DNA from: a virus
Virus record (IMG/VR): IMGVR_UViG_3300028196_000029
Span: 1-39,821 of that record
Direction: 5' to 3' (one strand)
Length of the DNA stretch: 39,821 bases
The notes under the pieces were generated by a model. It searched no databases, was not told the origin of the DNA, and was given only the letters and a program-made list of their open reading frames with translations. Both the position numbers and the translations under genes were made by a program. Shown here piece after piece: positions 1 to 39,821 of this stretch. Each line of letters begins with the position of its first letter. Positions within the stretch are counted from its first letter, which is position 1.

Positions 1-168
1 GGTATTTTGCATAGTTATTTTGCTTATCTGCAAGCATATCATGATAATTTTCTGTATCTTTAAAAAAAGGGTTATTTTTGTATGTAGTGTGCTTGTATAT
101 CAAGCGTTCACTGCTATAGCTATCAATAGCAAATAGCTTGTGAATATAATCATGTTCATGCAATGGGT
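1..168. repeat. Terminal redundancy, left copy
   Basis: These 168 bases recur at 39654-39821 with a single difference (A at 118, C at 39771). The terminase reading frame continues across the join, so the redundancy shows that the sequence is circular or circularly permuted and that the unit genome is about 39,653 bp. This is a property of how the molecule was cut or assembled, not a separate genetic element. Confidence 0.95.
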
Positions 169-682
169 TGTAGCTTATCCAGATTTCACTATCTGCCTTT
201 CTGACAGTATCTCTAAGCTGTATAAATGCGTCCTCTTTGATTACATCAGCCTCTTCTAACCACACTATCGATGTATCCTCTGTACCTTTTATTTTGTGAC
301 TGTCTCTATCAAAGCCAAAATATGTAATTTCACTGCCATTTTTAAAGACTATTTTTTTTTCTTGCAAGTCTGCAAAGTCTTCTAGTGCATAAGCAGCAAT
401 AATTTTACGCCACAGTTTACCAATGCTTTGTTTGATATTTTCCTTGTATTGACGTGTACATAATACAGATATAGGACTTTCTAAGCATTTAATTAATAAA
501 GCTCTAACAATTGAATGAGTTTTGCCGCTGCCTCGACCGCCTGAAATAACTTTATATCTTTTGTGCGTATCTACTAAAAATCGATAGGCAGGCTGCATGT
601 AAACTGGCGTAACATGATTACCTATTTCTTGTTGCTTGCGTATATTGTCTGTGTGCCAACTAGGCAGTAATACTCTTTGCAT
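1..682 (-). CDS. terL: Terminase large subunit, N-terminal part (continues at 39653)
   Basis: ATPase half of the packaging motor. My translation from the ATG at 682-680 gives a Walker A motif GGRGSGKT at residues 48-55, a Walker B motif SIVWLEEA near 138-145 and a coupling motif around ISYNP. The frame runs off base 1 and resumes at 39653, ending at 38974, for a joined protein of about 453 aa, normal for this family. The start overlaps the stop of the small terminase by one base (TAATG), so the two are translationally coupled. Residue 188 or so is Tyr in this copy and Asp in the right-end copy because of the single mismatch in the terminal repeat. Confidence 0.95.
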   Translation of the reverse strand, partial: MQRVLLPSWHTDNIRKQQEIGNHVTPVYMQPAYRFLVDTHKRYKVISGGRGSGKTHSIVRALLIKCLESPISVLCTRQYKENIKQSIGKLWRKIIAAYALEDFADLQEKKIVFKNGSEITYFGFDRDSHKIKGTEDTSIVWLEEADVIKEDAFIQLRDTVRKADSEIWISYNPLHEHDYIHKLFAIDSYSSERLIYKHTTYKNNPFFKDTENYHDMLADKQNNYAKY

Positions 683-1224
683 TACTCATCATTTAAAACA
701 CTAGCATCTAATGCATCAAACTTATCGAGCTGAACATCTATATCTTGTTTAGTTAGAGCAGTAACAGTCATAGAATGATCAATTTTTTCTGCTTCATAAA
801 AACCTAGCATTTTGTTCTGCTCCTGTATGATTTTAATAGCTGTGTTTAAATCCGCTGGTATATAGCTAAAAGTGGTTAAGGGATTGCCTTTGTTATCTAA
901 TCTAACAACACCTTTGCTGTCTTGCATGACAACTTTTTTAAAACTGCCTTCAATCGCTTGATTTTTTATCTTTTCAAGCGTTTTTAAATTACCCACTTTA
1001 GTAATATTTAATGCTTGTTCAGCACTTTCTTGTAGTTTAGCTTTTAACTCTGAACGATACGCTGCAACGTGCGTCTTATTTAGCTCGTTTTGCACATTAG
1101 ATCTTACAACTTGCACATTATCATTGCCTGCATAGCCAGCTTCTACATATGCAGCAGCTTGTTCTAAGTTTTCCTGTTCGATCAGATGAACTAATTTTTT
1201 TTGATTAGATGTTAGTTTACACAT
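682..1224 (-). CDS. terS: Terminase small subunit
   Basis: A 180-aa protein directly upstream of, and overlapping, the large terminase. The N-terminus (LTSNQKKLVHLI, then QAAAYVEAGYAGND at about residues 22-35) matches the helix-turn-helix start of Terminase_2-type small subunits, which bind the packaging site and load the large subunit. The middle (about 60-150) is predicted helical and would form the oligomerisation part. Its start overlaps the end of the preceding 161-aa gene by 8 bases. Function rests on position plus the N-terminal pattern. Confidence 0.85.
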   Translation of the reverse strand: MCKLTSNQKKLVHLIEQENLEQAAAYVEAGYAGNDNVQVVRSNVQNELNKTHVAAYRSELKAKLQESAEQALNITKVGNLKTLEKIKNQAIEGSFKKVVMQDSKGVVRLDNKGNPLTTFSYIPADLNTAIKIIQEQNKMLGFYEAEKIDHSMTVTALTKQDIDVQLDKFDALDASVLNDE

Positions 1225-1702
1225 AATGCTGTGAATAGTAGTGCATAATCTGCTGCATAGTTATAGAGAAATATTCTTTTAACTGATGCATTTCATCTTG
1301 TTTGTAAACAAGTTTAGCAAAATCTTGCATGCAGCATAATTTTATAAGTAATAAATCTATACCATTTTTATAAAACTTCATATGCGTTTCTAAAGCACTG
1401 ATATAGCTATTTAAAGTAATATTGTCGTTTGTCTGTGCAATTGTGTGCATATCTTCAATTTTTCTGCATTGCTCATCTAGCATATCCCAGAACAACCTCA
1501 ATGCTTCACAAAACTTGATTATATCAAGATGTGACTTATTGTTTTTACGCAAAAAGGGTTTAATGTTTGTTATCTCAAAGTCGCTAAAAGCTGCTCTTAA
1601 ATCGTGCAATGAAAGCACAGCAACATCATATGATTTAATTTTTAAATTCACATCATCACTATTTTGTTTAGCAATTGCGTCTAAAAAATCTGTATATCTC
1701 AT
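1217..1702 (-). CDS. Hypothetical protein, 161 aa, upstream of terS
   Basis: Not recognised. It is helical and rich in Met, His, Tyr and Cys (its end is MQQIMHYYSQHYV), with no membrane segment or catalytic motif that I can see. It begins four bases after the stop of the 35-aa zinc-ribbon gene and ends by overlapping terS, so it belongs to the terminase operon that starts at the promoter near 2120. A packaging accessory role is possible but is only inferred from position. Confidence 0.75.
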   Translation of the reverse strand: MRYTDFLDAIAKQNSDDVNLKIKSYDVAVLSLHDLRAAFSDFEITNIKPFLRKNNKSHLDIIKFCEALRLFWDMLDEQCRKIEDMHTIAQTNDNITLNSYISALETHMKFYKNGIDLLLIKLCCMQDFAKLVYKQDEMHQLKEYFSITMQQIMHYYSQHYV

Positions 1703-1705
1703 TGT

Positions 1706-1813
1706 TTATTCTTTTCCGCAGTTTTCACATCCAAAATATTCTTCAAAGCCAAAATATTTAATTTTGCATTCATCATTATCACTTGCTCCGCAATCTAAAC
1801 ATATATTTTTCAT
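1706..1813 (-). CDS. Small zinc-ribbon protein, 35 aa
   Basis: A short ORF of 36 codons. The product starts MKNICLDCGASD and ends GCENCGKE, giving two CxxC pairs (residues 5-8 and about 29-32) separated by an acidic and aromatic linker, the pattern of a minimal zinc ribbon. It fills the space between the 80-aa gene (stop at 1822) and the 161-aa gene (start at 1702), so the operon is continuous with it included. The Shine-Dalgarno is weak (GGTAGAT), suggesting coupling to the gene upstream. Zinc binding is inferred from the cysteines; the role is unknown. Confidence 0.7.
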   Translation of the reverse strand: MKNICLDCGASDNDECKIKYFGFEEYFGCENCGKE

Positions 1814-1821
1814 GTCTATAT

Positions 1822-2064
1822 CTACCACGAGCATTGAACTTGTTCAGAATCAGGATGTATATCATATTTTAAGCCTTTGTACACTATACAGCTTTCAATG
1901 CTCGTGTCAGAGTTTAATTGTTTACCGTTTCTTTCTAAAAAATTTATTACTTTATCTTGTAATAATAAAGCTTCTGTATCTGTCAAAGTAGATGTTGCTA
2001 CATCACAAGCGTTGTGTGATGCATAGTATTGCTCTAATAAATACATATTTGTATCTATGTCCAT
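1822..2064 (-). CDS. Hypothetical protein, 80 aa, first gene of terminase operon
   Basis: Not recognised. An acidic, mostly helical protein beginning MDIDTNMYLLEQYY. I choose the ATG at 2064 because GGAGGA lies five bases before it; a longer frame to 2094 would start inside the leader hairpin. It is the first cistron after the promoter at 2120-2162 and the stem-loop at 2083-2118. No domain or motif identifies its role. Confidence 0.75.
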   Translation of the reverse strand: MDIDTNMYLLEQYYASHNACDVATSTLTDTEALLLQDKVINFLERNGKQLNSDTSIESCIVYKGLKYDIHPDSEQVQCSW

Positions 2065-2082
2065 TTTATCCTCCGTTGTTTC

Positions 2083-2118
2083 TAAACATATCAAGCGTTG
2101 TTGTTCTTGATATGTTTA
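2083..2118 (-). promoter_or_regulatory. Perfect 13-bp inverted repeat at the start of the terminase operon
   Basis: Two perfectly complementary 13-base arms (2083-2095 and 2106-2118) enclose a 10-base loop containing a CAA repeat on the transcript strand. It sits between the -10 of the 2120 promoter and the GGAGGA of the 80-aa gene. The upstream arm overlaps the expected transcription start (about 2113), so it could act as an operator dyad, as a hairpin at the 5' end of the mRNA, or both. Confidence 0.75.
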
Positions 2119-2119
2119 T

Positions 2120-2162
2120 ACTATAGCAATATTATTTTAATTGTAAATATATATTTTTAAAT
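2120..2162 (-). promoter_or_regulatory. Promoter with 23-bp box, copy 1 (terminase operon)
   Basis: On the minus strand: -35 TTTACA (2147-2142), 16-base spacer, extended -10 TGCTATAGT (hexamer 2125-2120). The -35 is part of a 23-bp AT-rich box (2140-2162) identical to boxes at 11997, 16748 and 38944. The box contains the 12-bp palindrome AAATATATATTT and resembles an UP element. It touches the stop codon of the methyltransferase gene, so a new transcript starts exactly where the previous operon ends. Confidence 0.8.
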
Positions 2163-3451
2163 TAATTTAAGTATTTACCTATCTCGTGTTGTTGCAATGT
2201 TTCACCGTTTCTTTTAACAGTAAATTCTTTGTTATTATCTTGCATGTATTTAGTCCAACGCCTAACGATTACATCGCAGTACTTAGGCTCTAACTCTATA
2301 CTGTAGTTCTTTCTTTTTGATTGTTCGCAAGCTATTAATGTACTGCCAGAGCCACCAAATAAATCAACTACAAGGCAATTCTCTTTGCTCCATTCTTGTA
2401 AAAATAATAAAATTAATTCTAGCGGCTTTTGTGTAGGGTGTACCCTATGTTTAATGTCTTGCGTTTCAGTGCCAAAAATGCCAGCCCATTTAACCCTAAA
2501 TATTTTTCTTTTATGTTTAGATTTGCTCCAGCATAACTCAAATTCACTGCCGTACATTTTACCTGCTTCGTCAGTCAGTCTTTTATCCCATACAATCCAA
2601 GAGCCTTTATTTTTTTCTGGCAACAATTCAGCAAAGTAATCAGAACCCCAAATAAAAATCTCTTTGCAGTAATCAAAATTGGCAAATATCGTATTAATTA
2701 ATTCAGGTGTAAAATCGTCATTATCTCCTATTACTTTAGAATAAGTATTGCCTTGCTGCTTTCCTTTAAATTCATTTTTCATACTAGAGAAATCTGTATC
2801 TAAATGCATTGAGTACGGAGGGTCAGTAAATACAAGGTCTGCCCTTTCTTCCTGCATTAGCTTATCAATATCATCTATCACAGTAGAATCACCACATAGC
2901 ACTCTATGTCCGTTTAGCTCGTATAAATCACCCTTAGCAGTAATAGGTGTGCGTGGTGGTTCTACATCGCAATCATTCTCGCCTATGTCGTCTTCTAGCG
3001 TTGTAATGTCTAAATCATCATCAAAAGTAGTTAAATGCAACTCCTCAATCTCTATCCTTGCATCTTCTAGCGTAATTTCATAAGTTTCTAGAAAGCTAGG
3101 TAATGCATCTTGATTAATCTTGGCTGTCTTGGCATTAAAAGCTAATAATACTTTTGCTGCCTCTGCTTTATCTTGTAAATCTAAGAATAAACAAGGCAAT
3201 GTACTATCAATGCTATAGCCCTCTGAATGCAATTCCTGAAGTGCATCTTTGCGAGTGTGTCCATCTACTATATAGGTTTTATTATCAGCTTTATTTAGCC
3301 ACACATGCACCGCTGAGGCTATGCCATTATCTATAATAGATTGCTTTACACGCTCTTTATGCTTCGCCTCTTTAAAATCTGGGTCTTGCAAGTCATGCAA
3401 TAGATTCCAGTATATTTTATCCAGCCTAATTACTTTATCTTTTATCTGCAT
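2162..3451 (-). CDS. ParB-like domain fused to DNA adenine methyltransferase
   Basis: A 429-aa protein with two parts. Residues 1-130 resemble a ParB/sulfiredoxin nuclease-like domain (VDGHTR at about 62-67). Residues 170-405 form a beta-class DNA methyltransferase: DPPY at 210-213 (motif IV, catalytic) precedes DLFGGSGST at 363-371 (motif I, SAM binding), the order expected for the N6-adenine/N4-cytosine N6_N4_Mtase family. Such fusions are common in phages and probably modify phage DNA against host restriction. No partner restriction enzyme is seen nearby. It is the last gene of the operon starting near 8420; its start overlaps the previous gene by 10 bases. Confidence 0.92.
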   Translation of the reverse strand: MQIKDKVIRLDKIYWNLLHDLQDPDFKEAKHKERVKQSIIDNGIASAVHVWLNKADNKTYIVDGHTRKDALQELHSEGYSIDSTLPCLFLDLQDKAEAAKVLLAFNAKTAKINQDALPSFLETYEITLEDARIEIEELHLTTFDDDLDITTLEDDIGENDCDVEPPRTPITAKGDLYELNGHRVLCGDSTVIDDIDKLMQEERADLVFTDPPYSMHLDTDFSSMKNEFKGKQQGNTYSKVIGDNDDFTPELINTIFANFDYCKEIFIWGSDYFAELLPEKNKGSWIVWDKRLTDEAGKMYGSEFELCWSKSKHKRKIFRVKWAGIFGTETQDIKHRVHPTQKPLELILLFLQEWSKENCLVVDLFGGSGSTLIACEQSKRKNYSIELEPKYCDVIVRRWTKYMQDNNKEFTVKRNGETLQQHEIGKYLN

Positions 3452-3771
3452 TGCACAACATCAATTAATCTATCTTGCAATAATTTTTCTTTGTGCTGTT
3501 TGCCGTAAAGTTTATCATGTGCGTAAACTAACTTTTTAATTTTAAGACTTTGCCAAAAACTAAAAGGTATATCTTCTATATTAATATCGTTTATAGTGAT
3601 CTTTCTAAAGTTCACACATATATTATAATTATGAGGTTTCTCTATAATTAAAATGGTGGCAGAACTCAGATATAAATAAGGAATATATTTAGTGTCATAA
3701 CGCACAGCATCAATATCTTTTAAACCTGCGACTATTTCCTCATAGACACTTTTAACTTCTTGCTTATCCAT
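3442..3771 (-). CDS. Hypothetical protein, 109 aa
   Basis: Not recognised. A mixed alpha/beta soluble protein that starts on the stop of the holin candidate (TAATG at 3771) and overlaps the methyltransferase by 10 bases. This tight packing supports it as a real cistron. I see no signal peptide, membrane segment or catalytic motif. Confidence 0.75.
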   Translation of the reverse strand: MDKQEVKSVYEEIVAGLKDIDAVRYDTKYIPYLYLSSATILIIEKPHNYNICVNFRKITINDINIEDIPFSFWQSLKIKKLVYAHDKLYGKQHKEKLLQDRLIDVVQCR

Positions 3772-4277
3772 TATTTAACACTACGTTTGAATGCAATCAA
3801 TTTGCTTAACAAAGCATATCCACCTATCAAGTTTATACATGCTATAATTAGAATCGTTTGAATAAACCACGGCAAATCAGATAATATATTAACACCGCCT
3901 AAAACGACTGATTGGGCTTGCGGGACGAAGCAAGCTATTACTAATGCTAGTAATCCTATGCGCACAATATCATCTGAATAACGCCTTTTATTAAGTCTTC
4001 TGATTTCTCGATCTTGCTTCAGATCAGCATCTATATTTTTTATATCTAAGTCAGCATATGCTTGAATTTCTGCTGTATGTGCCTGTGTTTCTGCAAGTTT
4101 TTGCTCGACTTTTGCACGCATAATATCTGATTCTTGCACTTGAGCATCTGAATAATTTTTCTTAATTTTGCTATAAGTATCGTCATCAATTGCTTTAAAT
4201 TTATGCTTTAAATAAGCTACACCTTGATCGAATAAGAAAGGTGATATTAATTTAAATATGCCTGATAAGATTCCCAT
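3771..4277 (-). CDS. Putative holin, coiled coil plus two C-terminal membrane segments
   Basis: A 168-aa protein with an amphipathic N-terminus (MGILSGIFKLISPFLF), a charged helical stretch at about 25-100, and two hydrophobic segments at about 106-127 and 136-157, ending in a basic tail (KRSVK). This layout is similar to phage and GTA holins of the 3TM type (PF11351), which permeabilise the inner membrane at lysis. GAGGG precedes the ATG. It lies downstream of the tail spike gene. The family match is by layout only, and a structural membrane protein is possible. Confidence 0.55.
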   Translation of the reverse strand: MGILSGIFKLISPFLFDQGVAYLKHKFKAIDDDTYSKIKKNYSDAQVQESDIMRAKVEQKLAETQAHTAEIQAYADLDIKNIDADLKQDREIRRLNKRRYSDDIVRIGLLALVIACFVPQAQSVVLGGVNILSDLPWFIQTILIIACINLIGGYALLSKLIAFKRSVK

Positions 4278-4296
4278 TTTTCCCTCGTAAGTTTAG

Positions 4297-4815
4297 TCAA
4301 TCACATATTTTTTTCACAAGATGAACAATGCCTTCTGCGTCTTTTGCTGCATCTATAAGATCTAAAACTTGTACAGGATGTGTAACTGCATCTAATTCTA
4401 TTTCAGCAATTTTTTTATTTACATCTAGTTCAAAAGTATCTGCAAAACGCCATGAAATTGATTGTAATTCATCTATATCAGTAGCTTTTGTAATTCTTCT
4501 GCAAGCAACGTCATAATTGAACTTGTTATCGACTCTTTGAGTGTTATATGCTTTAAACACATACTTCCAGAGATATGAACAAGCTCTTATACTGTAAATT
4601 CCATCTTCTGATTCTGCACGAAATTCTAAAACGTCAAGCATATTAGAGTTTGTTTGACTAATAGCCGTTTCTAAATGTTTTATAAAAATGTTTCTACAAT
4701 TTGTGTCATGCTCAATAATTAATGTTGAGCCGTTTTTTATCGTGATTTTTTTAGAAAAGTTGAATTGATCTTTTAAATCTTTTAGCTTTTCATCACGCAC
4801 AACAACATCAATCAT
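4297..4815 (-). CDS. Hypothetical protein, 172 aa, downstream of tail spike
   Basis: Not recognised. A soluble alpha/beta protein starting MIDVVVRDEKLKDLKDQF, with a long helical second half. The gene immediately following a tail fibre or spike often encodes its assembly chaperone, and size and position would fit, but I see no sequence motif that establishes this. No clear Shine-Dalgarno precedes the ATG. Confidence 0.75.
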   Translation of the reverse strand: MIDVVVRDEKLKDLKDQFNFSKKITIKNGSTLIIEHDTNCRNIFIKHLETAISQTNSNMLDVLEFRAESEDGIYSIRACSYLWKYVFKAYNTQRVDNKFNYDVACRRITKATDIDELQSISWRFADTFELDVNKKIAEIELDAVTHPVQVLDLIDAAKDAEGIVHLVKKICD

Positions 4816-4832
4816 TTTTTATTTTTTGAAAA

Positions 4833-7382
4833 CTAAACATAACCTACTAAGGCATCTATACCAAAATCATAGCCGAGTGACATTGAATTAATTGAATAAT
4901 ATGTTCCAGAACCATAGTATCCTTGTTCTGTTTCGTTAGAAATGTAATAATGTATCATTCCATTTATATTTTTAAACTGAAAACCCAAGTAAGGCATATT
5001 GTAAACTTGAGATGGGTTTTTAAGAATAAAGTTAGCATAGTCATTTGTTTTTGAGCTGGCGGGTAAAAAACCTCCAACATCATAAAGAGCTGTTCCAACT
5101 CGAGATTTTACTTGACATTCATTAGCTCTAATATTGTAATTGTAGACATAAATTCGAAAACCATAAAATTTTGTTTTTTCAAAAACAGAAGCATGATGAT
5201 CTTTTATGTATGTAGCAGTTTGATTTGCACCATAAAAACTGCCTTTTGTTCCGAATTGCAAAGTTAATTTTGCAGTATTATTGTCAGTAAATGTCTTTAA
5301 AGGCGTTCCGATCACATACATTCTCTCGTTTTGTAAAATAGCAGAATATTCATCATTAGTAACTTCAATCCAGGTGTTATCAGAAGCAGCATTGTAAGCT
5401 GCTTCACTCGTGGTTAAGTAGCTTTTAATGTCGTTGTTTCTCGTGATTAACGCCCAACCTGTAGTATTGTTATTTCCATTAAATTTATAATAAGAATTTC
5501 CAGTCAAAGAATCTGTAAAAATATCCCCTACGCTACCATAAATTGAATTTTCTGGATTTATTGAGCCTGAGCTGTTATTTGGTATGTTGATGGATACCCA
5601 ACTTGCATTTTTCCTAGAATATATTAAACCGTTTGAAGGTGCGTCAGATATACCCCCACCGCCTGCGGAAGCTACCCAGTTCCCACTAGAGTTAAGTGTT
5701 ATTACATCATTTATGTTACCTGCGCCAAGAACAGTATTTCTTGCGTTTTGAATGTCTGCAACATCGCTGAAATTGCTGGATTTAGAAAGCTTGCCATCTA
5801 CTTCGTCTTGAGTCGCAATAATGCTATTTAATTCGTCTAACGCACTTGGTGCTAATATTTTTTTAATATGACTATAATTAGCAGGATATCCATTACAGTT
5901 ATATTGAAAATATATCCTTATTGGATAGGAGCTGTGCGGAACATTAGATAAAGCAACAGTAGTTCCAGAAATATTACTTACTTTAATTTTATAAGAAAAT
6001 AATTCAACTGCTCCCGAATAGGCGTATTTTTCAATATTGTCACTTCTAACAATAAAAGCACTATTGATTATTTTTGTAGCATTAAAATCTGAGCCAGCAA
6101 TTTCATTATAAGACCCAGTTGTTAAAGTAACATTTGTTCCTGTGATTGTTCCAGGATTAAAATCTTGATAAGCCCAGATTACTCTTTGATTATTGATATC
6201 ACTAATTGGAATACCTGCATCAATCAGTTGACCATTATTATCGAATTTTGCAATATTATTTGCAGTTGCATTTGGATCTATTAACGCAACATCATTTTTG
6301 TTAATATTTGTTGACTCTAATTTGCCGCCAGCATCTTGGCTAACAAGATGATTTGCTGTGCCATTTTCTACAGGATTTAATTTGTTTTTAGTCAAAAACC
6401 ACCCAGCGCTTTCTTTGTGATAAGTATTCTGCTCTGTTGCTGTTTTAACGACTGATATTGTCGCAGGGGCAGCAGCATAAGGAAAAGCAATGGCGTGAGT
6501 AACACTAATTTTTCTAATAATATCGCCTTTACTCACTGATAAACCTGCAATTACTGGATTATCGAAGTTTAAAGCGTACAAACCATCAGCTGCGTTGTGC
6601 GTAACGCTTAAAATCGTGTTCAAAGCAGATTGGCTTTCTATAACTGACTTTACTATGGAGCTGTCTTCGTAATAAACATTGCCATCATTACTGACTATAT
6701 CTAATTGACAATTAACAACATGCACGTCCCACGTAGAATTTATGTTGATTTTTACTGCTCCGCCACTAATATTTTCTAAGCGTAAAACATTTCTCCCACT
6801 TCTGGGCGCACCTGTCAAGTGAATTACATTAGGCCTTTTACAATTTGTGATAGTTTTCTCGCCATAGATAAAATTAATAGTTGAGCCGTCTAAATTAACA
6901 TTTGTAAGATATGTTTTGCCACCCGAAAAATCATTAATAGTTGCTGAAATAGCACCATTAACAAATGACATATAAGTGTTGCCGCTTACAAGGCCAATAG
7001 TCCCATTAATTGTTACTGCTGGTGATATATCAAATGTAATAGTAAATTGATTGTTAGAAAAACTAGCATTACCACTTTTGTTACCTTGGCCATTGATTTT
7101 AAGAATGCTGTAGCTTGGCACGGCTAAAATGCCCTTTACAACAGTTCTCCAAGGTTTATCTAAACTTTGGCCATCATTATTATCATTGCCAACCAACTCA
7201 TCAACAAAAAAAGTTGAATGTTGGCGCAAATTATCGCTGTCTGCTTTTAAATTTAAATCATCGCCTAATAATTTACCCTGCTTGGCAGATAAAACTTTTG
7301 ATTCATCGTTAGAATTTAAATTATCAACTATATCTGCTTTAGAAACAGAATTAGCATTACTGCCACCAAAAACTTTAATCAT
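4833..7382 (-). CDS. Tail spike / adhesin with beta-helix-like region
   Basis: An 849-aa protein. The N-terminus (SKADIVDNLNSNDES, AKQGKLL at about 14-41) is the short repeat found at the start of many tail fibres and spikes. Residues 60-90 (FFVDELVGNDNNDGQS then PWRTV) match the entry motif of pectate-lyase-like right-handed beta helices; to about 300 follow short Gly/Asn-rich strands typical of such a helix. A second beta-rich and Gly-rich half (about 340-849) probably holds trimerisation and receptor domains. Likely function is host surface recognition. Its start overlaps the stop of the 181-aa gene by one base. It is far from the main tail operon. Confidence 0.8.
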   Translation of the reverse strand: MIKVFGGSNANSVSKADIVDNLNSNDESKVLSAKQGKLLGDDLNLKADSDNLRQHSTFFVDELVGNDNNDGQSLDKPWRTVVKGILAVPSYSILKINGQGNKSGNASFSNNQFTITFDISPAVTINGTIGLVSGNTYMSFVNGAISATINDFSGGKTYLTNVNLDGSTINFIYGEKTITNCKRPNVIHLTGAPRSGRNVLRLENISGGAVKININSTWDVHVVNCQLDIVSNDGNVYYEDSSIVKSVIESQSALNTILSVTHNAADGLYALNFDNPVIAGLSVSKGDIIRKISVTHAIAFPYAAAPATISVVKTATEQNTYHKESAGWFLTKNKLNPVENGTANHLVSQDAGGKLESTNINKNDVALIDPNATANNIAKFDNNGQLIDAGIPISDINNQRVIWAYQDFNPGTITGTNVTLTTGSYNEIAGSDFNATKIINSAFIVRSDNIEKYAYSGAVELFSYKIKVSNISGTTVALSNVPHSSYPIRIYFQYNCNGYPANYSHIKKILAPSALDELNSIIATQDEVDGKLSKSSNFSDVADIQNARNTVLGAGNINDVITLNSSGNWVASAGGGGISDAPSNGLIYSRKNASWVSINIPNNSSGSINPENSIYGSVGDIFTDSLTGNSYYKFNGNNNTTGWALITRNNDIKSYLTTSEAAYNAASDNTWIEVTNDEYSAILQNERMYVIGTPLKTFTDNNTAKLTLQFGTKGSFYGANQTATYIKDHHASVFEKTKFYGFRIYVYNYNIRANECQVKSRVGTALYDVGGFLPASSKTNDYANFILKNPSQVYNMPYLGFQFKNINGMIHYYISNETEQGYYGSGTYYSINSMSLGYDFGIDALVGYV

Positions 7383-7927
7383 TATAACATGCTAATAGTT
7401 GCAACTATTTTATGAAAATAAGAAGGTGTAGACGAACTATACATCAACAAGATATCATCCCATTTTGTGCCGTTCCAAAACAAATAAACATTTGCGCCAA
7501 TAAGGTTAACATTGTTAATATTAGCGTGATTTATTGCGTCATTGTGTGAGCTAGAAATCTCGACATTTTGAGTGAATTTAATTAAGTCTCCCACTTGCGG
7601 ATTCTGCGGTATGTCTGCAAATTCTGAAATTTCAGTAACACTCTGTGAACCCGTATAATTAGCATGTATGCATATATAATTTCTTTTCGCAGCAAAAGCT
7701 AAAGCATCAGATTTATCTTTATCAATTAATGCGCCACCAATGTTGATAGAATCATTACTTGTAGTCATTTCTGACAAATTATGCGTCAACTCATTAGATG
7801 TATATATCTGTACGTTTAAGCCATCATTTTCAACGCCTAAGCCGTTTCTAAAACTCCAATCCATGCTAGGCAATTGTGCTAATAAGATTTCAGAAGTTTG
7901 ATAAATATAGTTCGAGTAAATCTGCAT
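7382..7927 (-). CDS. Hypothetical tail-associated protein, 181 aa
   Basis: Not confidently recognised. It precedes and overlaps the tail spike gene (TAATG). The sequence is beta-rich with Asn/Ser/Thr, and the C-terminal part contains VYLFWNGTKWDDILLM, a pattern seen in phage fibre-associated DUFs that carry short carbohydrate-type modules. A structural or spike-anchoring role is inferred from the operon and composition. Confidence 0.75.
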   Translation of the reverse strand: MQIYSNYIYQTSEILLAQLPSMDWSFRNGLGVENDGLNVQIYTSNELTHNLSEMTTSNDSINIGGALIDKDKSDALAFAAKRNYICIHANYTGSQSVTEISEFADIPQNPQVGDLIKFTQNVEISSSHNDAINHANINNVNLIGANVYLFWNGTKWDDILLMYSSSTPSYFHKIVATISML

Positions 7928-7929
7928 AA

Positions 7930-8367
7930 TTAATAATCGTTATTAATCTGCAAAGTAAATCCATGCTGCAATTTACACTTAATTAACTGATCTTTGAACT
8001 CGTCAAAAGTAACATTACTTGCTGCCACAGCGTCTAAATTGTTAAGTATGATATGCTCTCTGCCGACAGCTATGCATCCTTCCACCTGGAAGGACCAATT
8101 AGCTACATGAATTAATATGGCACTACGTCCTGGCACATCTAAAACTTCATAAACGTCTTTGTGTCTGTTGCCTGAAAATGGCAATACTTTATATTTACCA
8201 GATGGAATGCTGCTAACATTGACTTTATTATCTAGATATGGACGTTCAATAGTTGCACATTGCCAGCCATTTGGCAGCTTTAAAGTGCCTAGCGTACAGC
8301 CTTTAGCCTTATCTAATTTGGTTTGCACATGCTTAAATCTGTGCAGGTAAACTTCTTGCTGACCCAT
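7930..8367 (-). CDS. DUF5675-like protein, lysis candidate
   Basis: A 145-aa protein. TLGTLKLPNGWQCATIERPY followed by IPSGKYKV, then YEVLDVPGRSAILIHVANW and GCIAVG, matches the pattern I associate with the DUF5675 family, often found near phage lysis genes. The fold resembles compact beta domains such as L,D-transpeptidase-like proteins, but no Cys-containing catalytic motif of that enzyme is evident. It is the first cistron of the operon that includes the spike and the putative holin, which makes a cell-wall role plausible but unproven. ACGGATG overlaps the ATG region, so the Shine-Dalgarno is very close to the start. Confidence 0.7.
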   Translation of the reverse strand: MGQQEVYLHRFKHVQTKLDKAKGCTLGTLKLPNGWQCATIERPYLDNKVNVSSIPSGKYKVLPFSGNRHKDVYEVLDVPGRSAILIHVANWSFQVEGCIAVGREHIILNNLDAVAASNVTFDEFKDQLIKCKLQHGFTLQINNDY

Positions 8368-8394
8368 CCGTTTGTGTTTGTTGTTGAAATTTGC

Positions 8395-8452
8395 GTTAAG
8401 AATCTGTCTTTCTTAACACTTAAAACATAACACAAATTTAGTCAAATATCAA
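8395..8452 (-). promoter_or_regulatory. Promoter plus immediate stem-loop upstream of DUF5675/spike operon
   Basis: Minus strand: -35 TTGATA (8452-8447), 17-base spacer, -10 TATGTT (8429-8424), expected start near 8417. From that base a perfect 8-bp stem-loop follows (arms 8417-8410 and 8402-8395, loop AGACAGA), then a CAA-rich leader and an ACGG Shine-Dalgarno. Promoter strength and start are inferred from the hexamers. Confidence 0.65.
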
Positions 8453-8459
8453 TAGCTAA

Positions 8460-8625
8460 GAGAGCGGGCATAACAGCATTGTGTGAAAGAGTAGAGTTGC
8501 AATGTTATAGCATTGCAACTCAGTAGATAAACGTTAAAAGTGATGTCGTTTATCGATTGCCTATTTCTAGGTCAGGGATTGCCATAGTTTTAACATAAAT
8601 TTAATCAAATATCAATATCAAGGTA
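8460..8625. other. Gene-free stretch with multiple perfect hairpins and a duplicated promoter-like segment
   Basis: No credible ORF lies in 8368-8754. Inverted repeats include an 11-bp perfect stem with 6-base loop (8494-8504 / 8511-8521), an 8-bp stem (8526-8533 / 8547-8554) and a 4-bp stem that on the minus strand closes a GAAA loop (8560-8571). At 8595-8620 a segment nearly repeats the promoter at 8424-8452 (shared TTGATATTTGA and TAAATTT on the minus strand). This is consistent with a structured noncoding RNA or control region between the replication terminator and the next operon. No known RNA family was recognised. Confidence 0.5.
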
Positions 8626-8689
8626 TTTCTATAATAAAAAGTCTTTTTGTTTATTTAGGATATGTTTATATAAAAAGCTGTGTATTAAG

Positions 8690-8744
8690 CAAAAAACAAC
8701 TCTAAATATACACTTTTAGGCTGTTTTTCATTGTACATTTAGAG
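8690..8744 (-). terminator. Rho-independent terminator of the replication operon
   Basis: On the minus strand a 13-bp stem with one G-U pair (arms 8744-8732 and 8712-8700) and a 19-base loop is followed by TTGTTTTTT (8699-8691). It begins 11 bases after the stop of the 68-aa gene at 8755, so it ends the minus-strand operon that runs from 13410. Confidence 0.8.
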
Positions 8745-8754
8745 CGTGGCCTAT

Positions 8755-8961
8755 TTATACACTATCATTTCTTAAACACTTCAATTTTTCTTTAAAATAT
8801 ATTTTCTTAAGCTGTGAATTAGATTTTTTACCTACAATCTTTCGCTTGTCACGCAAGCAATCTAATTTTAAGCGGTGCAATGTATCATCTATATCATAAT
8901 CTGCTGAACAGTTATCAACATTGTTAGCATCTAAATAATCTAACGCTTCTATTATTTCCAT
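8755..8961 (-). CDS. Hypothetical protein, 68 aa, end of replication operon
   Basis: Not recognised. The N-terminal half is acidic (ALDYLDANNVDN, SADYDIDDT) and the C-terminal half is very basic (KRKIVGKKSNSQLKKIYF), an arrangement seen in small nucleic-acid-interacting phage proteins. It is the last gene before the terminator at 8690-8744. The ATG lacks a strong Shine-Dalgarno. Confidence 0.6.
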   Translation of the reverse strand: MEIIEALDYLDANNVDNCSADYDIDDTLHRLKLDCLRDKRKIVGKKSNSQLKKIYFKEKLKCLRNDSV

Positions 8962-9034
8962 TGTAACATTTCTAATAATTAAAATTTACTTACCCTTAGT
9001 ACTATCCATACTAAACTCTTGATATATAAGGCTT

Positions 9035-9310
9035 TTAGTTTTTATTGTTTTTGTGATAATTAGGCACTATTTGATTTTTTAAAAGCCAATCGCAATCAGC
9101 AAACTGCAAGTTATTAGGCGTTGTAATACAAGATGTTATTAATTGCTGTACATAATTGTTTAATTCCATCTCTTGTTTTTTTAACTCTTCTATTTTAACC
9201 GTTTTTTCACTGCAACGTTTAGCAGTAGCCGAAATAATGGCAAACACCAAACACAGGCAGAATAAAAAAAAGAAAAATTTATAAGGCGAATAATCTAAAA
9301 ACTTAAACAT
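9035..9310 (-). CDS. Small membrane protein with coiled coil, 91 aa
   Basis: One N-terminal membrane segment (about residues 12-29, FFFFLFCLCLVFAIISATA) followed by a charged helical stretch (KTVKIEELKKQEMELNNYV) and two cysteines. The orientation resembles an Rz-type inner-membrane spanin subunit, but the gene sits in the replication operon and no outer-membrane partner is adjacent, so I do not assign it. GGGGG lies about six bases before the ATG. Confidence 0.65.
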   Translation of the reverse strand: MFKFLDYSPYKFFFFLFCLCLVFAIISATAKRCSEKTVKIEELKKQEMELNNYVQQLITSCITTPNNLQFADCDWLLKNQIVPNYHKNNKN

Positions 9311-9323
9311 CTAATACCCCCTA

Positions 9324-9860
9324 TTATTTAATAATCAAACTAACTTTATCTTTAACGCTCACGCAATCACTACCAATAATAACGCCTTTATCTAGCAACT
9401 CTTGCACATGCTTTTTAGTAGCTGTCTTATCCATTACAATCGCCTCTCTGTTAATATGATACTCCTTTGGCAATTTTTTATAATCCACACTTAAATAATC
9501 TTTTTGCACTTTCGTATAAATAGTATGCTTTGAATTAGTAGTGGTAATGCTTCTTTTGTTATAACGCTGCATAAAATAAAGAATGTTATTTTTTAAACTT
9601 TGTGCTTTTTTCTCTTGAGATTCTGCTCGCTCTTTTAATCTTTCAGCTTGTTGTGTATACCAATCTGCCTCTGCTTTTATTTTAACTGCTTCTAGTTCAA
9701 AAGATTGCATAACGTGCATACAGTTATCTAATTTATCAGGGATAGCACCCTCCATGCTCTCTATAGTATCTAGCACTGCTTGCTTATGTATATCATCACG
9801 CCCTAATAAACGCTTCAATTCTTCTTCTTTATGCCCTAAAGCCATTAATGATTCTTTCAT
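9324..9860 (-). CDS. Gp157-like recombination/replication accessory protein
   Basis: A 178-aa protein from the ATG at 9860; a TTG two codons upstream is possible. The central part (about 50-100) is a long heptad-rich helix with AEADWYTQQAERLKERAESQ followed by QEKKAQSLKN, and the end (about 105-178) is a small beta-rich domain including HTIYTKVQKDYLSV. This layout matches the siphovirus Gp157 family (PF05565), usually found next to Sak4-type ATPases or recombinases, as here. Its biochemical role is not established. Confidence 0.8.
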   Translation of the reverse strand: MKESLMALGHKEEELKRLLGRDDIHKQAVLDTIESMEGAIPDKLDNCMHVMQSFELEAVKIKAEADWYTQQAERLKERAESQEKKAQSLKNNILYFMQRYNKRSITTTNSKHTIYTKVQKDYLSVDYKKLPKEYHINREAIVMDKTATKKHVQELLDKGVIIGSDCVSVKDKVSLIIK

Positions 9861-9884
9861 TTTCAATAAGTATTTAATAAGTAT

Positions 9885-10001
9885 TTATACGGCAACAAAA
9901 AGCAACGCTAAATAGCATTCAATGCCAAACCACATAAGCATTCCTAGCGTTACTAGCCCTAAAATGACACCACCTACTTTTTTTAAAAATTTAGTAATCA
10001 T
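9885..10001 (-). CDS. Small single-span membrane protein, 38 aa
   Basis: A short ORF starting one base after the stop of the Sak4-like gene (TAACATG). The product begins MITKFLKKVGGVILGLV, with a basic N-terminus and one membrane segment that fills most of the remainder, ending LLFVAV. Spacing favours translational coupling. Function unknown. Confidence 0.55.
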   Translation of the reverse strand: MITKFLKKVGGVILGLVTLGMLMWFGIECYLALLFVAV

Positions 10002-10002
10002 G

Positions 10003-10830
10003 TTATTGAGTTTTAAATTGCTCAAACTCTGGTCTATCGCCATATTTGCCTATAGCTTTTGCTAGTGCTTCTGGTCTTTTTTCTGGTGTGCAATTAGTTA
10101 AATATGTAACAGCTATTTGCACCAACTGTTCTTGCTGTTGTTTAGAATACTCATCAGCAGTTACACCATCATTTAACCAGTTGGATATTTTAACTGCATG
10201 TTCTTCTTTTAATACTTCGTGAAAATCACTAAATATGCCTGTACGGTCTTTTGTTGATTCAGCTAGATGTTGTTGATTAACTCTAAATACAATCGTAAAT
10301 TCATAATCTAAACCATCTCGCTGTTCACTCTTTAAGCCAACCTTTGTAGGTGCATTAACGCTTTTCCCTCGCCTATTAGTAACTTGTTCAATTACATAAT
10401 CGCTCTTTGTACGTGCGGTGCATATAATATGCGCATTGGATGCCAAAATAGCGTTTATAAATGCGTTATGCTTAGGTGTAACTTTAGACCAATCATTAAA
10501 TTGCCCTCCTAGCTGTCTATGTATATCAAGTATGCCACCCTCACCGCTCCATTCGTGTGTGATAGAATCAATTATAATTACATCATAATCTTGTTGTGCG
10601 TATTTAATCGCTTCAATGTATTTTTCCGGTGAATAATAATCCAGCTCGCATACGTCAAAGTCAAACTTGTCGCTATACAAACTAGCACTGCCTCGCTCTG
10701 TATCTATTACGGCCACTTTACCGCCTAGCCCTTTCGCTAATTGCAAAGCACTAAAAGTTTTACCACTTCCAGAAGCCCCTTCAATCAATAAACGTAATTT
10801 TAATTGTTGTTTGGTCGCTTTAATAAACAT
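10003..10830 (-). CDS. Sak4-like RecA-fold ATPase (AAA_24 type)
   Basis: A 275-aa P-loop ATPase. With the ATG at 10830 the Walker A motif GASGSGKT is at residues 18-25, an acidic/Walker B motif DVIIIDS at about 79-85, and a downstream ICTARTKSDY resembles a sensor strand. This matches the phage AAA_24/Sak4 family that works with SSB and Gp157-like proteins in single-strand annealing or replication. I choose 10830 over a longer frame to 10884 because AAGGTG lies just upstream and the preceding gene stops one base before it. An SSB is encoded elsewhere (34860). Confidence 0.85.
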   Translation of the reverse strand: MFIKATKQQLKLRLLIEGASGSGKTFSALQLAKGLGGKVAVIDTERGSASLYSDKFDFDVCELDYYSPEKYIEAIKYAQQDYDVIIIDSITHEWSGEGGILDIHRQLGGQFNDWSKVTPKHNAFINAILASNAHIICTARTKSDYVIEQVTNRRGKSVNAPTKVGLKSEQRDGLDYEFTIVFRVNQQHLAESTKDRTGIFSDFHEVLKEEHAVKISNWLNDGVTADEYSKQQQEQLVQIAVTYLTNCTPEKRPEALAKAIGKYGDRPEFEQFKTQ

Positions 10831-10831
10831 A

Positions 10832-11221
10832 TTACACACCTTCGTTTTTAAACACGTCAGATATGCCGATTCCGCACCCTTCAAGAGTTTTGGCCAATAT
10901 AGCTAATTGCATGTGTATTTCTTCGTGCAAATTTGGCTTAGTTTTTACAACAGTTTCAGGATTATCATAATCTACGACTGCTGTGCATTTTTTCAATTCT
11001 TGAAAATCTTTAGCGGCAACAGTTAAAGTTTTAATAGCATCTATGCAATTTTTAGTTTGAAATTCAAGGCTGTTTTTAATGTCGTTATATTCTCCAGAAT
11101 CAATCACATTATTATTTATGCCAACTTTTACATTATTACTGCGATAAATATTTTTTGATATTTCTTGCAATTGCTCTTGTGTTAGAGTGTGCAAAGGCGT
11201 GGTTGGGGCGTAGTTATTCAT
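10832..11221 (-). CDS. Hypothetical protein, 129 aa, upstream of Sak4-like ATPase
   Basis: Not recognised. N-terminus MNNYAPTTPLHTLTQEQL, then a helical protein without membrane segments. The ATG follows an unusually long CAA-repeat leader and an ACGGAGA Shine-Dalgarno. Its stop is one base from the ATPase start. Position suggests a recombination or replication accessory role. Confidence 0.75.
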   Translation of the reverse strand: MNNYAPTTPLHTLTQEQLQEISKNIYRSNNVKVGINNNVIDSGEYNDIKNSLEFQTKNCIDAIKTLTVAAKDFQELKKCTAVVDYDNPETVVKTKPNLHEEIHMQLAILAKTLEGCGIGISDVFKNEGV

Positions 11222-11251
11222 ATTATCTCCGTTATTTTGTTGTTGTTGTTG

Positions 11252-11398
11252 TTAGTAAGTAATTATACCAGAATTTGTTAAATAATCCGTAGCTTTTGTG
11301 CATGAAACATAGCTAAACCTCATAAACGTGCTGTTGAGCAAGTATGCGTAAATGCTATTGTGTGCTGAATAAAAATGTGTGATTATATTGTGTAGCAT
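11252..11398 (-). CDS. Small hypothetical protein, 48 aa
   Basis: A 49-codon frame starting MLHNIITHFYSAHNSIYAY, rich in aromatic residues and His. A GGGAG Shine-Dalgarno lies six bases before the ATG, and the gene follows the promoter and stem-loop at 11433-11493. No family recognised. It could be a true small protein or a leader peptide controlling the genes behind it. Confidence 0.5.
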   Translation of the reverse strand: MLHNIITHFYSAHNSIYAYLLNSTFMRFSYVSCTKATDYLTNSGIITY

Positions 11399-11432
11399 TG
11401 GTAACTCCCTTCTAGTTATTAATGTTAGTTGT

Positions 11433-11493
11433 AGTTAAGTGTTCTCGCACTTAACTATGACGCTAATTATACTCTAAAAACCCCCGTAAACAA
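11433..11493 (-). promoter_or_regulatory. Promoter plus perfect 9-bp stem-loop in the replication region
   Basis: Minus strand: -35-like TTGTTT (11493-11488), 16-base spacer, consensus -10 TATAAT (11471-11466), start expected near 11459. Three bases later a perfect 9-bp stem (11456-11448 / 11441-11433) with a 6-base loop follows, then GGGAG before the 48-aa ORF at 11398. Confidence 0.6.
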
Positions 11494-11520
11494 AGGCTTT
11501 TCTATCTTTTTTATATTTTT

Positions 11521-11715
11521 TTAATCCTCTATAATTCGTATACACGATAATGGCACGGCAGCAATTTTTTGATCAATAATAACAATTGCATCCACGCCGT
11601 GTCCTGAGCTTACATAGGCATCAATATAGCCCACTGCATCCAAAGGGAATTCTCCTTGCAAAACAGTATTCGTAATGATTACCGTTTTTTCTGTGGGTGT
11701 CTGTTTAATATTCAT
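11521..11715 (-). CDS. Hypothetical protein, 64 aa
   Basis: Not recognised. A compact beta-rich protein (KTVIITNTVLQGEF, AIVIIDQKIAAVPL) that ends CIRIIED. No Shine-Dalgarno is evident; a 16-codon frame (MYLTATTGDFEALIFN) lies just upstream. It is transcribed from the 11976 promoter. Confidence 0.55.
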   Translation of the reverse strand: MNIKQTPTEKTVIITNTVLQGEFPLDAVGYIDAYVSSGHGVDAIVIIDQKIAAVPLSCIRIIED

Positions 11716-11794
11716 ATTTTTTTATTTTTTAGTTAAAAATTAAGGCTTCAAAATCGCCTGTAGTAGCTGTTAAATACATGTTTTAAATTTTGCA

Positions 11795-11944
11795 TTATAA
11801 AACCCTGCGCCCGCAAATTTTAGATAAAATCTTTTGTAAATTATTTTGTTTAAATTCTATGTATCCACCGCCGTTAGGAAATTTTTTGTGTATGAAAGTT
11901 GCATACAATGTTCTACATATTTTTATAACTTTATAATTGTTCAT
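11795..11944 (-). CDS. Small basic protein, 49 aa
   Basis: A 50-codon frame. The start is strongly marked: a CAA-repeat leader, then ACGGAGG, five bases, ATG. The product begins MNNYKVIKICRTLYATFIHK, has GGG at residues 25-27 and ends KICGRRVL, giving a high basic charge. It is the first cistron after the 23-bp-box promoter at 11976-12019. No family recognised. Confidence 0.6.
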   Translation of the reverse strand: MNNYKVIKICRTLYATFIHKKFPNGGGYIEFKQNNLQKILSKICGRRVL

Positions 11945-11975
11945 TTAAACCTCCGTTTTTGTTGTTGTTATGCAT

Positions 11976-12019
11976 ACTATAACAATATAAATTAGGATTG
12001 TAAATATATATTTTTAAAT
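11976..12019 (-). promoter_or_regulatory. Promoter with 23-bp box, copy 2
   Basis: Minus strand: box at 11997-12019, -35 TTTACA (12004-11999), 17-base spacer, extended -10 TGTTATAGT (hexamer 11981-11976). The box overlaps the last codons and stop of the initiator gene. Downstream lie a CAA-repeat leader and ACGGAGG for the 49-aa ORF. Confidence 0.8.
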
Positions 12020-12931
12020 TAACTGTTGTGCGTAAATCTTCATGAATGTATGAGCTTTTCTATCTAAATCGTAAGACGTTATGCCGTCAATATTTTTTGA
12101 CAGACCAATCTCTTTAGCAATTTTTTTCAAAGCTTCAGGGGCTTGAGAGTATTTATTGTTGCGAATATGTTCACGCAAAGTATCCCATGCTTCCTTGGCT
12201 TGATTGGAATTGTTAGCTGTTCGTTGAGGTTTAACAATCGGCTGTTCCCAGTCCTGGTTGTTTAGCCAAGTTGTCAAGTTGGGTGGCATTTGCTTAAAGC
12301 CGTTGTCATGTTTAGCCCAGTTGTTAAGTTTTTGCTGCTCTACAGCTTTTAAAATTTGCTTGAATTTATCAGGCTGATTAATTTTGTGGGTTTTAACGGC
12401 TTTCTCGAAAGATTTCGTTGCCCTGTGTTTTGTCGTGCGTCTCTCGGCTGGATATGCATCCCAAAGTTTCTGGAATAATTCTTCATCCTTTAAAACTTTT
12501 TTATTTATTTTTTTATTATTATCACTAGTAATATGTCTAGTATTATCGGGTATAATTTTTAGACCCCCCCCGTCTAAATTTTGTACCCCCCTGGTATAAT
12601 TTTTAGACCCCCCATCTAAATTTTTATCATCAGTGTTTTTTTCAGAATTAATGGCTGCATTGGCAATTGAGTAATGATTAAATGTAAGATTATTTATGAT
12701 CTGCACACGCTTATTGATTAAACCCTTTTCAAGCAAACTTTTTAAAGCATTAACAGCTGTCATACGCGTACAATTCAAAGCATCTTGTATATATTTTAGT
12801 GATCCAGAAAACTCGCTTGAACCATCTTGAGAAAATCCGTATATAACCGCAAATAGCATTAGATCATTGCTCTTTAAATTGAGTTTGTTAATCATCCAGC
12901 CCTGAATAGTAATGTAATTATTATCTTTCAC
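12014..12931 (-). CDS. Replication initiator, winged-helix type
   Basis: A 305-aa protein starting at a GTG whose last bases overlap the previous stop (GTGA). Residues 1-90 resemble a phage replication winged helix (WMINKLNLKSNDLMLFAVIY, then SGSLKYIQDALNCTRMTAV, then LLEKGLINKR). Residues 104-127 are a low-complexity linker with NLDGG repeated at 104 and 118, encoded by the likely origin repeats. Residues 150-305 are a helical domain with AYPAERRTTKHRATKSFEKA, common in phage O-like and DnaD-related replication proteins. It would bind the origin and recruit host replication proteins. No helicase or loader gene was recognised. Confidence 0.8.
   Translation of the reverse strand: MKDNNYITIQGWMINKLNLKSNDLMLFAVIYGFSQDGSSEFSGSLKYIQDALNCTRMTAVNALKSLLEKGLINKRVQIINNLTFNHYSIANAAINSEKNTDDKNLDGGSKNYTRGVQNLDGGGLKIIPDNTRHITSDNNKKINKKVLKDEELFQKLWDAYPAERRTTKHRATKSFEKAVKTHKINQPDKFKQILKAVEQQKLNNWAKHDNGFKQMPPNLTTWLNNQDWEQPIVKPQRTANNSNQAKEAWDTLREHIRNNKYSQAPEALKKIAKEIGLSKNIDGITSYDLDRKAHTFMKIYAQQLI
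12491..12625. other. Candidate replication origin inside the initiator gene
   Basis: Two direct copies (12549-12582 and 12593-12625) begin GGTATAATTTTTAGAC, continue with a run of 8 or 6 C and end TCTAAATTTT. Within copy 1 TTTAGAC and GTCTAAA form an inverted repeat around the C-run. An almost pure A/T stretch (12491-12521) adjoins, as expected for a DNA-unwinding element. Lambda-like initiator genes carry the origin internally in the same way. No experimental evidence. Confidence 0.55.
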
Positions 12932-13410
12932 AGCATATCTCCAACTCTTTTAATCCAGCTGCTTTGCAAGCCTTGAGCTAAATAGTCTTTGAATAAGCTT
13001 ACGTCTAATTGATCCTTTTCGTGTATGATTTTTATCTTCACACACGCACAAAAATATGCTGTAAGCGTTGCTAAATTTGAATAATTTTTAAACAACTCAT
13101 GTTTGCACAAAATTTCACGCATTTTAATAACGCCATCTTTGCCAACAATATTTTTTAATTTCTTGTAAAAATCTGGCTCATCTGCTTGCAAAATTGACAA
13201 TTTGCTTAGAAAGCTTGCAAGAGCTTGACCTTTTAGCAGCTGTTTATCTTTAGCATACAGTGCGTCTGCTATATCAATAAAGCATGTATAATGCTTCAAG
13301 TAATTGATTACTAATTCTTGAGATTGTAAGTTGTTTAGTGTATTATTATCGCAGTTTTTCATAAATATTTTGTGGTTAAAATTGAGTGGAAAATATTCCT
13401 TACAATGCAC
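12928..13410 (-). CDS. Hypothetical protein, 160 aa, first gene of replication operon
   Basis: Not recognised. The start is GTG at 13410, supported by ACGGAGG and a CAA-containing leader; an internal ATG 17 codons later has no such signal. The protein is helical with several Cys and Tyr, without membrane segment or catalytic motif. It overlaps the initiator gene by four bases, suggesting a function in replication. Confidence 0.75.
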   Translation of the reverse strand: MHCKEYFPLNFNHKIFMKNCDNNTLNNLQSQELVINYLKHYTCFIDIADALYAKDKQLLKGQALASFLSKLSILQADEPDFYKKLKNIVGKDGVIKMREILCKHELFKNYSNLATLTAYFCACVKIKIIHEKDQLDVSLFKDYLAQGLQSSWIKRVGDML

Positions 13411-13483
13411 TTACCTCCGTTTGTGCTGTTGTTGACAAAGGCGTGGAGGGAGTTGTTGCCCGCTGAAACGCTCGGATAGCTTG

Positions 13484-13515
13484 ATTATAAAATGTTTGCA
13501 CGTACAGTCTGTCAA
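13484..13515 (-). promoter_or_regulatory. Candidate promoter of the replication operon, 20-bp spacer
   Basis: Minus strand: perfect -35 TTGACA (13515-13510) and perfect -10 TATAAT (13489-13484) separated by 20 bases, longer than the usual 17. An alternative -10 TTTTAT gives 17. Long spacers between perfect hexamers are typical of promoters that need an activator. It lies about 75 bases before the GTG of the 160-aa gene. Confidence 0.45.
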
Positions 13516-13542
13516 CTCTGCTGCATAGATTTTTCAAGTGAG

Positions 13543-13577
13543 AACCCTGCATGCTATAAGCGTGTGGGGTTTTTTTA
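13543..13577 (+). terminator. Plus-strand rho-independent terminator near attP
   Basis: A 12-bp stem with three G-U pairs (13543-13554 / 13560-13571) and 5-base loop is followed by a run of eight T (13570-13577). Nothing upstream on the plus strand is a recognisable gene; it could end a short RNA starting near 13495 or insulate the integrase side. Confidence 0.6.
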
Positions 13578-13675
13578 TGCGCACAAAAAAACTCCGAACT
13601 CAAAAGATCAGAAATAAATTTATTAAAAGTAAGATATTTTTTAATCTGCGTATGTAAATTCCACAGACAAAGAAA

Positions 13676-13720
13676 TGGTAGCGGGGATTGGATTCGAACC
13701 AATGACCTTCGGGTTATGAG
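13676..13720 (-). other. attP: attP core: 3' half of an initiator tRNA (tRNA-fMet) gene
   Basis: Read on the minus strand, the 45 bases give an anticodon loop CTCATAA (anticodon CAT), then CCCG, variable loop AGGTC, a 5-bp T stem (ATTGG/CCAAT) around TTCGAAT, the acceptor strand CCCCGCT, discriminator A and an encoded CCA. ACCCGAAGGTC after the loop is characteristic of bacterial initiator tRNA. The D arm, the 5' half and the GGG that would pair with CCC are absent, so this is not a functional tRNA; it is the segment shared with the host target. The integrase gene starts 62 bases away. Confidence 0.88.
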
Positions 13721-13781
13721 TTTGCGTGTTTTATGCATTTAAACTAGATTAATATTATCTATAATGTTATAAATTAGCTAT

Positions 13782-14735
13782 ATGTTCAATAATATAGTTA
13801 ATTATGCTTATCTCAACTCTTTAATTATATTTTATTTTTTCGCAAAATGTAAATCTTTTTTAATGTTAATTAATAATTTATTTCATTTGTTTGTCGCATC
13901 ACACAAAAATTCTTTAGCGTTCAGCACTTTACAGACGTATGCGTCATGTTATCGCAAGCTAAATGTCATTGGCAATATGCATGTTAATGAGATTAATACA
14001 ATGCAATTGCAAACAATTCTAAACGAACAAAAAAATCTATCTACAAAAACAATTAATAATTTAATTAGTTTTACGCAAAGTTTGTTTAAATTTGCTGTGA
14101 ATATGCAGTTAATTAAAGAATCACCAGCTGCTGGACTTGTACGCTGCAAACCCAACAAAAAACAGATTGAATGTTTAACTGCTGAAAATTCAATCAAGCT
14201 TATTAATTATTTAATTAAACAAGAAAAATTAATTGGGTATTTTTATGCTATAGCATTCAACACAGGTTTAAGAACAAGTGAATTATATGCTCTGCGTTGG
14301 CAAGATATAAACGTAGCACAAAAAAAAATAACTATAGAAGCTGCAATTGTGCGTGGTATGCGTAAATGCACAAAAACTAATCACATTAGATATATAGATG
14401 TAAATGACGCTTGCATTAAATATTTATTAAGCTTATATGCAATATCAAGCAAACATACATACATCTTTAGCAACGATAATTATTCGTTCAATTGCAATAA
14501 TGCTAAACGAAGGAATGCGATGTGGTACAAAGCACTGAAAATATTAAACATACCTAAAATTAAACCATCAGCTACACGGCACACGTACGCATCTATAGCT
14601 TTATCGGAAGGTGCAAGGCCAGCTTGGGTAGCACAACAACTAGGACATGCCTCTATTAACACAACTTACAAATTTTATGCAAAGTGGATAAACTGTTCAG
14701 AAAACAGTAAATTTGCTAACTTAATTAATTTATAA
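13782..14735 (+). CDS. int: Tyrosine site-specific recombinase (integrase)
   Basis: A 317-aa phage integrase. A SAM-like core-binding domain spans about residues 34-120 and the catalytic domain 130-317: Arg164 in NTGLRTSELYALRW, Arg266 in SATRHTYAS, His289 in QQLGHASINTT and the nucleophile Tyr299. The first residue of the usual HxxR box is Ser263 rather than His or Lys, which is unusual. The first 27 residues look hydrophobic and non-conserved, so an ATG at 13863 (290 aa) may be the true start; neither has a good Shine-Dalgarno. It recombines the adjacent attP with the host tRNA-fMet gene. It faces opposite to the replication operon. Confidence 0.92.
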   Translation: MFNNIVNYAYLNSLIIFYFFAKCKSFLMLINNLFHLFVASHKNSLAFSTLQTYASCYRKLNVIGNMHVNEINTMQLQTILNEQKNLSTKTINNLISFTQSLFKFAVNMQLIKESPAAGLVRCKPNKKQIECLTAENSIKLINYLIKQEKLIGYFYAIAFNTGLRTSELYALRWQDINVAQKKITIEAAIVRGMRKCTKTNHIRYIDVNDACIKYLLSLYAISSKHTYIFSNDNYSFNCNNAKRRNAMWYKALKILNIPKIKPSATRHTYASIALSEGARPAWVAQQLGHASINTTYKFYAKWINCSENSKFANLINL

Positions 14736-14768
14736 ATATTTATTTAATGGTGATAAAAGTACGGACAT

Positions 14769-14802
14769 AAAAAAAGGTTATAACTTTTTTAAAATTATAA
14801 CC
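14769..14802 (-). terminator. Rho-independent terminator of the coiled-coil fibre operon
   Basis: On the minus strand a perfect 8-bp stem GGTTATAA/TTATAACC (14802-14795 / 14783-14776) is followed by seven T (14775-14769). It lies about 70 bases after the stop at 14873 and separates that operon from the convergent integrase gene. Confidence 0.75.
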
Positions 14803-14872
14803 CTAAAGAATCAAAGACTTGATTCAAGCTTTATCCAAAGCCTCTTAACTTTATAAGAAGTTACAGCTTTTG

Positions 14873-15169
14873 TCAAATATTCTTCACAAAAAGATCTACA
14901 ATTTTTTTACCTGCATTTACACCATCGGACACTGTAAATAACAGTTTATAGTTACCTTTCAAATTTTGTGTAGAAGTTGTAGGGATTTTTAAAAAAAAGC
15001 CATCATCAACATTATAATCAGCTACAGTGTATGGCATATCAATATTTACACTATTTTTATACAGTTCAACGCTAGCTTGCAAATTTTCATTTACTATTTT
15101 AGCAGCAGTTTTTGCATCATAAAAATTCAAACGTGCTTCAATTGATTCGCCAGAAATTATGCTAGTCAT
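14873..15169 (-). CDS. Hypothetical beta-rich protein, 98 aa, fibre operon
   Basis: Not firmly recognised. A small beta-sandwich-like protein (GESIEARLNFYDAKTAAK, then KGNYKLLFTVSDGVNAGKKI) resembling short phage structural modules that attach to fibres or baseplates. The start overlaps the preceding 61-aa gene by eight bases. It is the last gene before the terminator at 14769. Confidence 0.7.
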   Translation of the reverse strand: MTSIISGESIEARLNFYDAKTAAKIVNENLQASVELYKNSVNIDMPYTVADYNVDDGFFLKIPTTSTQNLKGNYKLLFTVSDGVNAGKKIVDLFVKNI

Positions 15170-15347
15170 CTGATGTATTTATTTGTATGTCTAAATAGTT
15201 TGTTGGTACATCAACTGCTAAAAAATTATTAGTTACTTGAGTATCTAGCGTGATTGTCACAGAAGTTAAACTATTAAATTTTTCGTTTAACTGTAAATCT
15301 CTATGATCAACATAGTTTTTGATCGCATCAAGTATATCTTGATCCAT
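15162..15347 (-). CDS. Hypothetical protein, 61 aa, fibre operon
   Basis: A short protein with an N-terminal helix (MDQDILDAIKNYVDHRDLQL) followed by beta strands. The helix could be a trimerisation or docking element for the coiled-coil fibre encoded just upstream. GGAATAAAA precedes the ATG. No family recognised. Confidence 0.65.
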   Translation of the reverse strand: MDQDILDAIKNYVDHRDLQLNEKFNSLTSVTITLDTQVTNNFLAVDVPTNYLDIQINTSDD

Positions 15348-15399
15348 TTTTATTCCACAGAAAAGGTGTGTGGGCTAGAAGCCCACACGAGGGAAATTA

Positions 15400-16260
15400 T
15401 TATACTAAAGCAAAAGTTGCTACAGCTTTATCTTTAAAGCCGTCCATTTCTGCAACTACAGCATCAATCATGCCTTTCAGCAATAAATCTTGCTGAAAAC
15501 ATTCAGCTTTAGCGTTATTTACAAGAACTACTGAGTCATTACGTGCAGCGTTAACAGCATATTGTCTGTCTGCAATTTCTTGAGTAATTGCAGCTGCATT
15601 TGCTTGTTCAGCAGCAGTAGCTCTTGTTTCTTCAGATGCTAGGCTAGCTTCTATTTCTGTTTTATTAGAAGCAACTGTGCTAGTTAAGCTTGCAACAGAG
15701 CTTTCAATTTCTGTTTTGTTACTTGCAACTGTGCTAGTTAACGCAGTAACAGCAGATTGTCTGTCAGCTATTTCTTGTGCTAAAGCAGCATTATTGCTTA
15801 AAACGTAAGCAGCAAAAGCATTGTCATTTTCTGTATCAATAGAATTTATCAGACTAACAATCTCGGCAAAACTATCTTTGTCAGCAGCAGAAGCACTTAA
15901 AATTGCATCTACACGTGCCTTTTCAGCATTTACAGCAATCGTTAATGCTGATTCTGAATTTGATAATTCACTTCTGATTGTGGCAGCAAAGCTAGGGTCA
16001 TTGTCAATTGCAGCTGCAATGTCAGACATTGAGCTAAAACCAGCGGGCAAGTTTAATGTTATGCCATTTAATCCAGTTGTGATTGCGTTATTAAGTGTGC
16101 TGACTTCACTGTTTATACGTGTATGTAAGCTAGATGCAGTCTCTTGATCTTTACCGTCAATATAAACTTTCTGTGCATCGTAAATAGTTTGTTGATTAGT
16201 GCTTAAATTAGCTAATAAAACAGCCAAAGCGTCTAAATCTGCTTGTGTAATCTGGGACAT
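15400..16260 (-). CDS. Coiled-coil fibre-like structural protein
   Basis: A 286-aa, Ala/Ser/Asn-rich helical protein with internal repeats: LTSTVASNKTEIE at about 174-186 and 192-204, and QEIADRQ at 162 and 227. The segment SAADKDSFAEIVSLINS (about 124-140) is like a repeated module I associate with virion structural and fibre proteins of marine myoviruses. Likely a trimeric coiled-coil virion fibre. AGGAG precedes the ATG inside a hairpin (16269-16290). Placing a structural gene between integrase and accessory genes is unusual; a role exposed on the lysogen is an alternative. Confidence 0.7.
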   Translation of the reverse strand: MSQITQADLDALAVLLANLSTNQQTIYDAQKVYIDGKDQETASSLHTRINSEVSTLNNAITTGLNGITLNLPAGFSSMSDIAAAIDNDPSFAATIRSELSNSESALTIAVNAEKARVDAILSASAADKDSFAEIVSLINSIDTENDNAFAAYVLSNNAALAQEIADRQSAVTALTSTVASNKTEIESSVASLTSTVASNKTEIEASLASEETRATAAEQANAAAITQEIADRQYAVNAARNDSVVLVNNAKAECFQQDLLLKGMIDAVVAEMDGFKDKAVATFALV

Positions 16261-16268
16261 ATTAATCT

Positions 16269-16342
16269 CCTAAATGTTAAAAAATTTAGGAATATTATGC
16301 TCTTGTTTAACTGCTAGTTAAACCCTTTTATTTAAAGGGTTT
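16269..16342 (-). promoter_or_regulatory. Stacked leader hairpins before the coiled-coil fibre gene
   Basis: Three inverted repeats precede the gene at 16260. A perfect 9-bp stem (16320-16328 / 16334-16342) and a perfect 8-bp stem (16305-16312 / 16316-16323) share bases 16320-16323, so only one can form fully. A 7-bp stem (16269-16275 / 16284-16290) includes part of the AGGAG Shine-Dalgarno. Regulation of translation is inferred, not shown. Confidence 0.5.
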
Positions 16343-16410
16343 ATGCAAATATATAATAGTTATTTGTTGTCTTGCATTTAATGTAATTATTACACTTTTA
16401 CAGATATTAT

Positions 16411-16662
16411 TTACTTGAAAATTTCTTCAACTTTCTCTTGAAACAATGTTTTAGTTATAGCTTTCTTTTTAGCAGTTGCTAATCCCAAACACAATAGATC
16501 CATCACAATTGGCTTTTGCTTTAGCCAGTTGCGCAGCGTTTGCTCATTAACTTGATTACCAAGTTCTAGCACAAATTGTTTGATTAATATACCTTGCTGC
16601 CCATATATTTCTTGCAAATATACGTTGCTCTTTAAAAATTGGCTAAGAGTTTTCTCATTCAT
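16411..16662 (-). CDS. Putative small regulator, 83 aa
   Basis: Not firmly recognised. The start at the ATG 16662 (MNEKTLSQFLKSN) is preferred; an upstream ATG reads through the CAA-type leader as MTDTTTTK. The helical pattern (LSQFLKSNVYLQEIYGQQ, then EQTLRNWLKQKPIVMDLL) fits a small helical DNA-binding domain, and the gene is divergent from the 16842 operon, the usual place for a phage repressor or Cro-like protein. No specific HTH family can be claimed. Confidence 0.6.
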   Translation of the reverse strand: MNEKTLSQFLKSNVYLQEIYGQQGILIKQFVLELGNQVNEQTLRNWLKQKPIVMDLLCLGLATAKKKAITKTLFQEKVEEIFK

Positions 16663-16747
16663 TTTTGTTGTTGTTGTGTCTGTCAAATTTACTTATATAT
16701 TACTATAAATACAGCTTTAAACAAATATTTAGCATTTATTTAAATTC

Positions 16748-16790
16748 ATTTAAAAATATATATTTACAATCTAAATTTATTTGCTATAGT
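16748..16790 (+). promoter_or_regulatory. Promoter with 23-bp box, copy 3 (plus strand)
   Basis: Box at 16748-16770, -35 TTTACA (16763-16768), 16-base spacer, extended -10 TGCTATAGT (hexamer 16785-16790). It drives the accessory operon from 16842. This is the only copy on the plus strand and the only one not directly behind a stop codon. Confidence 0.8.
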
Positions 16791-16795
16791 AGACG

Positions 16796-16841
16796 GCATA
16801 GAGGTAAAAGACCTTTTATAAATTAAACTAGGGAATAGATT
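16796..16841 (+). repeat. Duplicated leader, copy 1
   Basis: This 5' leader recurs at 17138-17182 with a few changes. Both copies contain GCATAGA, a mini-hairpin AGGT/ACCT with a 5-base loop (AAAAG here, AAACG in copy 2), CCTTTT, TAAATTAA and a purine-rich Shine-Dalgarno (AGGGAATAGAT here). Each copy lies directly before a gene, suggesting duplication of a leader that drives translation or is a protein-binding target. Confidence 0.7.
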
Positions 16842-17135
16842 ATGAAATTATACAGAATTGATAACGAGTTATACTTTGCTAAAAACAAAAAACATTTAGA
16901 GAATTGGGTATCCAAAGTTGGCGGTCATAAAATTGTTATGAATTGCACAACAACAGAGGTTTTAAAAATGATTCAAGCAGGTGATTCTGAGGATTACCAG
17001 TTAGTTGTTGAGGGTCATTTTTCAAATGCTGGTGTAAATGACAAGATACTAGATTTATTCGAACCAGATAAGGATAATATTAACGAAGTAGAGGCTATTA
17101 ATTATATTTGTCCCATTGAACATCAATATATATAA
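16842..17135 (+). CDS. Hypothetical protein, 97 aa, accessory operon
   Basis: Not recognised. Starts MKLYRIDNELYFAKNKKHLE, a small alpha/beta protein with an acidic C-terminal half. It follows the 16748 promoter and the first copy of the duplicated leader. No signal peptide or membrane segment. Confidence 0.75.
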   Translation: MKLYRIDNELYFAKNKKHLENWVSKVGGHKIVMNCTTTEVLKMIQAGDSEDYQLVVEGHFSNAGVNDKILDLFEPDKDNINEVEAINYICPIEHQYI

Positions 17136-17137
17136 CA

Positions 17138-17182
17138 GCATAGAGAGGTAAACGACCTTTTGTAAATTAACAGAGGAAATAG
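17138..17182 (+). repeat. Duplicated leader, copy 2
   Basis: Near-repeat of 16796-16841, beginning three bases after the stop of the 97-aa gene and ending at the ATG of the 105-aa gene, with Shine-Dalgarno AGAGGAAATAG. No promoter box accompanies this copy, so it probably acts at the RNA level. Confidence 0.7.
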
Positions 17183-17500
17183 ATGAGTAATATAAGAAAC
17201 GAAATAAACGCTAAAATTGAGAGAATAGTTGAGGATTTAATGGACAATCATCAATTAGCACACCTGCACAGTCTTTACGAAAAAGAAGATATAATTAAAT
17301 TTTGTCGTAATTATAACAGATATGAAAATCATGATTCTTTTATTGAGGGCATAATGCGGAAATGTAAGTCTAAAGTCCGTGCAGGTTTTGAGGAATTTAC
17401 CGATGGCAAATTTGTTACTGTTCAATATGATTGGCATGAAGAAGATTATGAATGGCTGCTCAGAGAGCTAGAGGGGCTAGCGGGCTTTATTGCAAATTGA
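17183..17500 (+). CDS. Hypothetical protein, 105 aa, accessory operon
   Basis: Not recognised. A helical, charged protein (INAKIERIVEDLMDNHQLAH) with a Trp/Glu-rich C-terminal part (YDWHEEDYEWLLRELEGL). It follows the second leader copy. No membrane segment or catalytic motif. Confidence 0.75.
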   Translation: MSNIRNEINAKIERIVEDLMDNHQLAHLHSLYEKEDIIKFCRNYNRYENHDSFIEGIMRKCKSKVRAGFEEFTDGKFVTVQYDWHEEDYEWLLRELEGLAGFIAN

Positions 17501-17531
17501 AAATTAAAAGGAGGATATACAACCTGCAACT

Positions 17532-17726
17532 TTGCGTAAGTTATTAGATTTGTTGTTAGGTGATAAAGCAGGGGAGATATGGCATCAATTTTTAGAGCAA
17601 ATGCAAGAAGATTGTGCAGTGGAAGATTTCGAGGCAAAGCATAAAAAAAGATTAAGAATATTATACACAATTTTTATAGCTTCAGTTGCATTAACAATCG
17701 TTAATACTGTAGTATTTTTTACATAG
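17532..17726 (+). CDS. Tail-anchored small membrane protein, about 64 aa
   Basis: The protein has a charged helical N-terminal part (LLGDKAGEIWHQFLEQMQED) and a single C-terminal membrane segment (ILYTIFIASVALTIVNTVV). The start is uncertain: a strong AGGAGG lies at 17509-17514, but the only canonical start in frame is TTG at 17532, 17 bases further; an in-frame ATA at 17517 lies only two bases after it. It precedes the lipoprotein gene, so an envelope role is plausible. Confidence 0.6.
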   Translation: MRKLLDLLLGDKAGEIWHQFLEQMQEDCAVEDFEAKHKKRLRILYTIFIASVALTIVNTVVFFT

Positions 17727-17747
17727 AAAATTTAAAAGGTAACAAGC

Positions 17748-19061
17748 ATGAAAAAAATAATAATAGCAATATCATTAGTAGCATTAGTAGGCTGTAAAAG
17801 TGGCGGTAGTGGCAATAATAACGCTAAATATCTATCAGCAAATACTATCAATGCTGAAAAATTAGCTCTTACAACATCTACTAGCTTTAAATCATTATCT
17901 ACAGGGTCTAGCAATGAAACTAACGATAGGCTGGTAAAAATAGACGCACAAGGCATAGCTTCAGCGGTATTTAATCAAGAGGTATCTGTTAATGCTGTAG
18001 ATGCAGGTAAACAAGTAGATGATTTTATCATCATTGCTGGTGATTTTAAAAACAAGTTGCAACCAGCACAAGAAACCACAGTAAGATTACGCACATTTAG
18101 CACATCATCTGGCGTAAGCAATAATGCTAATATAGATGTTAACGAGTGTACCGCTATTGCTGTGCCTAAAAATTCTGATACTAATAATCCTGTATGTTTA
18201 GCTAACGGTGCAGCGGTAACTGCTCTAGCTACTTATGAAAATGCTGGTTTAACTTATTATGCATTTTTTGAAATGGATAATAACGGCATAAGTAATTTAA
18301 AAGTTTGGGATGGTGCAGATGAGATTGTGAATGTTTATACCATACAAAAAATTTATAATGGCAATACACCAATCATGGATTTTACACAATTAACAGTAGC
18401 AAGTAATAATATTGCTTTACAATTTACAGAGGGCTGTTGTGATAAAAAAGTTGTTGTTGGCAATAAGAATGACGGTTTTAATGTTCTAGATGCTACCCGT
18501 GGTGCGTTGTTTAGTGGCACTCAAGCTATAATATTTAATAGTAGCGATGATTATAAGCTATATAATGTAGCAACTAATGCTTTATCTAGCATTACAGTAG
18601 ATGTTAGCTGTAATAGTTTTGACACTTTCTATCAAAGAAATTTTTATTTGTCAGATATAGCAGTAAGTACATATGGTGCAATCTATTATTTAGCATCTCA
18701 ATCTAACAATGATGCACTGTGCAAATTTACTAATAATGCGATTACTAAAGTTACAGAGTATACATACAATAAGTTATTAGCAGTTGGCGATATTGCATAT
18801 GTCTTAGGCAAAGATACAGAAAATAACAATTTTTTGCATAAAATAAATTTAATCGCTGATGAGTATATAGACAACAATGTACTAGAGGATTTAGCTTTTG
18901 CGAGCATTAGCAACATGGCATTAACAAGCGACAATTTAATAAATATTTCTGGCACAAACTCTAGCGGACAGTTGCAGACTAGTACATTTAACGCTGAAAC
19001 TTTGCAAATAACTAGCTCGGTTACAGATACAAAAATTATTTCACCTGTGGCAATTAACTAA
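17748..19061 (+). CDS. Phage-encoded lipoprotein, 437 aa, beta-propeller-like
   Basis: A lipoprotein signal peptide (MKKIIIAISLVALVGC) ends in the lipobox LVGC with Cys16 as the lipidation site; the following KSGGSG has no Asp at +2, favouring outer-membrane sorting. The mature 420 residues are Asn/Ser/Thr-rich short beta strands with recurring turns (GDIAYVLGKD, AIYYLASQSN), suggesting a propeller or beta-repeat fold. It is the last gene of the plus-strand accessory operon and overlaps the stop of the tail fibre gene on the other strand. Large for phage exclusion lipoproteins; surface change of the lysogen is inferred. Confidence 0.85.
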   Translation: MKKIIIAISLVALVGCKSGGSGNNNAKYLSANTINAEKLALTTSTSFKSLSTGSSNETNDRLVKIDAQGIASAVFNQEVSVNAVDAGKQVDDFIIIAGDFKNKLQPAQETTVRLRTFSTSSGVSNNANIDVNECTAIAVPKNSDTNNPVCLANGAAVTALATYENAGLTYYAFFEMDNNGISNLKVWDGADEIVNVYTIQKIYNGNTPIMDFTQLTVASNNIALQFTEGCCDKKVVVGNKNDGFNVLDATRGALFSGTQAIIFNSSDDYKLYNVATNALSSITVDVSCNSFDTFYQRNFYLSDIAVSTYGAIYYLASQSNNDALCKFTNNAITKVTEYTYNKLLAVGDIAYVLGKDTENNNFLHKINLIADEYIDNNVLEDLAFASISNMALTSDNLINISGTNSSGQLQTSTFNAETLQITSSVTDTKIISPVAIN

Positions 19062-21412
19062 GCTATCCTCGTAATTAATGCATGTACATAATATGGTGGA
19101 CGGTTTTCATGCGATTGTCCGCTTCCTGTGTTCTGAATTGAACCATTAATGTTATGTGAGTGAGCATTCACCGAGCTTGTAGTCATTGACGCAGTTGCAT
19201 TTCCTCCACTATCTGCAACTTTGTTATTTTGTCCATTGCCAGTTCTTCCATACGTAGTAAAAGTGTGATTATGTGCTCCTGCACTTTGAATGCTAAAAGT
19301 GTCACTATGATTATGACTAGGCATTTGTGCAGTACTTAAAGCCACGCTATCAGCACCACCTGTAGCCCCTATGCCATCACCATATAAGCCACCACTAGTA
19401 TAGTTGCTGCCTTGTCCTACAATAAATTTATTACGTAAATCTTGGGTGTAATTACTACCATCTAAAATTGCATAATTAGGGTATACACTAGATATAAACT
19501 CACTTGAACCATAAAAAGCCTCACTTGATAAAAATTTACCATTTTGTCGCTCTTGATAAGTCATGTGCTTAACCGCTTCTAATTGTGCATCGCTAATTAA
19601 TAAATGACGTGTAGCGTTGTGTATAGTATATGTAGTTACATCATCTACAGTTGTAGCATTAAGTAATAACTCCCCTATTTTTCTATACCTCACAAATTTA
19701 GAGGGTAAGTTATAGCTTGATTGTCTTATAGCTAAATACTGGCTGTTAGAAACAAGGATAATATCTGCATAATTATCTTGTTTAGCACAAATTAAGACGT
19801 GAGCAGTTTGTACACCTGTAGTATTAAATGTGCCATGTAAACAACCGTTATTTTGCCCTATACCACCGCTGGTGAGGTTCTTATGCATAGTGGTAGGTAA
19901 CTTAATATCATTGCCTCCTCTATCTGCCATACAACGTCCTGCACGTACAAATAAACTAGTTGCATCAGTGGTATCATTTGTGCCAAAGAATAATCCTATT
20001 TGGTCATTCCTTATGCTTAAATCATCAATGCTAAATAATATCTCATCTAAGTTAGTTACTATTGCTGGCTTATCTACCTTGCCTACCTCTTGCCAATTAC
20101 TGCTAGCATCAGTGGCGTATGTAGCTATATAACGCCATGCTTCATAAGGGTGATAATCTCCCTTTAAATCCTTGCGTTGTCTAGGTGCTTCATCACTAAT
20201 GATGGGCGTTAAGTCATGCTTTAAATATAAGTAGTATTGGGTGTTAGCTGTTAGCGTTAATCCTGCCTCTAAATCTGCACTAATAGCATTTTCTGCATCT
20301 TCTAAAATTGACCACGTAAAACATGCTTGATAATTAAGTTGTACACTTGAACCGTAAATGCTTAATTTGGCATCTTGAGCTTTAAAAGTTTTAATAGTCT
20401 TATCATCAGCAATATAAGTAACCAAGCTATTATCTGCACTGTAAATATTGCCTAAGTCAAAGCTGTGGGTAGCTATACAGCCTGTTTCATCACAGACTAT
20501 TAAGCCTATGGGTAATCTATTTAGTGTAGTTTGCCATTCTACCCCATCCCAACGATTCCACTTGTTAGTTGTTAGACTATACCAATAATCACCAGCTTGT
20601 GGGCTTGTAGGCTGGTCTTTGCTGGTTGTAGGCTCGCTGTATGTGACATCTATTTGTTTAGTATCTGCATCTATAAATACTACACCTAGTGAGAGTAGCT
20701 CCAAACTGTCACCATTTGTGATAGGTTGGCGTTTAATAGGATTGCCGCTTTCATCTATAAACGCTCCACGCATACCAGCACCAATGGTCTCTTGAGTGTC
20801 TGACTCGTAAGAGTGATACCCATAGATTATCTCCCCTGTTGTAGCATGTTTAAAAGCTACATATTGATTGCGTACACCATCAACCTTGCCGCCTGTATTG
20901 TTAATTTTAAAGCCGTCAAGCTCGCCTACTAGTTTACTCCTTACATCGCCTGTTAACTGGTCATTATCTACCTGTGCCGTTCTTTCACCAGCACCTATAG
21001 TCGTTATATTAGCAACGTCAATATCTGCGGTTATATCTGCGCCTACTCCATTTGCTCTAAAGCTAAAGTTTTTAGCTGTAGCTAACAACGTAAAGCCGTC
21101 TGTTCCTGCTGCTCTTAAAAAATCTGGTTTATTTGAATTGCCTGTAGTTCTGGCAGAAGTAATTGCAGTGGCAGATGAGCCAAAGGCTGTACTATCAAGA
21201 GTTGCACCACCTACGTTAATCGTCTTTACATGTAGTTGGTTGAATGGGTAATTATTTGTACCTAGATTACCTGCATTTGATTCTGGCTGTCCGCTGTTGT
21301 TGCGTGGGACAATATCGCCTACTAATGCTGTTTTATATTGATTTACATGCTCAGAAGAAGCTCGTGCGTGTCCATTGCTTTGTCCAACGTCAATTAATGT
21401 GTTGCTCGTCAT
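19058..21412 (-). CDS. Tail fibre with collar-type C-terminal domain
   Basis: A 784-aa protein at the end of the tail operon. The C-terminal ~130 residues match the phage tail-collar/receptor-binding pattern: QDLRNKFIVGQGSN, GGADSVALSTAQMPSHNHSD, several HNH/HSH metal-site motifs and the end ENRPPYYVHALITRIA. The N-terminus (MTSNTLIDVGQSNG) and middle contain short beta repeats with NYPFNQLHVKTINVGGATLD, as in fibre shafts. Probable function is receptor binding at the tail tip. The first ATG follows the preceding stop by one base. Its stop overlaps the convergent lipoprotein stop. Confidence 0.88.
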   Translation of the reverse strand: MTSNTLIDVGQSNGHARASSEHVNQYKTALVGDIVPRNNSGQPESNAGNLGTNNYPFNQLHVKTINVGGATLDSTAFGSSATAITSARTTGNSNKPDFLRAAGTDGFTLLATAKNFSFRANGVGADITADIDVANITTIGAGERTAQVDNDQLTGDVRSKLVGELDGFKINNTGGKVDGVRNQYVAFKHATTGEIIYGYHSYESDTQETIGAGMRGAFIDESGNPIKRQPITNGDSLELLSLGVVFIDADTKQIDVTYSEPTTSKDQPTSPQAGDYWYSLTTNKWNRWDGVEWQTTLNRLPIGLIVCDETGCIATHSFDLGNIYSADNSLVTYIADDKTIKTFKAQDAKLSIYGSSVQLNYQACFTWSILEDAENAISADLEAGLTLTANTQYYLYLKHDLTPIISDEAPRQRKDLKGDYHPYEAWRYIATYATDASSNWQEVGKVDKPAIVTNLDEILFSIDDLSIRNDQIGLFFGTNDTTDATSLFVRAGRCMADRGGNDIKLPTTMHKNLTSGGIGQNNGCLHGTFNTTGVQTAHVLICAKQDNYADIILVSNSQYLAIRQSSYNLPSKFVRYRKIGELLLNATTVDDVTTYTIHNATRHLLISDAQLEAVKHMTYQERQNGKFLSSEAFYGSSEFISSVYPNYAILDGSNYTQDLRNKFIVGQGSNYTSGGLYGDGIGATGGADSVALSTAQMPSHNHSDTFSIQSAGAHNHTFTTYGRTGNGQNNKVADSGGNATASMTTSSVNAHSHNINGSIQNTGSGQSHENRPPYYVHALITRIA

Positions 21413-21413
21413 T

Positions 21414-22577
21414 TTACGCTGCCCTCAGTGTTATTGTTGTTGTACCTGTTTTGCATTGCTCTTGAATTTTTATTACTTTGTATGTAGTGCTTGCATTGCT
21501 AGTAAAAATGCCTGTCAAATGTGGGTAATAAGCATTGTTATCCCATTCTTTGCCATCATCCCATAGCCAGACTGTGGCATCTCTCGGATATTGTGCTTGC
21601 TCCCATAGTTCCAATGTACATTCTTGCAATTCAGTTAAGCGTGGTATCAATTTGCTACTGTCCAAGACTAGGTCTACCTCATGCTTGGGCTGTGCAAAGT
21701 TAGCTAATAAATTTTGTGCAACTGCTTCTAGAACGTAGGTATCGGTAATGCTTTTAATTTCAATATCTAATTTTTGTAAATCGTAATCTGTAATGCTGTC
21801 AGCATCATTAATAAACATTTCTTGATTGTCGCCATGCTTAATAGCTATCTGGTTGAAAGTACGTTGCAAGCCGTCTTTATACTGCTTCATCTGTAAGATG
21901 TTATCTCTATCAGGAGTATTGCCATAAAAGGCTTTAGTTGTGCCTCTCGGCTCTCTAGTGCTAACCATTACATTGTTGTCATTGTCTACGCTCAACACGC
22001 TGTTGCTAACTAACAATAATTCACGCATTGCTACGGTAAAACTTAAATTGTCAAAAGCTGCACCATTGTCTATATATGGATTATAGCCAAGGGTTACATT
22101 ATCAGCGGTGTAGTTAAAGTAGTTTACTAATGCTGGACTAGATAAAAGTTTTTTAATTGCTTGCTCGCAAGTTTGCCCTGCAAGATAGCCAACTGGCACG
22201 GTTTGAAAGCCGAGGGCAGATTCATTACCTCTAACTTTAAATTGAATGCTAGTTGCAGTTTCTTTAGTATCTGAACTGTTGGTTTTAATATAGCCTGTGA
22301 ATGCTGTAACTGTTTGATTATCAGCTCTATAATCTATGCGTACCTTGCACCGATTGTAGCCTCTGGGAAAGATTGTACCAATGTAAGTAACATTCCTTAG
22401 CTTGACGACAGTTTTTTTAGATTTAAATAAGCCGACATGAAAGTCGTCACCCTCCAAATCTACTTCAATATTTGATAGGTCTTTCTCTTGAATATATTGA
22501 GATACATTCACCCACTCATCTAGCCACACGCCAGCTGCTACCAAAGGTTTAAAATACACGCTATATTCTGTCTGCAT
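21414..22577 (-). CDS. Tail tip/hub-like protein, 387 aa
   Basis: Located after the tape measure and distal tail genes, overlapping the latter by one base (TAATG). The beta-rich N-terminus (VAAGVWLDEWVNVSQYI, FKSKKTVVKLRNVTYIG) and a segment with KVRIDYRADNQTVTAFTGYI resemble tail hub and baseplate proteins of siphoviruses. Likely a central part of the tail tip that carries the fibre. Confidence 0.7.
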   Translation of the reverse strand: MQTEYSVYFKPLVAAGVWLDEWVNVSQYIQEKDLSNIEVDLEGDDFHVGLFKSKKTVVKLRNVTYIGTIFPRGYNRCKVRIDYRADNQTVTAFTGYIKTNSSDTKETATSIQFKVRGNESALGFQTVPVGYLAGQTCEQAIKKLLSSPALVNYFNYTADNVTLGYNPYIDNGAAFDNLSFTVAMRELLLVSNSVLSVDNDNNVMVSTREPRGTTKAFYGNTPDRDNILQMKQYKDGLQRTFNQIAIKHGDNQEMFINDADSITDYDLQKLDIEIKSITDTYVLEAVAQNLLANFAQPKHEVDLVLDSSKLIPRLTELQECTLELWEQAQYPRDATVWLWDDGKEWDNNAYYPHLTGIFTSNASTTYKVIKIQEQCKTGTTTITLRAA

Positions 22578-23443
22578 TAGTTATCCTCTGTTGTTTCAAG
22601 TAGAGAAAAACTAACGCTGCTAGATAAGCCTAAACAATCGCTAACGCTTTTAATCTTGGGGTATTTGGGGCATTGCATTAGATAAAAATCGCTTAATCTG
22701 CGAGGTGCATTGTTATGCCTTACAAAATGATTAGCTGCCCCTTGTCCACCACTAAACCACCACAAATATTTATCTCCTGCACCTATTTCTAACACAGTAT
22801 CCATATTGCGTTGTTCAACGTCAGCATCGGTGTCTAATGCACCTAAAAACTTCCACGATAATTTCATTTCTAAGCTAAGTTCTTTAGTTGTGAGATGATT
22901 TTTACCACTTAAATCTTCATGGTTTTTGCCGTGGTTTTTAAATTTAGGTGGGCTTTTAGTAGGGTATACATCAAAGCTATCAAGCTGTGTCGTAGCATTT
23001 ATATAGTTAATGTTGGCGTTGCTGGCTAAATCTGTGTAGGTAATAATCACATCTGACACATAGACATCGTCAAACTCATAATAACTTGTTAAGTCTGTGG
23101 CTGTTGCTCCTAAGTTTTGTGCTATTAGTGCTGTAACATAATCAGTTTCAGCAATAGCATTAGTAGCGGTGTTGCTATGAGTTAAGCTGTATACATTGCT
23201 AAAATCTTGAGTATTGCCCTCTGCATCGGTGTACTGGATGGTATAACCAGTGAGGTTATGTTTTGCAATGATTAAACGGTTAATAGTGCTGTTTATTGAT
23301 AAAGTGATGGTATCTGTAGTGCTACCATTCCAATCTACATTCTGCACGGCTTTTAGCATATGGTTAGCAGTGTCATTATTGGTAGTGGTGGTTATGCTAG
23401 CAATCTTGCTTAGATTAAAGACTTTTAGTTGTTTATTAATCAT
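22577..23443 (-). CDS. Distal tail protein candidate, 288 aa
   Basis: Follows the tape measure gene (overlap of eight bases). A beta-rich protein with STINRLIIAKHNLTGYTIQY in its N-terminal half, a pattern typical of carbohydrate-binding-type beta sandwiches in tail tip proteins, and a C-terminal half with MKLSWKFLGALDTDADVEQR. Position equals that of distal tail (Dit-like) proteins. Identification is mainly by synteny. Confidence 0.65.
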   Translation of the reverse strand: MINKQLKVFNLSKIASITTTTNNDTANHMLKAVQNVDWNGSTTDTITLSINSTINRLIIAKHNLTGYTIQYTDAEGNTQDFSNVYSLTHSNTATNAIAETDYVTALIAQNLGATATDLTSYYEFDDVYVSDVIITYTDLASNANINYINATTQLDSFDVYPTKSPPKFKNHGKNHEDLSGKNHLTTKELSLEMKLSWKFLGALDTDADVEQRNMDTVLEIGAGDKYLWWFSGGQGAANHFVRHNNAPRRLSDFYLMQCPKYPKIKSVSDCLGLSSSVSFSLLETTEDN

Positions 23444-25772
23444 TTTCTCTTAGCTCCGATTGCATCTGTTCTTGCAATAATCTGCTTGCATCGTCTGCTA
23501 GCTCTAAAGTGACGTTTACCTCTTGTGGTTCTAGCTCGTCATCAGGTTCAGGCAGTGCTAAGTTGTTGTTATTGCCTTGCATACTGCGTAACGTATCAAA
23601 CATTGCTAATAATGTAGGTGTAACATCGGCTGGTACTACCATCTCATTTTTTGACAACAAGAAAGGTTCGGTGTCTTGTCCGACTATACCGCTAGTTACT
23701 ATACCGCCCTCATTAGCCCCCCTGATTTGTGGCTGGGGAATTGATTTATTTGCACTTGAGTACATATTTTGTAATTGCTGCCCTCCATAGGCTATCGCTG
23801 CTGCTGCTGCGGTTGCTCCAAGTGCTGGACCCACTATAGGAATAGGTGCTAGTGCTGCGTAAGCATCCATTGCAGCTTTATAAGTAGACATCCCTATTTG
23901 AATTGCATTTGCTGCTTTGGCTATTTCACCAAATGCACTATTTTCACTGTGTGAAATTGCTGCTAGTTTTTGTGCAGTTTGCAAGCCAACATTAACCCTA
24001 TCATCTTGAAAAAACTTGTTCATCTTGGCATATGTAGTGCCATATTCATGTTCAAGTTTTAAAAATTGAGTGCGTTGTGCAATCTCTCTTTGCTCTTTAG
24101 CTTTAGCATCTGCTATATCTATTTGCTCGTTTATTTTTAAGTCTAGCTGCTTCTGCTTAGTCATTTCTGTATAATGTACAGCCGTCATCTTTTGACGTTG
24201 TATAAGCTCTTTTTGCTCTTTGCTAAGTGTTGCTAGTGCTTCTTTTTCTCTATCTGCTGCTATTTGCTCTAAAGTACGTTTATTTTCAGCCTCTTTTGTA
24301 GCATTATTTTCTGCTATGCGTTCATTATCTAACTCATCATTCTCAGCTTTTAACTCCTGCTCACGAATCATCTGCTCTTCTAGCGTATTAGCTTTAGCTA
24401 TTAGAGCTTCCTCTTCTGTTTGTAAGCGTGATAATTTGAAATTTAGCCAGCCCTCCTCTAAAAAATTAGCTTCTTCTTTTTTTGCAATTAATTCTTCTTG
24501 TGCTGCTTTATTCTCTAGCAGTGCTAGTCTAGTTTGAGCGTATGCTGTTAATTGTGCCGAGGTGTCCTCTTGAAACGCCATGTTAAAGCGTTCCATCATA
24601 TCGTTAAGGTTTTGTATGATGTTGAGCTTTAAGCCAAAGGGTGCAAAGTCGGTATTTAAAAATTTACCAAGATTAACCAATGCTGCATCTGCGTTAGATG
24701 CCACTCTATCAAGGCGTTTACTTAGTGTGCCATTAGCTTTAGCCACTGCATCGGCATAACCAACAGAGACTTTCTGGGTGTCTTTTAAATCACCCATTAT
24801 CTGATTAAATTTAGCACCCTCGTTTTTGGCAAGGGAAAATACTGCATTGACTGCTTCTACACTACCAAACAATCTAACTAAGCTCTCTTTGTTGCCATCT
24901 GCTGCACCAATTATTTTATTTAAAAAGCCTTGAAATCCATCTGCTTCTAGTCCTGCTTGGCTAAAGTCTATACCTAGTGCTGCTGCTTCTGCTGCTGCTT
25001 CTTGTGTTGGTTTAACTATGTTGCTTAATGTAGCTTTTAAGCCTGTAATAGCTTCACTAGTGCTTATCCCACCTACAGTCAATGTGCTGGTTGAGGCTAA
25101 CAGCTCTTGAAAACTTATGCCTAAACCTGCTGCTAAAGGTGCAGCTTTACCAATGCTGGAGGCTAGTGCCTCTACACTAGTTTTACCTGCCACTTGTGCT
25201 GCAAAGAATAAGGATGATACTTCTTTTGCATTACCTGCTTCTGCACCAAAGGCGTTCATTGCATTAGTTATACCATCTACAGCTATACTAGCATCTGTTA
25301 CCCCTGCTGCTGCTAAATCTGTGGCTGCTGCTACTGCTTGGGTTGCTCCTACCGCATCACCTGTAGCACTTATATAGTCAAAGAATGATTTGTTTAAAAC
25401 ATCTAAACTTTCACCAGATTTAATTGATAAATCTATTATATCTTTGCGTAACTGCTCTATGCCTTGTTCAAGCGGTAAATTACCAAAGCTCTTATCGTTA
25501 AGGAGATTAACAACGCTAGTGAAATTCTTATCAAATTCTGCAAACTTTTTAGTCGCTACAACGGCCGCACTGCCAATACCAGCAAACGCAACTGTGGCAC
25601 TTTTAGCAGCGGTTTTGAATGTACCCCATATCTGGGCTGTACGGCTTGCCTTTTTGTTATATGTATCTGTGGCATCACCTAGATTGTGGGTTTCTTTTTT
25701 GACTTTCTTTAAATCTTTAACGCTGGTATTAGTGCCGTGAATACCAACCTTAATTTTTACGTCATCTGTCAT
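23436..25772 (-). CDS. Tail tape measure protein
   Basis: A 778-aa protein. The N-terminus (VKIKVGIHGTNTSVKDLKKV) and the region 40-330 with GTFKTAAKSATVAFAGIG, long Ala-rich helices and FGAEAGNAKEVSSLFF match the TP901 core tape-measure family. A charged coiled coil occupies about 390-560 (ANTLEEQMIREQELKAEND), and hydrophobic Ala-rich segments lie near 620-680 (AYAALAPIPIVGPALGA). At the roughly 1.5 angstrom per residue rule, the tail would be near 115 nm. It overlaps the small gene upstream by four bases (ATGA). Confidence 0.92.
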   Translation of the reverse strand: MTDDVKIKVGIHGTNTSVKDLKKVKKETHNLGDATDTYNKKASRTAQIWGTFKTAAKSATVAFAGIGSAAVVATKKFAEFDKNFTSVVNLLNDKSFGNLPLEQGIEQLRKDIIDLSIKSGESLDVLNKSFFDYISATGDAVGATQAVAAATDLAAAGVTDASIAVDGITNAMNAFGAEAGNAKEVSSLFFAAQVAGKTSVEALASSIGKAAPLAAGLGISFQELLASTSTLTVGGISTSEAITGLKATLSNIVKPTQEAAAEAAALGIDFSQAGLEADGFQGFLNKIIGAADGNKESLVRLFGSVEAVNAVFSLAKNEGAKFNQIMGDLKDTQKVSVGYADAVAKANGTLSKRLDRVASNADAALVNLGKFLNTDFAPFGLKLNIIQNLNDMMERFNMAFQEDTSAQLTAYAQTRLALLENKAAQEELIAKKEEANFLEEGWLNFKLSRLQTEEEALIAKANTLEEQMIREQELKAENDELDNERIAENNATKEAENKRTLEQIAADREKEALATLSKEQKELIQRQKMTAVHYTEMTKQKQLDLKINEQIDIADAKAKEQREIAQRTQFLKLEHEYGTTYAKMNKFFQDDRVNVGLQTAQKLAAISHSENSAFGEIAKAANAIQIGMSTYKAAMDAYAALAPIPIVGPALGATAAAAAIAYGGQQLQNMYSSANKSIPQPQIRGANEGGIVTSGIVGQDTEPFLLSKNEMVVPADVTPTLLAMFDTLRSMQGNNNNLALPEPDDELEPQEVNVTLELADDASRLLQEQMQSELREND

Positions 25773-25960
25773 CTTGCCTCCGTTTGCGATTCAGAGGCGT
25801 ATTCACGCTTAAAGATTGCTTTATATAGTTTGAAAAAACAGTAGATTAGTTCAAGAATATTTAAAGGAAGATACAACAAGTATTTAGCTAATTTCAAAGC
25901 TATAGCAAGCACATATACAGGTATTTGTATAATAAATAGTAGTATATTTACTAGTTGCAT
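25769..25960 (-). CDS. Small two-segment membrane protein, 63 aa
   Basis: Starts at the ATG 25960, four bases after a perfect AGGAGG; the longer frame to 26002 would be the frameshift region read in another frame. Hydrophobic stretches at about 3-24 and 28-45 (LLFIIQIPVYVLAIALKL and following) and a basic/acidic tail. It sits between the frameshifted chaperone and the tape measure gene, overlapping the latter by four bases. Role unknown. Confidence 0.7.
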   Translation of the reverse strand: MQLVNILLFIIQIPVYVLAIALKLAKYLLYLPLNILELIYCFFKLYKAIFKREYASESQTEAR

Positions 25961-25961
25961 A

Positions 25962-26590
25962 TTACCTCCTGTTGGCTTTGGCTTGTGCTTTAGCTTCGGC
26001 ATCTAACCGCTGTTGCAATCCATGCATTAACAGTGCTATTTCAAAGTCTGTTAGCTCTAAAAAATCGTCTTTATAGCTGCTTACCAAGCTGTACTTAGCC
26101 AGTACAGTGAACAACTCCAGATAGTTAGCCCCAGAGTTGTCCTGATTGCCTCTCGGTACTTTTTTTTTACCTTAACAAGACGTTCTATTTTCTTTGCATC
26201 TGCTTCTAACCATGTAGCCACAGCTTGCATGATTTGGTCTAAAATGGTTGGCTTTGCATACATTTCTTGCAGAGATAATGAGTTGCTTTTTGCTTGTTGA
26301 TTCTTTAGCTTTAACGCTGCCTTTGCTTCTTTCTCAGCTAAATCCCACACTTGCTTATTAAATTGTTCATAACTTAATCCAGTTGGGTCAGCTATAGCAA
26401 AGAAAGCCACTTTGATATAAGCCTGAAAGTTTAACTTATTATCCTCACGTTTAAGCTCTTCCAATACATCGCCAAGAACCTGCCCCATATGCATTTTTAC
26501 ACGCACTGAGAAAGGCATAAACTTATACTCCTTTTTACCTAGCGTGATGCTAGGTAAAGGGCTTGGTGTGATATCAGCTAAAGATGCCAT
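25962..26590 (-). CDS. Tail assembly chaperone, -1 frameshift product (GT-like), 209 aa
   Basis: Ribosomes that slip back one base on A AAA AAG (26165-26159) leave the 169-aa frame after residue 144 and add 65 residues, with GANYLELFTVLAKYS, then LELTDFEIALLMHGL, ending AKANRR at the TAA 25964-25962. This added frame is clearly protein-like, has no ATG of its own near the slip, and fills the gap to the next Shine-Dalgarno. It corresponds to gpGT of lambda, which coats the tape measure and recruits tail tube subunits. Confidence 0.88.
26081..26590 (-). CDS. Tail assembly chaperone, unshifted form (G-like), 169 aa
   Basis: Upstream product of the frameshift pair: MASLADITPSPLPSITLGKK, then KFMPFSVRVKMHMGQVLGDV, a helical protein in the position of gpG, between tail tube and tape measure genes. 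The last 25 residues, after the slip site, are Trp-rich and look like an unselected tail, supporting the idea that the shift is functional. Confidence 0.85.
   Translation of the reverse strand: MASLADITPSPLPSITLGKKEYKFMPFSVRVKMHMGQVLGDVLEELKREDNKLNFQAYIKVAFFAIADPTGLSYEQFNKQVWDLAEKEAKAALKLKNQQAKSNSLSLQEMYAKPTILDQIMQAVATWLEADAKKIERLVKVKKKYREAIRTTLGLTIWSCSLYWLSTAW
26159..26165 (-). promoter_or_regulatory. Programmed -1 frameshift site
   Basis: The heptamer A AAA AAG in the upstream frame lies inside a run of nine A (26168-26160), the most efficient bacterial -1 slip motif. A 9-bp stem with one G-U pair (26142-26134 / 26117-26109) follows 16 bases later and could stimulate the shift, though it is further than usual. 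The downstream -1 frame is open for 65 codons. Confidence 0.85.
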
Positions 26591-26598
26591 TTAAGCTA

Positions 26599-27471
26599 TT
26601 AAGAATTGCTAGAGTGCAAATTCCATAGCACAGTTTGTCCGCTGGAATTAGGTGATAAAGAAATAGATAACTCAGTCGGTGTAAATTCACCAGTTTTTAC
26701 CATATTTACCGAATCAGCTGATAATTTGCAGTTCAAAAAGTCAAATTCACCAGTTACAACTTCATTGACTGTAGTTACATAATCACAAATTGCTTTAAAT
26801 CTAAAACTCTTTATCTTTTCACCTGTGTTGCCATAAACTGAACTATTTACAACCGAGCCAGATTTGGCAACTCTAAATGTTGCTACATCTCCTGCTACCA
26901 ATGTTACCGTGCCTGTGCCTTTGCTAATTTCTAAGCCTAATTCTGCAATTGTTTGTGTGTCATCACTACTTAAATCTATATCTGCTACTTTGTAGCTAGC
27001 TGTATCTGTATATGTTGCAGTTGTAGAGTTTAGATTGTAACAGTGCAGCGTTAAAGTGTTTGTGCCTGTGGCAATCGCATAGTAAGAACCGTCTGCTAAA
27101 TTATCTTTATTAGCACTGCTTACGCTAATCGTAACACCTGTGTCATCTTTAGTAATGCTTTCACCCTTTGTGCTTACAAAATCATATACACCACCATTAG
27201 TGTGTGCTGTTTGTGTGCTTTGAATGCCCATGTAGGGTAATAAATCTAGTATCTTGTCATTTACAGATACGCTTAACTCATAAGTTTTTTTTTGCTCGCC
27301 ATGAAAAATATCTTCCGCACCTAATCCACCACCGCAACCAGCTAATGGCTGTGTGTAGCTAAATGTTAATGATGGCCATGATTGAGGTTTAGATATTGGC
27401 ACACCTGTTTCATCTAAAAAAATTATAGAAACGCCGTTGCCTTGTGCGAAAGATGGTATAGCATTACTCAT
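26599..27471 (-). CDS. Major tail tube protein
   Basis: A 290-aa beta-rich protein just before the chaperone pair, the standard place for the tube subunit. PSFAQGNGVSIIFLD at the start, GTNTLTLHCYN, and a C-terminal half with FDFLNCKLSADSVNMVK and TELSISLSPNSSGQ are consistent with a tube domain followed by an added Ig-like beta domain, both common in siphoviruses. GGAG precedes the ATG. Confidence 0.8.
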   Translation of the reverse strand: MSNAIPSFAQGNGVSIIFLDETGVPISKPQSWPSLTFSYTQPLAGCGGGLGAEDIFHGEQKKTYELSVSVNDKILDLLPYMGIQSTQTAHTNGGVYDFVSTKGESITKDDTGVTISVSSANKDNLADGSYYAIATGTNTLTLHCYNLNSTTATYTDTASYKVADIDLSSDDTQTIAELGLEISKGTGTVTLVAGDVATFRVAKSGSVVNSSVYGNTGEKIKSFRFKAICDYVTTVNEVVTGEFDFLNCKLSADSVNMVKTGEFTPTELSISLSPNSSGQTVLWNLHSSNS

Positions 27472-27483
27472 ATTATTTCTCCT

Positions 27484-27942
27484 TTATTTGTTAGTTAAAC
27501 CGTTATTGTTAATAATTATACCTGCCTTTTTTTCTGCAAAATTAAACAAGTAATTGTATGTGTGTGTGCTTTCACACTCATAAATATTGTTGAAGCATTT
27601 AGTTAATGCTTTCTGATATCTTAATAACTGCTTGCGTAAAGTTGGATTGCTGCTGTTAGTTGCTGCAATCGGTTTGTAAACAATTGCCAGTTCAATATTA
27701 GCTTGGAGCACTGGGAATGTTTCTAGCTCTGCATCTTCGACATTTACACTATACTCAAGTACAAAATTAGCTTGCGGTGCTTGGTCAGTTGCTATATCAC
27801 TATTATAATGTGCTATACTATCTAGCGTTATACCATCATCTTTAGCAGAGGTAATCTCGGCAATGTGTGTGTTTAAATTTGCTTTTACTTGCGAAATTAT
27901 CCACTCTTCCCACGTCTCTATATCTGAATATCTTTTACTCAT
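27484..27942 (-). CDS. Tail terminator-like protein, 152 aa
   Basis: Lies between the tail completion protein and the tube gene, the slot of the tail terminator. An alpha/beta protein starting RYSDIETWEEWIISQVKAN with EYSVNVEDAELETFPVLQ and ANIELAIVYKP in the middle, the pattern of Mu gp37-like and terminator proteins. It overlaps the gene upstream by four bases. Identification is mainly by position. Confidence 0.65.
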   Translation of the reverse strand: MSKRYSDIETWEEWIISQVKANLNTHIAEITSAKDDGITLDSIAHYNSDIATDQAPQANFVLEYSVNVEDAELETFPVLQANIELAIVYKPIAATNSSNPTLRKQLLRYQKALTKCFNNIYECESTHTYNYLFNFAEKKAGIIINNNGLTNK

Positions 27943-28379
27943 TGCGCACCCTCCAATATATGGGCTTTTAGCGTGTCATGGTTGCGCTTTTTGTCGCTTT
28001 CACGGTAAAAAATAACTGGACGTTTAGGCATTTTATCAGTGCCATAGTGTAGATATTGAGCATAAGGTACGCTTGTGCCTATCTCATATCCTTTGTGGTC
28101 ATGGTAGCGAATAGACTCAGCTTGCTTCTGCTTGTCTGATACAGATTTTTTCAATCTACCACTTGCGACTAGTATTGGCTTTTTGCCGTACTTTTTAAAT
28201 TTTTGCTCTTTGTATGGAGGCGACAAAGGGGCATATTGTCCGATGCCTTTGAGGTTAAATTGCTCTTTATTGCTTTTAACATGCCTATTCATCATCACAC
28301 CTGTGCATTGACGCATCCTGTTAGGGCTTAGATTCCTGATTAAGGCGTTTAATTTTCTTTCTGCGCCAATAATACTCAT
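27939..28379 (-). CDS. Mu gpG-like virion morphogenesis / tail completion protein
   Basis: A 146-aa protein with conserved-looking sequence GQYAPLSPPYKEQKFKKYG, then ILVASGRLKKSV, YEIGTSVPYAQYLHYGTDK and MPKRPVIFY. This is the phage_tail_S/Mu gpG pattern: tail completion proteins that act at the head-tail joint. Overlaps both neighbours by four bases. Confidence 0.85.
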   Translation of the reverse strand: MSIIGAERKLNALIRNLSPNRMRQCTGVMMNRHVKSNKEQFNLKGIGQYAPLSPPYKEQKFKKYGKKPILVASGRLKKSVSDKQKQAESIRYHDHKGYEIGTSVPYAQYLHYGTDKMPKRPVIFYRESDKKRNHDTLKAHILEGAQ

Positions 28380-28789
28380 AACATCCTTTTGGCTGCTAAT
28401 TGTTCATCTGTAAGCACAGGAAAGCCACTATTTAATCTAACAGTAGATGTCTTAGATGTAGTTGGCAATGTTAAACTGCCATCAATTAAAGCTTGCAAGT
28501 CTTTTTTAGCATCTTGAATAATACTTACTATGTTAGATTGCTTTAAGCCGTCTAGTTGTTCACTGTTTAAAAATTGTATAACTTTTTGAAACACTAAACC
28601 TATGCAAATTTGCTTTAGTACACCATCGCCTTCTACTAATTCAGCATATCTCGAATAGAGTTTGCTAGTAATGTAATTACTAGTATCACTAATCAAATCT
28701 TTTAGATTTAATGCACCTAAACTCGAATCTATATCTTGCTGTCCAAGTGGTAAAGCATTTGTGATGTCTTCTGCGCTGCAAAACTCCAT
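28376..28789 (-). CDS. Head-tail connector, DUF1320 (Mu gp36-like)
   Basis: A 137-aa protein. FCSAEDITNALP at the N-terminus, NYITSKLYSRYA and a helical middle with IQDAKKDLQALIDGSLTLP match the DUF1320 head-tail adaptor pattern (Mu gp36). It lies between the capsid and tail completion genes as in Mu-type heads. Confidence 0.8.
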   Translation of the reverse strand: MEFCSAEDITNALPLGQQDIDSSLGALNLKDLISDTSNYITSKLYSRYAELVEGDGVLKQICIGLVFQKVIQFLNSEQLDGLKQSNIVSIIQDAKKDLQALIDGSLTLPTTSKTSTVRLNSGFPVLTDEQLAAKRML

Positions 28790-28795
28790 AACATG

Positions 28796-29092
28796 CTACT
28801 TTTTTAATTTAGTAAAATAAGATGGATTTTCTTCATAGACTTTTAAAATTTCACCTTCCAATTGATAATCCTGATCGGGATAAAATATCTCTTCAGCTTT
28901 ATTACCATTTTTGTCCGTGTAGCCGTGCGAAATTCTCCATTTAGGGCTAATAAATTTAATTCCTTCTACTTCTACTTCTGTAGGCTCTAAAGAAATTTCA
29001 TCATTTAGAGCCTCAGATTCATCAGCTATCTTTACATGATCTACATTAACATGTGTCTTCTTTTTTTTCCCCATACTTAAAAGCTTGAACAC
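28796..29092 (-). CDS. Hypothetical head protein, up to 98 aa
   Basis: A small protein with a basic N-terminus (MGKKKKTHVNVDHV), then a compact beta domain (GIKFISPKWRISHG, FYPDQDYQLEGE). It occupies the Mu gp35 slot between major capsid and DUF1320. The start may be the GTG at 29092 or the ATG at 29074; neither has a clear Shine-Dalgarno. Confidence 0.7.
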   Translation of the reverse strand: MFKLLSMGKKKKTHVNVDHVKIADESEALNDEISLEPTEVEVEGIKFISPKWRISHGYTDKNGNKAEEIFYPDQDYQLEGEILKVYEENPSYFTKLKK

Positions 29093-29123
29093 TTTAAATT
29101 ATTTATAAAAGTTGCTTATATGC

Positions 29124-30146
29124 TTATATGCAATCTTTGATTAAATAACCCGCTTTCATGTTCGGGAAGCTATAGCCATAAAAAGATTTAAATACAGCTA
29201 AACCTGCTTTAGGGTCTACTGGATCAGTTGCATACCAAACCATTTTTGGCTGTCCTTTTAATTCTAATGAGTATCCCATACTTAAAGAACTAGTGTCTTG
29301 TCGATAATCTGATATGTATATAATAATATCATTGCCGTACAAATTACGAGGAGTTGCACCCGTGCTTTCACGCACAGTGCGTTCAGTTATAAAGACATTT
29401 TTAAAACCAAAATTAGCAGCAAACACTTCTTTAGTTACATCACTGCCGAATGTCACAACAGGTTGATTATTCCCAAGGCCTAGTCCATAACAATGTCTTT
29501 TTAATTTGTCGCTGCTTTGCATTGCTTGCCAAACATCGTCATGCATTACAATGTTTAAGTTTTCAGTTGTACCAACAAGTTGTTTAATTTTGTTTTTAGC
29601 TAATTTAATTTCTTTTACAGGGTCGCAATCAGCACTTTCAGTAAATTGGTCATTGCCAGTTAAAGAATGCATATTGCCCTCTGAATATACATCTGTTGGA
29701 GTATTAGATGTAGATACACCTTTTTCTGTAACAAGCCCTCTAAGATGTTGCTCTACTTTTAAATCCATAGCTTTGTCATATTCACGGTTCATCACTGAGT
29801 ATGAACGCAAAATATTTTCTAATTTACCATTGCTAGCCTTCCATTGCTCGTAAGCTTCTTCATGTGAAATTTCAGCACTATGTTTGCTTAACACATAACT
29901 AACTTCTTCATCTTGCTCGTGGGAGAGTCTAATGCGTGCAGAATCTTGCGACATGCTCAAATCTCTTACTACATTATCTCCAGCTGCTTGTATTTCAAAA
30001 GTACCTTTTATCTGAGGAACAATAATATTTGTAAACAATTTATCGTATAAAAAGCCTTCTTGCTTGCTTTGCAAGTGTATACGTGCAGTTTGTTCCTTCT
30101 CTTTTATGTTAATGTTGGTTTTAAAGTCGTCTTGGTAAAGTGCCAT
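29124..30146 (-). CDS. Major capsid protein
   Basis: A 340-aa protein following decoration protein and protease/scaffold, the classical order. It has a helical N-terminal arm (INIKEKEQTARIHLQSKQEG), a long spine helix region around 95-130 (EAYEQWKASNGKLENILRSY) and beta-rich P/A domains, consistent with an HK97-fold shell protein. GGAA precedes the ATG. Fold assignment rests on position and size. Confidence 0.85.
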   Translation of the reverse strand: MALYQDDFKTNINIKEKEQTARIHLQSKQEGFLYDKLFTNIIVPQIKGTFEIQAAGDNVVRDLSMSQDSARIRLSHEQDEEVSYVLSKHSAEISHEEAYEQWKASNGKLENILRSYSVMNREYDKAMDLKVEQHLRGLVTEKGVSTSNTPTDVYSEGNMHSLTGNDQFTESADCDPVKEIKLAKNKIKQLVGTTENLNIVMHDDVWQAMQSSDKLKRHCYGLGLGNNQPVVTFGSDVTKEVFAANFGFKNVFITERTVRESTGATPRNLYGNDIIIYISDYRQDTSSLSMGYSLELKGQPKMVWYATDPVDPKAGLAVFKSFYGYSFPNMKAGYLIKDCI

Positions 30147-30164
30147 GATTATTTTCCGTTAAAA

Positions 30165-30554
30165 TTATAAACAATTGAGCAGTACAGCTATTCTTTCTTG
30201 CCCTTGGGTGTGCGTTGCATAGCAAGTACCAAAAACTTTGTCATTATCGCCAGCTGCTACTAAGCCATTTGCACCAGCTGTTAATTTAGTTCCAGCACTT
30301 ATACTTGCTGTGGCTGCATCAACAACGCAACTAACAACTGCTGTAGTGCGGTATACAGATAAATCAGTTCCTTGTTCAAAATTCAAGGGTGTAAATTCAG
30401 CAATTCCTAAAATATTATCTGAACCTGCTGTTGCTAGCCCTACAATTACTTTGCCTGAGTCATCGCTACTAATAAATTTGACAGGTCTACGGCCTATAAC
30501 AGTTCCATCGCTAACGCAAGTGTCGGCAAAAACTTTACTTAAGATATCTTTCAT
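30165..30554 (-). CDS. Head decoration protein candidate
   Basis: A 129-aa beta-rich protein between protease and major capsid. RRPVKFISSDDSGKVIVGLA, AGTKLTAGANGLVAAG and the end QERIAVLLNCL resemble DUF2190-type and lambda D-like capsid-stabilising proteins. AGGA precedes the ATG. Confidence 0.75.
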   Translation of the reverse strand: MKDILSKVFADTCVSDGTVIGRRPVKFISSDDSGKVIVGLATAGSDNILGIAEFTPLNFEQGTDLSVYRTTAVVSCVVDAATASISAGTKLTAGANGLVAAGDNDKVFGTCYATHTQGQERIAVLLNCL

Positions 30555-30562
30555 AGTTATTC

Positions 30563-31582
30563 CTATTTGTTAGTTAATTGTTTTATTTGTTCTAAGTGCT
30601 GATTAAGAGCTTCTGAAGGCTCTATTTCATCCTTAGGTAAATTTTTAGCGTCAACTGCATCACCAATGACACTTTTACTCGCAAACGCTACAACTTGTTT
30701 TTTGCAAAGAGTAATACAATTATTAAATGCCTCTTCTGTTGGAGCAGACAAACAAATATTTACGGCTTGTTCGTCAACAATTTGTTCTTTGTGTAAAATT
30801 TCTTTGCGTTGTGCAATTACCTTTTCTTGAGATAATTCTGCAACTTGCTTTTCTGCTGCTTCTAATTTATTAGACAACTCTACTTTGATAGCTTCTAGCT
30901 TTTCATTTTTAGCAGATAATGCTACTACTTGTTTATCTGCTTTTTCTAATTTAGCAGATAGTTTTACTTGTTCTGCTTCTACTGTTTCTAACTTAGCAGA
31001 TAGTTTTACTATTTCTGATTTTTCTTCAGGCATACGTTGCTCCGTTTGTTGTGAAAAAATAACTCTTTTAGCGTCTTGCAGCCCTTGGTCGCTGCTGGCC
31101 ACTGCTGATAGTTGGAATTGGCTCATTACTTTATCTTTAGCTGCTGGAAAGTTAGTTAAACTGATTGCTGATAAATCTAGTTGATTACTAGTACAAGAGC
31201 CATCAATGCTAAAGTGTGTATATGTACCGTCTTGTGCAGTCTTTTTGCCAAGCTCGTTTAATTGCATATTGGCAATCAAGGCTTTAGATGTAGCACCGTC
31301 AATTTCTATTTCTTTACATTCTAAGCTAACACAATCGCCAAGTCGTGGTGTGTCGTCACGCTTAGAATGGCCTATGATTAAAGGGATAAAAGAGTTGTTT
31401 TTTTCAGGGTCATAATTAGCTACACAAGCGTCTATAGCTTCTGATGTGATAGTAGCAGTGCCTCCAGAACCCTCATGAGTTCCAGCATAGCATACTACGT
31501 ATGGTATAATGTCTTGTTGCTCACTAGTTTCTTTAACTGAACTAGTAAAGCATATATGTTGTTTATTATGCACGCCTGTCAA
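30563..31582 (-). CDS. Mu I-like capsid protease fused to scaffold
   Basis: A 339-aa protein. The first ~170 residues contain IPLIIGHSKRDDTPRLGDCV, then NELGKKTAQDGTYTHFSIDG, the pattern of Mu gpI-type prohead serine proteases. Residues about 185-260 are a heptad coiled coil with repeated LSAKLE and LSNKLEAAEKQVAEL, the scaffold part. The start is not ATG: TTG at 31582 or GTG at 31573, with no strong Shine-Dalgarno, after a 190-base leader that could control it. It matures the prohead and moulds the capsid encoded next. Confidence 0.85.
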   Translation of the reverse strand: MTGVHNKQHICFTSSVKETSEQQDIIPYVVCYAGTHEGSGGTATITSEAIDACVANYDPEKNNSFIPLIIGHSKRDDTPRLGDCVSLECKEIEIDGATSKALIANMQLNELGKKTAQDGTYTHFSIDGSCTSNQLDLSAISLTNFPAAKDKVMSQFQLSAVASSDQGLQDAKRVIFSQQTEQRMPEEKSEIVKLSAKLETVEAEQVKLSAKLEKADKQVVALSAKNEKLEAIKVELSNKLEAAEKQVAELSQEKVIAQRKEILHKEQIVDEQAVNICLSAPTEEAFNNCITLCKKQVVAFASKSVIGDAVDAKNLPKDEIEPSEALNQHLEQIKQLTNK

Positions 31583-31655
31583 ATTCTGCTGTCTAACTTA
31601 ATAAAGCCAAAAATACAAGGTTGTTGCTCTTGTTTTTTTTTGACACGTCAGCAAA

Positions 31656-31762
31656 ACGTGATAGATGCAATTCTAAAGCTGCAAGCAAACAATAATTATT
31701 TACTAATGCTGAAAGTTGTAAACGTAATAGAACCTACAACTTCACAATTGCATCTATTACGT
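31656..31762 (-). promoter_or_regulatory. Structured leader of the capsid operon with competing pairings
   Basis: The transcript segment from 31762-31746 can pair with 31672-31656 (16 of 17) or with 31731-31722 (10 of 10). A third stem, GTTGTA/TACAAC (31740-31735 / 31720-31715), encloses the second partner. The two pairings exclude each other, as in attenuators and riboswitches. No known riboswitch class was recognised. The mismatch of the long pairing would be a G-U pair on the plus-strand RNA, so a plus-strand product is not excluded. Confidence 0.55.
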
Positions 31763-31780
31763 ATTACCTCAGCACCGATA

Positions 31781-31809
31781 AACATACATAAATTACTGCT
31801 CAATGTCAA
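31781..31809 (-). promoter_or_regulatory. Strong promoter of the capsid operon
   Basis: Minus strand: perfect -35 TTGACA (31809-31804), 17-base spacer, -10 TATGTT (31786-31781), start expected near 31774. The metallophosphoesterase stop is at 31817, so the promoter sits directly behind the upstream gene and starts head and tail transcription. Confidence 0.75.
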
Positions 31810-31816
31810 GTATTTG

Positions 31817-32671
31817 TTAAATATTTTTAGCCTTTAAAATATTAAATTTATTTTTATCACTACAAGAAATAAGTTTTAAAGTGATATTGTCTTTGTAAGA
31901 CAGTTCAATAGATGTTATTTCGTTATTTTTATATACTCCGCAGCCTATATTGTAATATTTGTCATTTAATTGTGGCTGATGTGTATGACCAATGATTGTG
32001 TGCAAATTGTTGCTAGCAGTCCATGACATCATAATATTATCAATTTTATTTTGCTTAAGTTTAGACTTTGCGGGTGTTGGCCATCCCCATTTGAGCCCTG
32101 TTAATTTTTGAATTGGAGTCCATAACCATTTTACAAAAAATTTAGGTAGTGCGGGGTAGCAATAATTAAGGCCGTCCGCTTGGTGTCCATGTATTACAAA
32201 CATCTTTGAACGAAGTTGTGTTTGATTGCAGTAAAATTTTAAAAGTATAGAATTTGTTACTTTTACATCACTTAGCCCTAAAGCTTCTAAAAGTTTCTTT
32301 AGCTGTTCTGGCTCATGATTGCCTTTATTGTAATATAATGCAGAACTATCCGCATATCTCTGTAAGATTTTAATTATCTCTTGTCGTATAGAGTCATGCA
32401 GACAATGATCTATAATATCATCTATATCAGATTCCCAGCCTTCGAAAATATCACCGTTTAATATGATTGTTTGTATATTTTTCTCTAAGCAATATTGTAA
32501 GCAATTTAAAATAGAAATGTCGTTTGCATCGTCTGCATCGTTACCGCTGCCGAAATGCAGGTCTGAAAGCAACATTGCACTGTATTCATCACGTATTTTT
32601 ACAACACAAGTATTACTAGCTAACGTCTGATTTAAAGCTCTTTTAGCTATTTTTGTGTTTGTTAAAAACAT
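31817..32671 (-). CDS. Calcineurin-like metallophosphoesterase
   Basis: A 284-aa enzyme with the full metal-binding set: SDLHFG (D37, H39), NGDIFE (72-77), KGNHE (116-120), HGH (161-163) and GHTHQP (228-233). HGHQAD and GHTHQP with PTPAKSK between them resemble LpxH-like UDP-diacylglucosamine pyrophosphatases, which act on lipid A precursors, but substrate cannot be read from sequence. The last gene before the capsid promoter. Possible roles are envelope modification or nucleotide signal degradation. Confidence 0.88.
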   Translation of the reverse strand: MFLTNTKIAKRALNQTLASNTCVVKIRDEYSAMLLSDLHFGSGNDADDANDISILNCLQYCLEKNIQTIILNGDIFEGWESDIDDIIDHCLHDSIRQEIIKILQRYADSSALYYNKGNHEPEQLKKLLEALGLSDVKVTNSILLKFYCNQTQLRSKMFVIHGHQADGLNYCYPALPKFFVKWLWTPIQKLTGLKWGWPTPAKSKLKQNKIDNIMMSWTASNNLHTIIGHTHQPQLNDKYYNIGCGVYKNNEITSIELSYKDNITLKLISCSDKNKFNILKAKNI

Positions 32672-32676
32672 AATGA

Positions 32677-33183
32677 TTACATGCCTTTTTTAGCGTTATT
32701 AAAATGCTCCCAAAACTCAACAAAATCATTTTTTAACAAGTGATTAAATTGTTCTTGGTAGCGTTCAAGCTCTTCTTGCTGAGAAGCATTTAAACTTATG
32801 CTAGCTTTTAAATCCGTAAAATATTTTTGCGTTTGCTGATCTTGCCACATCTGTAATCCCAACACGATCGCACAAGCCCCCAGCAGCCATTTGTGAAAGT
32901 AATTTTTACTGACATAATTTCTTTCTAATTCTAAAATAGCCTTTTCATTTTTGCTAACTTTTATAACTGTGTTTGAATGCTCTTTAGTTACATTTGCTAC
33001 AGCAATTGAAAGCTGTTTAATATCTAATGAATTAGTTGTTAATTGTTGTGTTACATTGTCAGCAATTTCAGTATATTTTTCTTCCCGTTTAGCCCCTTGC
33101 TCTTCGACTTTCTTGCCTAAGTCTTCAATTTGTTTAGATAAATGTTCAATTTGTACAGCATTTACATCAGAATTGCTAGACAT
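32677..33183 (-). CDS. Coiled-coil membrane protein, 168 aa
   Basis: The start is the ATG at 33183, preceded by AGGAG inside the end of the upstream gene. Residues about 10-95 form a long coiled coil (IEHLSKQIEDLGKKVEEQG), then one membrane segment near 100-115 (WLLGACAIVLGLQMW), then a helical C-terminal part. The layout is similar to XhlA-like or spanin-type lysis accessories, but no match is certain. It overlaps the YiiX-like peptidase gene by eight bases. Confidence 0.7.
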   Translation of the reverse strand: MSSNSDVNAVQIEHLSKQIEDLGKKVEEQGAKREEKYTEIADNVTQQLTTNSLDIKQLSIAVANVTKEHSNTVIKVSKNEKAILELERNYVSKNYFHKWLLGACAIVLGLQMWQDQQTQKYFTDLKASISLNASQQEELERYQEQFNHLLKNDFVEFWEHFNNAKKGM

Positions 33184-33712
33184 GATTAGCTCCTGCATAA
33201 GAGATTAAACTAGTGTAAACTTGTTGAGGTGTAGGATTAACCGGTATTTTTACAGGATCATGCGTTAATGATTGATAATCAGTAAACAGTTTACTGATTA
33301 ATTCTGAGCAATAAAAGGCATTATTGCGTTGCTTTATTTTTTTACAAACATGAGAAAAAACACCGCACAAATCATACTTTGTATTATTATATCTAAATAT
33401 AAATGTAACTAAATTTTCCGCAGTAATACCACAATTTTGTAGGGCTAAAACCTGATGACGTTTAGTATTATCTAATTTGCGCAACTTAACTCCTCGTGTA
33501 ACTGTAGCGTCAAAAATTAAAGGTGTGTTTGCCCTGCCATGTGTGAGGTTTGATAGACGTTGATATACGTCTGCTTTCTTAATCTCGCTTAATGTATTAT
33601 TATCAATGTATATTCCTACGTGATCCCATTGACTACATGTGTACAATCTAATGATGGCAGACGCTATATTCCACCACTGCTTATTCTGAACAAATACAAT
33701 TTTTAAATTCAT
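33176..33712 (-). CDS. YiiX-like permuted papain-fold hydrolase
   Basis: A 178-aa protein. QWDHVGIYI places a His at residue 31 and FYCSELISKLF a Cys at 135, the order His-before-Cys of circularly permuted NlpC/P60 enzymes (YiiX/DUF830, peptidase C92 type). Such enzymes cleave cell-wall peptides or lipid-linked substrates. The product has no signal peptide, so periplasmic access would need a holin-like partner; the adjacent coiled-coil membrane protein is a candidate. It is one of two lysis candidates, with the DUF5675-like gene at 7930. Confidence 0.8.
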   Translation of the reverse strand: MNLKIVFVQNKQWWNIASAIIRLYTCSQWDHVGIYIDNNTLSEIKKADVYQRLSNLTHGRANTPLIFDATVTRGVKLRKLDNTKRHQVLALQNCGITAENLVTFIFRYNNTKYDLCGVFSHVCKKIKQRNNAFYCSELISKLFTDYQSLTHDPVKIPVNPTPQQVYTSLISYAGANHV

Positions 33713-34095
33713 TTTAATGCACTTATAAAAGCTATAACAATTTTAACAAAGTCTTTTAAACCGTAAGCTATATAGCATTTTGCGTTTTTTAAATTTTCAT
33801 GCTCATTGAAAAAAGTTGTTTGCTCGTCTGTCAGTTTTGAACGTTTAGATCTTTTAATTTCTACAAATAACGTGTACATCACATCATTTTTTACAAACTG
33901 TAAACGGTAATCTGGATCGCCACGCTGCACGCCCTTTTTCTTTAGTGTAACAGCTGTTCTGATGTGCCTTTTTTCGCCTGCTGGTGAATATGTATAGTAT
34001 GTTAAGCCTTTGTCTTTTAATTCTCTGCTGTAAGCTCTTAAATAGCTACCAATCTGCTTATGTATAATGTCCTCTTTGGGCAACACAGCAGGCAT
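33709..34095 (-). CDS. VRR-NUC domain nuclease, 128 aa
   Basis: With the ATG at 34095 the protein has GVQRGDPDYRL (residues 55-65; catalytic Asp in GDPD) and LFVEIKRSK (E79, K81), then KLTDEQ (Q92), the signature of VRR-NUC single-domain nucleases, common in phages and thought to act on branched DNA. The start is one base after the previous stop; a longer frame to 34152 would overlap the previous gene. It overlaps the YiiX-like gene by four bases. Confidence 0.85.
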   Translation of the reverse strand: MPAVLPKEDIIHKQIGSYLRAYSRELKDKGLTYYTYSPAGEKRHIRTAVTLKKKGVQRGDPDYRLQFVKNDVMYTLFVEIKRSKRSKLTDEQTTFFNEHENLKNAKCYIAYGLKDFVKIVIAFISALK

Positions 34096-34096
34096 C

Positions 34097-34699
34097 TTAA
34101 AACCCCAACCCAATGCTAACTGTATGCAGCTTCCAGTCGTAAGTATCAACACGTCTGCCTGTAAAAGCTTTATATGTTGTAGCTAGATATATTTTTTCTG
34201 ACAAAAACAATTTTAATTTAGCACTGAAATAATTGCTTACAGCAGTATGTATATAGCTATATTTATGCTGTAAATTAAAAGTTTTAAAAGTACAACTTGG
34301 CCTTAAAAGAAGCTCTTTTCCTAAAATGTCATCTCGAACACCCACAGATACACTACATTTTTTATAACGCAACCCACCGCTAACAGTTTGCTCAAGTTTA
34401 TGTGATTGCGTACTATGCTGCATAACTCTTGCAAAGCCTAATAAACTAAAAATTTGATTGAAGTCTATACTTTTGTTTAGTTCTGCCAATTCATAAGCAT
34501 ATTTAGAAGTTTTCACGCTTTGAAAATTAAAATGCGGAAAATCTGCATTAATATTATACGTATCAATGCCGTTGTACTTGCTCAAATTAGCATCTATGCC
34601 AGCTGCATATACTTTGTTGATAGATTGAGATATGTAAACAGCAAACAATGCAATAATACTCATTGTTACTATTATTAATAAGGATCTGAAAGGGTACAT
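34097..34699 (-). CDS. Outer-membrane beta-barrel-like protein
   Basis: A 200-aa protein with an N-terminal hydrophobic segment (LLIIVTMSIIALFAVYISQS) followed by AAG, like a signal peptide, then alternating amphipathic strands (GGLRYKKCSVSVGVRD, KYSYIHTAVSNYFSAKLKLF) and the terminal WKLHTVSIGLGF. A final Phe after an alternating strand is the hallmark of Gram-negative outer-membrane barrels. A role in surface exclusion of other phages is plausible. It is in the late operon, directly before the nuclease gene. Confidence 0.7.
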   Translation of the reverse strand: MYPFRSLLIIVTMSIIALFAVYISQSINKVYAAGIDANLSKYNGIDTYNINADFPHFNFQSVKTSKYAYELAELNKSIDFNQIFSLLGFARVMQHSTQSHKLEQTVSGGLRYKKCSVSVGVRDDILGKELLLRPSCTFKTFNLQHKYSYIHTAVSNYFSAKLKLFLSEKIYLATTYKAFTGRRVDTYDWKLHTVSIGLGF

Positions 34700-34702
34700 A
34701 AC

Positions 34703-34858
34703 TTATGGAAGCCTCTTCAATTGACAATATACTGCTATAGTTGTGCATATAAAAATGTAAAAAATAGGCAACAGAACTAACCACCACGACCAATCAATAT
34801 AATTAGTTAACTTTAACGCTATGAACAATAAAGCTAATCCCAGTATAAAATTTTTCAT
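34703..34858 (-). CDS. Small membrane protein, 51 aa
   Basis: Starts at the ATG 34858, one base after the SSB stop. Two hydrophobic segments (MKNFILGLALLFIALKL, then WWLVLLPIFYIFICTTIAVY) and a short basic end. Role unknown; the size would fit a small holin or inner-membrane helper. Confidence 0.7.
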   Translation of the reverse strand: MKNFILGLALLFIALKLTNYIDWSWWLVLLPIFYIFICTTIAVYCQLKRLP

Positions 34859-34859
34859 T

Positions 34860-35282
34860 TTAAAAAGGCACATCAGCATTGTATCTGTCATCTTTAGTTG
34901 CATACTCATTTACTGTATTAGCATTTTGCTGAGTGCTTTGTTCATTTTTGCTATCTAGCATTTGCATATCACTAGCAATTATGTCTGTAGAATAACGTTT
35001 TATGCCGTCTTGCTCCCAAGATCTAGTACGCAATGAACCTTCTATGTAAACTTTAGAACCTTTCTTTAAATACTCACCTGATATTTCTGCTAAACGATTA
35101 AAAAACACCACTCTATGCCATTCAGTTTTATCTTGTTGTTGTCCTGTTTCTTTGTCTTTCCAACTTTCAGAAGTAGCAATACTAACATTAGTTACTGCAC
35201 CACCAGATGGCATATGACGTACTTCTGGATCTTGCCCTAGATTACCAATTATAATTACTTTGTTTATACCTTTGCTAGCCAT
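34860..35282 (-). CDS. ssb: Single-stranded DNA-binding protein
   Basis: A 140-aa OB-fold [22 protein letters not shown] at the start, then [30 protein letters not shown] and [19 protein letters not shown] disordered Gln/Asn linker (110-130) leads to the acidic tip NADVPF, which corresponds to the partner-binding tail DDIPF of host SSBs. It is encoded in the late operon, far from the Sak4-like ATPase and Gp157-like protein with which it probably works. Confidence 0.95.
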
Positions 35283-35580
35283 TGAATCCCACCATTATTA
35301 ACCCTAAAATAACTAAAAAGATTGTTATGTAATTCAGCAAACGTGTTGCTGAATTAAAATATTTAATTTCTAGATAAATTGCTTCTTCAGTAGTTGCTAA
35401 TGATAATATAAGAGTGATTATTGCTGTTATAAAAACCCAGCTAGTAAAGTTATAATTAAATGCTAATGAAAGTGCTAATCCTGCCACACTAATTATTAAA
35501 TTAGTTGTGTCTAAAAATGCACGGTTAGCCCTAGCGGTACTATTTAATTCTTGAGTGTAATGTTCATGTATACTTGACAT
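35275..35580 (-). CDS. Membrane protein with about three segments, 101 aa
   Basis: Hydrophobic segments at about 25-44, 47-64 and 80-98, N-terminal charged part ([19 protein letters not shown]). A holin-like size and topology, but no defining motif. Overlaps the ssb start by eight bases and starts at the stop of the 113-aa gene. Confidence 0.7.
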
Positions 35581-35922
35581 TTAATCCCTCAATAAAGTTA
35601 TACAAGCGTCTACTGCTTTAGTCGCTAGCTCTTGTGCATCTGTTTTTGAGATTACATTAAATGATTTTGCAAAGTGATCTATTAAAGTTTGCCTATCTTG
35701 TTTATATGCATCATCAGAGCTGGGTAATGCTCTATGAAAGCATCTAAATAAACCACCATCTAGTTCAGTAGACAGAATATCTTTTTGTTTTTTTGGCAAA
35801 ACAGGAGGCTCGGGGGCATCTTGTGGCATAGACGTTGGCATATATCTCTCTACATAACGCCAAGCCTGTAATGCTGCCAGTGCTGCTTTGTCTTTTCTTG
35901 ATTGTGTTATTTCTCTATCCAT
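35581..35922 (-). CDS. Hypothetical protein, 113 aa
   Basis: Not recognised. A helical protein with a Pro-rich linker (SMPQDAPEPPVLPKKQK) between two helical parts. Strong Shine-Dalgarno GGGAGGG before the ATG. It follows the portal gene. No catalytic motif. Confidence 0.7.
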   Translation of the reverse strand: MDREITQSRKDKAALAALQAWRYVERYMPTSMPQDAPEPPVLPKKQKDILSTELDGGLFRCFHRALPSSDDAYKQDRQTLIDHFAKSFNVISKTDAQELATKAVDACITLLRD

Positions 35923-35938
35923 TTTTCCCTCCCTTAAA

Positions 35939-38026
35939 TTACAAACTAATACTTTTCAACGCCTCTGGTGTTACATTGCCTAAGCCTAAAGGCTGGCCGT
36001 TGCTTGCCCTGCTTAAAGGCTTATTTTTATTACCTACATACTGTATGCGTATAAAACTTTTGCAGTTATGGTGTAGTGGTGGCTTGTTGCTACTAGCTGC
36101 ATACTCTTGTTTAGTAAATACTCTCCCTTGCAATTCTTGGCATATCTGCGACTTAGGATCACCATTCATATACTCGTAACTCTCAATACGTGCATCTACT
36201 GCTGGGTCTTTTACAATAGCTGCTCTAGTTTGATTAACTACTTTAGCTGCTACCATTGCAGCTGCTAGTTTAATGCTTGCTGAACCGTCCTGTTCTTGCC
36301 CTGATAATTTGCCATTGATAAACTCATCACTAACTTTCATAATTTTAGCTTTAGCTGCGGTTGGGCTATCAATATTTATATCTTCTAACCCATTAAATAT
36401 TGCGTCATGATAAATGTTTATAAGTTTGTTTAGTTCTCGCTGAGTCATTGAGCTAATTACTTTTGTCAAGTCTGCTTGTGCAAATTCAACTTTTTCAGCT
36501 GCAAACTTAACTGATTTTTTTAAGTCTCCAGCCGTCAAACCAGAACCATCTAGCGTGATGTCTGTAGTTTGTGTAACAACATCACTAATATACTGCTTAA
36601 TAGCTTTGTAGAGCTTCGGCTTATTGCCTATAGTTGCATCTAATGCCTTACCGCTATCCCATTGCTTATGTACTTTTTTTATAAAAGTATCTTGATTGTC
36701 ATTAAAGTAATCTTGCACAATTGATATTATCTGTTGCTGTGCATTATCCATTAATTTTGACACAGGGTGCTTTTGTGCAAACTTTACAGCTTGCGATAGT
36801 TCTGCATTCTCTGGTTCTTGATTAGATGTTTTTTTAACTGTAGGTGTTTGCAATTGTGATATCAAAGATAGAGGCAAATTTAATTCTTTAGCTAACATCT
36901 CTCTGCCTTGATCGCTTTGAATGTCCAACAAATTATGTTCAGCTAAAAGCTTAATTTTATTAACATTTTCACTCGCATTGCTATCTTCAATTCCAGTAGT
37001 AATAATTGCTGGACAATCAATACCGCAATGATAATTAACGTAACGATTTAAAAACTGTTGCACTTGCTGATTAATGCTTTTACATAATCCTGATAAGCTG
37101 TTGTAAAAAATACCTGCCATGCTGTTTGCAAGTGCGTAACTACCTGTAATTTCTCCCATGCCGTTTAGCCATGTGAGATTGAACGCATCAGTTATTTTAT
37201 TATCAATGTCTTTGCTAACCTGCAAAACTTCATTAAATGTGTGTGCGTTCGGTATACTTGTAATTTTAGTGCCAGCGCTCAAAGCAACTGCATTAGTATT
37301 GCCCGACAAAACACTTGCAAGTTGAGTTTCAATTTCTTTTTGATCTAGATCTAAAGATTTTATAGATTCCATGAAATCTTTAAAATTAGTTATCTCTACA
37401 GTAAGTTGTCCTGAAGCTCTAGATGTAAGTTTACTAAGCAACGATAACATAGGCATGCCAATATGATTGATTGGTGCAAACAAAGGCCTTAACATGCTTT
37501 CACCGTAGACATTATTGCCTTTTTTAGAGCGAGTTATCAGCAACATAGCACTATCTTTGTTAACTAATTCAATTTCTTTATTCGCTCCATTTATTTTTGC
37601 ATTGATTAGCTGATTATTTACAACTGTGTAACTGTTGATTTTTTGCGGATGAATAAAGTTTACAGCCTCTAAATATTTAGATGATGGATTAAAATTACAT
37701 TCAAACAAAGAATTGCCATACGTCAAACACGAAAGGATTTCAGACTGCAACTCTTTAAAATTAAAGTTGCTGTTGTTGAATAGAGTCTTATCTAAAAGCT
37801 CTTTTGCTTTTACTTGCTTTAGATCTTCTTCATCAATTTCACAACTAGTTTCTGCCGAAGTAACTAAGTCTGCATATGTTTTTAAGCACTGTGAAACTTT
37901 CGGATAAACTGAACAAATATTAGCCCAATATCTTATCTGCGACCAATTGCCATAGCTGGGGTTGCTATCGTTAATGATAGATTCCCATTCAGAGCTTATT
38001 TCTAATTTTTTAGCGTTAAATGCCAC
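35939..38026 (-). CDS. Portal protein fused to MuF-like head morphogenesis domain
   Basis: A 695-aa protein starting with GTG. Residues 1 to about 430 resemble the DUF935/Mu gp29 portal family (ILSCLTYGNSLFECNF, MLRPLFAPINHIGMPM, then ALSAGTKITSIPNAHTF). The remainder is helical and ends with the MuF/SPP1 gp7 signature: Cys629 in SQICQELQGRVF, then PPLHHNCKSF (649-658). In Mu these are two adjacent genes (gp29, gp30); here one frame covers both. It forms the packaging ring at the capsid vertex, with the MuF part inside the head. Confidence 0.88.
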   Translation of the reverse strand: MAFNAKKLEISSEWESIINDSNPSYGNWSQIRYWANICSVYPKVSQCLKTYADLVTSAETSCEIDEEDLKQVKAKELLDKTLFNNSNFNFKELQSEILSCLTYGNSLFECNFNPSSKYLEAVNFIHPQKINSYTVVNNQLINAKINGANKEIELVNKDSAMLLITRSKKGNNVYGESMLRPLFAPINHIGMPMLSLLSKLTSRASGQLTVEITNFKDFMESIKSLDLDQKEIETQLASVLSGNTNAVALSAGTKITSIPNAHTFNEVLQVSKDIDNKITDAFNLTWLNGMGEITGSYALANSMAGIFYNSLSGLCKSINQQVQQFLNRYVNYHCGIDCPAIITTGIEDSNASENVNKIKLLAEHNLLDIQSDQGREMLAKELNLPLSLISQLQTPTVKKTSNQEPENAELSQAVKFAQKHPVSKLMDNAQQQIISIVQDYFNDNQDTFIKKVHKQWDSGKALDATIGNKPKLYKAIKQYISDVVTQTTDITLDGSGLTAGDLKKSVKFAAEKVEFAQADLTKVISSMTQRELNKLINIYHDAIFNGLEDINIDSPTAAKAKIMKVSDEFINGKLSGQEQDGSASIKLAAAMVAAKVVNQTRAAIVKDPAVDARIESYEYMNGDPKSQICQELQGRVFTKQEYAASSNKPPLHHNCKSFIRIQYVGNKNKPLSRASNGQPLGLGNVTPEALKSISL

Positions 38027-38058
38027 TTAAACCGTTATTATTGTTGTTGTTGCTAGCT

Positions 38059-38128
38059 AGCATAGAGTCTGTCGTTCTATGCTTGTAAATATAGGACGTT
38101 TTATAACAAAAAAATGTTAAAAAGTCAA
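38059..38128 (-). promoter_or_regulatory. Portal promoter with immediate stem-loop and CAA leader
   Basis: Minus strand: -35 TTGACT (38128-38123), 17-base spacer, -10 TATAAA (38105-38100), start expected near 38093. A perfect 8-bp stem (38083-38076 / 38066-38059) follows at about +10, with a 9-base loop containing GACAGA, then a CAA-repeat leader before the GTG start of the portal gene. Confidence 0.65.
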
Positions 38129-38139
38129 GATTCTATAAA

Positions 38140-38886
38140 TTAATCAGATTTTTTTGTTTTTTCTGCGTAATTTCTTTTTCTGCGTAATTTCCTTTTATAT
38201 GCTTCAATAATTTTAGCCTTATCTTTTAATTCACTTTTTAATTTTAGTGTTAATTCACTAAGCAATACATTCTGTTTCTGCATTTTAGAAGACAAAGACG
38301 AACGAACAGTCATCTTTTTAATGATGACTGTTAATCTATTTATAATTTTAATCTTATCTTTTAATTCTTCATGCACTTCTTTATGCTTTGCTTCTTTATC
38401 TTTATGCTTTGCGTCTTTCTTTTTATATTTCTGAATTTCACTTTTTAATTCTTCATGAATCTCTTTATGCTTTGCTTCTTTCTCTTTATATTTCTGAATT
38501 TCACTTTTTAATTCTTCTGTCTCTTTATGTCCCTGAATTTCACTTTTTAATTCTTCATGAATTTCTTTATGTGCAACATGTAAGCCTGCACCTTTAGCAA
38601 ACTTAAATATAAATTTTTCTATAGCTGCAACTAGAATACTTTTTAAGCTCACATTTTTATCCGATTTAGCTTTAGCAAGTGCCATAGCTATCTTAAGATT
38701 AGTATCTAAATCGGAAGGAATAGTAAAAGATTTAATAACTTCTTTACCCTTAGCAACACTATTTCTTTTATTGCGTTCCTTTTGTGATTCTGGATCTCTG
38801 GAGTAAACATTATATTTGCCCCCAGGCTGCCATTTTTCTTTGTTCTCTTCGTAGTATTTACGCATACTACTTTTTTTATCCGACAT
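38140..38886 (-). CDS. RHH-like DNA-binding protein with repetitive coiled coil, 248 aa
   Basis: Residues about 50-94 have a ribbon-helix-helix pattern: a strand (VIKSFTIPSDL), then two helices (TNLKIAMALAKAKS and LKSILVAAIEKFIFKF). Residues 107-177 are tandem, nearly identical repeats based on HEELKSEIQKYKEKEAKHKE; the rest is basic coiled coil ending KRKLRRKRNYAEKTKKSD. It lies between terminase and portal, right after the 38923 promoter. It could be a DNA-binding regulator or a packaging/structural protein. The repeats are reflected in the DNA (about 38350-38570) and may vary in number. Confidence 0.7.
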   Translation of the reverse strand: MSDKKSSMRKYYEENKEKWQPGGKYNVYSRDPESQKERNKRNSVAKGKEVIKSFTIPSDLDTNLKIAMALAKAKSDKNVSLKSILVAAIEKFIFKFAKGAGLHVAHKEIHEELKSEIQGHKETEELKSEIQKYKEKEAKHKEIHEELKSEIQKYKKKDAKHKDKEAKHKEVHEELKDKIKIINRLTVIIKKMTVRSSLSSKMQKQNVLLSELTLKLKSELKDKAKIIEAYKRKLRRKRNYAEKTKKSD

Positions 38887-38922
38887 CTTGCAATTAATAA
38901 TAAAGTTTCGGTTTAATTTAAT

Positions 38923-38966
38923 ACTATAACAAACTGAAAATTAATTGTAAATATATATTTTTAAAT
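38923..38966 (-). promoter_or_regulatory. Promoter with 23-bp box, copy 4
   Basis: Minus strand: box at 38944-38966, -35 TTTACA (38951-38946), 17-base spacer, extended -10 TGTTATAGT (hexamer 38928-38923). The box begins 8 bases after the stop of terL. It drives the RHH-like gene and probably the portal operon. Confidence 0.8.
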
Positions 38967-38973
38967 TAATTTA

Positions 38974-39821
38974 TTAGAAAAAATCATGTGGTGTTATTTC
39001 TTTTCGTGGAATTTTTAAGCTTAGATTTGCTTTAAATTGTGGCTTTTTAAGACTATCTAAATGATACTTTAAACCATGCACTAATGCATCTAGCCTGTCG
39101 GGTGATTTCTGACCTTTAGCTCCCGTGTATGTAGTCATCTGTCGTTCTAACAGCATATAATTATCTTGTTTGCCGACATGATGAACAGTTTTATTATTGT
39201 AGCCTATGATTACCTGACTAAATCTGGCCATTTTATCTTTTACTGCTCTAACAGCTTCTAGTTTAAAAGCACCAGCGAAGCGCCCGTGAGATTCTAATGT
39301 GCTTTTAATCGCAAGTTCTATTACTTTACCGCCTTGATTGTCTTCGTACAGAATGCAATTTGCATCATATTTGTCATATAAGCTAATTATTTTTTGTACC
39401 CATTTTTCTGGTGCTGCTTTCATGCTTGCATCTTCAAGTAAATATATAGCCTTAGTATCTCTAGCTATAACAATTATGCCTGTCTCGTCTGCAGTCTCGC
39501 TACTGCTAACTGCTGGATCTACACTAATGATAATCTCACTCATATCTTTCAAGTTAGGAACATCACCAATAGGCATTCTTAACTCGTCAATCTCTGCTTG
39601 AGTAATTAGTGCATTTTCTGCATCTGACTTGCAATGCCCTTCCCAGATATGCAGGTATTTTGCATAGTTATTTTGCTTATCTGCAAGCATATCATGATAA
39701 TTTTCTGTATCTTTAAAAAAAGGGTTATTTTTGTATGTAGTGTGCTTGTATATCAAGCGTTCACTGCTATCGCTATCAATAGCAAATAGCTTGTGAATAT
39801 AATCATGTTCATGCAATGGGT
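38974..39821 (-). CDS. terL: Terminase large subunit, C-terminal part (continuation of 1-682)
   Basis: Nuclease half of the packaging motor. The frame is open from the window end through the terminal repeat and matches the 1-682 part. EIIISVDPAVSSSETADETG supplies the first catalytic Asp, ANCILYEDNQGGKVIE a second acidic site, and DRLDALVHGLKYH the third, as in RNase H-like terminase nucleases. The stop is at 38974-38976. Bases 39654-39821 duplicate 1-168. Confidence 0.95.
   Translation of the reverse strand, partial: PLHEHDYIHKLFAIDSDSSERLIYKHTTYKNNPFFKDTENYHDMLADKQNNYAKYLHIWEGHCKSDAENALITQAEIDELRMPIGDVPNLKDMSEIIISVDPAVSSSETADETGIIVIARDTKAIYLLEDASMKAAPEKWVQKIISLYDKYDANCILYEDNQGGKVIELAIKSTLESHGRFAGAFKLEAVRAVKDKMARFSQVIIGYNNKTVHHVGKQDNYMLLERQMTTYTGAKGQKSPDRLDALVHGLKYHLDSLKKPQFKANLSLKIPRKEITPHDFF
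39654..39821. repeat. Terminal redundancy, right copy
   Basis: Same 168 bases as 1-168 except C at 39771 instead of A, which changes one terminase residue (Asp here, Tyr in the left copy). Confidence 0.95.

Follow-up and report, generated by a model that had tools for sequence, protein, structure and literature searches.

A proposed mosaic insert among the head genes of a temperate phage encodes a C92 permuted papain-like enzyme that may assist lysis at the membrane

Between the portal and capsid genes of a temperate phage lies a block of closely packed accessory genes, which we tentatively interpret as an insert of mosaic character within the late (head) operon. In this reading, to which we give somewhat less than an even chance, one of its products, a C92 permuted papain-like enzyme, would act with the coiled-coil protein encoded beside it as a membrane-directed helper of lysis. 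The evidence comes from the arrangement of the block, the family and catalytic residues of C92, and the genes that surround C92 in other phages.

Results

The window analyzed here comprises 39,821 bases and makes up one virus record. A stretch of 168 bases within the large terminase gene is present at both ends, with a single mismatch (1-168 and 39654-39821), and the phage is therefore circular and complete at ~39.65 kb; its G+C content is 34%. An integrase gene (13782-14735) is adjoined by a sequence that reproduces an initiator-type tRNA-Met gene over its 3' half (13677-13722) and is likely to be attP, and the phage is therefore temperate. The exact 43-nt attP core had no match among the genomes of the collection and a 34-nt degenerate core matched unrelated phyla, so that assignment of a host from the attP tRNA was rejected. 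The head genes are Mu-like and comprise a portal (35939-38026, minus strand), which is a single gene of 695 aa with a C-terminal Mu-F-like domain fused to it, a protease/scaffold protein and a major capsid protein. Searches of IMG/VR revealed no close relatives of C92, the portal, the phosphoesterase or the capsid protein, and tblastn against INPHARED (E<=1e-3) gave no match to C92, the phosphoesterase or the portal. The major capsid protein had one distant match among the named phages of INPHARED (22.9% identity), and the portal was absent from 395 genomes of one phylum. This is a complete temperate phage without a close relative in the collections searched. Elsewhere in the genome, a gene that runs opposite to the tail genes (17748-19061, plus strand) encodes a 437-aa predicted lipoprotein (LVALVGC near its start) for which no convincing family was found, and which is a candidate moron.

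The genes of the block and the features that border it on the capsid side are as follows.

34860..35282, minus strand: SSB of 140 aa, which forms the upstream edge of the block (Pfam SSB, 7.6e-38; phrog_44, 1.7e-55)
34703..34858, minus strand: 51-aa protein predicted to span the membrane twice (two hydrophobic spans; phrog_1374, 1e-12 for a longer ORF)
34097..34699, minus strand: 200-aa orphan, probably exported (hydrophobic N terminus, residues 6-24; ends ...VSIGLGF)
33709..34095, minus strand: VRR-NUC-like nuclease, 128 aa (GDPDY ... VEIK ... Q; phrog_824, 8e-14; phrog_5702, 1.9e-5)
33176..33712, minus strand: C92 permuted papain-like (YaeF/YiiX) enzyme, 178 aa (PF05708; phrog_1128, 6.9e-17)
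32677..33183, minus strand: coiled-coil protein, 168 aa (heptad periodicity over residues 5-95, p 0.005; short central hydrophobic stretch)
31817..32671, minus strand: calcineurin-like metallophosphoesterase, 284 aa (PF00149, 2.4e-8)
31653..31809, minus strand: promoter-like site and long hairpin (TTGACA-17-TATGTT at 31809-31781; 29-nt inverted repeat)
30563-31582: protease/scaffold gene
30165-30554: decoration gene
29124-30146: major capsid gene

From SSB to the phosphoesterase, successive minus-strand genes are spaced by +1, +3, +1, -4, -8 and +5 nt. This bears out an earlier sequence-only reading, which described the genes as overlapping or abutting, and their co-transcription is likely. 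That reading placed the cargo at 32677-34858, an interval whose other cargo genes are real, but which leaves out the phosphoesterase named in its own title. Codon usage resembles that of the phage core genes for every gene of the block except the 51-aa membrane ORF, while the other reading frames are unlike it. The block is bordered by the portal gene on one side and the protease/scaffold, decoration and major capsid genes on the other, and the only long gap (234 nt) separates it from the capsid genes. A capsid promoter had been proposed as its boundary; a promoter-like site does lie in this gap, but such sites are no commoner in the block region than in shuffled sequences. The accompanying hairpin region (31580-31800; arms of 29 nt) has a folding z-score of -3.4 and gave only chance-level matches to Rfam, and the promoter and hairpin together may possibly represent a leader RNA, a small RNA or an antitermination site.

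The 178-aa protein matched PF05708 (Peptidase_C92) with 29.2 bits against a cut-off of 27 and contains the expected catalytic residues in permuted order (His31, Asp68, Tyr113, Cys135). His31, Tyr113 and Cys135 are kept in all of the phage C92 proteins aligned, and Asp68 occupies the third polar position, at which three of the phage proteins (L109-L111) have Glu instead. Its AlphaFold model is of low confidence (pLDDT 42), and the protein is without a membrane segment of its own. Thus the earlier description of this protein as YiiX-like holds, and its assignment by family match and residues as a C92 permuted papain-like enzyme is firm. Counterparts that agree with it in family, catalytic residues and size class have been called permuted papain-like amidases in other phages (Alteromonas V22 ORF28, Geobacillus virus E3 gp50 and Marinitoga MPV1_47; phrog_1128). 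Those genes are often late or near lysis genes, and several adjoin a gene for a small coiled-coil membrane protein, whereas C92 of the present phage is located between portal and capsid genes, has different neighbours, and is longer in the loop that follows the catalytic His. In five of the records read (L105, L121, L122, L124 and L125), the phage C92 gene is annotated as "enoyl-CoA hydratase/carnithine racemase-like", which is the name of phrog_1128; the label looks like a propagated misannotation.

For none of the phage C92 proteins did our search yield activity data. Permuted NlpC/P60 enzymes possess a hydrophobic pocket and a catalytic triad plus Tyr, and YiiX bound a fatty acid (PMC3142127); Tox-Act1, another permuted NlpC/P60 enzyme, is a phospholipase (PMC12994826), and LnsA is required for lipoprotein N-acylation (PMC7387801). 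These precedents make a lipid or lipoprotein a likelier substrate for C92 than peptidoglycan, and such a substrate, along with the permuted Cys/His core, is what C92 would share with Tox-Act1 and LnsA in our working model. However, Tox-Act1 is a secreted T6SS effector and LnsA a host lipoprotein-acylation protein, whereas the activity of phage C92 is only predicted.

The gene for the coiled-coil protein overlaps that of C92 by 8 nt. No family in Pfam or PHROGs matched its product, which had been described as a coiled-coil membrane protein. The heptad periodicity agrees with the first part of this description, but the hydrophobic stretch is short and below the hydropathy threshold used. Because C92 has no membrane segment and the two genes overlap, we infer that the coiled-coil partner may hold C92 at the inner membrane. 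In phage-like locus L099, in Geobacillus virus E3 and in Microcystis phage MaeS, the gene directly after C92 likewise encodes a small coiled-coil protein, in these cases with one membrane span. BLASTP detected no relationship between the coiled-coil protein of the window and its L099 counterpart, and the coiled-coil proteins that adjoin C92 in different phages are not detectably related.

The metallophosphoesterase exceeded the PF00149 cut-off (35.1 bits against 21.5) and retains all of the metal-ligand motifs (DxH, GD, GNH, HGH and GHTH), with D37, H39, D74, N118, H119, H161, H163, H229 and H231 as the invariant residues. It shares with LpxH (UDP-2,3-diacylglucosamine diphosphatase) the calcineurin-like phosphoesterase fold family and an insertion near the HGH motif. 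The corresponding motif of LpxH is GNRD, where the phage protein has GNHE. The NCBIfam LpxH model gave 23.4 bits against a cut-off of 134, so that identity with LpxH was rejected and the LpxH-like label is at best remote. Its nearest relatives among those found are proteins encoded in bacterial genomes, with DD and HGHQxD as shared motifs, and among PHROGs it matched phrog_7339 ("DNA repair exonuclease", 1.7e-5) and the SbcD-like phrog_100 (0.003). The titles and abstracts of the literature contained nothing on point about metallophosphoesterases in lysis modules.

The nuclease contains a PD-(D/E)XK catalytic motif, in which GDPDY...LFVEIKRSK aligns with GYPDL...LRIEIKK of the VRR-NUC structure 4qbl. 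Its translation more likely begins at the ATG at 34095, one base past the stop codon of the gene for the 200-aa protein, than at the listed GTG at 34152. Motif and PHROG matches, including that to phrog_5702 (Holliday junction resolvase), favour the proposed VRR-NUC assignment, but the match to 4qbl is weak (E 0.41) and Pfam gave no VRR-NUC match; "VRR-NUC-like" is a reasonable description. Phage VRR-NUC proteins (4qbl; the Enc34 replication module, PMC5686142) resemble it in the GxPD...(V/I)EIK motif, in the small single domain and in the presence of SSB in the same phage, whereas the nuclease here is found among head genes instead of in a replication module. The ORF for the 51-aa protein starts with an ATG one base past the SSB stop codon, and its codon score is not coding-like.

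The 200-aa protein, which had been read as an outer-membrane barrel, is probably exported, as predicted from a signal-peptide-like N terminus in which the hydrophobic segment is followed by a VYA-A site. The protein also ends in F, but the barrel itself was not demonstrated: strand alternation did not reach significance in the mature part (p 0.16) or in the C-terminal half (p 0.06-0.08), and the AlphaFold model is of low confidence (pLDDT 38). Searches gave no family and no phage match for this protein.

No holin, endolysin or spanin was recognised in the block, and the neighbouring gene at 35275-35580 matched a holin at 0.064 only. Outside the block, a holin-like gene (3771-4277) matched phrog_2524 weakly, and a gene at 7930-8367 (minus strand) encodes a DUF5675 protein. 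No endolysin or other muralytic domain was recognised among the phage proteins scanned. The DUF5675 protein is a candidate for the role of the missing lysin, which a tail protein could also play; nothing on point about DUF5675 function appeared in the titles and abstracts of the literature.

The surroundings of C92 were read in ~20 phage loci, and the phrog_1128 profile was searched against the 395 genomes of one phylum. The profile search returned a single phage-like locus (L071/L099), with the gene order C92, coiled-coil membrane protein, phosphoesterase. It was rejected as an instance of the same module, since its phosphoesterase belongs to another subfamily (18% identity) and its coiled-coil protein is unrelated by BLASTP. 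None of the ~20 C92-carrying loci contained the barrel candidate of the window or a phosphoesterase of the window's type, a nuclease was found once, on the opposite strand, and the block as a whole recurs in no phage or genome searched. The association is thus scattered and non-conserved, an outcome that the sequence-only reading had itself named as refuting its proposal.

C92 was located near lysis genes recognised by HMMs in 5 of ~14 phage groups, a raw count, so that any enrichment is a matter of judgement. L110 has an uninterrupted run of endolysin (phrog_465, 2.6e-57), holin (phrog_3427, 9e-35) and C92 genes, and in L109 endolysin-like and spanin-like genes precede C92; L111 is arranged alike, and both may be relatives of Alteromonas V22, in which a spanin-like gene is 0.8 kb from C92. 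In Geobacillus virus E3, C92 heads a row of genes in which a phrog_689 holin-like gene is followed by a holin and an endolysin; in Marinitoga phages a holin (phrog_608) is two genes ahead of C92. In MaeS, C92 adjoins a phrog_1625 gene, which we take to be bhlA-like, with a holin 1.6 kb further. Only weak lysis-gene matches were seen in ctfzr933 and L099, and phage NCTB was left out of the count because the "endolysin" near its C92 gene is a head maturation protease by PHROGs. C92 is located among tail and baseplate genes in Bacillus phages Grass and Eldridge, among tRNA genes in Streptomyces phages, and near terminase genes in Ibantik. C92 and a phosphoesterase are linked in the window, L099, Marinitoga phages and BillNye, in which an annotated "phosphoesterase" abuts C92. 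A conserved pair was rejected, since the subfamilies differ and the related phage Muntaha has no phosphoesterase beside C92.

Discussion

We propose that the block is a mosaic accessory insert, in which C92 and the coiled-coil protein form the only pair that plausibly works together. SSB and the nuclease would most likely be DNA-processing genes, and the exported protein and the phosphoesterase may be independent cargo. In the late phase of infection, the pair probably has acyl lipids or lipoproteins as its target: the cytoplasmic C92 enzyme, tethered to the inner membrane by the coiled-coil protein, would cleave acyl chains off phospholipids or lipoproteins. The envelope would thereby be weakened, which makes a role of C92 as a helper of lysis plausible. 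Consistent with this proposal are the tight packing of the genes, the family match and residues of C92, its recurrence beside lysis genes, the coiled-coil membrane proteins encoded directly after it in L099, E3 and MaeS, the lipid links of permuted NlpC/P60 enzymes, and the uniqueness of the block among the genomes searched. On the other hand, the candidate lysis region of this phage (3771-4277; 7930-8367) lies apart from the head operon that contains C92, the relatives of C92 in Grass, Eldridge and Streptomyces phages are not among lysis genes, and its coiled-coil neighbour has no detectable relationship to that of L099.

Alternatively, the genes might be devoted mainly to DNA metabolism, with SSB, the nuclease and an SbcD-like phosphoesterase processing replicating or packaged DNA near the portal and C92 as a passenger. 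The nuclease gene is the third from SSB, and the matches to phrog_7339 and phrog_100 point the same way, but the closest phosphoesterase relatives found are chromosomal and have no SbcC partner in their 3.5-kb loci, and the exported protein, C92 and the coiled-coil protein are left unexplained; we consider this account unlikely. A single envelope or lysis module, as the sequence-only reading suggested, would combine an outer-membrane barrel, C92 and its membrane partner on the inner side, and a phosphoesterase with lipid A precursors as its substrates. Likely co-transcription, the identical gene order in L099, and the presence of a phosphoesterase in the same Marinitoga cassette would fit it, and its C92 component draws support from lysis-gene neighbours in unrelated phages, a lipid-directed family (PMC3142127, PMC12994826) and a frequent coiled-coil neighbour. 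However, the ~20 loci share no such set, the L099 resemblance extends neither to the phosphoesterase subfamily nor to the coiled-coil protein, the phosphoesterase is not LpxH, the barrel is unproven, and SSB and the nuclease are DNA enzymes that do not fit, so that the module as a whole is improbable.

Prophage conversion and exclusion genes are well known (PMC11436027, PMC10883804), and the exported protein and C92 could alter the surface or lipoproteins of the lysogen and bar other phages. That the phage is temperate and one protein probably exported would agree with such cargo, but the genes are inside the head operon, and promoter-like sites ahead of the block are at chance level. A head operon is normally silent in the lysogen, and we regard this explanation as rather unlikely. 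Finally, the block could be a chance assembly of unrelated single-gene morons, the C92 and coiled-coil genes included. The neighbours of C92 do differ widely among phages and the adjoining coiled-coil proteins are not detectably related, but the proximity of C92 to lysis genes in several groups and the recurrence of coiled-coil membrane proteins directly after it argue against chance, for which we see the slimmest prospect of all.

In a broader form of the proposed helper role, phage C92 enzymes would be recurrent, non-muralytic lysis helpers that are recruited to the inner membrane by a coiled-coil partner and act on acyl lipids or lipoproteins, and this phage, for which no muralytic gene was recognised, would depend on its C92; we offer this generalization as a speculation that is rather unlikely to hold in full. 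Phage lysis is usually described in terms of holin, endolysin and spanin only. If phage C92 indeed acts on membrane lipids in lysis, a lipid-directed step would be added to this process, and a function would be provided for a widespread phage gene that is now labelled "enoyl-CoA hydratase-like", "peptidase" or "endolysin". While the block as a whole represents ordinary phage mosaicism, C92 and its coiled-coil neighbour point to a testable phage function of which we found no description.
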